A stretch of DNA of 64,000 nucleotides from Chloroflexota bacterium. GTDB taxonomy: Bacteria > Chloroflexota > Anaerolineae > Anaerolineales > Villigracilaceae. The notes under the pieces were generated by a model. That model was not told the origin of the DNA. It made no database searches and worked only from the letters and a program-made list of their open reading frames with translations. Below, one piece after another: positions 1 to 64,000 of the stretch (positions are counted from its first letter, which is position 1; every line of letters starts with the position of its first letter). A program made the translations under genes and the position numbers. Location: contig JACRBN010000026.1 of assembly GCA_016213105.1 (NCBI GenBank), positions 744,001-808,000 of the forward strand. Direction: 5' to 3'.

Positions 1-635
1 CGCCGCGTGGACGTATCCAGCACCGCCACGGCCACGCCCTGCGGCAGGGGCGCATGTTGGATGTCGAGCGTGCGGCAGTCCATGAAGAGCGCGTGCCCCT
101 TTTTCGAGGCGGCGCTGGCCATCTGGTCCATGATGCCGCAGTTGACGCCCACCCACTGATTCTCTGCCTTTTGCGAGAGACGCGCCATGAGTTTGGCGTC
201 CCACTCGAAGCCCGAGGCGCAGGCAAAGGCGCGCGCCGTCGCCAACTCCACCGCGGCGGAGGAGGACAGGCCCGCTCCGCGCGGCACTTCGCCGGTCATC
301 ACGCCCTCCCAGCCGCGCAGGGAGTAGCCCGCCTCGCGTAAGGCCCACGCGACTCCCTTGGGGTACTCGGCCCAGCCCTCGCCCTTCTCGATGCCGTCGA
401 GCTTGAAAACGGAATCCAGCTCCAGGTCCAGGGAGTGGATGTGGACCAGGCCATCCGCGCGCGGGCGGAGCGCGATCCAGACCGCATGGTCGATTCCCAT
501 CGGCAGGACGTAGCCGTCGTTGTAGTCGGTATGCTCCCCGATCAGGTTCACCCGCCCGGGCGCGCGGACAATCCATTCGGGTTTGGCATTAAAATGGAGT
601 TCGAAGGCATGTTGGAGCGTTTGCGAATTTAACAT
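1..635 (-). CDS. galK: Galactokinase, 5' part (runs off the window)
   Basis: GHMP-family kinase that phosphorylates D-galactose at C1 in the Leloir pathway, in the cytoplasm. Translating the minus strand from the ATG at 635 gives 211 codons without a stop. The N-terminal galactokinase signature GRVNLIGEHTDYNDGYVLP is at about residues 30-48. The GHMP ATP-binding loop PRGAGLSSSAAVE is at about residues 118-130. A GIMDQMAS stretch follows at about 170. A GGGAGG Shine-Dalgarno sits 8 nt before the start. The C-terminal half is beyond base 1. The gene is transcribed away from the rest of the window and no other Leloir gene is visible. The order of signature and ATP loop makes galactokinase more likely than another GHMP kinase. 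Confidence 0.93.
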   Translation of the reverse strand, partial: MLNSQTLQHAFELHFNAKPEWIVRAPGRVNLIGEHTDYNDGYVLPMGIDHAVWIALRPRADGLVHIHSLDLELDSVFKLDGIEKGEGWAEYPKGVAWALREAGYSLRGWEGVMTGEVPRGAGLSSSAAVELATARAFACASGFEWDAKLMARLSQKAENQWVGVNCGIMDQMASAASKKGHALFMDCRTLDIQHAPLPQGVAVAVLDTSTR

Positions 636-684
636 AGCGCGGCCTCCCGCCGCAACACTTGAGTTGAGCCTGCTGAAATCAAAT

Positions 685-718
685 GCTCCCGCTGGCGGAT
701 TGCAAATCCGCCAGGAGC
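685..718. repeat. REP-like palindrome, GGATTGCAAATCC family
   Basis: Arms TGGCGGATT (693-701) and AATCCGCCA (705-713) enclose a GCA loop. GCTCC/GGAGC flanks extend the symmetry. This is one of several related palindromes in the window (20954, 32670, 32707, 32745, 34026, 34087). It lies between galK and the divergent gene at 776. Confidence 0.75.
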
Positions 719-775
719 GCGAGTTGGAGTTTTCGCGAATTTAGCATGAAGCGATTTTATTCGATTTGAGGCCGA

Positions 776-2344
776 GTGGAAGACCAGGATTTGATCACAA
801 CCTATGAGCCGGTGCTGCGTTTCGCGAAGAGCGAACGTTTTTTCCCGATGGCGGTCGAGCCGTATCTCGAAGCCTGCCAGCTTTTTCCAAGCGGGCCCGA
901 GGCGGTGGTGGAGATCGTCACGCACATCGGGGAGGCGCTGCACAACCGCATCGGGAAATTGCAAAGTGAGCAATATTACCTGCGCTTCGTCAACGATTTG
1001 TTGAGCGACTCGGATGGCTGGGTTTGGTGGGGGGGTCTGTCTGCGCTGGGCATGGTGCTGGCGTGGTTGATCGCTGGTTTCACGGGGCTTGGCATCGCGG
1101 TGACGGCTTCGGCGCTGGCGGCGCTGGTGCTTTTCATGCTGGTCTCGCCGATCCGCCTGCGCATCATTCCCGCTATCTTTGCCGCGGTCTTTTTCATCTA
1201 TCTCGAACTGCTGCCTGTCCGCTTTTTTCTGAAGCCGTACCTGAACATCGCGGTTGAATATTTGGTGCTGCTTCCGCTTTACCTATTGGCGCTGTTCTAT
1301 CTGTCGGTGCGCACGATGAAATTCATCCTCAACCGCATCATCCCCGAGGGCCCGGGCCTGGTGATGGATATGCTTTCGCAGGCTACCGAGAAGATCGCGC
1401 AGGAAGCCTACGGGCGGTATGCCAGGCTGGTGGAGGATGACCCGCATCCCACGTATTACGCGCGCGTACTGCATGAGAACGATGCGGCTGGCGCCGCGTG
1501 GACGGTGATCCAGTATCATTTTTTCTATGCCTTCAATGACTGGAGGCTGGCCGCCAACGGCATGAACCATCACGAGGGCGATTGGGAATTGGTGGCGGTC
1601 TATCTCAAGCAGGGCGAACCCTACGCGATATTGTTTTCACAGCACGATGAGGGCGGGATGGAGTATTGGCGGGATGTGCGCAAGGTGGTCGATGCGCAGG
1701 GGCATCCCACTCTGCATCCCATCATCTATTCGGCGCTGGGATCGCACGCGAATTACAGCCGCCCGGTGGTGATCCGTTCACCGAGCCTGTACCGCACGGG
1801 ACTGGCCCAGCGCTTTTTGTTCTGGGCCGACGGCTTGATCCATTACACCTTCCTGTTATTCAATCCCAACGAAAAGGCGCGCCAGATCGCGCTCAACGAG
1901 TTGTATTCCCATCCCACCAGTTTCCTCTCCGAGGATGCGCTGGCCGGCCTGCGCGATGAGGAAGATCATTACATCATCAGCCTGCCGCTGGAGATCGCTT
2001 CGGGCGATGGGCTGCGGGTGGGACCCGCAGGGGATGTCCAGCGCGAACCCGTGGCGAAGTCGAGCAGCTACCTCAAGCGCGCCATGTCGGAACGTCCCGT
2101 CACCCGCCCGACCGTCCGCGAATGGAGGCGGGAACACTTGAATCCTGAACCGGATTGGCTGCACTACAAGGGTCTGTGGGGAGTCAAGAGCATTTTGAGG
2201 AATGAGTCTGGTCCGCCCGGCCCGAAGTGGGATCGGCCCGGCAAAAGCGGAATCCCTGAAGTTCGAATGCGATGGGGGCAGCCGCTGAAATGGCTGGCTT
2301 TGCTGGAAGCTGGAAAGGGTCGGTTGAATAATCGTAAGCGTTGA
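776..2344 (+). CDS. Membrane protein with Vps62-like domain
   Basis: A 522-residue protein of unknown function that starts with GTG at 776. Residues 1-80 are soluble. About four hydrophobic segments lie between residues 80 and 190. The rest is soluble and contains HFFYAFNDWR, NHHEGDWELVAVYL (about 263-276) and YSALGSHANYSRP (about 319-331). The spacing of the HEGDWE and SALGSHANY motifs matches the Vps62/DUF946-type domain known from eukaryotic Vps62 and many bacterial proteins. The biochemical role of that family is not established. The His, Glu and Asp residues of the motifs could bind metal, which is inference. It stands alone between galK and the convergent methyltransferase gene. Confidence 0.7.
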   Translation: MEDQDLITTYEPVLRFAKSERFFPMAVEPYLEACQLFPSGPEAVVEIVTHIGEALHNRIGKLQSEQYYLRFVNDLLSDSDGWVWWGGLSALGMVLAWLIAGFTGLGIAVTASALAALVLFMLVSPIRLRIIPAIFAAVFFIYLELLPVRFFLKPYLNIAVEYLVLLPLYLLALFYLSVRTMKFILNRIIPEGPGLVMDMLSQATEKIAQEAYGRYARLVEDDPHPTYYARVLHENDAAGAAWTVIQYHFFYAFNDWRLAANGMNHHEGDWELVAVYLKQGEPYAILFSQHDEGGMEYWRDVRKVVDAQGHPTLHPIIYSALGSHANYSRPVVIRSPSLYRTGLAQRFLFWADGLIHYTFLLFNPNEKARQIALNELYSHPTSFLSEDALAGLRDEEDHYIISLPLEIASGDGLRVGPAGDVQREPVAKSSSYLKRAMSERPVTRPTVREWRREHLNPEPDWLHYKGLWGVKSILRNESGPPGPKWDRPGKSGIPEVRMRWGQPLKWLALLEAGKGRLNNRKR

Positions 2345-2462
2345 ATGATGCAAAGGGAAGCGCATCGTTTCAGAAGCGTTTTTTATTTTTGGATGGGGGC
2401 CAGGCTGTTCCCACTTTTCAAAACAATCCTGACAACGGGTTTGTCTGTGACGCCCGCTATGG

Positions 2463-3389
2463 CTATTTCGCGCCCCAGCGCGCATAGACTGCCTGGGATA
2501 GCAGGCGGTTCGCGCTTTGTTCGCGCGTGACCAGTTCGCCCGCGTCGACGCTGCCTTTGAAGCCGGACATCATCTCTTCCACGGTCTGGGCCACGTGAAT
2601 GGCGGAGGCGCGCACCGCGTACACGGTCGCCACCAGGAAGAGCGGGTCATCGCTCAGGATGGCGCGGCAGGCGGCCAGCAGGTCGGGCAGGGACTTGTAC
2701 ACCTCCCAGACCTCACCCTTCGGTCCGCGCCCAAACTTGGGCGGGTCGAGCAGGATGCCGTCGTACTTTGCGCCGCGGCGTGCCTCGCGCTCGACGTACT
2801 TGACCGCGTCTTCCACGATCCAGCGGATGGGACGCTCCTCCAGTTTCGAGAGGGCTTGATTCTCGCGCGCCCAAGCCACCGACTTCTTGGAAGCATCCAC
2901 GTGCGTGACGTGTGCGCCCGCCGCGGCTGCCGCCAGCGAGGCCAGCCCGGTGTAGCCGAACAGGTTGAGCACCTTCACGGGCCCCCTTCGACTTCGCTCA
3001 GGATGCAGCCCCGCTTGTTGAATGGAATCCGCCACGAAATCCCAGTGGGCGGCCACCTCGGGGAAGACGCCCAGGTGACGGCCAGGTGTGGTCATGGCCC
3101 AGAAGCGGAGTTTCTCCCCTCTCGGAAGGGGATAGGACATGCTCCACTTCTCTTCCATCTTCTTTTTCGGAATCCAATGTCCGCCGCTTTCCTCGGCGCT
3201 GGGCTGGAAGACGGCGTGGACGTTGCTCCACTCGGAGGGGGGCAGGGCGCGCGTCCACATGGCTTGCGCCTCGGGGCGCGCAAAGATGTACTTGCCGAAG
3301 CGTTCGAGCTTCAGGCCGTCGCCTGAGTCGAGCAGGGCATAGTCGCTCCAGCGGGGGGATTCGAGCAGGGTGAAGGAAAAGTCGGTCAT
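2463..3389 (-). CDS. Class I SAM-dependent methyltransferase, RlmI-like
   Basis: 308 residues. The Rossmann core carries the SAM loop VLNLFGYTGLASLAAAAAGA (about residues 150-169), the acidic loop HVDASKKSVAWARENQ, and the catalytic-type motif LLDPPKFGRG (about 226-235). This layout matches the RlmI/Methyltrans_SAM family, which methylates a base in large-subunit rRNA. The PUA domain of full-length RlmI is missing, so the substrate is uncertain. The start at 3389 (MTDFSFTLLE) matches the start of this short subfamily, and longer in-frame starts lack support. The residues LHPERSRRG just before the SAM loop are encoded by a short genomic repeat inserted in frame (2984-3008). Confidence 0.85.
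   Translation of the reverse strand: MTDFSFTLLESPRWSDYALLDSGDGLKLERFGKYIFARPEAQAMWTRALPPSEWSNVHAVFQPSAEESGGHWIPKKKMEEKWSMSYPLPRGEKLRFWAMTTPGRHLGVFPEVAAHWDFVADSIQQAGLHPERSRRGPVKVLNLFGYTGLASLAAAAAGAHVTHVDASKKSVAWARENQALSKLEERPIRWIVEDAVKYVEREARRGAKYDGILLDPPKFGRGPKGEVWEVYKSLPDLLAACRAILSDDPLFLVATVYAVRASAIHVAQTVEEMMSGFKGSVDAGELVTREQSANRLLSQAVYARWGAK
2984..3008. repeat. Short repeat inserted in frame in the methyltransferase gene
   Basis: The sequence CCCTTCGACTTCGCTCAGG and its continuation encode LHPERSRRG on the minus strand. This unit is familiar as a dispersed short repeat in many environmental bacterial genomes. Here it fills the loop between the N-terminal domain and the SAM-binding motif and keeps the frame. 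Confidence 0.6.
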
Positions 3390-3442
3390 GGCGCCTTCAA
3401 GTAATTGTTGGGATGGAGTGCAGGCTTTAGTCTGTGTTGCGT

Positions 3443-3460
3443 TGTGGACTGAAGTCCACA
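3443..3460. repeat. Palindrome, GACTGAAGTC family
   Basis: TGTGGACT and AGTCCACA flank a central GA, giving an 8-bp perfect stem. A related half (CTTTAGTCTG) lies just upstream. Two further members with the same core but different, still complementary flanks are at 50898-50951. Confidence 0.6.
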
Positions 3461-3507
3461 TTCCGAAAAACGCAATGGGATGTTAATGAAGCAACCAAAA
3501 GTACTAC

Positions 3508-3536
3508 TTGCTTTTTGCCCACGGAAACCGTATAAT
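3508..3536 (+). promoter_or_regulatory. Sigma70-type promoter of the dcw cluster
   Basis: -35 TTGCTT (3508-3513), 17-bp spacer, -10 TATAAT (3531-3536). Transcription would begin near 3543, about 70 nt before mraZ. The three MraZ boxes start directly after the -10 element. Confidence 0.8.
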
Positions 3537-3563
3537 GTGGGAAGAAGTGGTAGAAAGTGGTAG
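3537..3563 (+). promoter_or_regulatory. MraZ operator: three GTGG boxes at 10-bp spacing
   Basis: GTGG occurs at 3537, 3547 and 3557, and the last two sit in AGTGGTAGAA and AGTGGTAGGG. Direct GTGG-containing boxes one helical turn apart upstream of mraZ are the known binding pattern of MraZ. Their position over the -10 and start site predicts autorepression of the whole cluster. Confidence 0.8.
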
Positions 3564-3612
3564 GGCGCCGGTCATCCCGGCGTTCGCCTGTTAAAAAAAG
3601 GAAGTAGCACAA

Positions 3613-4053
3613 ATGTTCTTAGGTCAGTACCAGCACACACTCGATGACAAGGGCCGCCTGATGATCCCGGCGCGCTTTCGTGAGCTGCTGGTTGGCGGCG
3701 CCTTCATCACACAAGGCTTCGACCGCTGTCTCATGGTGATGACGACGAGTTACTTCGAGGAAGTCTACCGCCGCATCAATGCCATGAACCTGGCCGACCC
3801 CACCGCGCGTCTGCTCCGCCGCCTGATCCTGGCGAACGCCTACCCGGTGGAAGTGGACAAGGTCGGGCGCGTGCTCGTGCCCACCAACCTGCGCCAGGTG
3901 ATCGGCCTGGAGGGCGAGGCCATTGTGGCAGGTCAAGGCGATTACTTTGAAGTGTGGACTCCTGCTCTTTGGCAGGAACAACAGGCGCAATTGCTGGATG
4001 TGGAAACCAACAACCAGCGTTTTGCTGCCCTCGACCTTTCATCGAAGCCGTAG
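3613..4053 (+). CDS. mraZ: Transcriptional regulator MraZ
   Basis: A 146-residue DNA-binding protein with two tandem SpoVT/AbrB-like half-domains. The first holds the signature DDKGRLMIPARFRE (about residues 11-24) and the second VDKVGRVLVPTNLRQ (about 81-95). MraZ forms ring-shaped oligomers and regulates the division and cell wall cluster by binding repeats in its own promoter, and such repeats are seen at 3537-3563. The start follows an AAGGAAG Shine-Dalgarno. It is the first gene of the cluster. rsmH follows after 26 bp. Confidence 0.96.
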   Translation: MFLGQYQHTLDDKGRLMIPARFRELLVGGAFITQGFDRCLMVMTTSYFEEVYRRINAMNLADPTARLLRRLILANAYPVEVDKVGRVLVPTNLRQVIGLEGEAIVAGQGDYFEVWTPALWQEQQAQLLDVETNNQRFAALDLSSKP

Positions 4054-4079
4054 CGCAAACAGCGTTTTGCGCATTCATT

Positions 4080-4997
4080 ATGCAGCCGCATCTGTCCGTA
4101 CTTTATCAAGAGATTATACACGCATTACAACCCCGACCTGCGGGGCGGTATGTGGATGGAACACTGGGCGCGGGCGGTCACGCCCGCGGCATTCTGGAGG
4201 CCTGCGCACCAGACGGGCGCTTGCTGGGATTGGATGTTGACCCACAGGCGTTGGCGCTTGCCCGTGAGACCTTGGCTCCTTACGGGGAGCGCGCGCAACT
4301 GGTCCAGGCCTCCTATGAAACTTTCGCCGTCCAACTCTCGGCCCTCGGCTGGGATGCGGTGGACGGCGTGATCCTCGACCTGGGCGCGTCGTCCATGCAG
4401 TTCGACCGCCCCGAGCGCGGCTTCTCCTTTTTACAGGACGGCCCGCTGGACATGCGCTTCGGACCTTCCGCCCCCCACAACGCGGCGGAACTGGTCAACG
4501 AATGGGACGAGCGGGAACTGGCGGATCTGATCTTCCGCTACGGCGAGGAACGCGACTCGCGCCGCATCGCCCGCGCCATCGTCAAGGCCAGGCCGCTGCA
4601 CACGACCCGTGAGCTGGCCGCCGTCATCGAAGCCGCCGCCCCCCGACGGGGCGCGCACATCCACCCCGCCACGCGCACCTTCCAGGCCCTGCGCATCGCT
4701 GTCAACGAGGAATTGGCCGCAGTGGCGAACACGCTTCCGCAGGCGGTGGCCGCCCTCAGGCCCGGCGGACGGCTGGCGGTGATCTCCTTCCACTCGCTGG
4801 AGGACCGCATCGTCAAGGACTTCTTCCGCGAGCAGGCCAGGGACCTGGTCAACCCGCCTTACGAGCAGTTCTACGCCGTCGAACGCCCGGCGATCATCAA
4901 GGAAATCACGCGCAAACCGCTCACAGCCTCGGAAGAGGAGATCAAGGACAACCCCCGCGCGCGCAGTGCCAAACTTAGAGTAGCAGAGAAATTATGA
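4080..4997 (+). CDS. rsmH: 16S rRNA (cytosine-1402-N4)-methyltransferase RsmH
   Basis: 305 residues. It methylates N4 of C1402 in the 16S rRNA decoding site. Typical landmarks are HLSVLYQEII at the N-terminus, the SAM loop VDGTLGAGGHARGIL (about 25-39), ILDLGASSMQFD (about 100-111), GFSFLQDGPLDMRF and RPGGRLAVISFHSLEDRIVK near residue 235. The ATG at 4080 gives the family's usual N-terminus. The frame stays open upstream into mraZ, but that extension has no family similarity. No good Shine-Dalgarno is visible before 4080, so translation may depend on the mraZ stop 26 bp upstream. The stop overlaps the next start as ATGA. Confidence 0.95.
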   Translation: MQPHLSVLYQEIIHALQPRPAGRYVDGTLGAGGHARGILEACAPDGRLLGLDVDPQALALARETLAPYGERAQLVQASYETFAVQLSALGWDAVDGVILDLGASSMQFDRPERGFSFLQDGPLDMRFGPSAPHNAAELVNEWDERELADLIFRYGEERDSRRIARAIVKARPLHTTRELAAVIEAAAPRRGAHIHPATRTFQALRIAVNEELAAVANTLPQAVAALRPGGRLAVISFHSLEDRIVKDFFREQARDLVNPPYEQFYAVERPAIIKEITRKPLTASEEEIKDNPRARSAKLRVAEKL

Positions 4998-5461
4998 ACC
5001 TGGATTCCGTCAACCATTTCGTCCACGCCTATCGCATGACCCCCTGGCGCGTCCAACGCCAGTGGATCGTGACCTTTTTGCTGGCAGTGATCACGCTGGC
5101 GATGGTGGCCGCCCTGTACCTGGACGTGACCGCCCAGGCGGCCATCACCGGCCGCCGCATCCAGGATATGACCTACCAGATGAGCATCATCCAGCAATCC
5201 AATGGCGACCTGGAAACCCGGCTGGCTTCGTTGACCTCGGCCAGCGTCATGGAACAGCGCGCCCTGAACCTTGGCTACCGCCCGGTCACCACGGATGAAA
5301 TGGAATACCTGGTGGTGCCGGGGTATGTCCCGTCCCAGCCCGAGATACTGTCGGCCGCCCCCAAACCGCCTGTGAACCTTGCGGGAAATCCTTCCGAATA
5401 TACACAGTCCCTGTTGGATTGGTTCGATCAGGCGTTCCAGCAGTTTGGAGATGGACGATGA
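4994..5461 (+). CDS. ftsL: FtsL/DivIC-like septum protein
   Basis: 155 residues. A short basic cytoplasmic end is followed by one transmembrane helix (about residues 27-47), then a heptad-like extracellular segment (about 50-85: QDMTYQMSIIQQSNGDLETR) and the stretch VMEQRALNLGYRPV typical of FtsL/DivIC proteins. FtsL forms a complex with FtsQ/DivIB and activates the FtsW-FtsI synthase at the septum. Primary sequence conservation in this family is weak, so the call rests on topology, coiled coil and position between rsmH and ftsI. It overlaps both neighbours by ATGA junctions. Confidence 0.8.
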   Translation: MNLDSVNHFVHAYRMTPWRVQRQWIVTFLLAVITLAMVAALYLDVTAQAAITGRRIQDMTYQMSIIQQSNGDLETRLASLTSASVMEQRALNLGYRPVTTDEMEYLVVPGYVPSQPEILSAAPKPPVNLAGNPSEYTQSLLDWFDQAFQQFGDGR

Positions 5462-7209
5462 GACAGCAATACGCCTGGCGCTCGAATCTCCTGGTCAGCG
5501 TGCTTGCCCTGGCTGCGTTTTTGGTGCTGGCGCAAATGGTCCGCATCCAAAATAGTGAAGAGGCGGTCATTTTCCGTCTGCAGAGCCTCAGTTACGCCAG
5601 CGAATTGCGCACTTTCTACCCCGACCGCGGCGAGATCTACGACCGCAACGGTCACCTGCTGGCGGGCAACCGCACCGTGTACGAAGTGGGCATGAACCTG
5701 GGCGCCATGCGCGATCCCAGCGCGATTGCCCTGGCCGTCAGCGCGCAGCTTGGCCTGGATTACAACGAAGTGCTGGGCCAGTTGACCGCGCCGCCGGAAG
5801 GGTTGAGCTACCTGGTGCTGGCCAACTACGTGGAAAGCGACAAGGCCCTGGCCTTGCAAGCCTTGCAGAAGGACGCCCAGATGCAGGCCGCGGAGGGGAC
5901 CTCTGGCGCCTTGACCGGGTTGGAGTTCAGCACGCATCCCCAGCGCAGTTATCCCGAGGATTCACTGGCCTCCAATATCCTGGGCTTTGTCAACCGCGAA
6001 GGCCGCGGTTATTTCGGTGTGGAGGAAAAATACAATGACCTGCTGGCGGGAAATCCCGTGCAGGTGCTGGTTCCCACCGACCCGAACCGCGCCGTCGAAA
6101 TTCCGCACGTGTCGAACGGCACCACCCTCGTGCTCACCATCCATCGCGATTTGCAGGATGCCGCCGAGGAAATCCTCGACAATGCCTTGAGCACCTACGG
6201 GGCTTCCGGTGGAACGATCATCGTCATGGACCCGAAGACGGGGGAGCTTCTGGCCATGGCTGTCACGCCGCGCATGAACCTGAACGAGTTCTGGAATTAT
6301 GGCGTCATCTACGACACCGCCAGCGAATTCAACCAGTCGGTCAGCGTGCCCTACGAGCCTGGCTCCGTCCTGAAGATCCTCACCATGGCCGCCGCGCTGG
6401 ATAGCAACACTGTGACCCCCGCCACGTCCTTCTTGGATACGGGCGCGATCATGGTCGGCGGCGTCACCATCCAAAACTGGGACCGCCAGGCCTGGGGTCC
6501 GCAGGACATGGTGGGCTGCCTGCAACACTCGTTGAACGTGTGCATGGCCTGGCTCTCCACCTCGATGGGTCCCGAGATCTTCTATGGCTACATGGACCGC
6601 TTCGGCCTCGGCCGCCCGACCGGCGTGGATCTGTCTGGGGAAGCGGCCGGCCGCCTCAAGATCCCCGGCGATGAAGACTGGTACCCGGTCGATCTGGGCA
6701 CCAACTCCTTTGGACAGGGCATTGCTGTCACCCCGATCCAGATGTTGATGGCCGCCTCGGCCATTGCCAACGACGGGCACATGGTCACGCCGCGCGTGTT
6801 GTACGCCATGATGCGCGAAGGCCGCCAGTACAACGTCACGCCGCAGTTCGCCGGCATGCCCATCTCGCAGGCCACGGCCGACACGCTCAGCGAAATGCTG
6901 GCGCTCTCCCTCGAACAGGAATCCTCCAATGCGCTGGTGCCCGGCTATCGCGTGGCTGGCAAGACCGGCACCGCGCAGATCCCCACGGAGAGCGGTTTTT
7001 ACGATGCCACCAAGACCAACGCCTCCTTTATTGGTTGGGGCCCGGTGGACGACCCGCGCTTCATGATCTACGTCTGGCTCGAACAACCCTCGGCCTCCAT
7101 CTGGGGCTCCGAGACGGCTGCCCCGGTCTTCTCGGAAATCGCCAGCAAGACCGTCATTCTTTTGGACATACCGCCCGATATCATCCGCTTGCAGATTGCC
7201 GCCCGCTAA
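5458..7209 (+). CDS. ftsI: Division-specific penicillin-binding protein (PBP2/FtsI type)
   Basis: 583-residue class B transpeptidase that cross-links septal peptidoglycan together with FtsW. One N-terminal membrane anchor (about residues 11-28) is followed by the dimerisation domain starting FYPDRGEIYDRNGHLLAGN (about 57-75) and the transpeptidase domain. The three active-site motifs are present: SVLK with Ser303, SLN (about 358-360) and KTG (about 502-504). No PASTA repeats follow. The start at 5458 is the ATGA overlap with ftsL, and the open frame upstream is not needed. It is followed directly by murF, so the usual murE position is empty. Confidence 0.93.
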   Translation: MRQQYAWRSNLLVSVLALAAFLVLAQMVRIQNSEEAVIFRLQSLSYASELRTFYPDRGEIYDRNGHLLAGNRTVYEVGMNLGAMRDPSAIALAVSAQLGLDYNEVLGQLTAPPEGLSYLVLANYVESDKALALQALQKDAQMQAAEGTSGALTGLEFSTHPQRSYPEDSLASNILGFVNREGRGYFGVEEKYNDLLAGNPVQVLVPTDPNRAVEIPHVSNGTTLVLTIHRDLQDAAEEILDNALSTYGASGGTIIVMDPKTGELLAMAVTPRMNLNEFWNYGVIYDTASEFNQSVSVPYEPGSVLKILTMAAALDSNTVTPATSFLDTGAIMVGGVTIQNWDRQAWGPQDMVGCLQHSLNVCMAWLSTSMGPEIFYGYMDRFGLGRPTGVDLSGEAAGRLKIPGDEDWYPVDLGTNSFGQGIAVTPIQMLMAASAIANDGHMVTPRVLYAMMREGRQYNVTPQFAGMPISQATADTLSEMLALSLEQESSNALVPGYRVAGKTGTAQIPTESGFYDATKTNASFIGWGPVDDPRFMIYVWLEQPSASIWGSETAAPVFSEIASKTVILLDIPPDIIRLQIAAR

Positions 7210-7211
7210 CC

Positions 7212-8627
7212 ATGCTCACACTTGCCGACGCACTCGAAGCCCTCACAGGTCTCCGCCCGGAGAACGCCGCCACGGTCATTACCGAGGCGGCCATCGACTC
7301 GCGCCAGGCCATCCCGGGCTCGCTGTTCGTCGCCATTCCCGGGGAGCGCGCGGATGGACACGACTTCATCGGCGAAGCATTTCGGCGGGGAGCCTCTTTT
7401 GCTTTAATCCAGCGCGAGGTGGACGCCGCATTTCGGACCCTCGACGTGCGCGGCGGCCTGACGGTGGATGCCGGCTTCGATTTGAATCCGCCCCTCTGCC
7501 TGCGCGTGGATAACACCGTCTCGGCCCTGCAGAAGATCGCCCGTTTCTGGCGCCGCCAGTTGAAGCTGCGCGTGGTGGGGATCACCGGCAGCGTCGGCAA
7601 ATCCACCACCAAGGAAGTGGTGGCGCAGGTGCTCAGGCAGCGCTACCGCACGCTCAAGAACCCGGGCAACCTCAACAACGAGATCGGCCTGCCGCTGACC
7701 GTGCTGCGACTCGGTTCGGGCTATGAGCACGCCGTGTTCGAAATGGGATTTTACGTGCCGGGCGAGATCGCCTTCCTGTGCGACATTGCCCGCCCGCAGG
7801 TCGGCTTGGTGAGCAATATCGGCACCGTTCATGCGGAGCGGGCTGGCTCGCAGGAGAACATCTTCCTGGGCAAATCCGAGCTGGTCCAGGCCCTGCCCGA
7901 GGATGGCGTGGCCATTCTGAACTTCGATGATCCGTGGGTCCGCAAGATGGAAGAAAAGACCCGCGCGCGCGTGTTCTTCTACGGCCTTTCGCCCGAAGCC
8001 GAACTGTGGGCCGACAACGTGGAAGGCCTGGGCCTGGATGGCATCCGCTTCCGCCTGCACTATCACCGTGAAACCCTGCACGCGCGCATCCCGATGATCG
8101 GGCGGCACTCGGTGCATACTGCCCTGCGCGCCGCGGCGGTCGGCCTGGTCGAAGACTTGACCTGGCAGGAGATCTTCGACGGCCTGCGCCAGGGACATAC
8201 CCAGTTGCGCCTGGTGGCGGTGCGCAGCGAAGCGGGCGCCCTGATCCTCGATGATACCTATAACGCCTCACCCGAATCCATGCTGGCGGCGCTCAACCTG
8301 CTCAGCGAACTGGACGGCCGCAAGATCGCCGTGCTGGGCGATATGCTCGAACTGGGTCCCTACGAAAGACAGGGACACGAGATGGTTGGAGTCCGCGCCG
8401 CCCAGGTGGTGGACACCCTGCTCACCCTCGGCGCGCGTGGGCGCATGATCGCAGACGCCGCCCGCAAGGCGGGGATGAAAGCCAATCGCGTGCTGGAGTT
8501 CCAATCCCCCGAACTGATCGTAGATTGGCTTGGAAAAAATCTCTCCAACAATGACGCGGTGCTCATCAAAGGCTCGCATGGCCTGCGCATGGACCGCATC
8601 ACCGCCGCCCTGGAGATCCGTTCATGA
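7212..8627 (+). CDS. murF: UDP-MurNAc-tripeptide-D-Ala-D-Ala ligase
   Basis: 471 residues. This Mur ligase adds the D-Ala-D-Ala dipeptide to the UDP-MurNAc-tripeptide. The N-terminal domain has the MurF pattern IDSRQAIPGSLFVAIPGERADGH. The ATP loop GITGSVGKSTTKE is near residue 122, NPGNLNNEIGLPLTV near 153, and DDTYNASPESM near 345, which separates MurF from MurE. The start lies 2 bp after the ftsI stop. The stop overlaps mraY as ATGA. MurE, which normally precedes it in this cluster, is absent here. Confidence 0.95.
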   Translation: MLTLADALEALTGLRPENAATVITEAAIDSRQAIPGSLFVAIPGERADGHDFIGEAFRRGASFALIQREVDAAFRTLDVRGGLTVDAGFDLNPPLCLRVDNTVSALQKIARFWRRQLKLRVVGITGSVGKSTTKEVVAQVLRQRYRTLKNPGNLNNEIGLPLTVLRLGSGYEHAVFEMGFYVPGEIAFLCDIARPQVGLVSNIGTVHAERAGSQENIFLGKSELVQALPEDGVAILNFDDPWVRKMEEKTRARVFFYGLSPEAELWADNVEGLGLDGIRFRLHYHRETLHARIPMIGRHSVHTALRAAAVGLVEDLTWQEIFDGLRQGHTQLRLVAVRSEAGALILDDTYNASPESMLAALNLLSELDGRKIAVLGDMLELGPYERQGHEMVGVRAAQVVDTLLTLGARGRMIADAARKAGMKANRVLEFQSPELIVDWLGKNLSNNDAVLIKGSHGLRMDRITAALEIRS

Positions 8628-9634
8628 ACCAAGTTGTCAATCAGGCATCCCTGGCGCTCAGCCTGGCTGGCCTCTCGTTCCTGATGTCGGTCATTTGGGG
8701 CGGACCGTTCCTGCGCGTGCTGCGCCACTTCAAGATCGGCAAGCTGATCCGCGTGGAGGAGCCGGGCATGCACGCCATCAAGATGGGCACGCCTACCATG
8801 GGCGGCCTGCTCTTCATCCTGCCCACTCTGCTGTTGACCGGCCTGCTCAACGCTGTCTCGTTGATCGGCTTGCAGCAAAGCACCACTGGCCGCTCGATTG
8901 CCGTGCCGCTGGTCTCGCTGATCGGGTTCGGCATCCTCGGCGCTGTCGACGACTGGCAGGGCATCCACGGCAAACGCCGCGGGGAGGGGATGAGCGCGCG
9001 CACCAAGTTCATGGCTCAAATGGGACTGGCCATCTTCATCGCCCTGGTGTTGAAATTCGTCCTGCGCGCGCCGTCCATTTATGTGCCCGGTCTGAACTTC
9101 GACATTGAACTGGGCCTGTGGTACATCCCGATTGCGGCCTTCATTATCGTGGCCGAGTCCAACGCGGTCAACTTCACGGATGGGTTGGACGGCCTCGCTG
9201 GCCTGATCGCCGCCACCGCCTTTGCGGCCTACGGCGGCATCGCCCTGATGCAAGGACAGGTGTTCGTGGCCCGCTTCTGCTTCACGCTGGTGGGCGCGAT
9301 CTTCGGCTTTTTGTGGTTCAACGTCCACCCCGCGGAATTGTTCATGGGGGATGCGGGTTCGCTCGCCCTGGGCGGGACGCTGGCCGTGGTCGCGTTGATG
9401 ACGGGGCAGTGGCCGCTGCTGCTGTTGATTGGCATTGTCCCGCTCAGTGAGGCCATCAGCTCCAGTTTGCAGATCATCTACTTCAAACTGACCAAGGGCA
9501 AGCGCCTGTTCAAGATGGCGCCCCTGCACCTGCATTTCGAACTGCTCGGCTGGAGCGAGACCCAGATCGTGCAGCGCTTCTGGTTGATCGGCCTGCTGGC
9601 CGCCATGATCGGTGTTGGATTGGCAACGGTATAA
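8624..9634 (+). CDS. mraY: Phospho-MurNAc-pentapeptide transferase MraY
   Basis: 336-residue polytopic membrane enzyme (about ten helices) that transfers phospho-MurNAc-pentapeptide to undecaprenyl phosphate, forming lipid I. Catalytic landmarks are GAVDDW (about residues 106-111), NFTDGLDGLAG (about 184-194) and FMGDAGSLALGG (about 242-253). The late cytoplasmic loop reads APLHLHFELLGW where most MraY proteins have three consecutive histidines. The middle one is leucine here. The gene starts within the murF stop and is followed by murD after 1 bp. Confidence 0.95.
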   Translation: MNQVVNQASLALSLAGLSFLMSVIWGGPFLRVLRHFKIGKLIRVEEPGMHAIKMGTPTMGGLLFILPTLLLTGLLNAVSLIGLQQSTTGRSIAVPLVSLIGFGILGAVDDWQGIHGKRRGEGMSARTKFMAQMGLAIFIALVLKFVLRAPSIYVPGLNFDIELGLWYIPIAAFIIVAESNAVNFTDGLDGLAGLIAATAFAAYGGIALMQGQVFVARFCFTLVGAIFGFLWFNVHPAELFMGDAGSLALGGTLAVVALMTGQWPLLLLIGIVPLSEAISSSLQIIYFKLTKGKRLFKMAPLHLHFELLGWSETQIVQRFWLIGLLAAMIGVGLATV

Positions 9635-9635
9635 C

Positions 9636-11006
9636 ATGCAAAACTGGACAGGCAGACGCGTGCTCATCCTCGGTGCGGCCCGACAAGGGCTGGCCCTGGC
9701 GCGCTGGCTGGCGCGGCACGACGCGCGCGTGACCCTGTCCGACTCGCGCAGTGAAGCGCAGATGGGTGCGGCCCGCGCATCCCTGGCTGACCTGACGATT
9801 GCGTGGGCGCCGGGCGGGCATCCGCTGGAACTGCTGAACGATTGCGACTTGCTGTGTCTCTCGGGCGGCGTCCCGTTGACCCTGCCCATCGTGGCGGAGG
9901 CGCTCAATCGCGGCATTCCGCTTTCGAACGATACGCAGATTTTCATGGAAGCCGTGCCGTGCAGGACCATCGGCATCACGGGTTCGGCGGGCAAGACCAC
10001 GACGACGACGCTGGTGGGGCGCATGGCGAAGGAGATGCTCGGGGATGCGGCCCACGTCGGCGGCAATATCGGCGACCCGCTGATCAACTACGTGGACGAG
10101 ATGAAGCCGACCGACCTGGCCATCCTGGAATTGTCCTCGTTCCAATTGGAGCAGATGACGATCTCCCCGAACGTGGCGGCGGTGCTCAACATCACGCCGA
10201 ATCATCTCGACCGCCACGGCACGATGGAAGTCTACACCGCCGCCAAGGCGCGTTTGCTCGATTTTCAAACCGGGAAGGATGCGGCCATCCTCGGTCACGA
10301 TGACCCGGGCGCGTGGAATCTGCGCGCCCGCGTCAAAGGCAGGTTATTCGCGTTCAGCCTGAATGATCTCGATGCGGGCTTGAACGGCGCGTATTATCAC
10401 GATGGCCTGCTGGCCCTGCGCGATGGAAATGCCTACGTACCTTTGCTCGCGCGCGAAAAGATTTTATTGCGCGGCGATCACAATGTGAGCAACGCCCTGG
10501 CTGCCTTTGCCATCGGTCATGTGGCGGGCTTCCCCCTGGATGCCATGCTGGCCGCTGTGGAGGATTTCCACGGGGTGCCGCATCGGCTGGAATTGGTGCG
10601 GGAGCATTGCGGTGTGCGCTGGTACAACGACTCGATTGCCACCGCGCCCGAGCGCAGCATGGCTGCCATCCGCGCCTTCGAGGAGCCGATCGTGCTGCTG
10701 CTCGGCGGCCGCGACAAGGACCTGCCCTGGGGCGACCTGGCCGCGCTCATCCACCAGCGCGTGGACCACGTGGTACTCTTTGGCGAGGCGGCGGAAAAGA
10801 TCGAAAAAGCGGTGGCAGGCCCGGGCTCCAGGCCGCAGACTTTGGATCGTTGCGAGACATTGGAGCAGGCGGTCCTCAAGGCCGCGGAAGTGGCCGAAGC
10901 GGGCGACGTCGTCCTGCTTTCGCCCGGCGGCACGAGTTATGACGCCTTCAAGGATTTTGCTGAACGTGGAGAAAGGTTTAGAGAATGGGTGCAGAAGCTT
11001 ACGTAA
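9636..11006 (+). CDS. murD: UDP-MurNAc-L-alanine:D-glutamate ligase
   Basis: 456 residues. It adds D-glutamate to UDP-MurNAc-L-Ala. The N-terminal Rossmann-like domain (RVLILGAARQGLALARWL) binds the UDP part. The ATP loop GITGSAGKTTTTTL is at about residues 116-129. NHLDRHGTMEVYTAAKARL is the usual motif of the central domain, and LLLGGRDKDLPW and LLSPGGTSYDAFKDFAERG mark the C-terminal domain as MurD. The start at 9636 is 1 bp after the mraY stop. ftsW begins 22 bp before the murD stop. Confidence 0.95.
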   Translation: MQNWTGRRVLILGAARQGLALARWLARHDARVTLSDSRSEAQMGAARASLADLTIAWAPGGHPLELLNDCDLLCLSGGVPLTLPIVAEALNRGIPLSNDTQIFMEAVPCRTIGITGSAGKTTTTTLVGRMAKEMLGDAAHVGGNIGDPLINYVDEMKPTDLAILELSSFQLEQMTISPNVAAVLNITPNHLDRHGTMEVYTAAKARLLDFQTGKDAAILGHDDPGAWNLRARVKGRLFAFSLNDLDAGLNGAYYHDGLLALRDGNAYVPLLAREKILLRGDHNVSNALAAFAIGHVAGFPLDAMLAAVEDFHGVPHRLELVREHCGVRWYNDSIATAPERSMAAIRAFEEPIVLLLGGRDKDLPWGDLAALIHQRVDHVVLFGEAAEKIEKAVAGPGSRPQTLDRCETLEQAVLKAAEVAEAGDVVLLSPGGTSYDAFKDFAERGERFREWVQKLT

Positions 11007-12253
11007 CCAAACCTTACAGCCCGCCCCAGCCGCAGGTTCGCCCGTCGGTGCGCAGGGTCGATCTGCCCCTGCTGGTCGCGGTCTTTGCGCTGGTCATCTT
11101 CGGGCTGGTGATGTTGTTCTCGGCCTCTTGGGATTTTTCGCTCACCATTTACGATGAGCCCATGTACATGTTCAACCGCCAGCTGCTCTGGCTGGGACTT
11201 GGCCTGGTTGCGGCCACCGCCCTGACCTTCTTCGATTATCACTACTGGCGCAGGTTGATCGTGCCCGCCATGCTGGCCACCATTGTCCTGCTGGTCGGCG
11301 TGCTGCTGATGAACGAGATTCGCCTGGGCGCGAAGCGCGCCTTCTTTGAAGGCTCGGTGCAGCCCTCCGAACTGGCCAAGCTGGTTTCGATCATCTACCT
11401 GGCGGTCTGGTTGTATGCCAAGCGCGAACTCCTGCACGATATCCAGTTGGGTCTCATCCCCCTGGGCATGATCCTGGGCGTGGTGGGCGGCTTGATCTAC
11501 CAGCAGCCCGACCTGAGCGCCGCCGCGACCGTGCTCATTTTGGGCGGCCTGTTGTTCTTCCTGGCAGGCGGCGACTTGAAACAGATCGGCGTGCTCCTGT
11601 TCGTGGCGATCATTGCCGCGGCCATCGTCGTGCAGATCAGCCCGACCGGCCGCGAGCGTGTGGACACCTTCTTTGCGGGCATCAAGGACCCGACCCAGGC
11701 CTCCTATCACGTGCGGCGCTCCTTCGAGGCCATCGTCAACGGCGGCGTATTCGGTCTGGGCATCGGACAGTCGAAGTCCAAGCTGACCGGTCTGCCGGTC
11801 CCGCCCACCGACAGCATCTTCGCTGTCATCGCCGAGGAACTCGGCCTGTTCGGCACGCTGGGCCTGATCGGCCTGTACGTCATGCTGGTCTGGCGCGGCC
11901 TGATGATCGCCCGCCGCGCGCCCGACATGCTCGGCACCCTGCTGGCCTCGGGCCTGGTGATCTGGCTCGGAATGGAAGCGCTCATCAACATGGCCGTGAT
12001 GGTCGGCCTGCTGCCCTTTGCCGGTAACGCCCTGCCCTTTATCAGCGCGGGCGGTTCGAATCTGGTCGCCTCCCTGGCGGCCGTTGGAATTTTGGCGAAC
12101 ATCTCCCGCCAGCGCGGCGAGGGAACCATGACCGATGATGAATGGAGGAAGTCCTATAGTGCGTCTGTTGATTTGCGCGGGTGGGACCGGCGGCGGCGTG
12201 TATCCCGCGCTCGCCGTGTACAACGCGCTAACGAACCAACGAGCGGGCATTGA
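10985..12253 (+). CDS. ftsW: SEDS peptidoglycan glycosyltransferase FtsW
   Basis: 422-residue SEDS-family polymerase that works with FtsI at the septum, with about ten membrane helices. Typical SEDS stretches are GAKRAFFEGSVQPSELAKL (about 116-134, a variant of the usual GA.RW...QPSE motif), YQQPDLSAAATVL, GVFGLGIGQSKSKLTGLPVP and DSIFAVIAEELG. The last helix is followed by NALPFISAGGSNLVASL. The cytoplasmic C-terminus is unusually basic (GWDRRRRVSRARRVQRANEP) and this part, about 95 bp, is read again in another frame as the start of murG. The gene overlaps murD by 22 bp. Confidence 0.94.
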   Translation: MGAEAYVTKPYSPPQPQVRPSVRRVDLPLLVAVFALVIFGLVMLFSASWDFSLTIYDEPMYMFNRQLLWLGLGLVAATALTFFDYHYWRRLIVPAMLATIVLLVGVLLMNEIRLGAKRAFFEGSVQPSELAKLVSIIYLAVWLYAKRELLHDIQLGLIPLGMILGVVGGLIYQQPDLSAAATVLILGGLLFFLAGGDLKQIGVLLFVAIIAAAIVVQISPTGRERVDTFFAGIKDPTQASYHVRRSFEAIVNGGVFGLGIGQSKSKLTGLPVPPTDSIFAVIAEELGLFGTLGLIGLYVMLVWRGLMIARRAPDMLGTLLASGLVIWLGMEALINMAVMVGLLPFAGNALPFISAGGSNLVASLAAVGILANISRQRGEGTMTDDEWRKSYSASVDLRGWDRRRRVSRARRVQRANEPTSGH

Positions 12254-13256
12254 GACGCTTTGGGTCGGCGGTGAAGGCGGCATGGAGGCGGAACTCGTGA
12301 AACGCGCAGGCATCCCCTTCCAGACCATCCCCGCCGCCGGCGTACACGGTGTGGGCCTGCGTGCCCTGCCCGGCAACCTCGCGAAACTCTCGCGGGGTGT
12401 CGTTGCTTCCCGCCGCATCCTCAAGGACTTCCGCCCCGACGTGCTTTTCTTCACCGGCGGCTACGTGGCCTTCCCGATGGCCTTTGCGGGGCGCTCCATT
12501 CCCACCCTGCTGTACGTGCCCGATATCGAACCCGGGCTGGCGCTCAAAGCCGTGGCCCGTTTTGCGGATTGCCTGATCGTGACCGACGAGGACTCGAAAC
12601 AATATTTCCCTGCGAAACAGCGCATCGTGGTCACAGGCTACCCGCTGCGCTCGGATCTCGGGGGCTGGTCCCGTCAAACGGCGCATCAGCGCCTGGGCCT
12701 TTCGGGCGACCTGCCCGTTCTGCTGGTGACCGGCGGAAGCAAGGGCGCGCGTACAATCAATACTGATGTGCTCGAAAACCTGCCCGCCCTGCTCGAGATC
12801 GCGCAGGTCATCCACCTGAGCGGCACGCTCGACTGGCCTGTCGTGGAAGCCGCCGCGCGGGAACTGCCGCAGCACCTGGCCGAACGCTATCACGCCATGC
12901 CCTACCTGCACGAGATGGGCGCCGCCCTGGCCGCCGCGGACCTGGTGGTCTCGCGCGCGGGCGCCTCGGCGCTGGGTGAGTATCCCTTCTTCGGGCTGCC
13001 TGCCGTGCTTGTCCCGTATCCGTACGCATGGCGCTACCAGAAGGTCAACGCTGAAGCGCTTTCCCGCCGCGGCGCGGCCATCCTGCTGGAAGACCGCTTG
13101 ATGAAGGAACAACTTTATCCGTTGATTAAGAACCTGCTTGGCAATCCCGCCAAACGCGAGGCCATGCGCGCCGCCATGCGATCCCTGGCTCGTCCAGAGG
13201 CCGCGGGCGCCATTGCCAGCCAGTTGCTCGAACTGGCAGGAGAGATGCCGTTATGA
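12159..13256 (+). CDS. murG: Lipid II synthase MurG
   Basis: 365-residue GT28 glycosyltransferase that adds GlcNAc to lipid I at the inner face of the membrane. The N-terminal loop reads LICAGGTGGGVYPALAV. The donor-side loop is LLVTGGSKGARTIN (about 191-204). VSRAGASALGEYPFFGLPAVLVPYP (about 265-289) is the UDP-binding region. Start chosen as GTG at 12159 because GGAGGA lies 9 nt upstream. An in-frame ATG at 12135 is possible but has no such site. The loop has Gly where most MurG proteins have His (GGTGGH). The first 95 bp overlap ftsW. Confidence 0.93.
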   Translation: MRLLICAGGTGGGVYPALAVYNALTNQRAGIETLWVGGEGGMEAELVKRAGIPFQTIPAAGVHGVGLRALPGNLAKLSRGVVASRRILKDFRPDVLFFTGGYVAFPMAFAGRSIPTLLYVPDIEPGLALKAVARFADCLIVTDEDSKQYFPAKQRIVVTGYPLRSDLGGWSRQTAHQRLGLSGDLPVLLVTGGSKGARTINTDVLENLPALLEIAQVIHLSGTLDWPVVEAAARELPQHLAERYHAMPYLHEMGAALAAADLVVSRAGASALGEYPFFGLPAVLVPYPYAWRYQKVNAEALSRRGAAILLEDRLMKEQLYPLIKNLLGNPAKREAMRAAMRSLARPEAAGAIASQLLELAGEMPL

Positions 13257-13786
13257 TGAGTGTCGTATACGTTTTGTGGATGTACGTCTTCCTGTTCGCC
13301 GTCATCGGCTGGATGCGCGGCTGGGCCAAGGAACTGATGGTCTCCTTCAGCGTCGTCACTGCGCTGGCGGTCAACTTCCTGCTGGAGCGGTACATCCCTG
13401 TCATGCAGAGCATTCCCAAGGAAAGCGGCGGACTCTTCTGGATCCGCTCGTTGATCCTGCTGGGTCTGGTGTACTTCGGCTACCAGACCGTGATCTCGGT
13501 GCAGCGTCTGGCCGCCAAGGCCAACCGTGAGCGCCTGGCAGACAGCCTGTTCGGCGCGGTGATGGGCGGCTTCAACGGCTATCTCGTGGCGGGCACGCTG
13601 CTCTACTACGTTCACTCCGCGAATTATCCCTTCCCGACCGTCGTCTCCGCCCCGCCCGCCGGCACCCCTCTGGCCGAGTCGGTGGCGCTGATGATGCAGT
13701 ACATGCCGCCGCGCTGGCTGGGTGAGCCAACCATTTACTTTGCGGTCATCATCATCATGATCTTCATCATCGTGGTTTATATCTAA
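13253..13786 (+). CDS. CvpA-like membrane protein
   Basis: 177 residues with four to five membrane helices. It starts with a short helix and the motif GWMRGWAKELMVSFSVV, as in CvpA/YshB-type proteins. A cytoplasmic loop QRLAAKANRERLADSLFGAVMGGFNGYL follows, and the last helix is rich in isoleucine (residues about 160-177). CvpA was named for colicin V production. Its molecular role is not settled. Position between murG (ATGATG overlap) and murC, transcribed in the same direction, suggests a link to envelope growth, which is inference. Confidence 0.65.
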   Translation: MMSVVYVLWMYVFLFAVIGWMRGWAKELMVSFSVVTALAVNFLLERYIPVMQSIPKESGGLFWIRSLILLGLVYFGYQTVISVQRLAAKANRERLADSLFGAVMGGFNGYLVAGTLLYYVHSANYPFPTVVSAPPAGTPLAESVALMMQYMPPRWLGEPTIYFAVIIIMIFIIVVYI

Positions 13787-13800
13787 GGCCCGGTGTAAAT

Positions 13801-15186
13801 ATGACTCACGTTCATTTCATCGGCATTGGCGGAAGCGGTCTCTCGGCCATTGCGCGCCTGCTCCGGGAAAGCGGCTACGAGGTCTCAGGCTCGGACAGGA
13901 CGCTTTCCCCCTTTGCCTCCGACCTGCAAGCCGCGGGCCTGACCGTCCACATCGGCCACGATGCGCGCAATGTCGCAGGCGCCGATTGGGTGGTGCGCTC
14001 CTCCGCGGTTACGGACGACAACCCCGAGGTCCAGGCCGCCTTACAGGCGGGCATTCCCGTCTACAAGCGCGCAGATTTCCTCGGCAAAATGATGGCCAAC
14101 AAAATGGGCATCGCGGTGGCGGGCACGCACGGCAAGACCACCACCACCGCCATGATCGCCTGGATGCTTTCCGCGCTGGGACGCGACCCGTCCTTCATCG
14201 TCGGCGGCGTGATGAATAATTACGGCGTCAATGCGCGCGCGGGCAAAGGCTCCGCCTTTGTGATCGAGGCCGACGAGTACGACCGCATGTTCCTGGGTTT
14301 GCAGCCGCGCATCGAGGTCATCACCAACCTCGAGCACGACCACCCCGATTGTTACCCGACCTTTGGCGATATGTTCGAGGCTTTCGAAACCTTTGTGGGC
14401 CTGCTGCCGCCCGATGGTACGCTGATCGCCTGCTCGGAGGATGAAGGGGCGGCCTCCCTGCTTCCGCGCGCCCGCAAGGGTGGACGGCACGTGGTAGCCT
14501 ACAGCGTGCAGAGCGAGATGACCATCAATAGCCCGCAGTGGATGCAGGCCCGCAGCGTCAAGCCGAACGAACGCGGCGGCTTCAACTTCACGGTCAGCAC
14601 CAACATCGCCACGCTGGGCCTGGAAACGGTCAACGTTTCTTTGCAGGTGCCCGGCGAACACAACGTGCGCAATGCCCTGGCGGCGCTCTCCGTCGCGGCG
14701 GTGATGGGACTTTCGCTCAAGGGCGCCGCCGCTGCGCTGGGCGACTTCACGGGCACGGGACGGCGCTTCCAGGTGTTGGGTGAGAAACGCGGCGTGACGG
14801 TCATCGACGACTACGCCCATCATCCCACCGAGATCCGCGCCACGCTCTCTGCAGCGCGCGCGCGTTACCCCGGGCGCAGGATCTGGGCGGTATGGCAGCC
14901 GCACACCTATTCGCGCACGCAGACCCTGTTCTTCGAATTTTCGCGCGCCTTCGGCGATGCCGACCAGGTACTGGTCACCGAAGTCTACGCGGCGCGCGAA
15001 CCCAAACAAACCTTTTCCTCAGCCGAGGTGGTCAGCGCCATGCCGCACGTTTCGGCGCGCTTCACCAACTCGCTGGACGAAACGACCGAATATTTGCTGA
15101 AGAATCTCCGCAGCGGCGACGTGATGCTGGTGCTGTCCGCCGGGGATGCCGACCAGGTCAGTTCGAACGTGCTGGCCCGTCTTTAA
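13801..15186 (+). CDS. murC: UDP-MurNAc:L-alanine ligase
   Basis: 461 residues. It adds the first amino acid to UDP-MurNAc. The N-terminal glycine loop HFIGIGGSGLSAIARLL (residues 4-20), the ATP loop VAGTHGKTTTTAM (about 106-118), IEADEYDRMFL and NLEHDHPDCYPTFGDM, and IDDYAHHPTEIRATL (about 337-351) are all MurC signatures. Length is normal. It follows cvpA after 14 bp and is followed after 12 bp by a small ORF with its own Shine-Dalgarno. Confidence 0.96.
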   Translation: MTHVHFIGIGGSGLSAIARLLRESGYEVSGSDRTLSPFASDLQAAGLTVHIGHDARNVAGADWVVRSSAVTDDNPEVQAALQAGIPVYKRADFLGKMMANKMGIAVAGTHGKTTTTAMIAWMLSALGRDPSFIVGGVMNNYGVNARAGKGSAFVIEADEYDRMFLGLQPRIEVITNLEHDHPDCYPTFGDMFEAFETFVGLLPPDGTLIACSEDEGAASLLPRARKGGRHVVAYSVQSEMTINSPQWMQARSVKPNERGGFNFTVSTNIATLGLETVNVSLQVPGEHNVRNALAALSVAAVMGLSLKGAAAALGDFTGTGRRFQVLGEKRGVTVIDDYAHHPTEIRATLSAARARYPGRRIWAVWQPHTYSRTQTLFFEFSRAFGDADQVLVTEVYAAREPKQTFSSAEVVSAMPHVSARFTNSLDETTEYLLKNLRSGDVMLVLSAGDADQVSSNVLARL

Positions 15187-15198
15187 CTGGAGGTTGTC

Positions 15199-15396
15199 AT
15201 GCCGGAAGAGAAGAAACGTAAATATCAATCCGAGACCATGGGCGTGCCCCCGCTCCAGATGGTGCTTGTTCACGTGGAGAATGACCGCGCGAACCGCACC
15301 CGCAGGCCACTGCCCCGCAAGAAACTCCGCAATCAGGATGACCGCGAACGCCAGGAACTCATCATCCGCCTGATCGAAAATTTGGAAAAGGAATAG
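15199..15396 (+). CDS. Small charged protein in the dcw cluster
   Basis: 65 residues, not recognised. It is hydrophilic and strongly charged (MPEEKKRKYQ at the start, RTRRPLPRKKLRNQDDRERQ in the middle, acidic end ENLEKE). No membrane segment is predicted. A GGAGG Shine-Dalgarno lies 6 nt before the ATG, and the gene sits between murC and murB with tight spacing, so it is probably real. A role as a small regulator or scaffold of wall synthesis is only suggested by position. Confidence 0.6.
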   Translation: MPEEKKRKYQSETMGVPPLQMVLVHVENDRANRTRRPLPRKKLRNQDDRERQELIIRLIENLEKE

Positions 15397-15417
15397 CCCG
15401 GGTCCCCCGGCCTGACC

Positions 15418-16341
15418 ATGCTGACCATGTCCGCCATAACGCTCCCCGCCTCCCTGCGCGCCGAACTCGGTGATGTGGTGCAAGAGAATGTCCTGCTTGC
15501 GCCGTATACCTCCGCGCGCATCGGCGGCCCGGCTGACGTGCTCATCACGGCCGGGTCGGCGGCGGATCTGGTCAAAGTGATTACCCACCTGCGCGCAAAT
15601 GGGATCGACTTCCTCCTGCTCGGCGGCGGCTCGAATGTGCTGGTCAGCGACCGCGGCGTGCGCGGGGTGGTGGTCCTGAATCGGGCCAAGGCCGTGCGCT
15701 TCGATGCCGGTGAGCAGCCCATCGTCTGGGCCGAAGCGGGCGCGACCTTCAGCCAGTTGGCGCATCGCGCCGCAGTCAAGGGCCTGGGCGGACTCGAATG
15801 GGCCGCGACGGTGCCCGGCACGGTCGGCGGCGCGGTCTATGGCAATGCGGGCGCCTTCGGCGGCGACGTGGCCCATGATCTCATCCACGCCGAGGTGTTG
15901 ACCGAAAACGGTCTCGAAACCTGGCCGGTCGAAAAGTTCGGTTATGGCTACCGCACCAGTGTCTTGAAACGCGGTGATGTACGCGGCATTGTGATTTCGG
16001 CGCAGTTTGGTTTAAAAAACGCAGTCAAAGCGGAAGTGTCTGCTACAATCGAACAATTCAGCGCACGCCGCAAGGCCACGCAGCCGCCTGGTGCCAGCAT
16101 GGGTTCCATGTTCAAAAACCCTGAGGGCGATTATGCGGGCCGTTTGATCGAAGCCGCAGGCTTGAAAGGCACGCGCATTGGCAACGCTGAGATCAGCCCG
16201 ATTCATGGAAATTTTTTCATCAACCACGGCGAAACCCGCGCCGCTGATGTTCGCGCATTGATCGAACTCGCGCAGAAGACCGTGCATGAAAAATTCGGCG
16301 TCGATTTGGAATTGGAAGTTGAGTTGATTGGCGAATGGTAA
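15418..16341 (+). CDS. murB: UDP-N-acetylenolpyruvoylglucosamine reductase
   Basis: 307-residue FAD enzyme that reduces UDP-GlcNAc-enolpyruvate to UDP-MurNAc. FAD-binding stretches TSARIGGPADVLI (about 31-43), LLGGGSNVLVSDRGVRG (about 67-83) and AATVPGTVGGAVYGNAGAFGG (about 129-149) are present. GYGYRTSVLK and ASMGSMFKNPEGDYAGRLIE (with the catalytic Ser) follow. The C-terminal HGNFFINHGETRAADV is of the type II (B. subtilis-like) form. A shorter start at 15427 (MSAITLP) is possible. It overlaps ddl by 7 bp. Confidence 0.95.
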   Translation: MLTMSAITLPASLRAELGDVVQENVLLAPYTSARIGGPADVLITAGSAADLVKVITHLRANGIDFLLLGGGSNVLVSDRGVRGVVVLNRAKAVRFDAGEQPIVWAEAGATFSQLAHRAAVKGLGGLEWAATVPGTVGGAVYGNAGAFGGDVAHDLIHAEVLTENGLETWPVEKFGYGYRTSVLKRGDVRGIVISAQFGLKNAVKAEVSATIEQFSARRKATQPPGASMGSMFKNPEGDYAGRLIEAAGLKGTRIGNAEISPIHGNFFINHGETRAADVRALIELAQKTVHEKFGVDLELEVELIGEW

Positions 16342-17456
16342 ACACCGCAGCCCGTAAACTGAAAGTTGCCGTCCTCTTTGGAGGCCGCTCCGGTGAACAT
16401 GATGTATCGCTCATGTCCGCGCGTTCGGTGCTGTCTGTGCTCGACCCGAAAAAATACGAAGTGACCCAGGTCGGCATCACGCGCGAGGGACAGTGGCTCA
16501 CGGGCGAGTCGGTGCAGGAAAAATTCATGGCTGAAACCTATGACGGGTTGGAGCCTGCGTTCATCCTGCCCGATCCATCCACGCGCGGATTGTACGTCTT
16601 GCGCAGTCCCCGCTACGAAAAGCTGACCGACGTGGATGTGTTTTTCCCCGTTCTGCACGGCACCTTCGGCGAGGACGGCACGCTGCAGGGCCTGTTCGAA
16701 CTGGCCGACGCGGCCTATGTGGGCGCGGGTGTGGTCGGTTCCGCCGTCGGCATGGACAAGGGCATCTTCAAGGACGTGATGTTGGCCAACGGCATCCCCG
16801 TGGTGGATACGCTGGTGGTGACGCGCGCCGAGATCGAACGAGACATGGAAGCGGTCATCCGCAGGGCCGAGACGGTCAGCGGGTATCCGATCTTTACCAA
16901 GCCTGCCAACCTCGGTTCCTCGGTCGGCGTGACGAAGTGCAACAACCGCTCGGACCTGCAGGAGGGCCTGATCGAAGCCGCCCTGTTCGACCGCCGCGTG
17001 CTGATCCAGCACGGCGTGAAGGATGCGCGCGAGATCGAGGTCAGCGTGTTGGGCAACGATGAACCGCGCGCCTCGGTGCCCGGCGAGATCCTGCCCAGCC
17101 GCGAGTTCTATTCGTACGAATCGAAATACATCGACGGCACGTCCGGCTTGACCATCCCCGCGGAACTGCCCGCCGAAGTCAGCGAGCTGGTGCGCGCCCT
17201 GGCCGTCCGCGCCTACCGCGCCATCGACTGCTCGGGCATGGCCCGCGTGGATTTCTTCGTCGAACGGGATACGCACCGCATCCACTTGAACGAGTTGAAT
17301 ACCATCCCCGGCTTCACGCAGATCAGCATGTATCCCAAGTTGTGGGAAGCCAGTGGATTGCCCTACCCGCAATTGGTGGACCGCCTGATCGAGTTGGCAC
17401 TGAAGAGAAAAGCCGACCGTGACCGCACGTCCCACACCTTTAGGAGCAACGGATGA
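16335..17456 (+). CDS. ddl: D-alanine--D-alanine ligase
   Basis: 373-residue ATP-grasp enzyme that makes the D-Ala-D-Ala dipeptide used by MurF. Landmarks are VLFGGRSGEHDVSLMSARSV (about residues 12-31), PVLHGTFGEDGTLQGLFE, GSAVGMDKGIFKDVM (about 137-151), FTKPANLGSSVGVTK (about 188-202), and HLNELNTIPGFTQISMYPKLW near the C-terminus with the Mg-binding Glu and Asn. Length and loop order fit the longer DdlA-type form. It begins inside the murB stop region and overlaps ftsQ by an ATGA junction. Confidence 0.95.
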   Translation: MVNTAARKLKVAVLFGGRSGEHDVSLMSARSVLSVLDPKKYEVTQVGITREGQWLTGESVQEKFMAETYDGLEPAFILPDPSTRGLYVLRSPRYEKLTDVDVFFPVLHGTFGEDGTLQGLFELADAAYVGAGVVGSAVGMDKGIFKDVMLANGIPVVDTLVVTRAEIERDMEAVIRRAETVSGYPIFTKPANLGSSVGVTKCNNRSDLQEGLIEAALFDRRVLIQHGVKDAREIEVSVLGNDEPRASVPGEILPSREFYSYESKYIDGTSGLTIPAELPAEVSELVRALAVRAYRAIDCSGMARVDFFVERDTHRIHLNELNTIPGFTQISMYPKLWEASGLPYPQLVDRLIELALKRKADRDRTSHTFRSNG

Positions 17457-18406
17457 GCGCAAGACGTACCGCACCGCGTTCTGATGAAGTGCGCCAGCGC
17501 CGCGCCCAGGAGCAAGTCAAGCGCCAAAGGCAGGCGGTCGAGCGCGCCTATCGGCCCCTGCCACCGGTCACCACGCGCAGCAAGACCCCGCGCCTGACGC
17601 CCCGCCAACCGCAGGCTGACCGCCGTTTCAATATTGCCATCGGCCTGCCGCAGAATCGATTACAGGTCCCCAGCCTGCCCCGCATCCAGCCGGGCTGGCG
17701 GCTGGCCTCCTTCATCCTTGGCATCGCGCTGATCGCTGCGCTGTATCTGCTGTGGACGCTGCCTTATTTCCGCGTGACCGAAGCGCAGGTGACGGGCGCC
17801 GCCCGCCTAAGCCCGGCCGAGATCAATGCGGCGCTGGGCGCAAGCGGAAAGCCGGTCTTCGCGCTGCAAGCCGACGAATTGGTGACGCGCCTGCGCCTGG
17901 CCTATCCCGAACTGTCTGCGGCGGCGGTGACGATCAGTCTGCCGAACCAGATCCAGGTCGAGGTGGTGGAACGGCAGCCGGTTTTGCTCTGGCAGCAGGG
18001 GGACGGCTATACCTGGATCGACGCGACGGGCGTGGCCTTTCGTCCGCGCGGCGAGGCTGGCGGCTTGATCCCGGTGGTGTCGCAGACCACCCCGCCCTCG
18101 GGCACTTCCGTGACCGCCGACCCGTTCAGCCCGCCCCCGTACCTGTCCCCGGATATGGTGAAGTCGGCCCAAACCCTGGCGGCGAACCTGCCGGCCGGTG
18201 TGAGCATGATCTACGACTCGCATAACGGCTTCGGCTGGGTTGATCCGCAGGGCTGGCAGGTTTTCTTTGGTTCGAGTTCGAAGGATATGGCGCTCAAGGT
18301 GCGTGTGTACCAGTCCCTGACCGCCTCTCTCACAGCGCGTGGAATTTATCCCGCGTTCATCAGTGTCGTCCAGGTGGACGCACCGTATTATCGGATGGAA
18401 CAGTAA
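17453..18406 (+). CDS. ftsQ: Division protein FtsQ/DivIB
   Basis: 317 residues. A basic, proline-containing cytoplasmic N-terminus of about 80 residues is followed by one membrane helix (about 85-103). The extracellular POTRA domain starts at YFRVTEAQVTGAARLSPAEI, and the FtsQ beta-domain contains VEVVERQPVLLWQQGDGYTWIDATGVAF. The protein forms a complex with FtsL/DivIC at the septum. The N-terminus is longer than in many FtsQ proteins. It is joined to ddl by ATGA and to ftsA by a TAATG overlap. Confidence 0.9.
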   Translation: MSARRTAPRSDEVRQRRAQEQVKRQRQAVERAYRPLPPVTTRSKTPRLTPRQPQADRRFNIAIGLPQNRLQVPSLPRIQPGWRLASFILGIALIAALYLLWTLPYFRVTEAQVTGAARLSPAEINAALGASGKPVFALQADELVTRLRLAYPELSAAAVTISLPNQIQVEVVERQPVLLWQQGDGYTWIDATGVAFRPRGEAGGLIPVVSQTTPPSGTSVTADPFSPPPYLSPDMVKSAQTLAANLPAGVSMIYDSHNGFGWVDPQGWQVFFGSSSKDMALKVRVYQSLTASLTARGIYPAFISVVQVDAPYYRMEQ

Positions 18407-19650
18407 TGGAAGAAATCTTCGTAGGCATCGACGTAGGCACAACCAAGGTCTGCACGCTGGTGGGGCGCGTGGAGGCCGAGAACCAGATCCGCATCATGGG
18501 CGTGGGCCACGAACCGTCGGAGGGCATCCGCAAGGGCGTGGTCGTCGACCTGGGCGCGGCCTCCAAGGCGATTGCCCGCTCGGTCGAAAAAGCCGAGCAG
18601 ACCTCGGGCCTGGAAATCACGACGGCGCTGGTCAGCCTGGCGGGGGCGCACGTCTCCTCGATCAACAGCCGCGGGGCGATAGCCGTGCCGCACGGCTTGA
18701 TCGACGCGGTCGACGTGGCGCGCGTGCTCGAACAGGCGCGCACGGTGGCGATCCCGCATGACCGCGAGATCGTGCACGTCGTCCAGCGCGGCTACACCGT
18801 GGACGGGCAGGAAGGCATCCACATGCCGGTCGGGATGCACGGCTACAAGCTGGAGGTGGAGACGCACATCATCACCGCCGCAGCCGCCACCGTGGACAAC
18901 CTGCGCCAGTGCGTGGGCGCGGCGGGTGTCAACGTGGATCAGTTCGTGTTGAATCCGCTGGCCTCGGGTGAAGTCGTGTTGACTGAGCAGGAACGCCAGA
19001 TGGGTGTGGCCGTCTGTGACATCGGCGGCGGCACCACCGACCTGGCCATCTACGTGGACGGCGACGTGTGGCATACGATGGTGCTGGCCGTGGGCGGCAA
19101 CCACGTGACGCAGGACATCGCGCACGGGCTGCGCCTGCCCTTCTCGCAGGCCGAAGAGGTCAAGAAGCAGCAGGGACATGCCGTGCGCGCCGAGGTGGGG
19201 CCCGAGGAATATTTCAGCATCCGTCCCTTCGGCGAGGATCATCCCACCCAGATCAACCGCCAGGACCTGGCGCATATCATCGAAGCGCGCACCGAGGAGA
19301 TCTTCAACCTGATCCTTCAGGAGATTAAACGCTCGGGTTACGACGGCCTGCTGCCCGCGGGCATCGTCCTGACCGGCGGCACCTCGGCCCTGCCGGGCAT
19401 CAAGCGCGTGGCGGGCGAAGTGCTTGGAATGCCCGTTCGCACGGCCCAGCCCGAGAACCTGGTCGGGTTGGTGGAAAAGTTAAGTTCCCCGTCGTTTTCG
19501 ACCAGTGTGGGACTCCTGCGCTGGGCCCTGACCATGCACGATCACGACCTTGCCCTGGGAAGTGACCGGCGCAACCGTCGCCGTATGAAAGGAGACAGCA
19601 CTATGAATTTTGATGGCATCAAGAACTGGCTCAAACGGTTGCTTCCCTAA
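18406..19650 (+). CDS. ftsA: Cell division protein FtsA
   Basis: 414-residue actin-like ATPase that anchors FtsZ to the membrane. The phosphate 1 loop is VGIDVGTTKVCTLVG (about 6-20). The SHS2 insert lies near residues 84-160. Phosphate 2 is VCDIGGGTTDLAIY (about 204-217), and the adenosine loop is IVLTGGTSALPGIK (about 321-334). The last residues, FDGIKNWLKRLLP, form an amphipathic helix, the known membrane-targeting tail. A strong Shine-Dalgarno (AAAGGAGA) lies before an in-frame ATG at 19604 that would start translation at exactly this tail. Confidence 0.96.
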   Translation: MEEIFVGIDVGTTKVCTLVGRVEAENQIRIMGVGHEPSEGIRKGVVVDLGAASKAIARSVEKAEQTSGLEITTALVSLAGAHVSSINSRGAIAVPHGLIDAVDVARVLEQARTVAIPHDREIVHVVQRGYTVDGQEGIHMPVGMHGYKLEVETHIITAAAATVDNLRQCVGAAGVNVDQFVLNPLASGEVVLTEQERQMGVAVCDIGGGTTDLAIYVDGDVWHTMVLAVGGNHVTQDIAHGLRLPFSQAEEVKKQQGHAVRAEVGPEEYFSIRPFGEDHPTQINRQDLAHIIEARTEEIFNLILQEIKRSGYDGLLPAGIVLTGGTSALPGIKRVAGEVLGMPVRTAQPENLVGLVEKLSSPSFSTSVGLLRWALTMHDHDLALGSDRRNRRRMKGDSTMNFDGIKNWLKRLLP

Positions 19651-19712
19651 TGCTTACGGAAGTTCGGAAACCTGTTGGGTCGTCCGAATTCTCACAGATA
19701 CCTTAAAACTCT

Positions 19713-19740
19713 TTTAAATTTTCCCATTCTCGTTTAAGAT
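19713..19740 (+). promoter_or_regulatory. Possible weak promoter of ftsZ
   Basis: The 117-bp ftsA-ftsZ gap is the longest in the cluster and AT-rich. TTTAAA (19713-19718) and TAAGAT (19735-19740) are 16 bp apart, about 28 bp before the ftsZ start. The -35 match is poor. The call rests mainly on the gap and on the known frequency of separate ftsZ promoters. Confidence 0.35.
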
Positions 19741-19767
19741 TGGCTTATTCCTGGCCAGGAGGAACAC

Positions 19768-20943
19768 ATGGATCAACTACGCAAGAACAATCCGCAAGTC
19801 GAAACCTTCGCCCGCATCAAAGTTATCGGTGTCGGAGGCGGCGGACAGAACGCTGTCAACCGCATGATCGAGGAAGGCATCGAGGGCGTTGAATTCATCG
19901 CAGCCAACACCGACGCCCAGGCGCTTAACCTTTCCAAGGCTCCCATCCGCGTCCGCCTCGGGGACAAACTGACCCGTGGCCTCGGCGCGGGCGGCGATCC
20001 CGAGATCGGCCGCAAGGCCGCCGAAGAATCCGCCGATGAACTCTATAACGTGCTCAAGGGCGCGGACATGGTCTTCATCACCGCGGGCATGGGCGGCGGC
20101 ACCGGCACGGGCGCCGCGCCTGTCGTCGCGCAGGTCGCCAAGGAATCAGGCGCGCTGACCATCGGCGTCGTCACCCGCCCGTTCACCTTCGAAGGCGGGC
20201 GCCGCATGACGGGCGCCGAGAACGGCATCGGCAAGATGAAGGAGCACGCCCACACCCTTATCTCGATCCCCAACGACCGCCTGCTGCAACTGGCCGACAA
20301 GAAGTCCAGTCTGCAGGATGCCTTCCGCATGGCCGATGAGGTTCTGCACCAGGGCATTCAGGGCATCTCCGAACTCATCACCATCCCTGGCCTGATCAAC
20401 CTTGACTTCGCCGACGTCAAAGCCATCATGTCCGAGGGCGGAGCCGCCCTCATGGCGGTTGGACGCGGCAAGGGCGACGACCGCGCCAAGCTGGCCGCCG
20501 AGCAGGCCATCTCCAGCCAGCTGCTCGACATCACCATCGACGGCGCGCGCGGCGTGCTCTTCAACGTAACCGGCGGCTCGAACCTGACCCTCTTCGAGGT
20601 CAACCAGGCGGCAGCCATCATCCGCGAGACCGCGCACCCCGACGTGAACATGATCTTCGGCGCCGTGATCGACCCGAACATGGGCGAGGAAATCCGCGTC
20701 ACGGTGATCGCGACCGGCTTCGAACGCTCCGGTGTACCGCGGCGCGCCCTCGAGCGTGTCGCCACGCGCAACGAGCGCTCCACCTCCACCCCGACGTTGG
20801 GCTACATCCGCCCGACCGAATCCGTCAGCGTGGACGCCGAGGTCAGGCACGGCGGCGAATCCAGGCCGTCTGCGCCTTCGGTCCCGCCCACCTACGGCAG
20901 CGACGATCTCGACATCCCGGCTTTCATGCGCAAGCGCCGCTAG
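19768..20943 (+). CDS. ftsZ: Cell division GTPase FtsZ
   Basis: 391-residue tubulin homologue that polymerises into the Z ring. [16 protein letters not shown] (about 18-33) opens the nucleotide-binding domain. The tubulin signature [10 protein letters not shown] is near residue 110. The T7 loop with [13 protein letters not shown] supplies the catalytic residues. A flexible linker ends in [13 protein letters not shown], the conserved C-terminal peptide that binds FtsA. An AGGAGG Shine-Dalgarno precedes the ATG. It closes the cluster and is followed by palindromic repeats. Confidence 0.97.
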
Positions 20944-20953
20944 ACCGGCCGGC

Positions 20954-21009
20954 AGGCGGATTGCAAATCCGCCTGGAGCCCCAGCTCCGCGGGGATTTGT
21001 AATCCCCGC
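20954..21009. repeat. Pair of REP-like palindromes after ftsZ
   Basis: First palindrome AGGCGGATT (20954-20962) / AATCCGCCT (20966-20974) with GCA loop. Second GCGGGGATT (20989-20997) / AATCCCCGC (21001-21009) with TGT loop. The stems differ in sequence but keep the same core. They may act as the transcription end of the dcw cluster. Confidence 0.7.
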
Positions 21010-21042
21010 GCTCTTCGTCCGACGCAACGACTGGTATAACCA

Positions 21043-21141
21043 GGGCGGGTCAGATATACCCAGCGCGGTCACAAATTGCGCTTTTTTAGAGAGGGGAAAA
21101 CGCAATTTGTGACCGTGGGTATTATATAATCTGACCCGCCC
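21043..21141 (+). repeat. 99-bp inverted-repeat element carrying TATAAT
   Basis: Outer arms GGGCGGGTCAGAT (21043-21055) and ATCTGACCCGCCC (21129-21141) are perfectly complementary. Inner arms CGGTCACAAATTGCG and CGCAATTTGTGACCG are also complementary. Between them lies CGTGGGTATTATATAAT (21114-21130), a 17-mer found once more, exactly, at 37546-37562 on the minus strand in front of ligA. The element is compatible with a MITE or a mobile promoter. The gene at 21183 follows in the same direction. Confidence 0.65.
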
Positions 21142-21182
21142 TTCGATTTGAGGGTAAACTTCGAAAGCCTGCCATCTTCCTG

Positions 21183-22139
21183 ATGCCCAATCACCTGCAA
21201 TCCATCGTTCAAACCCTGTCCCTGCCTTTTCATGGCGAACATGAAAGATTCTGGGCGGTCTTTTCACATTGGTGCCTGCCACGTTATTTCAAGGCCTGGC
21301 GCGCCCTGACCGGCCGCGACCCGCAGCCGCGCCGCGCGGAGGGACTCGCCCGCGATCCGCTCATGATCTACCAGATGGCCAAGGTGGGTTCGCGTTCGGT
21401 GCTGTTTTCGCTGGAACTGGCCTATCGACGGCACGGACTCCCGAACGTTCCGATTTATCACGTGCATAATCTCGCCAACCTGGACGGCCACAACCGCCGC
21501 GCCAACCGACGGGGCAACCCCGAGGAGATCCAGGTCGTCCAGGAGTACAGGCGCCTGCGCGAGGAATTCGACCGCGACCCCTCCCGCCATTGGAACGTCA
21601 TCAGCCTGGTGCGTGACCCCGTGGCGCGCAACGTGGGAGCCTTCTTCCACAAACTCGACCAGTACGTGCCCGAGTGGAAGAAACGCTGGAGCGAAGGCGC
21701 GCTGCCCATGCAGGAGGTCATCCAGTTGTTCATCGGCGCGAGCGAGATCCACCAGACCGCCAACCATTGGTTCGACGTGGAGTTCAAATCCGTGCTGGGT
21801 ATCGACGTGTACGATGCGCCCTTCCAGACGGGAACCGGCTATCAGTTGTACGCCAACCCGCCGCGGGTCGACCTGCTGCTCATCCGCCTGGAGGATTTGA
21901 ATCGCGTAGCCGCGCCCGCCATCCAGGGCTTCCTCGGTTTCCGTGACTTCAAACTGTACAATACCAACGTCGGGGACGAGAAGGATTATGCCGAGGTCTA
22001 CCGCGCCTTCAAGTCCACGCCCCTGCCGCTGTCCTACACCGAGTCGGTCTACGAGACGCGCTTTGCCCATCATTTTTACTCGGACGCCGAACTCCAGGCC
22101 TTCACCCGCAAGTGGACGCAGCCCAAGGCGCGTTCCTAG
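21183..22139 (+). CDS. Sulfotransferase-like / putative capsular polysaccharide protein
   Basis: 318 residues, soluble. LMIYQMAKVGSRSVLFSLE (about 62-80) resembles the 5'-phosphosulfate loop of sulfotransferase-fold proteins. VISLVRDPVARNVGAFFHKL (about 140-159) resembles the 3'-phosphate-binding region with its conserved Arg and Asp. The same two motifs occur in the NKWYS family annotated as putative capsular polysaccharide synthesis proteins. Substrate unknown. The start ATG at 21183 has no clear Shine-Dalgarno. A TATAAT-containing repeat element lies about 50 bp upstream. No other glycan biosynthesis gene is adjacent. Confidence 0.6.
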   Translation: MPNHLQSIVQTLSLPFHGEHERFWAVFSHWCLPRYFKAWRALTGRDPQPRRAEGLARDPLMIYQMAKVGSRSVLFSLELAYRRHGLPNVPIYHVHNLANLDGHNRRANRRGNPEEIQVVQEYRRLREEFDRDPSRHWNVISLVRDPVARNVGAFFHKLDQYVPEWKKRWSEGALPMQEVIQLFIGASEIHQTANHWFDVEFKSVLGIDVYDAPFQTGTGYQLYANPPRVDLLLIRLEDLNRVAAPAIQGFLGFRDFKLYNTNVGDEKDYAEVYRAFKSTPLPLSYTESVYETRFAHHFYSDAELQAFTRKWTQPKARS

Positions 22140-22164
22140 CAGACCCAGCCTTTTTATTTCATGC

Positions 22165-22170
22165 TACAAT
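22165..22170 (+). promoter_or_regulatory. -10 element for a probable leaderless transcript
   Basis: TACAAT lies 7 nt before the ATG at 22178, so transcription would begin at or next to the start codon. No good -35 is seen. Similar spacing is found before ligA and comM. Confidence 0.4.
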
Positions 22171-22177
22171 TAACCCG

Positions 22178-22609
22178 ATGAACAACACAGTGAAAGCCAC
22201 CCTTCCGCAGCCCGAACACGAATCCTATCGCAGGCATCGCCGGCAAGTGACGCGGCAGATCATCCTGCCCGTGGTCATCGCGACCGTCTTGATGATCGCG
22301 CTCTTTGTGGTGATCGGGTTTGCCACCTTCCGCGACAACGGCGACGTGGGGCGCTGGGCCGCCATCTCCACGGTGTGGATTCTCATCCCGATTCTCCTGG
22401 GAGGCGTGGTGGTGTTCGCCATCCTGGGCGGCCTCATCTACCTGATGATGCGCCTGCTCGGCCTGCTGCCCACCTACACGGGCCTCGCGCAGGATTACGT
22501 CCAACTTGGGGCGCTGTACGTCCAGCGCTTCACCGAGGCGGCCGTCAAACCCGTCTTTGCCGTGGACGGGCTGGTTGCATATTTCAAGGCAATTTTTGGG
22601 AGAAAATAA
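22178..22609 (+). CDS. Membrane protein with two transmembrane helices
   Basis: 143 residues, not recognised as a named family. A basic N-terminus (HESYRRHRRQVTRQ) is followed by a first helix at about residues 28-50 and a second at about 64-90. The soluble C-terminus of about 50 residues contains AQDYVQLGALYVQRFTEAAVKP. The start at 22178 is preferred over an in-frame upstream codon because the N-terminus then fits a cytoplasmic basic segment. It is probably co-transcribed with the small gene 3 bp downstream. Confidence 0.6.
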   Translation: MNNTVKATLPQPEHESYRRHRRQVTRQIILPVVIATVLMIALFVVIGFATFRDNGDVGRWAAISTVWILIPILLGGVVVFAILGGLIYLMMRLLGLLPTYTGLAQDYVQLGALYVQRFTEAAVKPVFAVDGLVAYFKAIFGRK

Positions 22610-22612
22610 GAC

Positions 22613-22807
22613 ATGCAGAACAAGAGCAAAGTGATCCTTGCGGGCGCCGTGATCGGCGCCGCGACGGGCCTGATCGCCGCCATGCTGCTGACCCGCCGCG
22701 CGGAGAGAGACGAGAAGGATACCGCCATCACCGCGGGCGAAGGTCTCAAGCTGGGCGTGCTGGTCTTTGGCCTGCTGCGCGCCATCGCCTCGCTGGGTGA
22801 TGATTAG
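22613..22807 (+). CDS. Small glycine-rich membrane protein
   Basis: 64 residues. One N-terminal helix rich in Gly and Ala (VILAGAVIGAATGLIAAML, about 8-26) is followed by a charged loop RRAERDEKD and a second weakly hydrophobic stretch (LGVLVFGLLRAIASL). The pattern is like small YtxH-type or glycine-zipper proteins, without a firm match. It follows the 22178 gene by 3 bp and ends before an intrinsic terminator, so the two genes form one unit. Confidence 0.55.
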   Translation: MQNKSKVILAGAVIGAATGLIAAMLLTRRAERDEKDTAITAGEGLKLGVLVFGLLRAIASLGDD

Positions 22808-22827
22808 CAATCGAACGTTGAACGTGT

Positions 22828-22856
22828 AGACCGAGGTTTTGCCTCGGTCTTTTTTA
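22828..22856 (+). terminator. Intrinsic terminator
   Basis: AGACCGAGG / CCTCGGTCT stem, loop TTTTG, followed by a run of T. It ends the 22178-22807 unit. Confidence 0.85.
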
Positions 22857-22892
22857 TCCGCGCGATTTTTCTCCAGCGGAGAATGATCCGAC

Positions 22893-23690
22893 ATGACCGA
22901 TGTTTTGCCCGATCCGCCCATCGCCAGCGGGCGCACCGCCGACGTCCATGCCTGGGGGGAGGGAAGTGTGCTCAAATTGTTCCATCCCTGGTTCGACCTT
23001 GAAAGCATCCAATACGAACAGCGCATCACCCGTGCCGTCTGCGCCAGCGGCGTGGCGGCGCCCCAGGTCGGGGAACTGGTCCAGGTGGGGGAGCGGTATG
23101 GCCTGACCTACCAGCGAGTAGACGGTCCCTCCATGCTGGACCTGCTTCAGCGCAAGCCGTGGACAGTGTTCGCCTGCGCCCGCGCCCTGGCAGAGCTGCA
23201 AGCGCAAATGCATGCCAGCGTCTTCGAATCCGACATCCCCTCCCAGCGTGAAAGGCTGGCTTACAAACTCGAACATGCCGCGGCCTTATCCGCTGCCGTG
23301 CGAACATCCCTGTTGAACCGGCTCGCGTCCATGCCGACGGGGGCACAGGTCTGCCACGGGGATTTCCACCCGGGCAACGTCATCATGACCGCGCAGGGCG
23401 GCGTGGCCATCGACTGGATCGACGCCAGCCGCGGCAATCCGCTGGCAGACGCGGCGCGCACCAGCATCATTTTGCAAGGGCTGGCGGCAGGCGAGATTTC
23501 CAATCCCATCCTGAAACAGTTCGCGCGCGTCTTCCATGCCGCCTACCTGCGCCATTACTTCCACCAGCGCCCGCAGGGACGGGAGGAGTTTCGCCGCTGG
23601 CTGCCCATCGTGGCGGGCGCGCGTTTGAGTGAGGACATCCAGGAGATCGAGTCGTGGCTGTTGGAGCAAGCGGGAAAATCCCAGGTCTGA
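22893..23690 (+). CDS. Aminoglycoside phosphotransferase-fold kinase
   Basis: 265 residues. Kinase-like fold of the APH/choline kinase family. The catalytic loop CHGDFHPGNVIM (about 151-162) contains the catalytic Asp and the Mg-binding Asn. The DFG-like Asp is in VAIDWIDASRGNPLADAAR (about 169-187). The N-terminal lobe carries GEGSVLKLFH with the ATP-binding Lys. Members phosphorylate antibiotics, choline or sugar-like small molecules. Nothing here points to one substrate, so resistance should not be assumed. A GGAG Shine-Dalgarno precedes the ATG. A methyltransferase gene follows after 9 bp. Confidence 0.8.
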   Translation: MTDVLPDPPIASGRTADVHAWGEGSVLKLFHPWFDLESIQYEQRITRAVCASGVAAPQVGELVQVGERYGLTYQRVDGPSMLDLLQRKPWTVFACARALAELQAQMHASVFESDIPSQRERLAYKLEHAAALSAAVRTSLLNRLASMPTGAQVCHGDFHPGNVIMTAQGGVAIDWIDASRGNPLADAARTSIILQGLAAGEISNPILKQFARVFHAAYLRHYFHQRPQGREEFRRWLPIVAGARLSEDIQEIESWLLEQAGKSQV

Positions 23691-23699
23691 AAGGATAAA

Positions 23700-24371
23700 A
23701 TGCGCGCCGATCCATCCCCAGTCACCCGTGTCGACCGATCCAGGCAATCTGCCAAAACGGCCTATGACCGATTGAGTCAATGGTATGACCTGATTGCGGG
23801 CAGCAGCGAGAAAAAATTTGCAGACGCAGGCCTGCGAAAGCTCGACGTCCAGGTGGGTGAAAGGGTGTTGGAGATCGGATACGGCACGGGCAATAGTCTC
23901 GTCGCGTTGGCGGCGGGTGCGGGGACAGCGGGCAGGGTCTGCGGGATCGACCTCTCGAATGGAATGGCGCAGGTGGCGCAGCGTAAATTGAAAAAGAGTG
24001 GATTGTCTGCCAGGGCGGGGCTTCAATGTGGCGACGCCGTCCGCCTGCCCTACCCCGACGATTTCTTCGATGCCGTTTTCATGAGCTTTGTCCTGGAATT
24101 ATTCGACACGCCCGAACTGCCGCTGGTGCTGCACGAATGTCAGCGGACCTTGCGCAGGGGCGGGCGGATCGGCGTGGTGTCCCTCTCCAAAAAGGAGACC
24201 CTCCCTGTAAAGTTATATGAATGGTTCCACCTGCGCTTTCCCGCCTACGTGGATTGCCGTCCCATTTTTGTCCGAGAAACGATCGCGGAGGCTGGCTTTC
24301 AGATCGCGGATGAGGAGGAGCGAAGCATGTGGGGCCTGCCCGTGGAGATCATCATCGCGCGGAACGGGTGA
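23700..24371 (+). CDS. Class I SAM-dependent methyltransferase, UbiE-like
   Basis: 223 residues. AYDRLSQWYDLIAGSSEKKF at the N-terminus and VLEIGYGTGNSLVALA (about 57-72, SAM loop) are typical of the UbiE/COQ5-like Methyltransf_11 group. CGIDLSNGMAQVAQRKL, GDAVRLPYPDDFFDAVFMSFVLELFD and a post-core HECQRTLRRGGRIGVVS follow. It probably methylates a small molecule. The gene follows the APH-fold kinase by 9 bp with an AAAGGA Shine-Dalgarno and precedes a hairpin terminator. Confidence 0.8.
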   Translation: MRADPSPVTRVDRSRQSAKTAYDRLSQWYDLIAGSSEKKFADAGLRKLDVQVGERVLEIGYGTGNSLVALAAGAGTAGRVCGIDLSNGMAQVAQRKLKKSGLSARAGLQCGDAVRLPYPDDFFDAVFMSFVLELFDTPELPLVLHECQRTLRRGGRIGVVSLSKKETLPVKLYEWFHLRFPAYVDCRPIFVRETIAEAGFQIADEEERSMWGLPVEIIIARNG

Positions 24372-24405
24372 ATGCTGCTGTGCAAGAATTTGTCCATTAA
24401 ACTGA

Positions 24406-24436
24406 GAAAGCCAGGGTCCTGTCCTGGCTTTCCCTT
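24406..24436 (+). terminator. Hairpin terminator after the methyltransferase
   Basis: GAAAGCCAGG (24406-24415) pairs with CCTGGCTTTC (24423-24432) over a 7-nt loop. Only a short pyrimidine tract follows. Confidence 0.6.
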
Positions 24437-24620
24437 TCGAAGGAGGAGAAGAGAAATCACCTTGCGAGGTCAACTTTATCACGCGCCCGGGAAATGTGCT
24501 CGACGCCTGCCCTACGCCGTCCACACGATTGCAATACGGGTTGGATGAGCCTTTTTTAAGGGAAATCATAGCCCGGTAAACCGCAACCCTTTTGCTCACC
24601 GTGTTGTAACTCGACTCTTT

Positions 24621-24650
24621 CACCACGGAGCGCACAGAGAACACGGAGAA
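24621..24650. repeat. CACGGAG-type short direct repeat
   Basis: CCACGGAG and ACACGGAG occur about 18 bp apart, with CACAGAG between them. The stretch from 24437 to 24690 otherwise shows no convincing gene. Confidence 0.4.
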
Positions 24651-24692
24651 AACCTTTAAAAAATCTCCGTAGTACCGCTGCCAGATGAAGTT

Positions 24693-24741
24693 GTAGCGCA
24701 ATTTGCTAAATTGCGCCTGGCAAATTGGCAATTTGCCCTAC
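24693..24741. repeat. Double palindrome, AATTTGC family
   Basis: GCGCAATTT/AAATTGCGC (loop GCT, 24696-24716) is followed by GGCAAATT/AATTTGCC (loop GGC, 24719-24737), enclosed by GTAG and CTAC. It has the same core letters as the hairpins at 21043 and 37561 but a different outline. It lies between convergent genes and could end transcription. Confidence 0.6.
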
Positions 24742-24816
24742 ATCTTTAACTTGTCGAGATAGTAGTTGTCTTGGTTTTACGGGGCAATCGATAGAGACCT
24801 ATCAGGTCTGCTGCAT

Positions 24817-26760
24817 CTACACGCGCTCCCCGCGGAACTGCGTTTCATACAACTGGTTGTACAAGCCGCCCAGCGCCAGCAACTGCTCGTGCGTGCCCTG
24901 CTCGACGATCTGGCCGCGGTCTATCACCAAAATTAAATCTGCTGCAAGAATCGTGCTCAAACGGTGGGCGATGACGATGCTCGTGCGACCGTCCATCACG
25001 CGCTTCAAGGCGTCCTGAATCAGCGCCTCGGATTCGCTGTCGAGCGAGCTGGTGGCCTCGTCCAGCACCAGGATGCGCGGATCCTTGAGGATGACGCGCG
25101 CCAGGGCGATGCGTTGTTTCTCGCCGCCGCTCAGGCGGTATCCGCGCTCGCCGACGATGGTGTCGTAGCTGTCGGGCAACTCCGTGATGAAGTTGTGTAT
25201 GTTGGCCGCGCGCGCCGCCGACTCGATCTCGGCCTGGGTCGCGTCCGTTTTGGCGTAGGTCAGGTTGGTGCGGATGGTGTCGTGGAACAGGTAGGTCTCC
25301 TGCGTCACCATGCCGATGGCGGACGAAAGCGAGTCGAGCGCCACCTCGCGCAGGTCATGCCCGTCGATGCGGATCACGCCGCCCGTCGGGTCGTACAGGC
25401 GCGGGATCAGGTACGTGACGGTGGTCTTGCCTGCGCCCGAAGGACCGACCAGCGCGACCAGGCTCCCCGCGCGGGCCTGGAAGGAGATGCCCTCCAAAGC
25501 GGTGGCCCGCGCCTGCGAAACGGGATCCGCCTCCCCGTCAGTTGATTCCGCTTCCCCTTCCTTTTTCTTCCCGTTGCCTTTATCTGCCAAAGACATCACC
25601 GCCTTGACGTTATCCATGCTCCCGTAGCGTTTGACCTCGCTGAGCAGTTTGGCATCGTCCACATCGTACTTGAACGTGACGTTATCGAATTCGAGATCAC
25701 CCCTGACTTCTGCCAGGGCCGGCGCGTTTTCCTTCTCGGCGATGTCCTGCGGCAGGTCGATGACTTCGAAGACGCGCTCGAACGAAACCATGCTGGTGCT
25801 GAACTCGACCGGCGCGCCCGCCAGTCCCTGCAACGCGCCGTAGAGTTGACCGAGATACGACCCGAAGGCCACGATGGTGCCGACCGTGAAGGTGCCCTGG
25901 ATGACGTACCAGCCGCCCAGGCCGTAGACCAGCGCAGTGCCCACCGCGCTGACCAGCCCGAGGATCACGAAGAACGACGAGCCAATGACGGCGCGCTTGA
26001 TGCCCACGTCGCGCACGCCCGCCGCGCGCTGGCGGAAGCGGGCCTCCTCCTCTTTGGAGCGCCCGAACAGCTTGACCAGCAGCGCGCCGCCGATGTTGAG
26101 GGTCTCGTTCATGTGCGCATTCATCTGCGCGTTGAGGTCCATGCCCTCGCGGGCGATGTCGCGCAGGACGGCGCCCAGCTTTTGCGCCACGTAGATGAAG
26201 ACCGGCAGGATGATCACGCTCAGCAGGGTCAGCTTCCACTCGAGCGTGAGCATGACCGCCAGGATGGCGACCGCCTCGACCAGGTTGGTGACGATGTTGA
26301 CGATGGTGTTGCTGATGGCGTTCTGCGCGCCGACCACATCGTTGTTGAGGCGCGACATCAACTCGCCGACCTTGGTGTTGGTGAAGAAGCGCAGCGACAT
26401 GCGCTGCAGCCGCGCGAACAGCGACGAGCGCAGGTCATAGATCACGCCCTCGCCGACGGTCGAGTTCAGGCGGCGCTGGACGACCGAGATCCCGCCGTTG
26501 AGGATCGGGACGAGCAGCAGCGCCACGGCCAGGACGATCAACTGGTTGAGATTCTTCGACGGCAGCACCCTGTCGATCATCTGCCTGAAGATCAACGGCG
26601 TGACCAGCGAGAGTCCCGCGCTGATCAGGATGGTCACGAACATGCCGCCGATCTGTCCCCAGTAGGGCTGGGCGTAATTCAGAACGCGCAATAAAAGTTC
26701 CTTGGTGACTTTGGGCTTTTGGTCGCCCGAACGCATGTATTGAAACCAGGCTCCGTGCAT
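24817..26760 (-). CDS. ABC exporter, fused membrane and ATPase domains
   Basis: 647 residues, type IV (MsbA/LmrA-like) half transporter that acts as a dimer. Six membrane helices lie in residues about 35-300. The nucleotide-binding domain has Walker A GPSGAGKTT (439-447), Q-loop MVTQETYLFHDTI, signature RLSGGEKQRIALARVIL, Walker B ILVLDEATSSLD and H-loop IAHRLST. Between the first NBD strand (FDNVTFKYD, to 366) and ALEGISF (421) an extra segment of about 54 residues, Lys/Glu-rich, is inserted where most family members go straight on. Substrate unknown. AAGGAG Shine-Dalgarno. It stands alone. Confidence 0.9.
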   Translation of the reverse strand: MHGAWFQYMRSGDQKPKVTKELLLRVLNYAQPYWGQIGGMFVTILISAGLSLVTPLIFRQMIDRVLPSKNLNQLIVLAVALLLVPILNGGISVVQRRLNSTVGEGVIYDLRSSLFARLQRMSLRFFTNTKVGELMSRLNNDVVGAQNAISNTIVNIVTNLVEAVAILAVMLTLEWKLTLLSVIILPVFIYVAQKLGAVLRDIAREGMDLNAQMNAHMNETLNIGGALLVKLFGRSKEEEARFRQRAAGVRDVGIKRAVIGSSFFVILGLVSAVGTALVYGLGGWYVIQGTFTVGTIVAFGSYLGQLYGALQGLAGAPVEFSTSMVSFERVFEVIDLPQDIAEKENAPALAEVRGDLEFDNVTFKYDVDDAKLLSEVKRYGSMDNVKAVMSLADKGNGKKKEGEAESTDGEADPVSQARATALEGISFQARAGSLVALVGPSGAGKTTVTYLIPRLYDPTGGVIRIDGHDLREVALDSLSSAIGMVTQETYLFHDTIRTNLTYAKTDATQAEIESAARAANIHNFITELPDSYDTIVGERGYRLSGGEKQRIALARVILKDPRILVLDEATSSLDSESEALIQDALKRVMDGRTSIVIAHRLSTILAADLILVIDRGQIVEQGTHEQLLALGGLYNQLYETQFRGERV

Positions 26761-26946
26761 AAAGCTGTCTCCTTAATCGTTAATCAGGTGCATGGACTAT
26801 ACGACCATCCGCCCGATTCCGCAACTGGAAGAAGGGGGAGGGGGGAGTTGCTGGAGATTTTGGAGCGGGCCGTCTAGACAGTGCAAACGCCCTTGCCAAA
26901 TGACCAGGTCTCATGTGTCATCATTGTGTATACAGGAGATTTTGCC

Positions 26947-27189
26947 ATGAAAACAACCGTCCAGAAATGGGGTAACAGCTATGCCGTGCGAATTCCAAAA
27001 TCCTTCATCAAGGAAGTGGGCCTCGAATATCGCAAAGACGTGATCCTTTCCCTGGAGGAGGACCGCCTCGTGATCACACCTGTCAAAGAGGAGACCATCA
27101 CGCTCGATGAACTGCTGGAGGGTGTGACCCGCAAAAACCTGCACAATGCCGTGGATACAGGCGATCCCGTAGGGAATGAGGCCTGGTGA
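26947..27189 (+). CDS. mazE: Antitoxin, AbrB/MazE family
   Basis: 80 residues. The N-terminus TTVQKWGNSYAVRIPKSFIKEVGL is the SpoVT/AbrB DNA-binding fold of MazE. The acidic C-terminus is the likely toxin-binding part. The start at 26947 follows a CAGGAG Shine-Dalgarno, and the longer frame upstream is not supported. Such antitoxins neutralise MazF and repress their own promoter. It is coupled to the toxin gene. The pair sits alone between the ABC exporter and a terminator, a common setting for mobile or stabilising toxin-antitoxin modules. Confidence 0.88.
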   Translation: MKTTVQKWGNSYAVRIPKSFIKEVGLEYRKDVILSLEEDRLVITPVKEETITLDELLEGVTRKNLHNAVDTGDPVGNEAW

Positions 27190-27191
27190 GC

Positions 27192-27509
27192 ATGTACATC
27201 CTGGAGCGCGGCGATGTCGTTTGGATTGCGTTCAATCCCCAGGCGGGCCATCGTCCCGCAGTGGTGCTTTCTCCCAAAGCCTATAACAGCAAGGTGGGCC
27301 TGGCATTGTTATGTCCCATCACCAGCCAGGTTAAGGGGTATCCCTTCGAGGTGCTATTGCCTGAATATCTACCCATCAGCGGAGCGATTCTTTCAGACCA
27401 GGTGAAAAACCTGGATTGGAAGGTACGAGAGGCGAAGAAGATTTGCCATTTGCCTGATGATGTGATGAACAAGGTTCTGCAGAGAGTCAAAGCACTACTC
27501 GAACCATAA
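27192..27509 (+). CDS. mazF: mRNA interferase toxin, MazF family
   Basis: 105 residues. MYILERGDVVWIAFNPQAGHRPAVVLSPKAYN is the PemK/MazF core opening. LLCPITSQVKGYPFEVLLP and GAILSDQVKNLDWKVREAK complete the barrel and include the Thr/Ser and Arg residues used for RNA cleavage in the family. A GTG start at 27186 overlapping the mazE stop is an alternative. ATG at 27192 is preferred for its spacing to GAGG. The pair is followed by a perfect 12-bp hairpin terminator. Confidence 0.9.
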   Translation: MYILERGDVVWIAFNPQAGHRPAVVLSPKAYNSKVGLALLCPITSQVKGYPFEVLLPEYLPISGAILSDQVKNLDWKVREAKKICHLPDDVMNKVLQRVKALLEP

Positions 27510-27583
27510 GGTACTTTCGGCAGAAGATCGAACCAGAACCTGGCCTGAACGCGCATGTGGTCGAACGATTGAAATAAAAATGA

Positions 27584-27613
27584 AAAGGCCCGTCTCAAAT
27601 TAGACGGGCCTTT
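27584..27613. terminator. Bidirectional terminator between mazF and 27618 gene
   Basis: AAAGGCCCGTCT (27584-27595) and AGACGGGCCTTT (27602-27613) form a perfect 12-bp stem with a 6-nt loop. A-rich on one side and T-rich on the other, so it can serve both convergent genes. Confidence 0.85.
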
Positions 27614-27617
27614 CATG

Positions 27618-28238
27618 CTAATAACCGATAAAAACGAAGAGCACAGTCGTTCTGTCTGCGTTCACCCACATGAACCAGGAACTTTCAGTTTCGCGGTCAT
27701 CTTTTGAATAGTATGTCCATTCTTGGCTCTTCTTTACATTCGGAAAATATTTGAAGGGCGCATTCAGATAGTTTTCGTTTGTTTCACCGTTATCAAGAAC
27801 AAGGCCATTTTGGGTAATGAGATCATCTATCACTTCTGGTGTGGCCTCAAAGGCCAGCCCGTATTCCACGTCAAAGCCGCCTGAATTATCGTAAGACTGT
27901 ATATTCGACACGCCAGTGGGTATCGGATCACTTAGCAGCCTCTTGAATATCACCCTTGGATTTTGATCGTACAGTGACACGCCGTTTATGATCACGGCGC
28001 AAAGAATGGGGATCATTACAGGCAGGATAAGACGCAAAGCAGGTTTGGTCCTTTGACTGAACGTAGTATTGAAAAATAGAAAATATGACAGCGGAACTGC
28101 GCACAAGAGCGGTGTAACAGCGCCACATACACCGACAATCCCTGGCCCGCTGACGATGAATGAAAGCAGTGCCGCGATGCCCATGATCAAGCCTATCAAG
28201 AGGGTCAGGATTACAGGTTCGGTGTATTTTTTGTCCAT
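27618..28238 (-). CDS. Hypothetical membrane protein
   Basis: 206 residues, not recognised. Three hydrophobic segments lie in the first half (about 8-30, 33-55 and 70-92). A soluble C-terminal part contains FDVEYGLAFEATPEVIDDLITQNGLVL and the end SSWFMWVNADRTTVLFVFIGY. Base composition is clearly more AT-rich than the neighbours, which hints at recent acquisition. It lies 3 bp downstream of the P-type ATPase stop and may be read from the same riboswitch-controlled transcript. Confidence 0.6.
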   Translation of the reverse strand: MDKKYTEPVILTLLIGLIMGIAALLSFIVSGPGIVGVCGAVTPLLCAVPLSYFLFFNTTFSQRTKPALRLILPVMIPILCAVIINGVSLYDQNPRVIFKRLLSDPIPTGVSNIQSYDNSGGFDVEYGLAFEATPEVIDDLITQNGLVLDNGETNENYLNAPFKYFPNVKKSQEWTYYSKDDRETESSWFMWVNADRTTVLFVFIGY

Positions 28239-28241
28239 GCG

Positions 28242-30953
<2,712 letters not shown>

Positions 30954-30991
30954 GTTTTTTTTCCTGTCCATCTGATGATACTCCAGCAATA

Positions 30992-31024
30992 AATAAAAAA
31001 CCACCGCCAGATTTGTGGCGATGG
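30992..31024 (-). terminator. Riboswitch expression platform: intrinsic terminator
   Basis: On the minus strand CCATCGCCA (31024-31016) pairs with TGGCGGTGG (31009-31001), loop CAAATC, followed by TTTTTTATT. The first CCAT is also the 3' strand of aptamer stem P1, so ligand binding that stabilises P1 would prevent this hairpin. Confidence 0.85.
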
Positions 31025-31104
31025 TCTGGCCTTTGCTCGAACAACCGAGAACGAATTCTGTACTGACGGCTGCTCATCCCAAGCATGGGCGGCTACTCCC
31101 CATT
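31021..31104 (-). ncRNA. yybP-ykoY manganese riboswitch aptamer
   Basis: Reading the minus strand, AATGGGGAGTAGCC (31104-31091) gives the P1 5' strand and the family's GGGGAGUAGC motif. A hairpin GCCCATGCTTGGGATGAGC follows, then GCCGTCAGTACA as the second conserved block, then a variable arm, and GGCCAGACCAT (to 31021), where CAGA-CCAT closes P1 with AUGG. Known members sense Mn2+ and control Mn exporters, including P-type ATPases. The downstream P-type ATPase, the promoter and the overlapping terminator all agree. Aptamer identity is by eye. A covariance-model search would settle it. Confidence 0.85.
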
Positions 31105-31115
31105 GGAGTGGGAGC

Positions 31116-31144
31116 AGTATACAAAATGGGGAGGGCGTTGTCAA
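31116..31144 (-). promoter_or_regulatory. Sigma70-type promoter for riboswitch and ATPase
   Basis: On the minus strand -35 TTGACA (31144-31139), 17-bp spacer, -10 TATACT (31121-31116). Transcription would begin near 31109, a few bases before the aptamer. Confidence 0.9.
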
Positions 31145-31262
31145 ACCCTGCGGTTAAGAGTTCTCTCATCCTGGCTTGCAAAGTCCATCGGCCTGATATA
31201 TTCTGGAAAGGTGCAGCGGAATTCCGCGAGTATGATCCATCTTCAGCAATCAGGAGGTCAGA

Positions 31263-32642
31263 TTGAAACATCCATTCCTCAAGATCCTTTTATCCCTTGG
31301 GTTGGGACTGGCCCTGCTGTCCTCCTCCTCTCCGTGGATGATGCCGCCCCAGCCTGCGGATGTGGTGCCCGCCGATTGCGGCCAGCCCGTGGACGAGGCC
31401 TGGGTTGGGAAGGTCAGCCGCATCCGCTGGGTGGCGTATTCCTCCCCGAGCCGCACAGGCTCCTCCCAGCCCAGCGAGGAGGCCATCTACGCGGAACTGG
31501 CGGCTTTGAAGCAGGCGGGCTTCAGCGGGTTGATCACCTATGGGGCCTCGGGCGTCATGGGCAGGCCCTTCCTGACCATCGCGCAGGAACTCGGCTACGA
31601 GGGCGTCATCCTGGGACTGTGGAGTCCGACCAGCAAGGCAGAGTTCAACAATGCGTTGAGGGTCGCCGACCTGCCGATCGTGCTCGGCTACAACATCGGC
31701 AACGAGGGCTTGTCCGGGCGGCGCGACCGCTACGCGCTGTCCGACCTGTGCGCGGCTATCACGTCGCTGCGCACGGCGACGGGCAGACCTGTGTCCACCT
31801 CGGAGGATGTCGATACCTATTATCGCCGCCCCGAGTTGTTGAAAGCGGGCGACTGGGTCTTCGCCATCGCGCATCCCTACTGGCACTGGACCAAATATCC
31901 GCGCGAGGCTGTGCAGTGGGAGGCGGAGCAGTACGCCGCCCTGCAAAAGCGCACAAACCGCTTCATCTTTTTCAAGGAGGTCGGCCTGCCCAGCCACGGG
32001 GCCCATGGGCTTTCGGAGGCGGCCCAGGATCAGTATTACCGTGAGCTGGCCAAAACGGACGTGACGTTCGCGTACTTTGAAGGGTTCGACCAGCCGTCGA
32101 AGGCCTACAACTCGGTCGAGCCGCACTGGGGACTGTTCCATGCGGACAAGTCGCCCAAGCTGGCGGCCTGGAGTTTGATGGGGATTCGGAAATTCACTGC
32201 GCAGACTGCCGACCCGCTGCTCGGCAGGGATCGGGATGGGACGGTCTACCAGCCCATGATCTTGTTTGACACGTCGGCCCTGCCCGACGAAGCACGGCTG
32301 ACCTCCGTCAAGCTCAAGATCAGGGTGGAACGGGTCATGGGATTCGACCCGCTGAAGAACGGTCAGCGCCTAGTGGTGGATGTTTGCAGAACGAAGCCCG
32401 GGCGCAGCCCCTCCCTGGACTGTGAGTTGGGTGCTGGAACCCTGGCCAAATCCCTCGGCGATGGCTGGTACGTGCTCGAGTTCGATGCAGAGGCGCTCCC
32501 GTCGATTCAGTGGACGGACGGCACCCAGTTCCGCCTGCGGCTGGAGGGAAAGGGGAACAAGGATGTGCCGCGTTCCTATTTCAGGCTTGCGACCAATGAG
32601 ACAAACAGTCCGATGTTGGTGCTGCGCTATGGGTTCGAGTAA
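31263..32642 (+). CDS. Secreted GH17-like glycosidase/beta-glucanase family protein
   Basis: 459 residues. An N-terminal signal peptide (KHPFLKILLSLGLGLALLSSSS) is followed by a TIM-barrel domain of about 285 residues. That domain has YNIGNEGL (about 141-148, catalytic acid/base Glu) and FFKEVGLPSHGA (about 235-246, likely nucleophile Glu), as in GH17 and the related COG5309 exo-beta-1,3-glucanase-like proteins. The last 150 residues form a beta-rich domain of the DNRLRE/carbohydrate-binding kind (TVYQPMILFDTSALP onward). It starts with TTG at 31263 after a perfect AGGAGGT site. Exact substrate is not determinable. Confidence 0.75.
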   Translation: MKHPFLKILLSLGLGLALLSSSSPWMMPPQPADVVPADCGQPVDEAWVGKVSRIRWVAYSSPSRTGSSQPSEEAIYAELAALKQAGFSGLITYGASGVMGRPFLTIAQELGYEGVILGLWSPTSKAEFNNALRVADLPIVLGYNIGNEGLSGRRDRYALSDLCAAITSLRTATGRPVSTSEDVDTYYRRPELLKAGDWVFAIAHPYWHWTKYPREAVQWEAEQYAALQKRTNRFIFFKEVGLPSHGAHGLSEAAQDQYYRELAKTDVTFAYFEGFDQPSKAYNSVEPHWGLFHADKSPKLAAWSLMGIRKFTAQTADPLLGRDRDGTVYQPMILFDTSALPDEARLTSVKLKIRVERVMGFDPLKNGQRLVVDVCRTKPGRSPSLDCELGAGTLAKSLGDGWYVLEFDAEALPSIQWTDGTQFRLRLEGKGNKDVPRSYFRLATNETNSPMLVLRYGFE

Positions 32643-32669
32643 CGGACTCCGAGGGGCGGCGGATGCTCC

Positions 32670-32808
32670 CTCGGGATTTGCAATCCCGAGGATGGGATGT
32701 GAGACGGCGGCGGATTGCAAATCCGCCGCGAGCATAGATGCTCCCGCTGGGTTTGCAACCCAGCGGCCTGCTCATGAAACAAAAGTCCGCAAGCTATGCT
32801 TGCGGACT
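32670..32808. repeat. Cluster of four palindromes (copy 1 of the S2P-flanking repeat)
   Basis: CTCGGGATT/AATCCCGAG (32670-32690), GCGGCGGATT/AATCCGCCGC (32707-32729), CGCTGGGTT/AACCCAGCG (32745-32765) and AGTCCGCAAGC/GCTTGCGGACT (32784-32808). From 32731 to 32810 the sequence is nearly identical (about 77 of 80) to 34073-34152, in the same orientation, on the other side of the S2P gene. Confidence 0.8.
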
Positions 32809-32815
32809 CCGAGCA

Positions 32816-33916
32816 TTAGATCCCGTACACGCCGCCCGAGACGCGCAGTGCCGAGCGGATCATCAGGAATTCGGTGATGTTCTCGGCAGTCACCAGGCCG
32901 ACGAAGCGTCCGCCGTGGGTGACGGGCAGGGCCTTGGCGCCTGATTCCTGCAAGCGCAGCAGGGCCATCTCGACCATGTCGTACGAGTCGACTTCGGGCG
33001 GGTTGCTGCGCATCACGCCGACCACGGGCGCGGACTGTCCCTGCTGGGAGAGGGCCGCGATGAAGGCGTCCCGTTCGAGGATGCCGACTACGCGCCCGTC
33101 GCCGTCCACCACGGGGAAGTCGTGCTGTGAGCCTGACAGCACCAGCCCCACCACGCGTGCCAGGTTGTCGCGCGGGCTGAGGGTTTGGAAGTCGGTCATC
33201 ATGGCGCGGGTGACGGGGATGCCGCTGACCGAGTTCTTCATCTGTACCATGCTGGCCTCCTGCGAGGCGCCGATCCACACGAAGAAGGCGATGAACAGCA
33301 GGGTCGGGTTGCCAAACAGGCCCGCCAGACCGAACAGCAGGGCCAGGCCCTGGCCAACGTTCGCGGCGATCTGCGTGGCGCGCACGTAATCCATGCGCAT
33401 GGCAAGGATGGCGCGCAGCACGCGTCCACCATCCATGGGGAAGGCGGGGATCAGGTTGAACAACACCAGCGAGAGGTTGACGGTCATCAGGCGTTCAAGG
33501 AAGCTGCCCGAAGCGACGGTCAACTGGTTTAGCGGCACCAGACCATTGGTCAGGAAGAGGTAGGCAAACAGCGCGGCGGCGATGACCACGTTGACAGCGG
33601 GGCCCATTAGCGCCACCCACAATTCCTCGATGGGTTTCTCGGGCATGCGTTCCAGGCGGGCCACCCCGCCGATGGGGTAGAGGGTGATGTCGCGCGTCCT
33701 GATGCCGTACTTGCGGGCGGTCAGGGCGTGGCCGTACTCGTGCAGCACCACACAGGCAAACAGCGCCAGGATGAAGAGGATGCCGTTAAAGACCTCGCTC
33801 CAACTTTGGTGTTCGATCCAGTGACTGATGCCCACCCAGCCGATCAGCAAGAGAAAGGTGGCGTGAACGTACACGTCGATACCGGCAAAGCGGCCAAGTT
33901 TCCATTGCCATTTCAT
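32816..33916 (-). CDS. Site-2 protease (M50) with CBS domains
   Basis: 366 residues. Intramembrane metalloprotease of the SpoIVFB-like group with about six helices. The zinc site HEYGH is at about residues 59-63 and the third ligand is in NLIPAFPMDGGRVLRA (about 153-168). Two CBS domains follow (from SGIPVTRAMMTDFQTLSP at about 230, and APVVGVMRSNPPEVDSYD at about 292), which in relatives bind adenine nucleotides and tune activity. The substrate is probably a membrane-anchored regulator, not identified here. The gene is flanked on both sides by an 80-bp direct repeat. Confidence 0.9.
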   Translation of the reverse strand: MKWQWKLGRFAGIDVYVHATFLLLIGWVGISHWIEHQSWSEVFNGILFILALFACVVLHEYGHALTARKYGIRTRDITLYPIGGVARLERMPEKPIEELWVALMGPAVNVVIAAALFAYLFLTNGLVPLNQLTVASGSFLERLMTVNLSLVLFNLIPAFPMDGGRVLRAILAMRMDYVRATQIAANVGQGLALLFGLAGLFGNPTLLFIAFFVWIGASQEASMVQMKNSVSGIPVTRAMMTDFQTLSPRDNLARVVGLVLSGSQHDFPVVDGDGRVVGILERDAFIAALSQQGQSAPVVGVMRSNPPEVDSYDMVEMALLRLQESGAKALPVTHGGRFVGLVTAENITEFLMIRSALRVSGGVYGI

Positions 33917-34025
33917 TGTCTCAACTCCTTTTCAAGTTGGGGAGATTGTAAGATTAATATGTTAGAAAATTGTTATAAAAATTATTGGCTTTTGTAAGAA
34001 GCAGAGGATGCTGCATGAGATGACG

Positions 34026-34150
34026 GCGGATTGCAAATCCGCTGCGAGCAAACCTGGTGTAAATTCGCCGTGAGCATGGATGCTCCCGCTGGGTTTGCAA
34101 CCCAGCGGCCTGTTCATGAAACAAAAGTCCACAAGCTATGCTTGCGGACT
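34026..34150. repeat. Cluster of palindromes (copy 2 of the S2P-flanking repeat)
   Basis: GCGGATT/AATCCGC (34026-34042), CGCTGGGTT/AACCCAGCG (34087-34107), AGTCCACAAGC with GCTTGCGGACT (34126-34150, one mismatch). 34073-34152 is the second copy of the 80-bp unit at 32731-32810. Confidence 0.8.
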
Positions 34151-34206
34151 CCAAAGGGCAGCAGAAACCTACTCCCCCCTGCTCTCTACTTTCTCTTCTC
34201 TCTTCT

Positions 34207-35415
34207 CTAAATCACACCCAACTTCTTTCCCGCCTCGATGATGATATTCATCGCGCGGTCGATCTCGGCAGGTTCGTGTGTGGCGGTGACAGTGGCGCGC
34301 AGGCGGGCCAGTCCCTCGGGCACGGCGGGCGAGACGACGGGCAGGATGAAGACATCCTGACGTTGTCCCTCGCGGGTCATCGCGAAGGCCACCTCGTCCG
34401 AGCCGCAGATGACGGGCACGATGGCGGTCTCGGTTAAAAGGGTGTCGAAGCCCGCGGATTTGAGTCCGCCGATGAATTGCTTTGTATTGGCATTAAGCTG
34501 TTCGATGCGCCAGGGCTCATCCAGGATGACCTTGAAGGCCTCATTGGCGGCGGCGGCCTGGGCGGGCGGCAGCGCTGCCGAGAAGATGTAGGCGCGGCTG
34601 GCGTGGCGCAGGTAGTTGATGATTTCCTTCTTGGCGGCCACGTATCCGCCCACCGAGGGGATGGTCTTGCTGAGCGTGCCCATCTTGATGTCGATCACGT
34701 CGCCCAGGCCGAAGTGTTCCTCGATGCCCGTGCCCGTCTTGCCGAGCACGCCCACCGAATGGGCTTCATCCATCATCAGCCAGGCGTTGTACTTTTTGCA
34801 CAACTCGACCATTTTAGGTAGGTCGATGATGTCGCCGTCCATCGAGAAGACCGAGTCGGCGATGACCAGTTTCGAGGCGCCCTCGGGGATGTTCTTGAGC
34901 ATGGTTTCGAGGTGCGCCATGTCGTTGTGCTTGAAGCGGCGGAATTCCGCACCCGACATGAGACAGCCGTCCACGATGGAGGCGTGGTTGAGCTTGTCCG
35001 AGAGCACGAAGTCGCCGCGGCCCATCAGGGTCGAGACCACGGTCAGGTTGGTGGCGTAGCCCGAGGAGTAGGTGATGGCGGATTCGGCGTGCTTGAAATG
35101 GGCAATCGTCTCCTCCAGCTCCGTGTGCAGGGCCAGCGTGCCCGCCAGCATGCGGACGCCGTGCGTGCCCGTGCCGTACTTGTCCACGGCCTTCTTGGCG
35201 GCCTCGTTGATGCGCGGATGCCCCACCAGCCCCAGATAGCTGTACGAAGCGTACATACCCATCACGCGCCCGTTGACGCGTACCTTCATCCCAGGCAGGA
35301 TCTCCTGCACGGGCTGGTTGTAGTAATAAAGATCATGCGCCTTGAGCATCGAGACACGGTCGGTGAAAGCCTGGACGCGGCGGGTGACAGCATCGTCTGT
35401 GGTGTGGAAATCCAT
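34207..35415 (-). CDS. Alpha-oxoamine synthase family aminotransferase-fold enzyme
   Basis: 402 residues, PLP-dependent fold type I. YSYLGLVGHPRINEAAKKA (about 58-76), GTGTHGVRMLAGT (about 82-94), ADSVFSMDGDIIDL (about 187-200), MMDEAHSVGVLGKTG (about 214-228) and the PLP-lysine motif GTLSKTIPSVGGYVA (about 247-261) are typical. The family condenses an amino acid with an acyl-CoA: KBL (glycine C-acetyltransferase), BioF or serine palmitoyltransferase. No biotin or threonine dehydrogenase gene is adjacent, so the member is not resolved. Length fits KBL and SPT slightly better than BioF. Confidence 0.85.
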   Translation of the reverse strand: MDFHTTDDAVTRRVQAFTDRVSMLKAHDLYYYNQPVQEILPGMKVRVNGRVMGMYASYSYLGLVGHPRINEAAKKAVDKYGTGTHGVRMLAGTLALHTELEETIAHFKHAESAITYSSGYATNLTVVSTLMGRGDFVLSDKLNHASIVDGCLMSGAEFRRFKHNDMAHLETMLKNIPEGASKLVIADSVFSMDGDIIDLPKMVELCKKYNAWLMMDEAHSVGVLGKTGTGIEEHFGLGDVIDIKMGTLSKTIPSVGGYVAAKKEIINYLRHASRAYIFSAALPPAQAAAANEAFKVILDEPWRIEQLNANTKQFIGGLKSAGFDTLLTETAIVPVICGSDEVAFAMTREGQRQDVFILPVVSPAVPEGLARLRATVTATHEPAEIDRAMNIIIEAGKKLGVI

Positions 35416-35460
35416 GGGTTGCTCCTTATAGTGGTCTAGCTGCCCAACAGGGTTGGCTGA

Positions 35461-37610
<2,150 letters not shown>

Positions 37611-37669
37611 CAAGCCCGCGGGCTGACCTGCATTTCCGTAATGTTATTTCTAAATTCACCAACATCATG

Positions 37670-37675
37670 TAAAAT
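37670..37675 (+). promoter_or_regulatory. -10 element of comM, leaderless spacing
   Basis: TAAAAT with 6 nt (ATTGCC) to the ATG at 37682 and no Shine-Dalgarno. The -35 region is not clear. Confidence 0.45.
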
Positions 37676-37681
37676 ATTGCC

Positions 37682-39214
37682 ATGCTTGCTCGAACATTTT
37701 CCTGCGCTGTGGTGGGTTTGGAAGGCGTAATCGTCGAAGTCGAAGTAGATTACACCAACGGCCTGCCCGGCATGACCATCGTCGGCCTGCCTGATACCGC
37801 TGTTCAGGAGAGCCGTGAACGGGTGCAGACCGCCGTCAAGAACGCGGGGCTGCATTTCCCGCGCCATCGCATCGTGGTCAACCTCGCGCCTGCCGTGGTG
37901 CGCAAGGAGGGCCCCGCCTACGACCTGCCCATCGCGCTGGGCGTCGTCATCCTGGCGGGCTTTTTGGATCAGGAGACCATCGAAGGCGCGATGGTGGTTG
38001 GCGAACTTTCGCTGGATGGGGTCGCCCGCCACACGCGCGGAATCCTGCCGATGGCGGCCGCCGCGCGCGCCAACGGCTTCAAGCGGATGTTCGTGCCCGA
38101 GGTGGATGCCGCTGAAGCAGCCCTGATCCCGAACCTGGAAGTGTATCCCGTCAAGTCGCTGGCCGACCTGTACGACCACCTGAGCGGCCGCCGTTTGATC
38201 GAGCCGAGCCAACCCTCCGACGCCCTCGAACTCGAACCGCTCTTCGTCCCCACCGACTTCGCCGAAGTCAAGGGGCAGGAGCACGTCAAGCGCGCGCTGG
38301 AGGTGGCGGCGGCCGGGGGGCATAATGTTTTGATGGTGGGCAGCCCTGGCGCGGGCAAAACCCTGCTCGCGCGCGCCCTGCCCGGCATCCTGCCCGAAAT
38401 GTCCATCGAAGAATCGCTGGATGTGACCCGCATCTACTCGGTGGCGGACCAGCTTCCCGCGGGCACGCCGCTCATCCGTCACCGCCCCTTCCGCGCGCCG
38501 CATCACACCATCAGCCACGCAGGCCTGGTCGGCGGCGGGAACATTCCCAAGCCGGGGGAAATTTCGCTGGCGCACAGGGGAGTTCTGTTTTTGGATGAAT
38601 TCCCCGAGTTTGGCACGCGTGTCCTCGAAGTGATGCGCCAGCCGATGGAGGACAAGGTCGTTACCATCAGCCGCGCCAAAGGCTCGCTGACCTTCTCCGC
38701 AAACTTTCAGCTGATTGCTGCAATGAATCCATGTCCCTGCGGTTACTACGGGGACTCACAAAAGCCCTGCACCTGCGCGCCTGCGATGGTCACGAAATAC
38801 CAGAAACGCATCTCGGGCCCCCTGCTCGACCGCATCGACATTCACGTCGAAGTCCCGCGCGTGGACTATGAAAAGCTGAGCAGCGGCCGGGTGGGGGAGC
38901 CGTCCGCTGCGATTCGCGCCAGGGTGCAGTCTGCGCGCGACATACAAAACAAACGTTTCTCGAACAACGGAGCCTCCGACATCGTCTGCAACGCGGATAT
39001 GCGCGTCGGCGAGGTGCGGCAATTCTGCGGGTTGCAGGCCGAAGGTCAGAGCCTGATGCGCTCTGCGATGACGCAGCTCAACCTGTCGGCGCGCGCCTAT
39101 CACCGCATCCTGAAACTATCACGCACAATTGCAGACCTGGCTGGAAGCGAAGATATCCAATCCGCGCACTTGGCGGAGGCGCTTCAATATCGCCCGAAGA
39201 TTATGATGGGGTAG
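37682..39214 (+). CDS. comM: YifB/ComM-family AAA+ ATPase
   Basis: 510 residues. The N-terminal domain (VVGLEGVIVEVEVDYTNGLPGMTIVGLPDTAVQESRERV) has the Lon-like fold of the family. The AAA+ Mg-chelatase core has Walker A GSPGAGKTLLARAL (about 220-233), Walker B GVLFLDEFPEF (about 300-310), and the zinc-like CPCGYYGDSQKPCTC (about 346-360). ComM homologues act as branch-migration helicases during natural transformation and recombination. The role in this organism is inferred. It is divergent from ligA across a 142-bp spacer with a hairpin element. Confidence 0.93.
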   Translation: MLARTFSCAVVGLEGVIVEVEVDYTNGLPGMTIVGLPDTAVQESRERVQTAVKNAGLHFPRHRIVVNLAPAVVRKEGPAYDLPIALGVVILAGFLDQETIEGAMVVGELSLDGVARHTRGILPMAAAARANGFKRMFVPEVDAAEAALIPNLEVYPVKSLADLYDHLSGRRLIEPSQPSDALELEPLFVPTDFAEVKGQEHVKRALEVAAAGGHNVLMVGSPGAGKTLLARALPGILPEMSIEESLDVTRIYSVADQLPAGTPLIRHRPFRAPHHTISHAGLVGGGNIPKPGEISLAHRGVLFLDEFPEFGTRVLEVMRQPMEDKVVTISRAKGSLTFSANFQLIAAMNPCPCGYYGDSQKPCTCAPAMVTKYQKRISGPLLDRIDIHVEVPRVDYEKLSSGRVGEPSAAIRARVQSARDIQNKRFSNNGASDIVCNADMRVGEVRQFCGLQAEGQSLMRSAMTQLNLSARAYHRILKLSRTIADLAGSEDIQSAHLAEALQYRPKIMMG

Positions 39215-39306
39215 CTCTAAAATTTCCTGATTTCCCCTGTTCCTGCCCCCAATAATCTGGGGTGGCGCTTCCTTTTGTCCGTCTACAATAGGCGAGGTTA
39301 ATCCAA

Positions 39307-40116
39307 ATGCAAAAAGAATTGAACGTTATCATTGTCGAAGATGACCCGTATGCGCGGGACTTTATGTCGATGTTGCTGCGGCGCGACTGGCGCACCCGCG
39401 TGGTGGGCGAATTCAGCAGCCTCTCCGGCCTGGAGTTGAAACAGGCGCTGCGCTCACCGTCTGCCCATGTCGATGTCCTGTTGTTGGATACGGAAGTGGC
39501 CAACGATGAATCCTGGCCGGTCAAGGTCGTTCAGATGACGCGCATGCTCCCGCGCCCGCCCCTGATCGTGTTTACCTGCACCTCGCCGGAGCCGCACATC
39601 CTGGAGCGTATCCTGGATGCCAAAGGCGGCGGCTATCTCGCCAAAAATGAAATCCTCTATGCGCTGGCCACCGCCATCACCGCCGCCGCCAAGGGTCAAT
39701 TTGTGATCACGCCCGGCGTGTTAATCGTGGCTGGCCGCCTGGAATTACCCAGGCAAACCCTGATCATGGACGGCACCCTCCCGGTAGCCAACTTTACTCC
39801 GCGTGAAAATGATCTGACCCGCCTGGGGCTGCTCTTCAACCTGGCCCAACGCGATATTGCCGACGACCTGATCATCAGCACCGACTTTGTCGCTGAAGTC
39901 ATGAGCCAAATCTACGAAAAACTCGGCGTGCGGGACATTCTGGATGGTGAAAAAGAGTTGGAAAGTTTCTTCCAGGACGAGAAACTGTTGGAGCGTTGCC
40001 GGGCGATCCTGGAAAAACATGCGGCCAACGGCGGGCAGGCCGGACGAAAAGCGCCTGGAATGTCCACCCTGGCGTTTCACCTGCTGACCGTTCCAGAGAC
40101 CACGGAATTCAATTAG
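39307..40116 (+). CDS. Response regulator with degenerate LuxR-like output domain
   Basis: 269 residues. The receiver domain has acidic pair EDD (about 11-13), phospho-acceptor Asp in DVLLLDTEVANDE (about residue 61), the switch Thr in LIVFTCTSPE and the Lys in GGYLAKNE (about 119). A region starting FTPRENDLTRLGLLFNLAQRDIADDL (about 166 on) follows LuxR/NarL spacing and ends in a possible recognition helix TDFVAEVMSQIYEKLGV, but the fit is imperfect. No histidine kinase gene is nearby. It is the first gene before the flotillin/PspA group (gap 36 bp) and is the likely regulator of that unit. Confidence 0.75.
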   Translation: MQKELNVIIVEDDPYARDFMSMLLRRDWRTRVVGEFSSLSGLELKQALRSPSAHVDVLLLDTEVANDESWPVKVVQMTRMLPRPPLIVFTCTSPEPHILERILDAKGGGYLAKNEILYALATAITAAAKGQFVITPGVLIVAGRLELPRQTLIMDGTLPVANFTPRENDLTRLGLLFNLAQRDIADDLIISTDFVAEVMSQIYEKLGVRDILDGEKELESFFQDEKLLERCRAILEKHAANGGQAGRKAPGMSTLAFHLLTVPETTEFN

Positions 40117-40152
40117 CACCAGCTTTCATCATCTTTTGGGCGAGGAGCGCGC

Positions 40153-40896
40153 ATGAGTGGATCTTTTTGGACATTTTTGATTGCCTGGTACAACCTGCCA
40201 TTTACGCTGATGTTTGGGCTGGGTGTGATTTTGGCTGGCCTGCAAGTGTTGGGCCTCAGCAATGACGGCGACGCCGATGCGGACGCCGACGCAGACATCG
40301 ATGCAGATGTGGACGTTGACGCAGAGGTTGACGCAGATGCGGATGTCGACGCGGATGCGGACGCGGAGGTTGACCAGGATGTCGACAACGACCTGGAGCA
40401 GGGCGCCGACCAGGATGTGAATCGGGATGCACTCTCTGGTTTTTCCTGGCTGGCCTTCATCGGCATCGGCAAGGCGCCCTTGATGGTGGTGCTCCTGATC
40501 GTCCTGTTGACCACCGGCCTGCTGGGCTGGATTCTGAACGGTCTGGTCATGGGCATTCTGGGATTTTTTCCCGCCATCGTGCTGCTGGCGACTCTCTTGG
40601 TCAGCGTGGGGGCGGGCAGCCTGGTGACCTCGCGCGTGGCCCGTCTCATTGGACGCGCCCTGCCGCCTGTCAGCACCACCGCCACCCGCGCCCAGGCCCT
40701 GGTCGGCCGGCCCGGCACCGTGATCAGTCCCTTTGTCGATGGCCGCTATGGCATGGTTCATCTGCGCGATGACGGCGGCACCCTGATCAGCGTGTTCGCC
40801 ACCACAGAAGATGAACAGCCCATCGCGCGTGGTGATTCGGTCATTCTCTTGTCGTATGACGCCGCGCAACGGCGCTATCTCGTCACTCGCCGGTAG
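40153..40896 (+). CDS. YqiJ-like OB-fold membrane protein with Asp-rich repeat
   Basis: 247 residues. A first membrane segment (about 10-32) is followed by a stretch of about 48 residues made almost only of Asp, Ala, Val and Glu in DADADADVD-like units (about 38-85). Two more helices lie at about 110-165. The C-terminal OB-fold begins [30 protein letters not shown]. This matches the YqiJ/DUF1449 group, NfeD-like partners that work with flotillins. In E. coli yqiJ also precedes the flotillin gene yqiK. The acidic repeat could bind divalent ions, which is inference. Confidence 0.78.
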
Positions 40897-40949
40897 AAAA
40901 CGCTGCCTTAACTCGGCGGCCCGTCCGGCACACATTTCAGGAGGTTTCC

Positions 40950-43010
40950 ATGCAAGCGCTCGGGTTCTACATCTTCTTTGGTATTACCGCAGTCATTTTG
41001 ATCGGGGCGGTACTGTTTATCTCGATCATGAAGGCCTACGTCAAGACCCCCGCCAACCGCGCCTTTGTCCGCACGGGTGGACTGGGCTCCAGGCCCAACA
41101 CGCCGCCTAAAGTCGTTATGAATGGCGGCGCCTGGGTATTCAAAACCATTCACGAAACGATCTGGGTCGACCTGGGCACGATGGCCATCGAAATCGAACG
41201 CACCGAAAACAACGCCCTGCTCACCAAAGACCCGCAGTATGCCGACATCAAGGCCATCTTCTACATCAAGGTCAACCCGACCGTGGATGGCATCATCGAC
41301 GCGGCCCGTACCATCGGCGGCAAACAAGTCGATTCGAACGCCGTCAAACAACTCGTGGATGCCAAGCTGGATGGCGCCCTCCGCGATGTGGCAGCCTCCT
41401 TCACCCTGATGAGCCTGCACCAGGAACGCGAGAAGTTCATTCAGGAAGTGCAGAACCGCCTGAAGACCGACCTGGAAGAGAACGGCCTGGTGCTTGAAGC
41501 AGTCTCCATCCTGACCTTGCGCGCCGCCCGCCAGGGCTCCTTCGGCACCGATGACGTCTTCGGCGCCCAGGTGGCCCGCGCCAACGCCCAGGTCATTTCA
41601 CAGGCTCTGCGTGAACGCAACGACATCGAGCGCAAGGCCGAGGTCGAGATCAAGCAACGGGATACCGAGGCAGCCACCTCCCGCCTCGAACTGGATCGGC
41701 AACTGGCAACGGTCACTGCCACCCAGGATCGTGAAATCCGCACGATTAAGGCCACGGAAAAAGCGCAGGCGGAACGCAGCGAATACGAGGAAAACCAAAA
41801 ATCCGAGATGGCGCGTGTTTCCAAGGAACGCGCCGTGGCCCTGGCCGAGATCGAACGCGACCAGCAGCTTGCCATTCAAAATGAGCGCAAGCAGCAGGAA
41901 GTCATGGCGACCGAAGTGGCCCGCCGCCAGGCCATCGAATTGGCCGAACAGCAGCGCCAGATCGCCGTGACCAACGAGCAGAAGAAGCGCGAGGCCGCCG
42001 ATAAGGACCGCCTGGTGGTTTCCGCCCAGCGTGAAGAGGCTGCCCAGGCGGTGACTACCGTCCAGGCGACCGAATCGGCCAACCGTGAAGCAAAGATCAA
42101 GGTCATCGAGGCCGAACGCGAAGCGCAGAAGGCCATGATCGAGCAGAAAAACAAAATCGAATTGGATGCCCTGCGCAAACAACGCGAAGCTGAAGCCCAG
42201 GCCAAAGCCCTGAAGGAAACCGCCAGCGCCGAAGCCGAAGCCGCGCTGAAGCAGGCTGAAACCGTCCGCATTCAGGCGGTAGCCGAGGTGGAAGCCGCCA
42301 AGCTGCGCGCTGAGGCATCCAAGGCCTCCGCTTCCGCCGCTGGTCTGGCCGAAGCCGATGTCCTGCGGGCCAAAGCGGAAGCTGCCATGCGCGAAGCCGA
42401 CGCGGTGCGCGCCAAAGGCCTGGCCGAAGCCGAGTCTGAAAAAGCCAAGGCCGAAGCGCTGGCTGCCTTCGACGGCGTGGCCCAGCGCGTGGAAGTGCTC
42501 AAACTGCAGCTCGATGCCCAGGTACGCATCGAAATTGCCAAGTCCCAGGCGCTTGGTTCCGCCCTGGCCTCGATGAACATCAAGATGATCGGCGACCCGC
42601 AGGCTGCGGCGTCCCTGCTGCGAATGGTGACAATGGCGGATGGGATCGGCGAAGTGATGAAAGCCACGCCCGAACCTGTCAAAGAAGTCGGCAAGCAATT
42701 GATCGAAAAACTCACCGGCCAGCCCCTCCCGTCGCTGTCCAGCCCTGAGGATGGGGAGCCCAAACCGGCTTCCAATCCCAACGCGGACCTGGCCCAGTTG
42801 ATGCCCGAAATCATCCAGATGATCGAAAAGAAAATGGATGTGGAAGCCATCAAGAGTCAGAGCGTGCGCGAGGTGTTGGTTGCTCTGAGTGAAAAGGCCT
42901 CCAGGAAGGAAAAGGCGACGATTGAAAAAGCCCAACAGGCGCTCGAAATCACCCCCGTGCTCAACGACCTGCCCTTTGAAGAGCTTTACCTGCGTGTGAC
43001 TGTCAAATAG
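40950..43010 (+). CDS. Flotillin-like SPFH protein (YqiK type)
   Basis: 686 residues. One N-terminal membrane helix (about 5-28) is followed by the SPFH/band 7 domain (about 30-215, with GAWVFKTIHETIWVDLGTMAIEI and VDAKLDGALRDVAASFTLM). A coiled coil of about 330 residues rich in Ala, Glu, Lys and Gln (about 225-555) follows, then a C-terminal domain ending FEELYLRVTVK. Flotillins assemble membrane microdomains and stabilise membrane complexes. An AGGAGG Shine-Dalgarno precedes the ATG. The order YqiJ-flotillin-PspA is a recurring association in bacterial envelope-stress loci. Confidence 0.88.
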   Translation: MQALGFYIFFGITAVILIGAVLFISIMKAYVKTPANRAFVRTGGLGSRPNTPPKVVMNGGAWVFKTIHETIWVDLGTMAIEIERTENNALLTKDPQYADIKAIFYIKVNPTVDGIIDAARTIGGKQVDSNAVKQLVDAKLDGALRDVAASFTLMSLHQEREKFIQEVQNRLKTDLEENGLVLEAVSILTLRAARQGSFGTDDVFGAQVARANAQVISQALRERNDIERKAEVEIKQRDTEAATSRLELDRQLATVTATQDREIRTIKATEKAQAERSEYEENQKSEMARVSKERAVALAEIERDQQLAIQNERKQQEVMATEVARRQAIELAEQQRQIAVTNEQKKREAADKDRLVVSAQREEAAQAVTTVQATESANREAKIKVIEAEREAQKAMIEQKNKIELDALRKQREAEAQAKALKETASAEAEAALKQAETVRIQAVAEVEAAKLRAEASKASASAAGLAEADVLRAKAEAAMREADAVRAKGLAEAESEKAKAEALAAFDGVAQRVEVLKLQLDAQVRIEIAKSQALGSALASMNIKMIGDPQAAASLLRMVTMADGIGEVMKATPEPVKEVGKQLIEKLTGQPLPSLSSPEDGEPKPASNPNADLAQLMPEIIQMIEKKMDVEAIKSQSVREVLVALSEKASRKEKATIEKAQQALEITPVLNDLPFEELYLRVTVK

Positions 43011-43068
43011 ACCCCCGGCCCAGCCTGTCCTGTCTGCTCACCAGCGGGCAGGACAGCGGAGAAACCTT

Positions 43069-43680
43069 ATGAAATTGTCCGAACGCATCCGTCTGTTGCT
43101 CAAAGCTGCCGCCAATGACCTGTTCGGGGAAGAACAGGCTGCGGAAGTCCGCCAGGTGCTCAACGGCGAAACCACCGCCGAGCATCTGACCGGCCTGCTG
43201 GACGAGGCCCAGAGTCAACTGGATACCCTGCGCCTGGAACTGGGCAATGCCGTCAGCCACCAGAAGCGGATCGAACGGGCCTGGCAGGAGTCTGCGGCCC
43301 AGGTCAAGTCCCTGGACGCGGCGGCAGATGCGGCGATCCAGGACGGACAGGAAGAGCGGGCGCGCGAATACCTGGCGCAGCTTCAATCTGCGCAGCAGAA
43401 TGTGCAGGAATTGGAAGAACTGGCCCGCGCCGGTGAACAACGCAGCACCGATTTGCGCAGCGCAGTCAACCAGCAGCAGGAACAACTCGATGTCCTGCGG
43501 CGCCGCGCCCTGACCCTGACCGACCGTGAGCGCAGTGTGACCGCCCTGGCTGAATTGCTCGGCGACCAGCAAAGCCTGTCCCGCCAGACGGAAAAATTAC
43601 ACACTGAACTGACCGCGTGGGAAGAGCAAATTGCCCGCCGCGAAGACCGCATCTCCGCCCGCCGGGAATGGAGCAAGTGA
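43069..43680 (+). CDS. PspA/IM30-like coiled-coil protein (paralogue 1)
   Basis: 203 residues, nearly all helical. The N-terminus MKLSERIRLLLKAAANDLFG resembles the amphipathic first helix and start of helix 1 in PspA/Vipp1 (ESCRT-III superfamily). Helical hairpins follow, with QQNVQELEELARAGEQRSTDLRSAVNQQQEQ. Such proteins form rods or rings on stressed membranes. Sequence conservation is weak, so the family call rests on the N-terminus, length, helix content and the flotillin neighbour. The next gene begins 1 bp after the stop. Confidence 0.7.
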   Translation: MKLSERIRLLLKAAANDLFGEEQAAEVRQVLNGETTAEHLTGLLDEAQSQLDTLRLELGNAVSHQKRIERAWQESAAQVKSLDAAADAAIQDGQEERAREYLAQLQSAQQNVQELEELARAGEQRSTDLRSAVNQQQEQLDVLRRRALTLTDRERSVTALAELLGDQQSLSRQTEKLHTELTAWEEQIARREDRISARREWSK

Positions 43681-43681
43681 T

Positions 43682-44134
43682 ATGGCGCTGACACCTGATC
43701 AAGAAAAAGCGCTCGACCAGCTTGTGGCCCAAATGCGCCAGACGCAGCCCAAGCCGACGCCGCCGCCCCAACCCGACTTGCTGCAAACCTGGCTGGGCAT
43801 CTCCCAGGACGATTTGAGCGGGAAGATTTTTGCGCTGCTCGGTCAAAAGGATGAATACGAAAAACGCTTCCTGGATTGGGTCAACGCCAATCCACTGGAT
43901 GCCAACGTGGAGTTTCTGGGATTGGCCGCCTGGGCCTTCTACCAGGCTGAAAAAGGCGTCAACCCCAAAATACTGACCTACGTCGATGCGTTTTACTACA
44001 TCTCAACCTGTGCTTCCGTCGGTTTTGCCGATATGTTTGCGGTCACCCAGGCTGGCCGCACCATTGCCGGGATCGTGATGATGATCGGCCCCTCACTCAC
44101 CGGCAGAGCCTTGGATTACCCGGATTCGCGTTGA
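43682..44134 (+). CDS. Small pore-loop (Ion_trans_2-like) protein
   Basis: 150 residues. A proline-rich N-terminus (PKPTPPPQPD) is followed by a soluble segment. The C-terminal part, TYVDAFYYISTCASVGFADMFAVTQAGRTIAGIVMMIGPSL (about residues 101-141), has the pore helix, filter and second helix of two-helix potassium channels. The filter reads SVGFAD where channels have TVGYGD. The first channel helix is short or missing (FLGLAAWAFYQ, about 79-89). It could be a divergent cation channel or a non-conducting relative. Starts with ATG at 43682, between two PspA-like genes. Confidence 0.6.
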   Translation: MALTPDQEKALDQLVAQMRQTQPKPTPPPQPDLLQTWLGISQDDLSGKIFALLGQKDEYEKRFLDWVNANPLDANVEFLGLAAWAFYQAEKGVNPKILTYVDAFYYISTCASVGFADMFAVTQAGRTIAGIVMMIGPSLTGRALDYPDSR

Positions 44135-44155
44135 TTTGCCATGAAAGGAGAAAAA

Positions 44156-44839
44156 ATGGCTACCCTGCTCGATAAAGTTTCCACCCTGATCTCGGCCAAC
44201 CTGCACGCGCTGGTTGACCAGGCCCTCAAGGCCAATAGTCTCGCCGTGATCGACCAGTACATCCGCCAGGTCGAGGATAACCTCGAAAACCTGGCCGACG
44301 CCGCCGCCACGGTCGGCGCGGAGATCAAATCCATCCGCCGCAAGCTGGATGAACACGAAAAGAAATCCAAGGATTTGGATCGCGCCGTCGACGCCTTCCT
44401 GGCGGAAAACAACGAGACGGCGGCCGCCTCCACCCAAAGCCAGTTGAACAGCACCCTGCAGCTGGTCGGGACCTACCAACAGCAGATCGCCACCCAGGAA
44501 GCGGAGTACCAGAAACTGCTGGATGCCCGCGTCAAACTGGAAGCGCGCCTGGCAACGATGAAACAACAACGCACTGAATTGCAGGCCCTGCTCGAACTGG
44601 CCAGGAGCAAGGAAGTCGTTGTCAAGACCATCAAAAGCCTGGACGACCTGACCGGCTCCGGTGACACCGACATCAGCCGCATTGCCCAGAGCATCTACGC
44701 CCGCCTGGACAAGGCCACCGCCGCCACCGAAATCCGCGCCGCCAGCCTCGACGAGCAAATCGACCAGGTCCTGGGCCGCGACCTGATCAACCAGCAACTG
44801 GCCGAGCGCAAGAAAAAACTGGCCGACAAAAGCGCTTAA
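44156..44839 (+). CDS. PspA/IM30-like coiled-coil protein (paralogue 2)
   Basis: 227 residues, all helical. ATLLDKVSTLISANLHALVDQALKAN is like the start of PspA/YjfJ. IDQYIRQVEDNLENLADAAATVGAEIKSIRRKLDEHEKKSKDL continues the long coiled coil, and the C-terminal part (residues about 170-227) forms a further helix pair. It is distinct from paralogue 1 in sequence and length, so the two may co-assemble as heteropolymers. That is inference. The ATG at 44156 is preceded by AAAGGAGA. The operon ends at the terminator at 44856. Confidence 0.72.
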   Translation: MATLLDKVSTLISANLHALVDQALKANSLAVIDQYIRQVEDNLENLADAAATVGAEIKSIRRKLDEHEKKSKDLDRAVDAFLAENNETAAASTQSQLNSTLQLVGTYQQQIATQEAEYQKLLDARVKLEARLATMKQQRTELQALLELARSKEVVVKTIKSLDDLTGSGDTDISRIAQSIYARLDKATAATEIRAASLDEQIDQVLGRDLINQQLAERKKKLADKSA

Positions 44840-44855
44840 TCCCCCTGTCTCAAGA

Positions 44856-44890
44856 AAAACACTTCCAGTGGATTGCTGGAAGTGTTTTTT
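44856..44890 (+). terminator. Strong intrinsic terminator of the flotillin/PspA operon
   Basis: AAAACACTTCCAG (44856-44868) pairs perfectly with CTGGAAGTGTTTT (44876-44888) over a 7-nt loop, followed by TT. Confidence 0.9.
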
Positions 44891-44960
44891 GTTGTTCCCT
44901 ATTTCCGTTCGGCAATTGGTACACTTGCAGAAAACTCAAGGAAGCATCGGTAGCGAATTC

Positions 44961-45659
44961 ATGCACATCGACAAGGATTTTTATGCAGGGGTGCGGGGAG
45001 TAGTCCCCATTCTGATCGGGGTGATCCCGTTTGCCATGATCTCCGGCGTGGCGGCGGTCAGCGTCGGCCTGACGTTGTTCGAGACCATCGGCATCTCTGT
45101 GATCGTTTTTGCCGGGGCGTCTCAGTTGGTGGTGTACCAGTTAATGAGCGCCGGCAGTCCGTGGATCATCATGGTGTTGACCGCCTGGGTAATCAACCTG
45201 CGCTTCACGATGTACAGCGCCACCCTGGCGCCCTACCTGCAAAAACTCCCGCTGGGACAGAAGGCCCTGCTGGCGTACATGTTGTCGGACCAGGCTTTTG
45301 GCACCAGCATGTCCTATTTCATAGGCAACGAAAAGGTCAGTCACCGCTGGTATTATTTTGGCGCCGCCCTGACCATCTGGGTCGCCTGGCAGATCAGCGC
45401 CGTCATCGGGGCGTTGTTGGGCGCGCTCGTCCCTGCCAGTTGGGGCTTCGATTTTGCCTTTCCGCTCAGTTTCATGGCGTTGATGTTCGGCGCGCTCTAT
45501 GATCGTCCCACCGTGGCGGCGGCCCTGGTGGGCGGAAGCGTCGCTGTGCTGGCCAGGGGATTGCCGTACAACACCGGACTGGTGCTGGCTATTTTTCTGG
45601 GAATTGCCGCGGGATACTTTCTCGAAAGCCGGCTGCCCCGCAAGGAAATCGCACAATGA
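44961..45659 (+). CDS. azlC: AzlC-family branched-chain amino acid exporter, large subunit
   Basis: 232 residues, about six membrane helices. GVRGVVPILIGVIPFAMISGVAAVSVGL (about 8-35), FAGASQLVVYQLMSAGSP and WVINLRFTMYSATLAPYLQ (about 76-94) are family hallmarks. AzlC with AzlD exports branched-chain amino acids in known cases. The start at 44961 (MHIDKDFYAG) fits the family. The longer frame upstream runs into the terminator and is rejected. Coupled to azlD by an ATGA overlap. Confidence 0.92.
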   Translation: MHIDKDFYAGVRGVVPILIGVIPFAMISGVAAVSVGLTLFETIGISVIVFAGASQLVVYQLMSAGSPWIIMVLTAWVINLRFTMYSATLAPYLQKLPLGQKALLAYMLSDQAFGTSMSYFIGNEKVSHRWYYFGAALTIWVAWQISAVIGALLGALVPASWGFDFAFPLSFMALMFGALYDRPTVAAALVGGSVAVLARGLPYNTGLVLAIFLGIAAGYFLESRLPRKEIAQ

Positions 45660-45985
45660 GCGCCCTATCCATCTGGCTTCTTTTCGTTGCGACCGGCCTT
45701 GGCACCTTCCTGCAGCGTTTCCTGTTCATTTACCTGTTTGGGAAGATCGAAATGCCCTATCGTCTTCGCCGCGCCCTGCGCTTTGTCCCGGCGGCCGCTT
45801 TGGCCGCGCTGGTCTTCCCAGCCCTGACGCATCCCGCGGGTCACCTGGACATTTCCCTGCACAACTTTCGCCTGCTGGCCGGGCTGGGCGGTGCCCTCGT
45901 GGCATGGAAGACCCGCAACGTCCTGTTGACCATCCTCGTCGGTATGGCGCTGTTGTGGATTTTGGGGGCGGTTTTCGGGACCTAG
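45656..45985 (+). CDS. azlD: AzlD-family branched-chain amino acid exporter, small subunit
   Basis: 109 residues with about four helices. WLLFVATGLGTFLQRFLFIYLFG at the start and LRRALRFVPAAALAALVFPAL (about 39-59) are typical AzlD features. It begins in the azlC stop and completes the two-component exporter. Convergent with the iolO gene 20 bp downstream. Confidence 0.9.
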   Translation: MSALSIWLLFVATGLGTFLQRFLFIYLFGKIEMPYRLRRALRFVPAAALAALVFPALTHPAGHLDISLHNFRLLAGLGGALVAWKTRNVLLTILVGMALLWILGAVFGT

Positions 45986-46005
45986 TCGATGCCCGCCGTC
46001 GGGAA

Positions 46006-46815
46006 TCATGCGGAGCATTGGGTCAGATAAAGGATGCCCTCTCGCGCCGCCGTTTCAGCGTCTGGTTGGGGAATGAACTCGCCCGAGACCCAGCCCTGGT
46101 ATCCAGTCTCAAGGAGCGTACCCAAAATGGACTTGAAATCCAGATGCCCCGCGCCGGGATACCAGCGATTCGAATCCGCCACGTGAAAGTGGAAGATGTT
46201 CCTGCCGCAGGTGCGGATGCTCTCCTCGATGACCGGCTCTTCAATGTTCATGTGGAAGGTGTCGAGCAGCAGGCCGAAATTGTCCGCGCCCACACGCTCG
46301 ATCAAGTCCAGTCCCTGCGCCGCATTGTTGATCAGCGTGGTCTCGTAGCGGTTGATCGGCTCCAGCGCCAGGCGGATACCGCTCGGTCGGGCGGCTTCGC
46401 TGCATTCTTGCAGGGCCTCCACGAGCCAGTCCATGGCCTGCGCTTGGTCGACTCCAGGCTTGACGATGCCGCGAATCAAGCCGACGATGATGACCGCCCC
46501 AAAGTGGGCCGCCACGGGGACGTGACTCTTGATCCGCTCGATGGCCGCCCGTCGAATTGCGGGGTCGGGATCGGTGAACGAGAGTCCCTCCTCGCCCCAG
46601 GCCTGTCCCGTGCCAATGGCTGGGACTCTCAAGTTGTATGTGCGGACGAGTTCATCCAGGCGGCCCAGGTCGACCAGCCTGGGATCGCGGATGGCAAGTT
46701 CGACGCCCTGATAGCCAAGGGAGGCGATGCGCGCCAGGTTGGTTTCCAGATCGCCCTTGAACGTCGCGGCCTGGAATTGGGCTTGTTGCGTGGAAAGAAC
46801 GATGGAAAGTTTCAT
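46006..46815 (-). CDS. Sugar isomerase/epimerase, IolO-like (5-keto-L-gluconate epimerase candidate)
   Basis: 269-residue TIM barrel of the xylose isomerase-like/AP endonuclease 2 family. Metal ligands follow the family: Glu in LALEPINRYETT (about 149-160), Asp and His in LLLDTFHMNIEE, His/Arg in FHVADSNRWYPGAGHLDF, and Glu in WVSGEF. In the Thermotoga maritima inositol pathway IolO of this family turns 5-keto-L-gluconate into D-tagaturonate. Co-localisation with IolG, IolM, IolN and UxaE homologues supports that role. By sequence alone it could be another ketose 3-epimerase. Confidence 0.72.
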   Translation of the reverse strand: MKLSIVLSTQQAQFQAATFKGDLETNLARIASLGYQGVELAIRDPRLVDLGRLDELVRTYNLRVPAIGTGQAWGEEGLSFTDPDPAIRRAAIERIKSHVPVAAHFGAVIIVGLIRGIVKPGVDQAQAMDWLVEALQECSEAARPSGIRLALEPINRYETTLINNAAQGLDLIERVGADNFGLLLDTFHMNIEEPVIEESIRTCGRNIFHFHVADSNRWYPGAGHLDFKSILGTLLETGYQGWVSGEFIPQPDAETAAREGILYLTQCSA

Positions 46816-46819
46816 GTTT

Positions 46820-46870
46820 TGACAGTAGACCGTGGACAGTAGACGGTCAATCGTCCACCGTCCACGGTCA
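46820..46870. repeat. GACCGTGGAC palindrome
   Basis: AGACCGTGGACAGTAGACGG and CCGTCCACGGTC on the same strand form a long imperfect hairpin in the 63-bp spacer. A related sequence lies at 52228-52275 between glcF and iolG. Confidence 0.5.
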
Positions 46871-46878
46871 GTGTGGTT

Positions 46879-48075
46879 TTATTTCGCCACGTACGTGATC
46901 TTGCACTCGGAGCGGTCAGTCTGGAGCTTGAGGATATTTTCGGGCAGTTCTTCCAGGCTGATCTTCTTGGTGCTCATGGGAGTCATGTCCATGCCGCTGG
47001 CCATGCACTCGATGACGCGTGGGAAGTTGCCGTGGCCAGAGTGGCCCTGTGCGCCGACGATGCGCGCCTTGCGCACCTGGAGCACCTCGCCAGCGACCTG
47101 CATGCGGGCGTCGGCGCGGGCGGTGACAACCACCGTGCTTAACAGGGTGCGGCCTTCCCAGATGACCTTCTCGATGCCAGGATACACCAAGGCTGGCAAG
47201 CCCGTGGCTTCCATGAACATGTCCGCGCCCATGCCGTCGGTGATTTCGAGCACGCGTTCGGCGAAGTCTTCCTTCAGCGGGTTGACGTGGAAATCGGCGC
47301 CGAGTTTGAGGGCCATGTCGGCGCGTTCCTGCTGGGTCTCGGAGATGATGACCTGCGAGGCGCCAGCGCGCTTGAGGATGGCGCAAGCCGCGATGCCGAC
47401 GGGGCCGCCGCCGAGCACAACCACGCGGTCACCAGGGCGGATTCCGCCGCCGCGTTCGATGGCTGCGTTGTAGGCCACGCAGGTTGGTTCGACCAGGCTG
47501 CCAGCGATGAAAATGTCCTCTTCCTTGTAGCTCTTGCGCAGCGGCTCCAGGCTCCACAGGGTGCGGGAGGGCAGGACGATGTATTTCGTGTAGGCGCCAT
47601 TGACATTGAAGCCGACTTCATCCAACTGTTCGCAGTGATTGGGCTGGCCGTCGGCGCAGGGCTTGCACTGTCCGCACCACAGCATTTCCTCGGTGGTGAC
47701 GGCCTCGCCGCCCTTGAAGGGTTTGTTGGTGCGCTTGTCGCGCGCATTCTTGCCCGCTTCCACGACCACGCCCGAGAACTCATGCCCGAGGATCGACGGG
47801 AAGCCCGTCAGGCCAGGATAATAGATGTAGCCGTCCTTGTCCGCTTGCGCCATGTGAACGTCCGAGCCGCAGATGCCGCAGGCTTTGACTTCCATCAGCA
47901 CTTCCTCGGGGCCAGGAGTGGGGATGTCGTATTCGCGGATTTCCAGTTTCGGATTCCGCCATACCTGGCTGCCCAGGTAGGTTTGACGGCCTTCGATGTC
48001 CTTCGAGCCGAGTTTGAAACCAGGCTTGGGATCCCAGTCAGCGACCAATGTCACGCCTTGCATTTTGCCTTTCAT
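46879..48075 (-). CDS. iolM: Zinc-dependent dehydrogenase, IolM-like (scyllo-inosose 3-dehydrogenase candidate)
   Basis: 398-residue medium-chain dehydrogenase. Catalytic zinc ligands lie in VKACGICGSDVHMA (about 63-76) and GHEFSGVVVEAG (about 96-107). The structural zinc loop is LWCGQCKPCADGQPNHC (about 131-147). The NAD site is VVVLGGGPVGIAACAILKRAG (about 217-237). It has an N-terminal extension of about 45 residues compared with common alcohol dehydrogenases. IolM of T. maritima oxidises scyllo-inosose in the step after IolG. The gene order beside IolN and IolO homologues supports this. AAGGAG Shine-Dalgarno 5 nt before the ATG. Confidence 0.75.
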   Translation of the reverse strand: MKGKMQGVTLVADWDPKPGFKLGSKDIEGRQTYLGSQVWRNPKLEIREYDIPTPGPEEVLMEVKACGICGSDVHMAQADKDGYIYYPGLTGFPSILGHEFSGVVVEAGKNARDKRTNKPFKGGEAVTTEEMLWCGQCKPCADGQPNHCEQLDEVGFNVNGAYTKYIVLPSRTLWSLEPLRKSYKEEDIFIAGSLVEPTCVAYNAAIERGGGIRPGDRVVVLGGGPVGIAACAILKRAGASQVIISETQQERADMALKLGADFHVNPLKEDFAERVLEITDGMGADMFMEATGLPALVYPGIEKVIWEGRTLLSTVVVTARADARMQVAGEVLQVRKARIVGAQGHSGHGNFPRVIECMASGMDMTPMSTKKISLEELPENILKLQTDRSECKITYVAK

Positions 48076-48096
48076 GATTTTCTCCTTATGACTTAT

Positions 48097-48243
48097 GTCA
48101 TTGCGAGGAGCGTTCTTTGCGACGAAGCAATCCTCGCTAAAATGGTGGATATTTCTTGATAAATTTTTCCCGTTAAGCGGGAGATTGCTTCGCCGTCCTT
48201 CACTTTGCTGAAAGACGCTCTGTTCAGGACGGCTCGCAATGAC
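48097..48243. repeat. 147-bp element with GTCATTGCGAG inverted ends
   Basis: GTCATTGCGAG (48097-48107) and CTCGCAATGAC (48233-48243) are exact inverted ends. Inside, CGAAGCAATC and GATTGCTTCG form a second inverted pair. It fills the iolN-iolM spacer. Other copies are at 55628-55749 (intact) and 49389-49496 (decayed). Confidence 0.75.
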
Positions 48244-48246
48244 TAA

Positions 48247-49368
48247 TTAAACTTCGGTGCCCTGACCGATGCGCGGCAGGCCATAGACTGGCTTCCAGCC
48301 CTTGCTTAGCGGCTCGCGCAGATAGGGTTCCATTTCCTTTTCGGTGCGCAGGGTGACTTCTTCCACGGGTGGGACGGTGCCAGCGGGGAATGCATTCAGC
48401 ACATCATCGTGCCACAGGGTCAGGTACTTCAGGATGGCGGCCATCGGGCGCTTGCCCTTCTGGGCGGTGCCAGACTTGGCTTTTCCGACCACGCCTTCGG
48501 GAGTCGCGGCGATCTCGATGGCAAAATGTCCTTCGCCTTCCGACCAACGGCTCGGGCGTCCGAACGGATCGACAGACTTGTCATAGTGCCCTTCGGGCAG
48601 GTAGGACTTGCCTTCGGTGTCGACGGCGTAGTTCATGTCCACCATCTCGGGGTGCAGCAGCAGGCTGAGCGAGGTCTCGGATTCGTCGGCATGGACGAAG
48701 TTGGTGTCCATCACGCCGCCGCGGTTGACGGGGCGGAAGAATTCGCGCACGCCGCGGTGCCAGTCGATGACGCGGAAGATGCCAGGCAGTTGATAGCGTT
48801 TCTGGAATTCCTGCACCGCCGATTCGAGCATCCACAACTGGCCGTGGTTGTTGACGATGAGCTGTTTGCGGAAGCCGTCGTTCCACAGGCCGAGCATGAC
48901 GTCGATCATCATTTCGCGCACAACGTGCTCGCGCACGATGACCGTGCCAGGCATGCCGAGGTGATGATAGGGATGACCGCCGTAGTTCAGGGGAGGCAGG
49001 GCCAGGTTGACGGGAGCGCCGCGCTTGGCAGTGAAGCGGCGCACGCCTTCGCAGATGGCGCTGACGTAGAGCGTGTCGGCGGCGGAGGGCAGGTGCTGGC
49101 CGTGCAGTTCGGTGCATCCGACGGGGATGAAGACGACGTCGTTCTTCTTGCGGTTGGCTTCCACCTGCCAGCGGGTTGTGGTCTGGATGTAGGAACCAGG
49201 CTTGCCCCACTCGACGGGCGACGGGACGCCATAGTCATCCAGGATGGCATCGATCTGCTCATCGTTGGATTCCCAGACTTCCTTCTTCATGCGCCCAACT
49301 GCGTTGTCCTCGAAGAACAGGTCGGGCTGGTTGGTGGGGAGAAATCCTTGCGGTACGTTGGTGGTCAT
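48247..49368 (-). CDS. iolN: Creatininase-family hydrolase, IolN-like
   Basis: 373 residues. The creatininase fold motif VGCTELHGQHLPSAADTLY (about 83-101) supplies the first metal ligands. NYGGHPYHHLGMPGT and IVNNHGQLWML (about 172-182) follow, and HADESETSLSLLL adds a conserved acidic site. Family members hydrolyse cyclic amides or related rings at a binuclear metal centre. In T. maritima IolN of this family cleaves the diketo-inositol ring to 5-keto-L-gluconate. Neighbouring IolM, IolG and IolO homologues make this the best reading. Function in this organism is inference. Confidence 0.75.
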   Translation of the reverse strand: MTTNVPQGFLPTNQPDLFFEDNAVGRMKKEVWESNDEQIDAILDDYGVPSPVEWGKPGSYIQTTTRWQVEANRKKNDVVFIPVGCTELHGQHLPSAADTLYVSAICEGVRRFTAKRGAPVNLALPPLNYGGHPYHHLGMPGTVIVREHVVREMMIDVMLGLWNDGFRKQLIVNNHGQLWMLESAVQEFQKRYQLPGIFRVIDWHRGVREFFRPVNRGGVMDTNFVHADESETSLSLLLHPEMVDMNYAVDTEGKSYLPEGHYDKSVDPFGRPSRWSEGEGHFAIEIAATPEGVVGKAKSGTAQKGKRPMAAILKYLTLWHDDVLNAFPAGTVPPVEEVTLRTEKEMEPYLREPLSKGWKPVYGLPRIGQGTEV

Positions 49369-49388
49369 TTTATTGCTCCTTTGTGTAT

Positions 49389-49496
49389 GTCATTGCGAGG
49401 AGGGCGTGCTTTGCCCGACGACGTGTGCCACGCAGTGGTAAGCAATCTCTTGTTGATCGGAGATGGCCTGGGGAAGTGCTCCGCCTCGCAGGAATG
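49389..49496. repeat. Decayed copy of the GTCATTGCGAG element
   Basis: The left end GTCATTGCGAG (49389-49399) is intact. The right end reads CTCGCAGGAATG (49485-49496). The inner AAGCAATCTC remains. It occupies the glcD-iolN spacer. Confidence 0.55.
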
Positions 49497-49498
49497 CA

Positions 49499-50878
49499 TT
49501 AATCAGGAAATACTTTTCCAGGATTCAAAATGTTGAGCGGATCCAGCGCGGCCTTGATCCGTTTTTGGATGTCGAGCGACACCGCGCCGAGGGCTGTTTC
49601 CATGTACGGACGTTTCAGCGCCCCGACTCCGTGCTCGCCCGACAGCGTGCCGCCGAGTTCCAAGGCGATGGCGAACTCCTCGGCGACCATCTGCTCGACC
49701 TTTTTCCATTGTTCAGGGTCGCGCTTGTCGAACAGGATGTTGGGGTGCAGGTTGCCGTCCCCCGCGTGGCCAAAGATGACGATGGGCAGCCCATATTTCG
49801 CGCTGACGGCTTTGATGCGGCGGATTGCTTCGGGGATGGCGCTGCGCGGCACAGTGATGTCCTCACCCAGTTTATTCGGGGCTTTCCGCGCCAGAGCAGG
49901 GGACACCGACCGACGCGCCTTCCACAAGCTGGAGCGTTCCGCTTCGTTCGCCGCGACCTTGACCTGCCTTGCCCCGCACTGACGGCAGATCTCAGCGATG
50001 GCTTCGATCTCGCGCAGCACGCCCGCCTCGTCCGCGCCGTCGGTTTCGATCAGCAGGGTGGCTTCCACGTCCAGGGGCAGGCCGAGGTGCAGGGACTCCT
50101 CGATGCAGGCGATGGCGGTCTCATCCATCAGTTCGAGGGTGGCAGGCACGATCCCCGCGGAGAGAATCGCGTTGACCGTGCGCGAGGCATCCGCCAGGGC
50201 TGGGAATTCGACCAGTGCGGTGCGGGCAAATTTCGGCTTGGCGGTCAGGCGCAGCAGCGCTTCGGTGATGATGCCCAGCGTCCCTTCCGAGCCAGTCAGG
50301 AGCGCGGTCAGGTCGTAGCCAACCACATCCTTGATGAGTTTCCCGCCCGTGCGCAGGATGCGCCCATCGGCCAGGACAACGGTCAGACCGAGCACGTAGT
50401 CGCCCGTCACACCATATTTCAAACAGCGCGGCCCGCCCGCGTTGCAGGCGATGTTTCCGCCGATGGTCGAGTGTTTGATGCTGGACGGGTCGGGCGGGTA
50501 AAACAGCCCAAGTATTTCCACGGCCGCTTGCAGGTCGGCGGTGACGATGCCCGCCTCGGCGTGGACGGTGGCGTTGACCTCGTCAATTTCCAGGATGCGG
50601 TTCATGCGCGTCATCGAAAGGGTGATGCCGCCGCGAAACGGGACGGAGGCCGCCGTCAGCCCAGAGCCCATCCCGCGCGTCACGACGGGAATGCGCTCAC
50701 GCGCCGCCAGTTTCACGATCTGGCTGACCTGCTCGGTGGTGCGCGGCAGGACAACCACGTCTGGGCGGTGCTCCTCGAAGGTGCCGTCGTAACTGTAGAC
50801 GGCCAGATCTTCGGGCGTGTGCAGGATGCCGTCCCTGCCAGTGATTTGTTCCAGTTCTGCGATGAGGGTTTTATCCAT
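49499..50878 (-). CDS. glcD: FAD-linked hydroxyacid oxidase subunit (GlcD-like)
   Basis: 459 residues. The PCMH-type FAD domain has VVLPRTTEQVSQIVKLA, TRGMGSGLTAASVPFRGGI (about 69-87) and DPSSIKHSTIGGNIACNAGGPRCLKYG (about 126-152). The C-terminal FAD-oxidase domain has FGHAGDGNLHPNILFD (about 374-389) and ALELGGTLSGEHGVG. Such proteins oxidise glycolate or D-lactate with the Fe-S partner encoded upstream, passing electrons to quinone. The substrate may be a pathway hydroxyacid here, which is inference. Start chosen at 50878 (MDKTLIAELEQ). The ATG overlaps the GlcF stop by 8 bp. No GlcE is present. Confidence 0.85.
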   Translation of the reverse strand: MDKTLIAELEQITGRDGILHTPEDLAVYSYDGTFEEHRPDVVVLPRTTEQVSQIVKLAARERIPVVTRGMGSGLTAASVPFRGGITLSMTRMNRILEIDEVNATVHAEAGIVTADLQAAVEILGLFYPPDPSSIKHSTIGGNIACNAGGPRCLKYGVTGDYVLGLTVVLADGRILRTGGKLIKDVVGYDLTALLTGSEGTLGIITEALLRLTAKPKFARTALVEFPALADASRTVNAILSAGIVPATLELMDETAIACIEESLHLGLPLDVEATLLIETDGADEAGVLREIEAIAEICRQCGARQVKVAANEAERSSLWKARRSVSPALARKAPNKLGEDITVPRSAIPEAIRRIKAVSAKYGLPIVIFGHAGDGNLHPNILFDKRDPEQWKKVEQMVAEEFAIALELGGTLSGEHGVGALKRPYMETALGAVSLDIQKRIKAALDPLNILNPGKVFPD

Positions 50879-52217
50879 CACTTTTCTCTTTGTTGATCGT
50901 AGTAACGACTTCAGTCGTTTCTTCGCGGGAGCGACTGAAGTCGCCGCTACGGTATGCCTGGTCGAGAAGTTCAATCGGATGCACGACCTGCACATTCAAT
51001 CCGCGCTGGCGGATGCCGACGTTCAATTGCATCTGGCAGCCTGGGCAACCCGAGGCGATATATTCGGCCTGCGTGTTTTCGAGGTTGTCCATCTTGCGGC
51101 CCAGCACCTTGAGCGAGGTTTCGTAATGGGTGATGAGCTGACTGCCCGCCGAGCCGCAGCACCAATCCGCTTCGGACATTTCCACGAACTCGATGCCGTC
51201 GATCATTTGCAGCAATGTGCGCGGCTGCTTCCATACGCCCTGACCGCGCCGCAGGTGACAGGGATCGTGATAGGTGACGCGCGCTTCGATGCGTCCCTGC
51301 GGTTTTTCGAGCGGAATGCTCATCAGGTACTCGCTCACGTCGCGAACTTTTTTGCTAAAGGCTGAGGCGCGCTCTGCCCAGGCTGGATCGTCTTTTAACA
51401 ATTGACCACAATCCTTGAGCGTCGAGCCGCAGGTGGCGCAGTCGGTGACGATGATTTCAACCCTGGCCTGCTCGAAGAGCGCGATGTTATGCTGCGCCTG
51501 CGCCATGACCAAATCCTGCCGCCCATACCCAGCGGCGGGCATTCCGCAGCAGACGGTTTCCTTCGGGGTGATGACGGTGCAGCCGTTGCGGGCCAGCACG
51601 CGGACGGTGGCATTGCTTTCCTCGGCGAACATCAGGCTTTGGGCGCAGCCCAGGAAAAAGCCGACCCGATAGCGGCTCTCGCCTGCGGAGTTGGTGACCT
51701 CGGGCAATACCTGTCGCAGCGGACGCTGGGGCAGGCGCGGCAGCATGGCTTCCATGTCGCGGATTTTGGCGGGCATCAACTTCATTAATCCCAGCACGTG
51801 GACGATGCGGCGCAAGCCAAGCTTTTCGTAGATACGCAACGGCAGGGTCGCCAGTTCCATGCGGTTTGGATTTGGGATCAGTTTTCCGAACAGGGTCTCC
51901 TTCCAACCCGCGGGGCGAATCTGTTCCTGCACCTGGCGCATCTCCAGCGCCAGATCGGCGGGATGAATGCCCACGGGACAGGCGTCGTTGCAGGCCATGC
52001 AGGCGAAGCAACTGTACATCTGCTCCATCAGGTTGGGACTGAGTTCGAGTTCGCCATCCAGGCCCTTGCGGGTCAGCGCAACTCGTCCGCGCGGAGAGGC
52101 GGTCTCGCTGAGATATTCGCGATACGTCGGGCAGACAGACAAACACAACCCGCAGCGGATGCAGTTGAGGTATTGGTCTTCAGAGGGTCGGGTCAGGTTG
52201 TCTGTTTGCACGGTCAT
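50871..52217 (-). CDS. glcF: Fe-S oxidase subunit (GlcF-like)
   Basis: 448 residues. Two 4Fe-4S sites lie in CIRCGLCLSVCP (about 19-30) and CFACMACNDACP (about 70-81). Two CCG domains have CCGMPAAGYGR (about 226) and WCCGSAGSQLITHY (about 352), as in GlcF and LutA/GlpC-like proteins. It carries electrons from the GlcD subunit. Start at 52217 (MTVQTDNLTR) is the best of several weak choices. The last 20 or so residues (SGDFSRSREETTEVV...) are encoded by an inserted palindromic repeat and are not family-like. Confidence 0.85.
   Translation of the reverse strand: MTVQTDNLTRPSEDQYLNCIRCGLCLSVCPTYREYLSETASPRGRVALTRKGLDGELELSPNLMEQMYSCFACMACNDACPVGIHPADLALEMRQVQEQIRPAGWKETLFGKLIPNPNRMELATLPLRIYEKLGLRRIVHVLGLMKLMPAKIRDMEAMLPRLPQRPLRQVLPEVTNSAGESRYRVGFFLGCAQSLMFAEESNATVRVLARNGCTVITPKETVCCGMPAAGYGRQDLVMAQAQHNIALFEQARVEIIVTDCATCGSTLKDCGQLLKDDPAWAERASAFSKKVRDVSEYLMSIPLEKPQGRIEARVTYHDPCHLRRGQGVWKQPRTLLQMIDGIEFVEMSEADWCCGSAGSQLITHYETSLKVLGRKMDNLENTQAEYIASGCPGCQMQLNVGIRQRGLNVQVVHPIELLDQAYRSGDFSRSREETTEVVTTINKEKSDG
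50898..50951. repeat. Twin GACTGAAGTC palindromes in the 3' end of glcF
   Basis: AACGACTTCAGTCGTT followed by GCGACTGAAGTCGC, enclosed by CGTAG and CTACG. Same core as 3443-3460 with different but complementary flanks. It encodes the C-terminal tail of GlcF. Confidence 0.65.
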
Positions 52218-52278
52218 ATCCTTGGTTTGACGGTGGACGATGAGCAACCCACCGTCCTCGGTCTACCGTCACGGTCTC

Positions 52279-53292
52279 TTATCCGATCTCACTTACTTTG
52301 ACGGGGCGGTTCTCGCGCAGTGATTTGATTGCGGCATATCCGAGCACCACGGCGGCGCGGCCATCCGTGCCAGTGGTCGGGGTGGGCTTGTCGTCGCGGA
52401 CGCACTCGATGAACTGGCGCACTTCCTCCACGTAGCAGGGCGCATAACGCTGCATGAAGAAGTAGGGCGGCTTGGCGGATGTGAATCCGCTGGTGCTGCC
52501 TTTGACGGCGGTGGTCTCTTTCTCGTTTTCCATCATGGCAGTGCCATTCGAGCAGAACACCTCCAGCCGTTGGTCATATCCATAGACCGACTTGCGGCTG
52601 TTGTCGATGGTGCCCATTGCCCCGTTGGCAAATTTGAGCAGGATCAATCCCGTGTCGATGTCGCCGAATTCCTTCAGCTCATCGTTGAGCAACACTGCCC
52701 CGTGGGCGTACACTTCCTCGACATCTCCCATCTGGTAGCGCACCATGTCCAGATCGTGGATGCCCAAATCGAGGAACATGCCACCCGAAACCCGCAGGAA
52801 ATCCATGGAGGGGAAGTCCGGGTCCCGGTTGACGATGTGCAGGATGCAGGGACGGCCGATTTCGCCTGAGGCGACGATGTCCCGCACCTCTTTGTAGCTC
52901 TTGTCGAAGCGGCGGTTGAACCCGACCTGCAGCTTGACTCCCGCTTTTTCGACCGCTTCCAACGCTTCGTCGATCTCGGACAGATCCATGGCCAGCGGCT
53001 TCTCGCAGAAGATTTGTTTTCCAGCCAGGGCCGCATCCTTGATGATGAAGGCGTGAGTCGGGGTGCTGGTTGCGATCAGGACGGCTTCGATTTCGGGATC
53101 GTTGAGCAGTTCGTGATAGTCCTGCACCACGCGCTGGATGCCGAGTTCGTCCGCCACAGCCTGGGCAACTTCCAGGCGGATGTCGCAGACAGCCACCAGT
53201 TCCGCCTGGGGAATGAGGGTGGCAATGTTCCGAGTGTGGACGCTCCCCATGCGTCCCGTTCCAATCACAGCGATCTTTATTTTTCTTGTCAT
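52279..53292 (-). CDS. iolG: Inositol 2-dehydrogenase-like oxidoreductase (Gfo/Idh/MocA)
   Basis: 337 residues. The Rossmann N-terminus KIAVIGTGRMGSVHTRNI (about 5-22) binds NAD. FCEKPLAMDLSEID (about 93-106) contains the catalytic Lys of EKP. VGFNRRFDKSYKEV and SGGMFLDLGIHDLDMVRYQMG (about 169-189, catalytic Asp and His) are typical of myo-inositol 2-dehydrogenase. It would make scyllo-inosose from myo-inositol, the first step of the pathway encoded here. Related sugar dehydrogenases cannot be excluded by sequence. Located between glcF and a zinc dehydrogenase, all on the minus strand. Confidence 0.82.
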   Translation of the reverse strand: MTRKIKIAVIGTGRMGSVHTRNIATLIPQAELVAVCDIRLEVAQAVADELGIQRVVQDYHELLNDPEIEAVLIATSTPTHAFIIKDAALAGKQIFCEKPLAMDLSEIDEALEAVEKAGVKLQVGFNRRFDKSYKEVRDIVASGEIGRPCILHIVNRDPDFPSMDFLRVSGGMFLDLGIHDLDMVRYQMGDVEEVYAHGAVLLNDELKEFGDIDTGLILLKFANGAMGTIDNSRKSVYGYDQRLEVFCSNGTAMMENEKETTAVKGSTSGFTSAKPPYFFMQRYAPCYVEEVRQFIECVRDDKPTPTTGTDGRAAVVLGYAAIKSLRENRPVKVSEIG

Positions 53293-53353
53293 GTTTTTCC
53301 TCTCACCCTCCCCTATTGCGCAGCAATGGGGGAGGGACGGGGTGGGGGGCCAA

Positions 53354-54397
53354 CTACATCTTCATCACGATCTTCATCGCACTCTTGGGCCCGTGCTTCA
53401 TGGTCTTGGCATCCAGGCCCAGGCAGGAGAACGCATCCAGGCCTTCCTCGAGCGGGATGACCTTGGTGAAGAACGGTTTCATGTTCAGGCGATTTTCCTG
53501 GAAGATGCGGATGGACGGCACCATGGTGTTCTGCCCGAGATACAGGCCGATGATCTTGGTGGCCCAGCGTGTGATCTCGTTCGGGACGATGTTGGCGGTG
53601 ATGGAGGAGTCCATGCCGAAGGGCAGCACCTTGCCGCCAGGAGTCACGCACTTGAGCGCCTGCTCAATGGCATTACCCGTCGCTTCGATGACGATGTCCG
53701 CCTTGCGGCCGTAGGTAAACTCGGTGATCTTTTCTTCGATGTTGACTTCGTTGGGATTCCAGACGGTCAGGCCGCATTCCTTGGCGACGCTGATGCGGAA
53801 CGGGTCGATCTCGGTCACAGCCACCTTGGCGGCGATGTTCTTGGCAAACTGCGCAAACAGGTAGCCGATCGGGCCAAAGCCGAGGATGAGCACGTAGTCG
53901 TAGGGCAGCATTTGCAGGTGATTCATGCCGTTGACCACGGTTGCCAGCGTCTCGACCTGCGAGCCGAACACATCGTCGATCTCGTCGGGCAGCACGTAGC
54001 ACTGTTTCTCGGGCACGAGGCAGTACTCGGCGTAGCCGCCGTCGCGCATCACGCCGATGGCGTTTTGCTTGATCTCAACGCACTGGCTGGTCAGGCCCAT
54101 GCGGCAGAAGGTGCAGAATCCACAGCGGATGTTGTTGTCGACGGCCACGCGGTCGCCGAGCTTGACGTGGTGAACGTGCGTGCCGACTTCGACGATCTCG
54201 CCGCAGAATTCGTGGCCGAGGATGGTGTTGGGCCTGAAGTGATGCTTGCCTTCCATGATCTTGACATCCGTGCCGCAGATGCCCACGCGGCTGACCTTGA
54301 TCAGCACATCATCGGGTTCCTTGACGTGGGGGATATCCCGCTGCTCAAGAACCAGTTTGCCGACTTCCTTGAATACGAGCGCCTTCATCTTATCCAT
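53354..54397 (-). CDS. Zinc-dependent medium-chain dehydrogenase (polyol/idonate type)
   Basis: 347 residues. Catalytic zinc ligands are in VGICGTDVKIMEGKHHF and ILGHEFCGEIV. The structural zinc loop is CGFCTFCRMGLTSQC (about 93-107). The NAD site is VLILGFGPIGYLFAQFA (about 165-181). It resembles sorbitol, L-idonate and threonine dehydrogenases, and the substrate is probably a sugar acid or polyol of the pathway. Start at 54397 after AAAGGAG. The CACACGTGTG operator lies 28 bp upstream, so it is likely the first gene of the iol transcript that runs to iolO. Confidence 0.85.
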   Translation of the reverse strand: MDKMKALVFKEVGKLVLEQRDIPHVKEPDDVLIKVSRVGICGTDVKIMEGKHHFRPNTILGHEFCGEIVEVGTHVHHVKLGDRVAVDNNIRCGFCTFCRMGLTSQCVEIKQNAIGVMRDGGYAEYCLVPEKQCYVLPDEIDDVFGSQVETLATVVNGMNHLQMLPYDYVLILGFGPIGYLFAQFAKNIAAKVAVTEIDPFRISVAKECGLTVWNPNEVNIEEKITEFTYGRKADIVIEATGNAIEQALKCVTPGGKVLPFGMDSSITANIVPNEITRWATKIIGLYLGQNTMVPSIRIFQENRLNMKPFFTKVIPLEEGLDAFSCLGLDAKTMKHGPKSAMKIVMKM

Positions 54398-54424
54398 TTC
54401 GATCTCCTTTGATTTATTAAGTAA

Positions 54425-54438
54425 TGCACACGTGTGCA
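54425..54438. promoter_or_regulatory. Predicted LacI-family operator, copy 1
   Basis: TGCACACGTGTGCA is a perfect 14-bp palindrome with a central CG, the usual form of a LacI-family site. The core GCACACGTGTGC recurs at 62343-62354, at the start site of the lacI-family gene. Confidence 0.7.
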
Positions 54439-54459
54439 TAGTTGGACAAAAAATTACGC

Positions 54460-54516
54460 AGGGGTGGGTCTTTTCCAACATCCTTGACGCTGGATCAACG
54501 CAGGAGACCCACCCCT
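54460..54516. repeat. Inverted repeat with AGGGGTGGGTCT arms
   Basis: AGGGGTGGGTCT (54460-54471) and AGACCCACCCCT (54505-54516) are exact inverted arms around 33 bp. It lies just after the PfkB kinase stop and may end its transcript or be a small mobile element. Confidence 0.55.
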
Positions 54517-54523
54517 ATTTGTC

Positions 54524-55606
54524 TTATCGTTGGATGCGGGCCGAGCCGCCCTTGGCGAACGCACGCACCTGCTCCACGCTGGCCATGGTCGTGTCGCCGG
54601 GGAAGGTGGTCAGGAGCGCGCCGTGCGCCCAGCCCAGGTTGACGGCTTCCTGTTCGGATTCGCCGCTCAACAGGCCATAGAAGAAACCCGACGCGAACCC
54701 GTCTCCGCCGCCGACGCGGTCATGCACATCCAGTTCGGCGGTGGGGGAGACGTAGGTCTTGCCGTCGATCCAGGCCACCGCGCCCCAGCCGTGGCGGCTC
54801 GTGGATTTAACTTCCCGCAAGGTCGTGGCGACGATTTTGACCTGTGGATATTTAGCCACGACCTGGTCGATCATTCCGAAGAAGGCGCTTGGGTCGAGCT
54901 TTGACCGTGTGCCTGCCTCTGGGCCTGGGATGCCGAGTCCAAGCTGGAGGTCTTCCTCGTTGCCGACCAGCACGTCCACGTTTTCCACAATGCGGCGGAT
55001 GACCGCTTGGGCGCGTTCCTGTCCACCCCAGATGTTCCACAGTTTGGCGCGATAGTTCAGGTCGAAGGAGGTGACCGCGCCTGCGGCCTTGGCGGCCTGC
55101 ATGCCTTCGATGATGACCTCGCCCGTCGTTTCAGAGAGCGCCGCGAAGATGCCTCCGCTGTGGAACCAGCGCACGCCGTTCGAGAAGATGGCGTTCCAGT
55201 CGAAGTCGCCAGGTTTGAGTTGGGCGGCGGCTTCGTTCGAGCGGTTGTAGAAGACGACGGGGGCACGCACGCCAAATCCCTGGTCGCTGTAAACGGTCGC
55301 CATGTTGGGGCCGTTCACGCCGTTGTGCTTGAACTGTTTGTAGAAGGGCTTGACGCCCATTGCGCGCACGCGCTCGGCGATCAGCTCGCCGATGGGATAA
55401 TCCACCATGGCGGTGGCGACGCCCGTGTTCAGGCGGAAGCAATCCGCCAGGTTCGCGGCGCAGTTGAATTCCCCGCCGCTGACGTGGATCCTGCACTCGG
55501 TCGCTTTGCGGAAGGGGATGATGCCTGGGTCGAATCGATGGACGAGCGCGCCAAGGGACAGGAAATCCAGTGCGCCGTCGGTTTTGATGTTGAGGCCATA
55601 TTTCAT
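54524..55606 (-). CDS. PfkB-family sugar kinase (2-keto-3-deoxygluconate kinase-like)
   Basis: 360-residue ribokinase-fold enzyme. IHVSGGEFNCAANLADCF (about 41-58) is the first PfkB region. NYRAKLWNIWGGQERAQ and VLVGNEEDLQLGLG lie in the middle. DRVGGGDGFASGFFYGLLSG (about 301-320) holds the catalytic Asp and anion hole. Closest in pattern to KdgK proteins, which phosphorylate 2-keto-3-deoxygluconate. A gluconate or keto-sugar acid substrate would also fit the locus, since mannonate dehydratase is not seen. The upstream spacer holds a GTCATTGCGAG element. Confidence 0.78.
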   Translation of the reverse strand: MKYGLNIKTDGALDFLSLGALVHRFDPGIIPFRKATECRIHVSGGEFNCAANLADCFRLNTGVATAMVDYPIGELIAERVRAMGVKPFYKQFKHNGVNGPNMATVYSDQGFGVRAPVVFYNRSNEAAAQLKPGDFDWNAIFSNGVRWFHSGGIFAALSETTGEVIIEGMQAAKAAGAVTSFDLNYRAKLWNIWGGQERAQAVIRRIVENVDVLVGNEEDLQLGLGIPGPEAGTRSKLDPSAFFGMIDQVVAKYPQVKIVATTLREVKSTSRHGWGAVAWIDGKTYVSPTAELDVHDRVGGGDGFASGFFYGLLSGESEQEAVNLGWAHGALLTTFPGDTTMASVEQVRAFAKGGSARIQR

Positions 55607-55627
55607 AAATGCTCCTTATCGTTTCTC

Positions 55628-55749
55628 GTCATTGCGAGGAGCGCTCTTCCTGGCACCGCCCGCCAGGGCAGGTGTGTTCTTTGCGACGAAGCAATCCCAA
55701 AATGAAAGGAGATTGCTTCGCTCGCTGAAGAACGCTCGCTCGCAATGAC
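55628..55749. repeat. 122-bp element with GTCATTGCGAG inverted ends
   Basis: GTCATTGCGAG (55628-55638) and CTCGCAATGAC (55739-55749) are exact inverted ends. The inner CGAAGCAATC/GATTGCTTCG pair is kept, and about 35 bp of other sequence is inserted near the left end. It fills the spacer between gnd and the kinase gene. Confidence 0.75.
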
Positions 55750-55750
55750 G

Positions 55751-57157
55751 TTAGATCCATTCCGTATGAAAAGCGCCTTCGCGATCCACGCGCCGATAGG
55801 TGTGCGCGCCGAAATAATCGCGCTGGGCCTGGGTCAGGTTGGCAGGCAGGCGCTCGCTGCGATAGGCGTCGAAGTAAGCCAGGGAGGCGCTCAATGCCAG
55901 CACGGGGATGCCCATGCCGACCGCAGTCTGCACTACAAAGCGCCAGGCCTCCTGTCGGCTTTCGACCGCCTCGCGGAAGGCATCATCCAGCAGCAGGTTG
56001 ACCAGGTTCGGGTCGCGCCGATAGGCATTCATGATGTCGTTGAGCAGGTCGGCACGGATGATGCAGCCCGCCCGCCAGATCTTTGCGATTTCGCCCATGT
56101 TCAAATCGTATTTGTATTCAGCCGAGGCGATGCGGAGCAGTCCCATGCCCTGGGCGTAGGACGTGATCTTGCTGGCATACAGCGCCTGTTTGGCCGCGTC
56201 GATGAGACGCGCGCGGTCGCCGCCGTACTCGGGCTTTGGCCCGCGAATGATTTTGCTGGCGGTCACACGCTGGGATTTCAGGCTGGAGAGGATGCGGCTT
56301 TCCACGGCGGCGTTGATGGTCGGGATGGGCGCGCCGATGTCGAGGGCGTTTTGCGAAGTCCACTTGCCCGTGCCTTTTTGGGCGGCTTCATCCAGGATCA
56401 GATCCACCAGGGGGCGGCCCGTCTCTTCATCCATCTTCTTGAAAATATCGGCCGTGATCTCGATCAGGTAGGATTTAAGCTCGCCCTGATTCCATTCGGC
56501 GAAGATCTCGTGCAGTTCCTGCGCCGACAGTCCCAGCCCGCGATGCAGCACATCGTAGACTTCCGCGATCAACTGCATGTCGCCGTACTCGATGCCGTTA
56601 TGAACCATCTTGACGTAGTGGCCCGCTCCGCGCGGCCCCATGTAGGCCACGCAAGGCTCGCCGTCCTCGGCCTTGGCGGCAATGGCACGGAAAATGGGAG
56701 CGGTGATCTCCCAGGCTTCCTTCTGTCCGCCAGGCATGATGGCTGGGCCCCAGAGTGCGCCTTCTTCGCCGCCCGAGATGCCCGTGCCAATGAAGTTGAT
56801 GTGCAGCGCTTCCAATTCCTTCGAGCGGCGCTCGGTATCCAGGAAAAATGAATTGCCGCCGTCGATCAGCAGGTCGCCTGGTTCTAGGGCATCCTTGATG
56901 CCTGCAATCGCCGCGTCGACGGGGCTGCCAGCGGGCACCATCATCAGGATGCGACGGGGACTTTCAAGAACATCGATGAATTCCTTGAGGGTGGCGCATC
57001 CGACCAGGTTCTTGCCTGGATTCTTTTCGCCGAAGGCTTTCACTTTTTCAGCGTCGAGGTCATAGCCTGCGACGCGGAACCCGTTGCGTTCCATGTTGAG
57101 CGCCAGCATGTATCCCATGACGCCCAGGCCCATCAAACCAAAATTTGCTTTATCCAT
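55751..57157 (-). CDS. gnd: 6-phosphogluconate dehydrogenase, decarboxylating
   Basis: 468 residues, normal for the long form. The N-terminus [21 protein letters not shown] (about 5-25) binds [19 protein letters not shown] (about 124-138), [19 protein letters not shown] (about 155-173) and [18 protein letters not shown] (catalytic Lys and Asn, about 204-221) are the family signature. It turns 6-phosphogluconate into ribulose 5-phosphate with CO2 and reduced cofactor. The start at 57157 follows AGGAG. Its place at the end of the lacI-uxaE-SDR-larA group suggests that the locus feeds carbon into 6-phosphogluconate. Confidence 0.95.
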
Positions 57158-57167
57158 AAGAAGTCTC

Positions 57168-57698
57168 CTATTCATTCGAGGATGAAACGTATCCAGGCTC
57201 ATTTAACCACGAAGCAACTTTTTGTGAAATCACACGATAGGACGGGTAGTAGGCGTTCCTGTATGCCGCAGAGTGGTGAAGGGCGGGATAATTTTCCGCC
57301 TTCAGGGGTTGGATGAACTCATCCATCTCGGCGGCTGGAAAATGGCCCAGTCGGACGGCGGCTGCCCAATACCTCTCCAGCAGGGCGATCTCACCGCGAT
57401 ATTCGTTGGCCGTGCGGATGAAAGCTTCCACGAGCTTTTCGAGGGAGCCGCCGCGCAGCACGTAAGGCCGCAGGTGTACGCGGACGATTTCACCGTCGGG
57501 GGAGATCGGGTCGACGACGGGTTCGCTTGGGCCATCGCCCATGTCCGCGATCTCACGCTCCATCCATGTCCGCGCGGACTCGTGATCGGGGGCGGCATGT
57601 TCGCTGCCCAGGGCAGCCTGGTGAATCAACTTATACACATCCTGGATCTGCATGTCAGGATAGCGCGAGAGATGCGAGCGCAGGATGCTTTCGAACAT
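57168..57698 (-). CDS. Conserved hypothetical protein in the hexuronate operon
   Basis: 176 residues, not recognised. Soluble, starts [38 protein letters not shown] and has [26 protein letters not shown] in the middle and [23 protein letters not shown] near the end. Conserved-looking His, Arg and Tyr residues suggest an enzyme or binding protein, without a function. It starts directly at the larA stop and ends 10 bp before gnd, so it belongs to the same transcript. Confidence 0.65.
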
Positions 57699-58958
57699 TT
57701 ACTGCCTCACCCGATACAACATCTCACCCGCCTTCGGGACGTAGAGAATGCCTTCATCCTCGCGGTTCGTCCAATCTTCGAGCTTGATGCTGGCAGGGTC
57801 GAGATAGCCCAAGTTGAGCTTGGCGCAGTCTTCGGCGGAGATTTTGCTGGACAGGGTCACGCGCACGTTTGGTTTTTCGATGCCATTTTCCATCACGCCC
57901 GATCCGCGCAGATGGGTGCTGTGCGCCAGAACGCCCAGCGGGATATTGCTGAAGCGCTCCCAATCGTTCAGGAAATAAGGCAGGATGTGATAGCCGATCT
58001 CGTAAATAAATTTTCCGTGCACGTGACTGACCACATCCAGATGCGGCGCGTAGATGACCACTTCGCCGCCGAGGGCGACCGCGGGTTCGAGTTTGTACAT
58101 GGCCTTCGCGCCCGTCCACAGTTCATCGTACATCGCAGGGGCACAGGAGAGCACGCGCCGATAAGGTTTTTCGCACCAGTGGATGTGACGCTGCGCCGAA
58201 AAATCCGCCGCCGCGCTCCAGGCTTCGAGCATATCGCCGATGAACATCCCAGCTAAGTCATGGCCATCTACAGTCAAAGCGATCAACGTGATGGGTGTCT
58301 TGAGGCGACTTGCCGCGGCATGGATCATGGCGCGCACGGGCGTTTCCTTGACGCCAATCGTCCCGACCACACCCGCCAGCGCGCCCAGCCAATGCGTGGC
58401 GTTGATCATCTCCGCGCCAGAGATGCCAGGGAAGAGGTACTTGGCTCCGCCTGAGAATCCGACCACCTCGTGCGGGAAGGTCGGCCCCAGGATAAGGATG
58501 TGATCGTATTCCAGCGCGGCCTTGTTGATCTGGATGGGCACTTCGTTGGGCAGGGACGGATGCCAGCGCTCGCCCGCAATCGCGCGGACTTCATCCTGCC
58601 CCATGACCCCAAGCAGCGCCAACGCAGACGGGTCATCCCAGGCGTGATTGAGCAGGCCGATGTGTTTGTATTGTGTGCCGCGTTCCTCGGATGAAATTCC
58701 GACCAAACGATTCAGGCTGTCTTCGCTCAGCGGCGGATGTGTCCCCAGCGCAACCATGAAATCCAGTTGCTTTGCATCGTGGAGAATTTCCACCAGCGCG
58801 CGGAACAAATACGGCAGCGGCAGGGAACGCGTATGGTCAGGAATCAGCGCAAGAATTTTTTGACCTGCGAATGTCCCCGCCAGTCCCTTTTCGAGAGTCT
58901 CGCGGATGGCTTCGTTGGAAAGTAAGCCTGTGCTGGCAATTGCCTGAGTGTTCAACAT
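57699..58958 (-). CDS. larA: LarA-family nickel-dependent 2-hydroxyacid racemase/epimerase
   Basis: 419 residues. Residues that in lactate racemase bind the nickel-pincer cofactor and substrate are present: PDHTRSLPLP (Asp and Arg, about 41-50), ALGTHPPLSED (His, about 70-80), PHEVVGFSGGAKYLFPG (His and the cofactor-bound Lys, about 160-176) and ATHW (Ni-binding His, about 186). YDELWTGAKAMYKLEPAV lies near 275. Characterised LarA relatives act on lactate, malate and also gluconate. Between an SDR reductase and gnd, interconversion of D-mannonate and D-gluconate is the attractive hypothesis. The cofactor genes larB, larC and larE are not in the window. Confidence 0.82.
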   Translation of the reverse strand: MLNTQAIASTGLLSNEAIRETLEKGLAGTFAGQKILALIPDHTRSLPLPYLFRALVEILHDAKQLDFMVALGTHPPLSEDSLNRLVGISSEERGTQYKHIGLLNHAWDDPSALALLGVMGQDEVRAIAGERWHPSLPNEVPIQINKAALEYDHILILGPTFPHEVVGFSGGAKYLFPGISGAEMINATHWLGALAGVVGTIGVKETPVRAMIHAAASRLKTPITLIALTVDGHDLAGMFIGDMLEAWSAAADFSAQRHIHWCEKPYRRVLSCAPAMYDELWTGAKAMYKLEPAVALGGEVVIYAPHLDVVSHVHGKFIYEIGYHILPYFLNDWERFSNIPLGVLAHSTHLRGSGVMENGIEKPNVRVTLSSKISAEDCAKLNLGYLDPASIKLEDWTNREDEGILYVPKAGEMLYRVRQ

Positions 58959-58967
58959 GAATAATTC

Positions 58968-59798
58968 CTAGACTCCGCTAAAGGCCGAGAAGCCGCCGTC
59001 GACGGGGATGACGACCCCAGTCACGAAGGTCGCAGCGGGGGAGAGCAGCCACAGCGTCGCGCCGAGCAGGTCATCGGGAGTCCCAAAGCGGTTCATCGGG
59101 GTGTGCGCGATAATGGAATGTCCGCGCGGGGTCAGGGAGCCATCTTCATTAAGCAGCAGGCGTCGGTTCTGCTCGCCCACGAAAAATCCAGGCGCGATCG
59201 CATTGACGCGGATGTCGGGCGAATAATTCTGCGCCATGTGGACGGCCAGCCATTGCGTGAAGTTGCTGACACCCGCCTTGGCTGCGGAGTAAGCCGCGAT
59301 GCGGGTCAGCGGACGGAAGGCGTTCATCGAGGAGATGTTCAGGATGACGCCGCTCTTCTGCTCCGCCATGAGTTTGCCGAAGACCTGCGAGGGCAGGATG
59401 GCGCCCATCAGGTTCAGGTCGAAGACCCAGCGCAAGGCCTCGGCAGGCAGGTCGAAGAAGGATTGGTCGGGGGTGGCGGTGGCTTGCGGCTTGTTGCCGC
59501 CCGCACCGTTGATGAGGATGTCGATGCGGCCAAATGTCTCTGTGATTTTTTGCGCCGCTGATTCAATACTGGGTTTATCCAGCACGTTGCAGGCGATGGC
59601 GACAGCTTCCCCGCCCGTGGAGCGGATCTCGGCAGCCAGAGATTCTGCGGCCTCGGGGTTCAGGTCAAGGACGGCGACCTTCGCTCCCAGGCTTGCCAAC
59701 ATGCGGCACATGCTGGCGCATAAGACGCCCGCGCCGCCCGTGACAACCGCCACTTTGCCAGAGAAATCGTACAGGTTGTGGAAGGTCTGCCTGTCCAT
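58968..59798 (-). CDS. SDR oxidoreductase, fructuronate/mannonate reductase candidate
   Basis: 276 residues. Cofactor loop VAVVTGGAGVLCASMCRML (about 16-34, a variant of TGxxxGIG), NGAGGNKPQ (about 96-104), catalytic Ser in ISSMNAFRP (about 155) and YSAAK (about 169-173). The C-terminus VTGVVIPVDGGFSAFSGV is typical for classical SDRs. The sequence resembles short-chain D-mannonate oxidoreductases that reduce D-fructuronate. It follows UxaE with no spacer, so reduction of the D-fructuronate made by UxaE is the likely step. Confidence 0.78.
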   Translation of the reverse strand: MDRQTFHNLYDFSGKVAVVTGGAGVLCASMCRMLASLGAKVAVLDLNPEAAESLAAEIRSTGGEAVAIACNVLDKPSIESAAQKITETFGRIDILINGAGGNKPQATATPDQSFFDLPAEALRWVFDLNLMGAILPSQVFGKLMAEQKSGVILNISSMNAFRPLTRIAAYSAAKAGVSNFTQWLAVHMAQNYSPDIRVNAIAPGFFVGEQNRRLLLNEDGSLTPRGHSIIAHTPMNRFGTPDDLLGATLWLLSPAATFVTGVVIPVDGGFSAFSGV

Positions 59799-61283
<1,485 letters not shown>

Positions 61284-61294
61284 GGATTCTCTGT

Positions 61295-62326
61295 TTATGA
61301 TGAAGTGGATGGCGCCGCTGTCGATTCGCGCACGAGTAATTTGCCCTTGAGGATGCGGACATTCTCCAGGCCATGTGTCTCTGCGGTGGGTGTTTTGCTG
61401 AGCAGGCCCAGCAGCAGGCGGGTCGCTTCCGCGCCGATGAAATGCTTGGGCTGGTCGAATGTGGTCAAGGGGGGATTGGTGAACGCGGAAAAGGTGATGT
61501 TATCGAAGCCCGCGACGGATATTTCCTGCGGAACGCGGATGCCCGCCTGCTGCAAGCCGCGGATGACGCCGATTGCCAGCATGTCGTTATAGCAGACCAG
61601 CGCAGTGGGCCGTTCCGCCAATTGGAGGAAATGTTCGAGTCCCGTCAGGCCGCCGAAGGCACCGTCGTCGGTGAGCTCATGCACGCAGGCGGGGTCAACC
61701 GTCAGGCCAGCGGCTTCCATCTCGTAACGGAATCCAGTCAGACGATCCAGGTTGGTTCTGCCCGATGGCGTGTAGCCAAGATATCCGATTCTGCGGTGTC
61801 CCAGCTCGATCAAATGACGCGTGACCTGTCGGCTGCCGTCCAGGTCATCGTGATAAATGGAGTAGCGGTATTCCTCGGCGGCCTGGTTGTTGATCACCAC
61901 GATCGGGACGCCGTAGTCTGTGAAATTGCGGCCCTGCTTGGCGCTGAAGGAACTGGAGCAGATAATCACCCCGTCCACGCGGTGCTCCATCATGGTCTGC
62001 ACAATGGACAGTTCCCGCGCGGGGTCGCGCTGCGAGGCGGCGATGAACAGGCTGTAGCCGCTTTCCTGGGCGAGATTTTCGATGCCCTGCACCACATTGC
62101 TGAAGTAGGGATCGTTGATGTTGCTGACGATCACCCCCAGCACCTGGGAGCGGTTGGTCTTCAGGCTGCGCGCGGCAACGGAGGGGCGGTAGCCCATCTC
62201 GGCGGCAATGCGGCGGATGCGTTCAGTGGTTTCAAGCGAGATGAGCGGACTTCCGCTCAGGGCGCGTGAAACCGTTGTGTGAACGACACCAGCTTCCTTT
62301 GCAACATCCTTGATCGTAACTGCCAT
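61295..62326 (-). CDS. LacI-family transcriptional regulator
   Basis: 343 residues. The N-terminal helix-turn-helix TIKDVAKEAGVVHTTVSRALSG (about 4-25) and hinge MGYRPSVAARSLKTNRSQVLGVIV are classic. The periplasmic-binding-like domain with VGVIVSNINDPYFSNVV, DDLDGSRQVTRHLIELGHRRIGYLG (about 148-172) and CYNDMLAIGVIRGLQ binds the effector, probably a hexuronate or inositol intermediate. Its promoter carries a CACACGTGTG palindrome over the start site, which points to autorepression. First gene of the uxaE-gnd operon. Confidence 0.92.
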   Translation of the reverse strand: MAVTIKDVAKEAGVVHTTVSRALSGSPLISLETTERIRRIAAEMGYRPSVAARSLKTNRSQVLGVIVSNINDPYFSNVVQGIENLAQESGYSLFIAASQRDPARELSIVQTMMEHRVDGVIICSSSFSAKQGRNFTDYGVPIVVINNQAAEEYRYSIYHDDLDGSRQVTRHLIELGHRRIGYLGYTPSGRTNLDRLTGFRYEMEAAGLTVDPACVHELTDDGAFGGLTGLEHFLQLAERPTALVCYNDMLAIGVIRGLQQAGIRVPQEISVAGFDNITFSAFTNPPLTTFDQPKHFIGAEATRLLLGLLSKTPTAETHGLENVRILKGKLLVRESTAAPSTSS

Positions 62327-62342
62327 GTGATTGCTCCGTTTA

Positions 62343-62354
62343 GCACACGTGTGC
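62343..62354. promoter_or_regulatory. Predicted LacI-family operator, copy 2
   Basis: GCACACGTGTGC, identical in core to 54426-54437. It lies about 11 to 22 bp downstream of the -10 element of the lacI-family gene, covering the start of transcription. Confidence 0.7.
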
Positions 62355-62364
62355 GCTTAAGCAC

Positions 62365-62393
62365 AGTCTACCCATTTTGCTGGCAGTTGTCAA
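62365..62393 (-). promoter_or_regulatory. Sigma70-type promoter of the lacI-uxaE operon
   Basis: On the minus strand -35 TTGACA (62393-62388), 17-bp spacer, -10 TAGACT (62370-62365). Confidence 0.85.
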
Positions 62394-62410
62394 TCCTTTT
62401 GAAAGAATAC

Positions 62411-62439
62411 TTGCAAAACAATAAAAAATGTTGTATGAT
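62411..62439 (+). promoter_or_regulatory. Sigma70-type promoter of the HAD genes
   Basis: -35 TTGCAA (62411-62416), 17-bp spacer, -10 TATGAT (62434-62439). Start near 62446, about 45 nt before the first HAD gene. Divergent from the lacI promoter. Confidence 0.75.
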
Positions 62440-62489
62440 ATTCAAATGAATGAAATATTTCAAAAACTTCCATAATGAAGGACTGTCCG

Positions 62490-63218
62490 ATGAGCCAAAA
62501 TATCGAAGCTATCTTTCTGGACGTGGGCAATACACTGCGGATCGTGGTCGAAGACCCGCAGTTTATGGCCCAGGCAAAAAAAGATTTGATGACCCTGGTG
62601 GGAGCCACTGAGGCTGAGGATCAATTCTATGAGGATCTGGAGGTCAGGTGGAAGGCCTATCGCAGGCAGTCCAAGGGGACTTTGATCGAAGCTTCAGAAA
62701 AGGATTTGTGGACAAAATGGCTGCTGCCCAATTATCCCGCCGAGGTCATTGGCCCGCTGGCGGGCAGGCTGACCCGCCTGTGGCGCGACCATGACGGGCG
62801 ACGGGTTCCCCGTCCTGACGTCAAAGAGACAGTCATCGAATTGGACAAACGCGGTTATATCCTCGGCATCATCGCCAACACCATCACCGAGACGGAAATC
62901 CCCGATTGGATGGAAGCGGATGGCCTGACGGACTATTTCAAGGCGGTGGTGCTTTCGTCCAAGGTTTTCATTCGCAAGCCCAACCCCGAGATCTATTGGG
63001 AAGCCGCCCGCCGCGTTGGGGTGGATCCCGCCAAATGCGCCTATGTGGGCGACAACCCCGTGCGCGACGTGGAGGGGACGCAGGCCGCCGGCTACGGAAA
63101 AATGATCCTGATCATGGAACCTGCCACGCTGGCGAAGGAACCTCCCACAGGCGAATATAAACCCGATCACACCATCCACACGATGAGCGACCTGCTCGCC
63201 ATTTTCCCTCCGCGCTAG
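62490..63218 (+). CDS. HAD-superfamily protein, tandem copy 1
   Basis: 242 residues. Motif I reads FLDVGNTL (about 10-17), so the second Asp of the usual DxDx(T/V) is Gly. Motif II Thr is in GIIANTITETE, motif III Lys in SSKVFIRKPNPEIY, and motif IV is YVGDNPVRDVEG. A helical cap lies between residues about 20 and 95. Most HAD proteins are phosphatases. Without the general-acid Asp, activity may be altered. ATG at 62490 is chosen because AAGGA lies 7 nt upstream. The substrate could be a sugar phosphate of the neighbouring locus, which is inference. Confidence 0.8.
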   Translation: MSQNIEAIFLDVGNTLRIVVEDPQFMAQAKKDLMTLVGATEAEDQFYEDLEVRWKAYRRQSKGTLIEASEKDLWTKWLLPNYPAEVIGPLAGRLTRLWRDHDGRRVPRPDVKETVIELDKRGYILGIIANTITETEIPDWMEADGLTDYFKAVVLSSKVFIRKPNPEIYWEAARRVGVDPAKCAYVGDNPVRDVEGTQAAGYGKMILIMEPATLAKEPPTGEYKPDHTIHTMSDLLAIFPPR

Positions 63219-63236
63219 TCAAAAAGGAGGATGAAA

Positions 63237-63968
63237 ATGTCTCACAAAATTGAGGCAATCTTCATCGATACCGGCAATACCATGCGGATTGTCAAACAGG
63301 ATCAGACTTTTCAATATCAAGCCAAAGAGCAGCTTGTAAAACTGATCGGAGTTCAAAAATCCCCCGAGGCATTTTGCAGCGTTCTCAACGAGCGTTATGA
63401 AGCCTACAAAAAGTGGGCCAGGGAGACCCTGCTGCAGGCCTCCGAGGTGGAGTTGTGGACGCGCTGGATGCTGCCCGAATATCCAGTCTCGCAGATTTCG
63501 CCCCTGGTAACGGAACTGACCAACCTGTGGGTGAAGCAAAGCGGACGCCGCGTCATGCGCCCGGATGTGAAATCCACGATCATCGAACTGCATGAGCGCG
63601 GCTACACCCTGGGCATCATTGCCAATTCCCTGTCCCAGACGGAAATCCCGCAATGGCTGGAGGCTGAGGGACTAGCCCAATATTTCAAGGCGGTCATCCT
63701 CTCCTCCGAATTTGGACGCAGAAAACCCGATCCCTACATCTACATCGAAGCGGCCCGTGTTGCAGGCGTCGAGCCTGCGAAGTGTGCCTACGTGGGCGAC
63801 AATCCCAGCCGCGACATCGTCGGCGCGCGCCAGGCGGGCTATGGGATGGTCATCATCCTGCTCGAAAGGAAAACCCTGGCGAAGGAATCTCCCAGGGACA
63901 AGATCAAACCGGATGGGATCATCGGCCAGTTCTCCGACCTGCCGAATTTATTCTTCCCACTGAATTGA
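63237..63968 (+). CDS. HAD-superfamily protein, tandem copy 2
   Basis: 243 residues, clearly paralogous to the preceding gene along its full length (for example IEAIFIDTGNTMRIV, VELWTRWMLPEYP, AEGLAQYFKAVILSSEF, CAYVGDNPSRDIVGARQAGYG). Motif I again is DTGNT, motif II Ser is in GIIANSLSQTE, and motif III Lys in GRRKPDPYIY. Start at 63237 with GGAGG 6 nt upstream. An in-frame ATG at 63231 is less well placed. A third copy begins 8 bp downstream. Confidence 0.8.
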   Translation: MSHKIEAIFIDTGNTMRIVKQDQTFQYQAKEQLVKLIGVQKSPEAFCSVLNERYEAYKKWARETLLQASEVELWTRWMLPEYPVSQISPLVTELTNLWVKQSGRRVMRPDVKSTIIELHERGYTLGIIANSLSQTEIPQWLEAEGLAQYFKAVILSSEFGRRKPDPYIYIEAARVAGVEPAKCAYVGDNPSRDIVGARQAGYGMVIILLERKTLAKESPRDKIKPDGIIGQFSDLPNLFFPLN

Positions 63969-63976
63969 GGGCAAAC

Positions 63977-64000
63977 ATGAAGCCGAATGATATCGAAGCC
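63977..64000 (+). CDS. HAD-superfamily protein, tandem copy 3, start only
   Basis: Only eight codons are in the window: MKPNDIEA. They align with the openings SQNIEAIF and SHKIEAIF of the two preceding HAD genes, and the spacing to the previous stop is 8 bp. Probably a third paralogue that continues beyond base 64000. Confidence 0.55.

Follow-up and report, generated by a model that had tools for sequence, protein, structure and literature searches.

The window, the whole 64,000-nt stretch of Chloroflexota DNA analysed here, very probably contains a yybP-ykoY riboswitch that senses Mn2+ and controls, by transcription antitermination, a downstream ATPase predicted to export the metal. The minus strand carries, from 31144 to 30992, a sigma70-type promoter, then a Mn2+ aptamer of the yybP-ykoY type, then an intrinsic terminator. 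The features of the locus are listed below, with scores from the Rfam model RF00080 and from R1, a covariance model built from 51 aligned members, all of them Chloroflexota sequences.

31139..31144, minus strand: -35 hexamer TTGACA (11/12 promoter matches for the hexamer pair)
31116..31121, minus strand: -10 hexamer TATACT, with a 17-nt spacer from TTGACA
31017..31111, minus strand: yybP-ykoY (Mn2+) riboswitch aptamer (R1, 70.7 bits, E 4.1e-18; RF00080, 21.9 bits, E 3.5e-4)
31100..31103, minus strand: 5' strand of P1.1, AUGG, with its partner CCAU at 31024-31021
31092..31101, minus strand: L1 motif GGGGAGUAGC, the first two G of which pair with the CC of AGACC to form the top of P1.1
31101-31092, minus strand: GGGGAGTAGC, as read in the sequence
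31078..31089, minus strand: P2 hairpin CCC-AUGCUU-GGG (89.7% paired, all four main pairs covarying)
31039..31075, minus strand: P3.1 GAGCAGCCG/CGGUUGUUC, L3 UCAGUAC and P3.2 AGAA-UUCG-UUCU, identified by covariation
31066-31060, minus strand: L3 UCAGUAC, 7 nt, placed between its flanking helices
31064, minus strand: third base of L3, equivalent by L3 comparison to the Mn2+-sensing adenosine
31032..31038, minus strand: 7-nt linker in place of P4, unable to form a hairpin
31023..31031, minus strand: conserved 3' strand GGCCAGACC (P1.2 and top of P1.1), from alignment and covariation
31031-31021, minus strand: strand GGCCAGACCAU, between P3.2 and the terminator hairpin
30992..31027, minus strand: intrinsic terminator, with a 5' arm AGACCAUCGCCA that overlaps the 3' strand of P1.1, then a T-rich tail (-18.0 kcal/mol)
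28242..30971, minus strand: P2A-type cation ATPase, 909 aa (Pfam E1-E2_ATPase, 6.4e-53)
27618..28238, minus strand: orphan membrane protein of 206 aa, 3 bp downstream of the ATPase
27583..27614, minus strand: terminator after the 206-aa gene, the end of the putative operon (13 pairs, 7 GC)

An earlier note had read TTGACA-17-TATACT and an aptamer closed by AUGG/CCAU on this strand, and the hexamers, the motif and the pairings are all found there. Transcription is expected to start near 31109. A promoter with at least 9/12 matches was present within 60 nt upstream of 101 of 121 related leaders, versus 9 of 121 shuffled sequences. The ATG of the ATPase (30971) lies about 20 nt downstream of the leader, and the true start may be either this codon or the ATG at 30953 (MNWH, as in relatives).

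The core bases of L1 and L3 are all intact in the window copy, in which P3.1 is a helix of nine pairs and P3.2 is capped by UUCG. In P1.1, four pairs are followed by an A-C mismatch, at a position where many close relatives continue with CG. The P4 arm is absent, resulting in a three-way junction, whereas the crystallised Mn2+ riboswitches are four-way junctions. The linker is 11 nt or shorter in 16 of the 51 aligned members and folds into a hairpin with an energy of -2 kcal/mol or lower in 29 of them; P4 is, therefore, treated as an optional arm, variable within the group and no bar to riboswitch membership. The closest counterpart described is the L. lactis riboswitch upstream of yoaB (PMC11087558, PMC9190785), which belongs to a different phylum and possesses the P4 arm, but has the same L1 and L3 motifs (L3 is UCAGUAC in the window and UCA41AUUC in L. 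lactis), the same two G-C pairs atop P1.1 and a terminator that likewise uses the 3' strand of P1.1.

The distribution of this element in the phylum was assessed in 400 genomes with the two-part pattern GGGGAGTAGCN{8,38}CGTCANYAC, and with the reversed pattern as a control. The motif was found in 54 of the 400 genomes, against seven matches in five genomes for the control, and 55 distinct members were collected, 51 of which were aligned. RNAalifold applied to the alignment gave 27 pairs, 17 with compensatory changes. With P1.1 in the register named by the earlier note, 89.6% of cells were paired in the alignment; the P1.1 helix 7-12/168-173 had 75.8% of cells paired and double changes in four of six pairs, and P1.1 seems to have two register variants among members. 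In P3.1 and P3.2, 95.5% and 92.5% of cells were paired, respectively, with double changes in 12 of 15 pairs. Double-change cells numbered 285, as opposed to 86.6 +/- 9.1 in shuffled alignments, a value above all 500 shuffles, and the covariation score was 0.550 versus at most 0.14 in slid controls. Covariation supports P1.1, P1.2, P2, P3.1 and P3.2, although the two P1.2 pairs never vary and are, hence, uninformative in this respect. The leaders precede genes read from their sequences as P-type ATPases, TerC-like genes and cation-exchanger-like genes. An R1 match was also found upstream in 25 loci among 80 named relatives of the ATPase, including some from Nitrospirota, Myxococcota and Thermodesulfobacteriota. 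A 2013 description places yybP-ykoY in more than 75% of taxonomic groups (PMC3766115). In one Nitrospirota genome, which bears the title Mn-Nitrospirae, a single ATPase is preceded by two Mn riboswitches (L157:1676-1792 and 2803-2904) separated by about 1 kb.

The Rfam covariance search that the earlier note had proposed as a check fell short: at the gathering score, Rfam gave no match in the window, and RF00080 (cut-off 45) reached only 21.9 bits, with an E-value of 3.5e-4 in the 401 nt of the locus alone and 0.055 over the whole window. The E. coli mntP riboswitch is also below the cut-off with this model (41.6 bits), alx gives no reported match with an E-value of 0.01 or below, and the cut-off was reached by none of 20 motif-bearing Chloroflexota loci. 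RF00080 matched in five of 14 control genomes, above the cut-off in only two. This failure reflects a limit of sensitivity rather than a refutation, because E. coli mntP and all 20 related loci fail too. R1, by contrast, matches 88 of 150 relatives and, despite its purely Chloroflexota origin, finds the E. coli leaders of mntP (32.6 bits, E 3e-7) and alx (22.6 bits, E 2.2e-4), each just upstream of its gene; these share a common core with the window copy, although their target genes differ and mntP is controlled translationally. Recovery of these two leaders argues for common descent with validated members. The yybP-ykoY identity given in the earlier note is, thus, supported by the covariance match across phyla, by the covariation and by the partner genes. 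The locus is an ordinary yybP-ykoY riboswitch, but one from a Chloroflexota group overlooked by standard database search. The Rfam cut-off hides this group, so its absence from annotations in the phylum means little, and the 51-sequence alignment would help to mend RF00080 (the cut-off that mntP and the 20 Chloroflexota members miss is that of Rfam 15). Two weaker resemblances were set aside. An R1 match at 44985-45092 in the window (14.4 bits, E 0.05) was taken as noise. A match to RF02617 (SSRC10, an sRNA of Streptococcus) that overlaps the locus scores 24.7 bits against a cut-off of 56, and this model had no match in any genome, controls included; what it has in common with the locus is the P3/L3 and terminator region, so the match looks like a likeness between elements of one kind.

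The base that senses Mn2+ is A41 in L. lactis and A48 in X. oryzae (PMC6754395). Its equivalent is kept in 122 of 124 R1 matches, a count to be read with the fact that R1 was seeded with a pattern requiring this base; the exceptions are L264 and a weak second match in L249. About 40 related leaders, including G000:C25:679093-679204, were initially read as lacking this otherwise invariable adenosine. This reading was dropped because, with L3 placed by its flanking helices, the variation (A, C or U) falls on the sixth base of this loop; the corresponding base is U44 in L. lactis (UCA41AUUC) and C51 in X. oryzae (ACA48UACU), so a pyrimidine is normal at this position. The sensing adenosine is that of CGUCA, and is kept in those leaders. 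A link between the form with a variable L3 base and ATPases was also considered and failed, as this form precedes exchanger-like and TerC-like genes outside the family.

The terminator stem (31027-30998) has 12 pairs and is followed by TTTATTTATT. The earlier note had the terminator reuse the 3' strand of P1; this overlap is present, but the shared part is larger than CCAU alone, extending to AGACCAU. In most of the 55 distinct members, a T-rich stretch comes after a hairpin that starts inside GNNAGACC. The P1.1 helix of L. lactis is stabilised by Mn2+, and its first two G-C pairs (G5 and G6 with C95 and C96) block an overlapping terminator (PMC11087558). Because the GG/CC pairs and the terminator overlap match the architecture proven in that species, ligand-ON antitermination, as predicted in the earlier note, is most likely the best reading, given an anatomy that is common across the phylum. 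Energy folding cannot show a metal response, because the metal-free model prefers an alternative 5' hairpin together with the terminator, and this is indeed the minimum-energy fold. This fold, the RF00080 score, the missing P4 and the A-C mismatch in P1.1 all count against the favoured reading. RNA polymerase would start near 31109 and transcribe the aptamer. At low Mn2+ levels, P1.1 (AUGG/CCAU) would be weak and its 3' strand would be captured by the hairpin AGACCAUCGCCA/UGGCGGUGGUUU, with transcription ending in the T-rich tail near 30992. At high Mn2+ levels, L1 and L3 would dock around the ion at A31064, P1.1 would be held and the terminator blocked, allowing transcription of the ATPase and probably of the 206-aa gene too. 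The ATPase would then export surplus Mn2+, and possibly Ca2+.

The other readings of the leader are far less probable. Control of translation rather than termination would follow the example of the translational Mn riboswitch of E. coli mntP, and in two related loci (L074 and L075) a second hairpin holds GGAGGTGAG and has no T run after it, as would suit an effect on translation; this seems improbable for the window copy given its 12-pair stem and T-rich tail, and given that the hairpin does not include the probable ribosome-binding site (GGAG, 30983-30980). It is slightly less probable still that the leader has decayed, being always off or always on and no longer sensing Mn2+, as the weaker P1.1 and the missing P4 could suggest: the L1/L3 core is whole, and 16 of 51 members, several of the closest relatives among them, have the P4-less form. 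The idea that an ordinary 5' leader resembles the motif by chance, to which the subthreshold Rfam score might point, is refuted by the covariation, the recurrence across the phylum and the R1 E-value of 4e-18, and we give it almost no credence. It is also doubtful that the Mn2+ riboswitch of Chloroflexota is a separate form, often a three-way junction lacking P4, that escapes Rfam and has a metal affinity or selectivity altered (for Ca2+ as well as Mn2+, for example) to match its ATPase.

The ATPase has the Pfam domain set of P-type cation ATPases. Its best NCBIfam match is the PMR1-type model TIGR01522 (710.5 bits, cut-off 798.3), and the SERCA-type model TIGR01116 gives 630.9 bits (cut-off 703.4); since both are below their cut-offs, these models assign no substrate. 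The nearest solved structure is that of LMCA1 (6zhh, E 4e-174), a Listeria Ca2+ ATPase that is, like the pump of the window, a P2A ATPase, with similarity extending over the whole length. The ion-site residues of the two proteins differ, the alignment placing a K in M5 and a Q in M8 of the window ATPase, at places that we take to be acidic in SERCA. This suggests a single ion site, as in pumps carrying Ca2+ or Mn2+. The ATPase could, then, be mainly a Ca2+ pump of the PMR1/LMCA1 kind, which the same riboswitch turns on in response to Mn2+ or to a number of divalent ions. This possibility, which we regard as real if rather unlikely, is consistent with the best NCBIfam matches (below cut-off) and the nearest structure all being Ca2+ ATPases, and with the pneumococcal system described next; on the mapping that we assume, however, only one of the two SERCA-type ion sites looks intact, as in Mn2+-carrying pumps, and genes for TerC-like proteins, which form a Mn2+-linked family, are among those that accompany this RNA in the phylum. 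In S. pneumoniae, the same RNA family precedes another cation-transporting P-type ATPase, MgtA, and this system has been described as sensing Mn/Ca and controlling an ATPase for Mn2+ and Ca2+ (Martin et al. 2019, as cited in PMC11434433). With this precedent from another phylum, the riboswitch tips the predicted substrate of the window ATPase towards Mn2+, perhaps with Ca2+ as well. The Mn exporter proposed in the earlier note is, thus, plausible, although the ATPase sequence itself does not settle the choice between Mn and Ca. A likely manganese role is indicated for a pump annotated as a generic cation ATPase and for two further pumps in the same genome.

Three leaders of this kind occur in the genome, and each precedes its own P2A ATPase. 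The second (L192, G000:C25:679093-679204) precedes a 971-aa ATPase, and the third (L193, G000:C8:198579-198678) is followed by a VTT/DedA-domain gene and, after it, by an ATPase of 896 aa; both are R1 matches with a promoter and a terminator, and their ATPases are 47-48% identical to that of the window. A TerC gene (L192:1650-2534) lies just upstream of the second leader, outside its control. The Mn riboswitch is often separated from the ATPase by a DedA/VTT-domain gene, as at L193:4386-5033, L002:837-1502 and some ten further loci. At the orthologous locus L002, from the same genus, such a gene occupies this position, whereas the window has none. DedA proteins may take part in manganese handling here; our literature search found no paper linking yybP-ykoY with DedA.

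The 206-aa protein has no Pfam or NCBIfam match, and its gene has a GC content of 0.46, versus 0.64 for the ATPase. The 3-bp gap and the terminator just beyond the gene suggest that it is probably co-transcribed with the ATPase. The co-regulation expected by the earlier note is, thus, consistent with gene position and the common terminator (27614-27583); the gene has no relative in any of the other loci compared. Elsewhere in the window, about 100 nt (21041-21142) form an almost perfect inverted repeat, whose score of 32 bits with a model of a plant microRNA is surely due to its shape alone. Just past the 206-aa gene, on the plus strand (26881-27509), lie genes for a MazE-like antitoxin and a PemK/MazF-like toxin.
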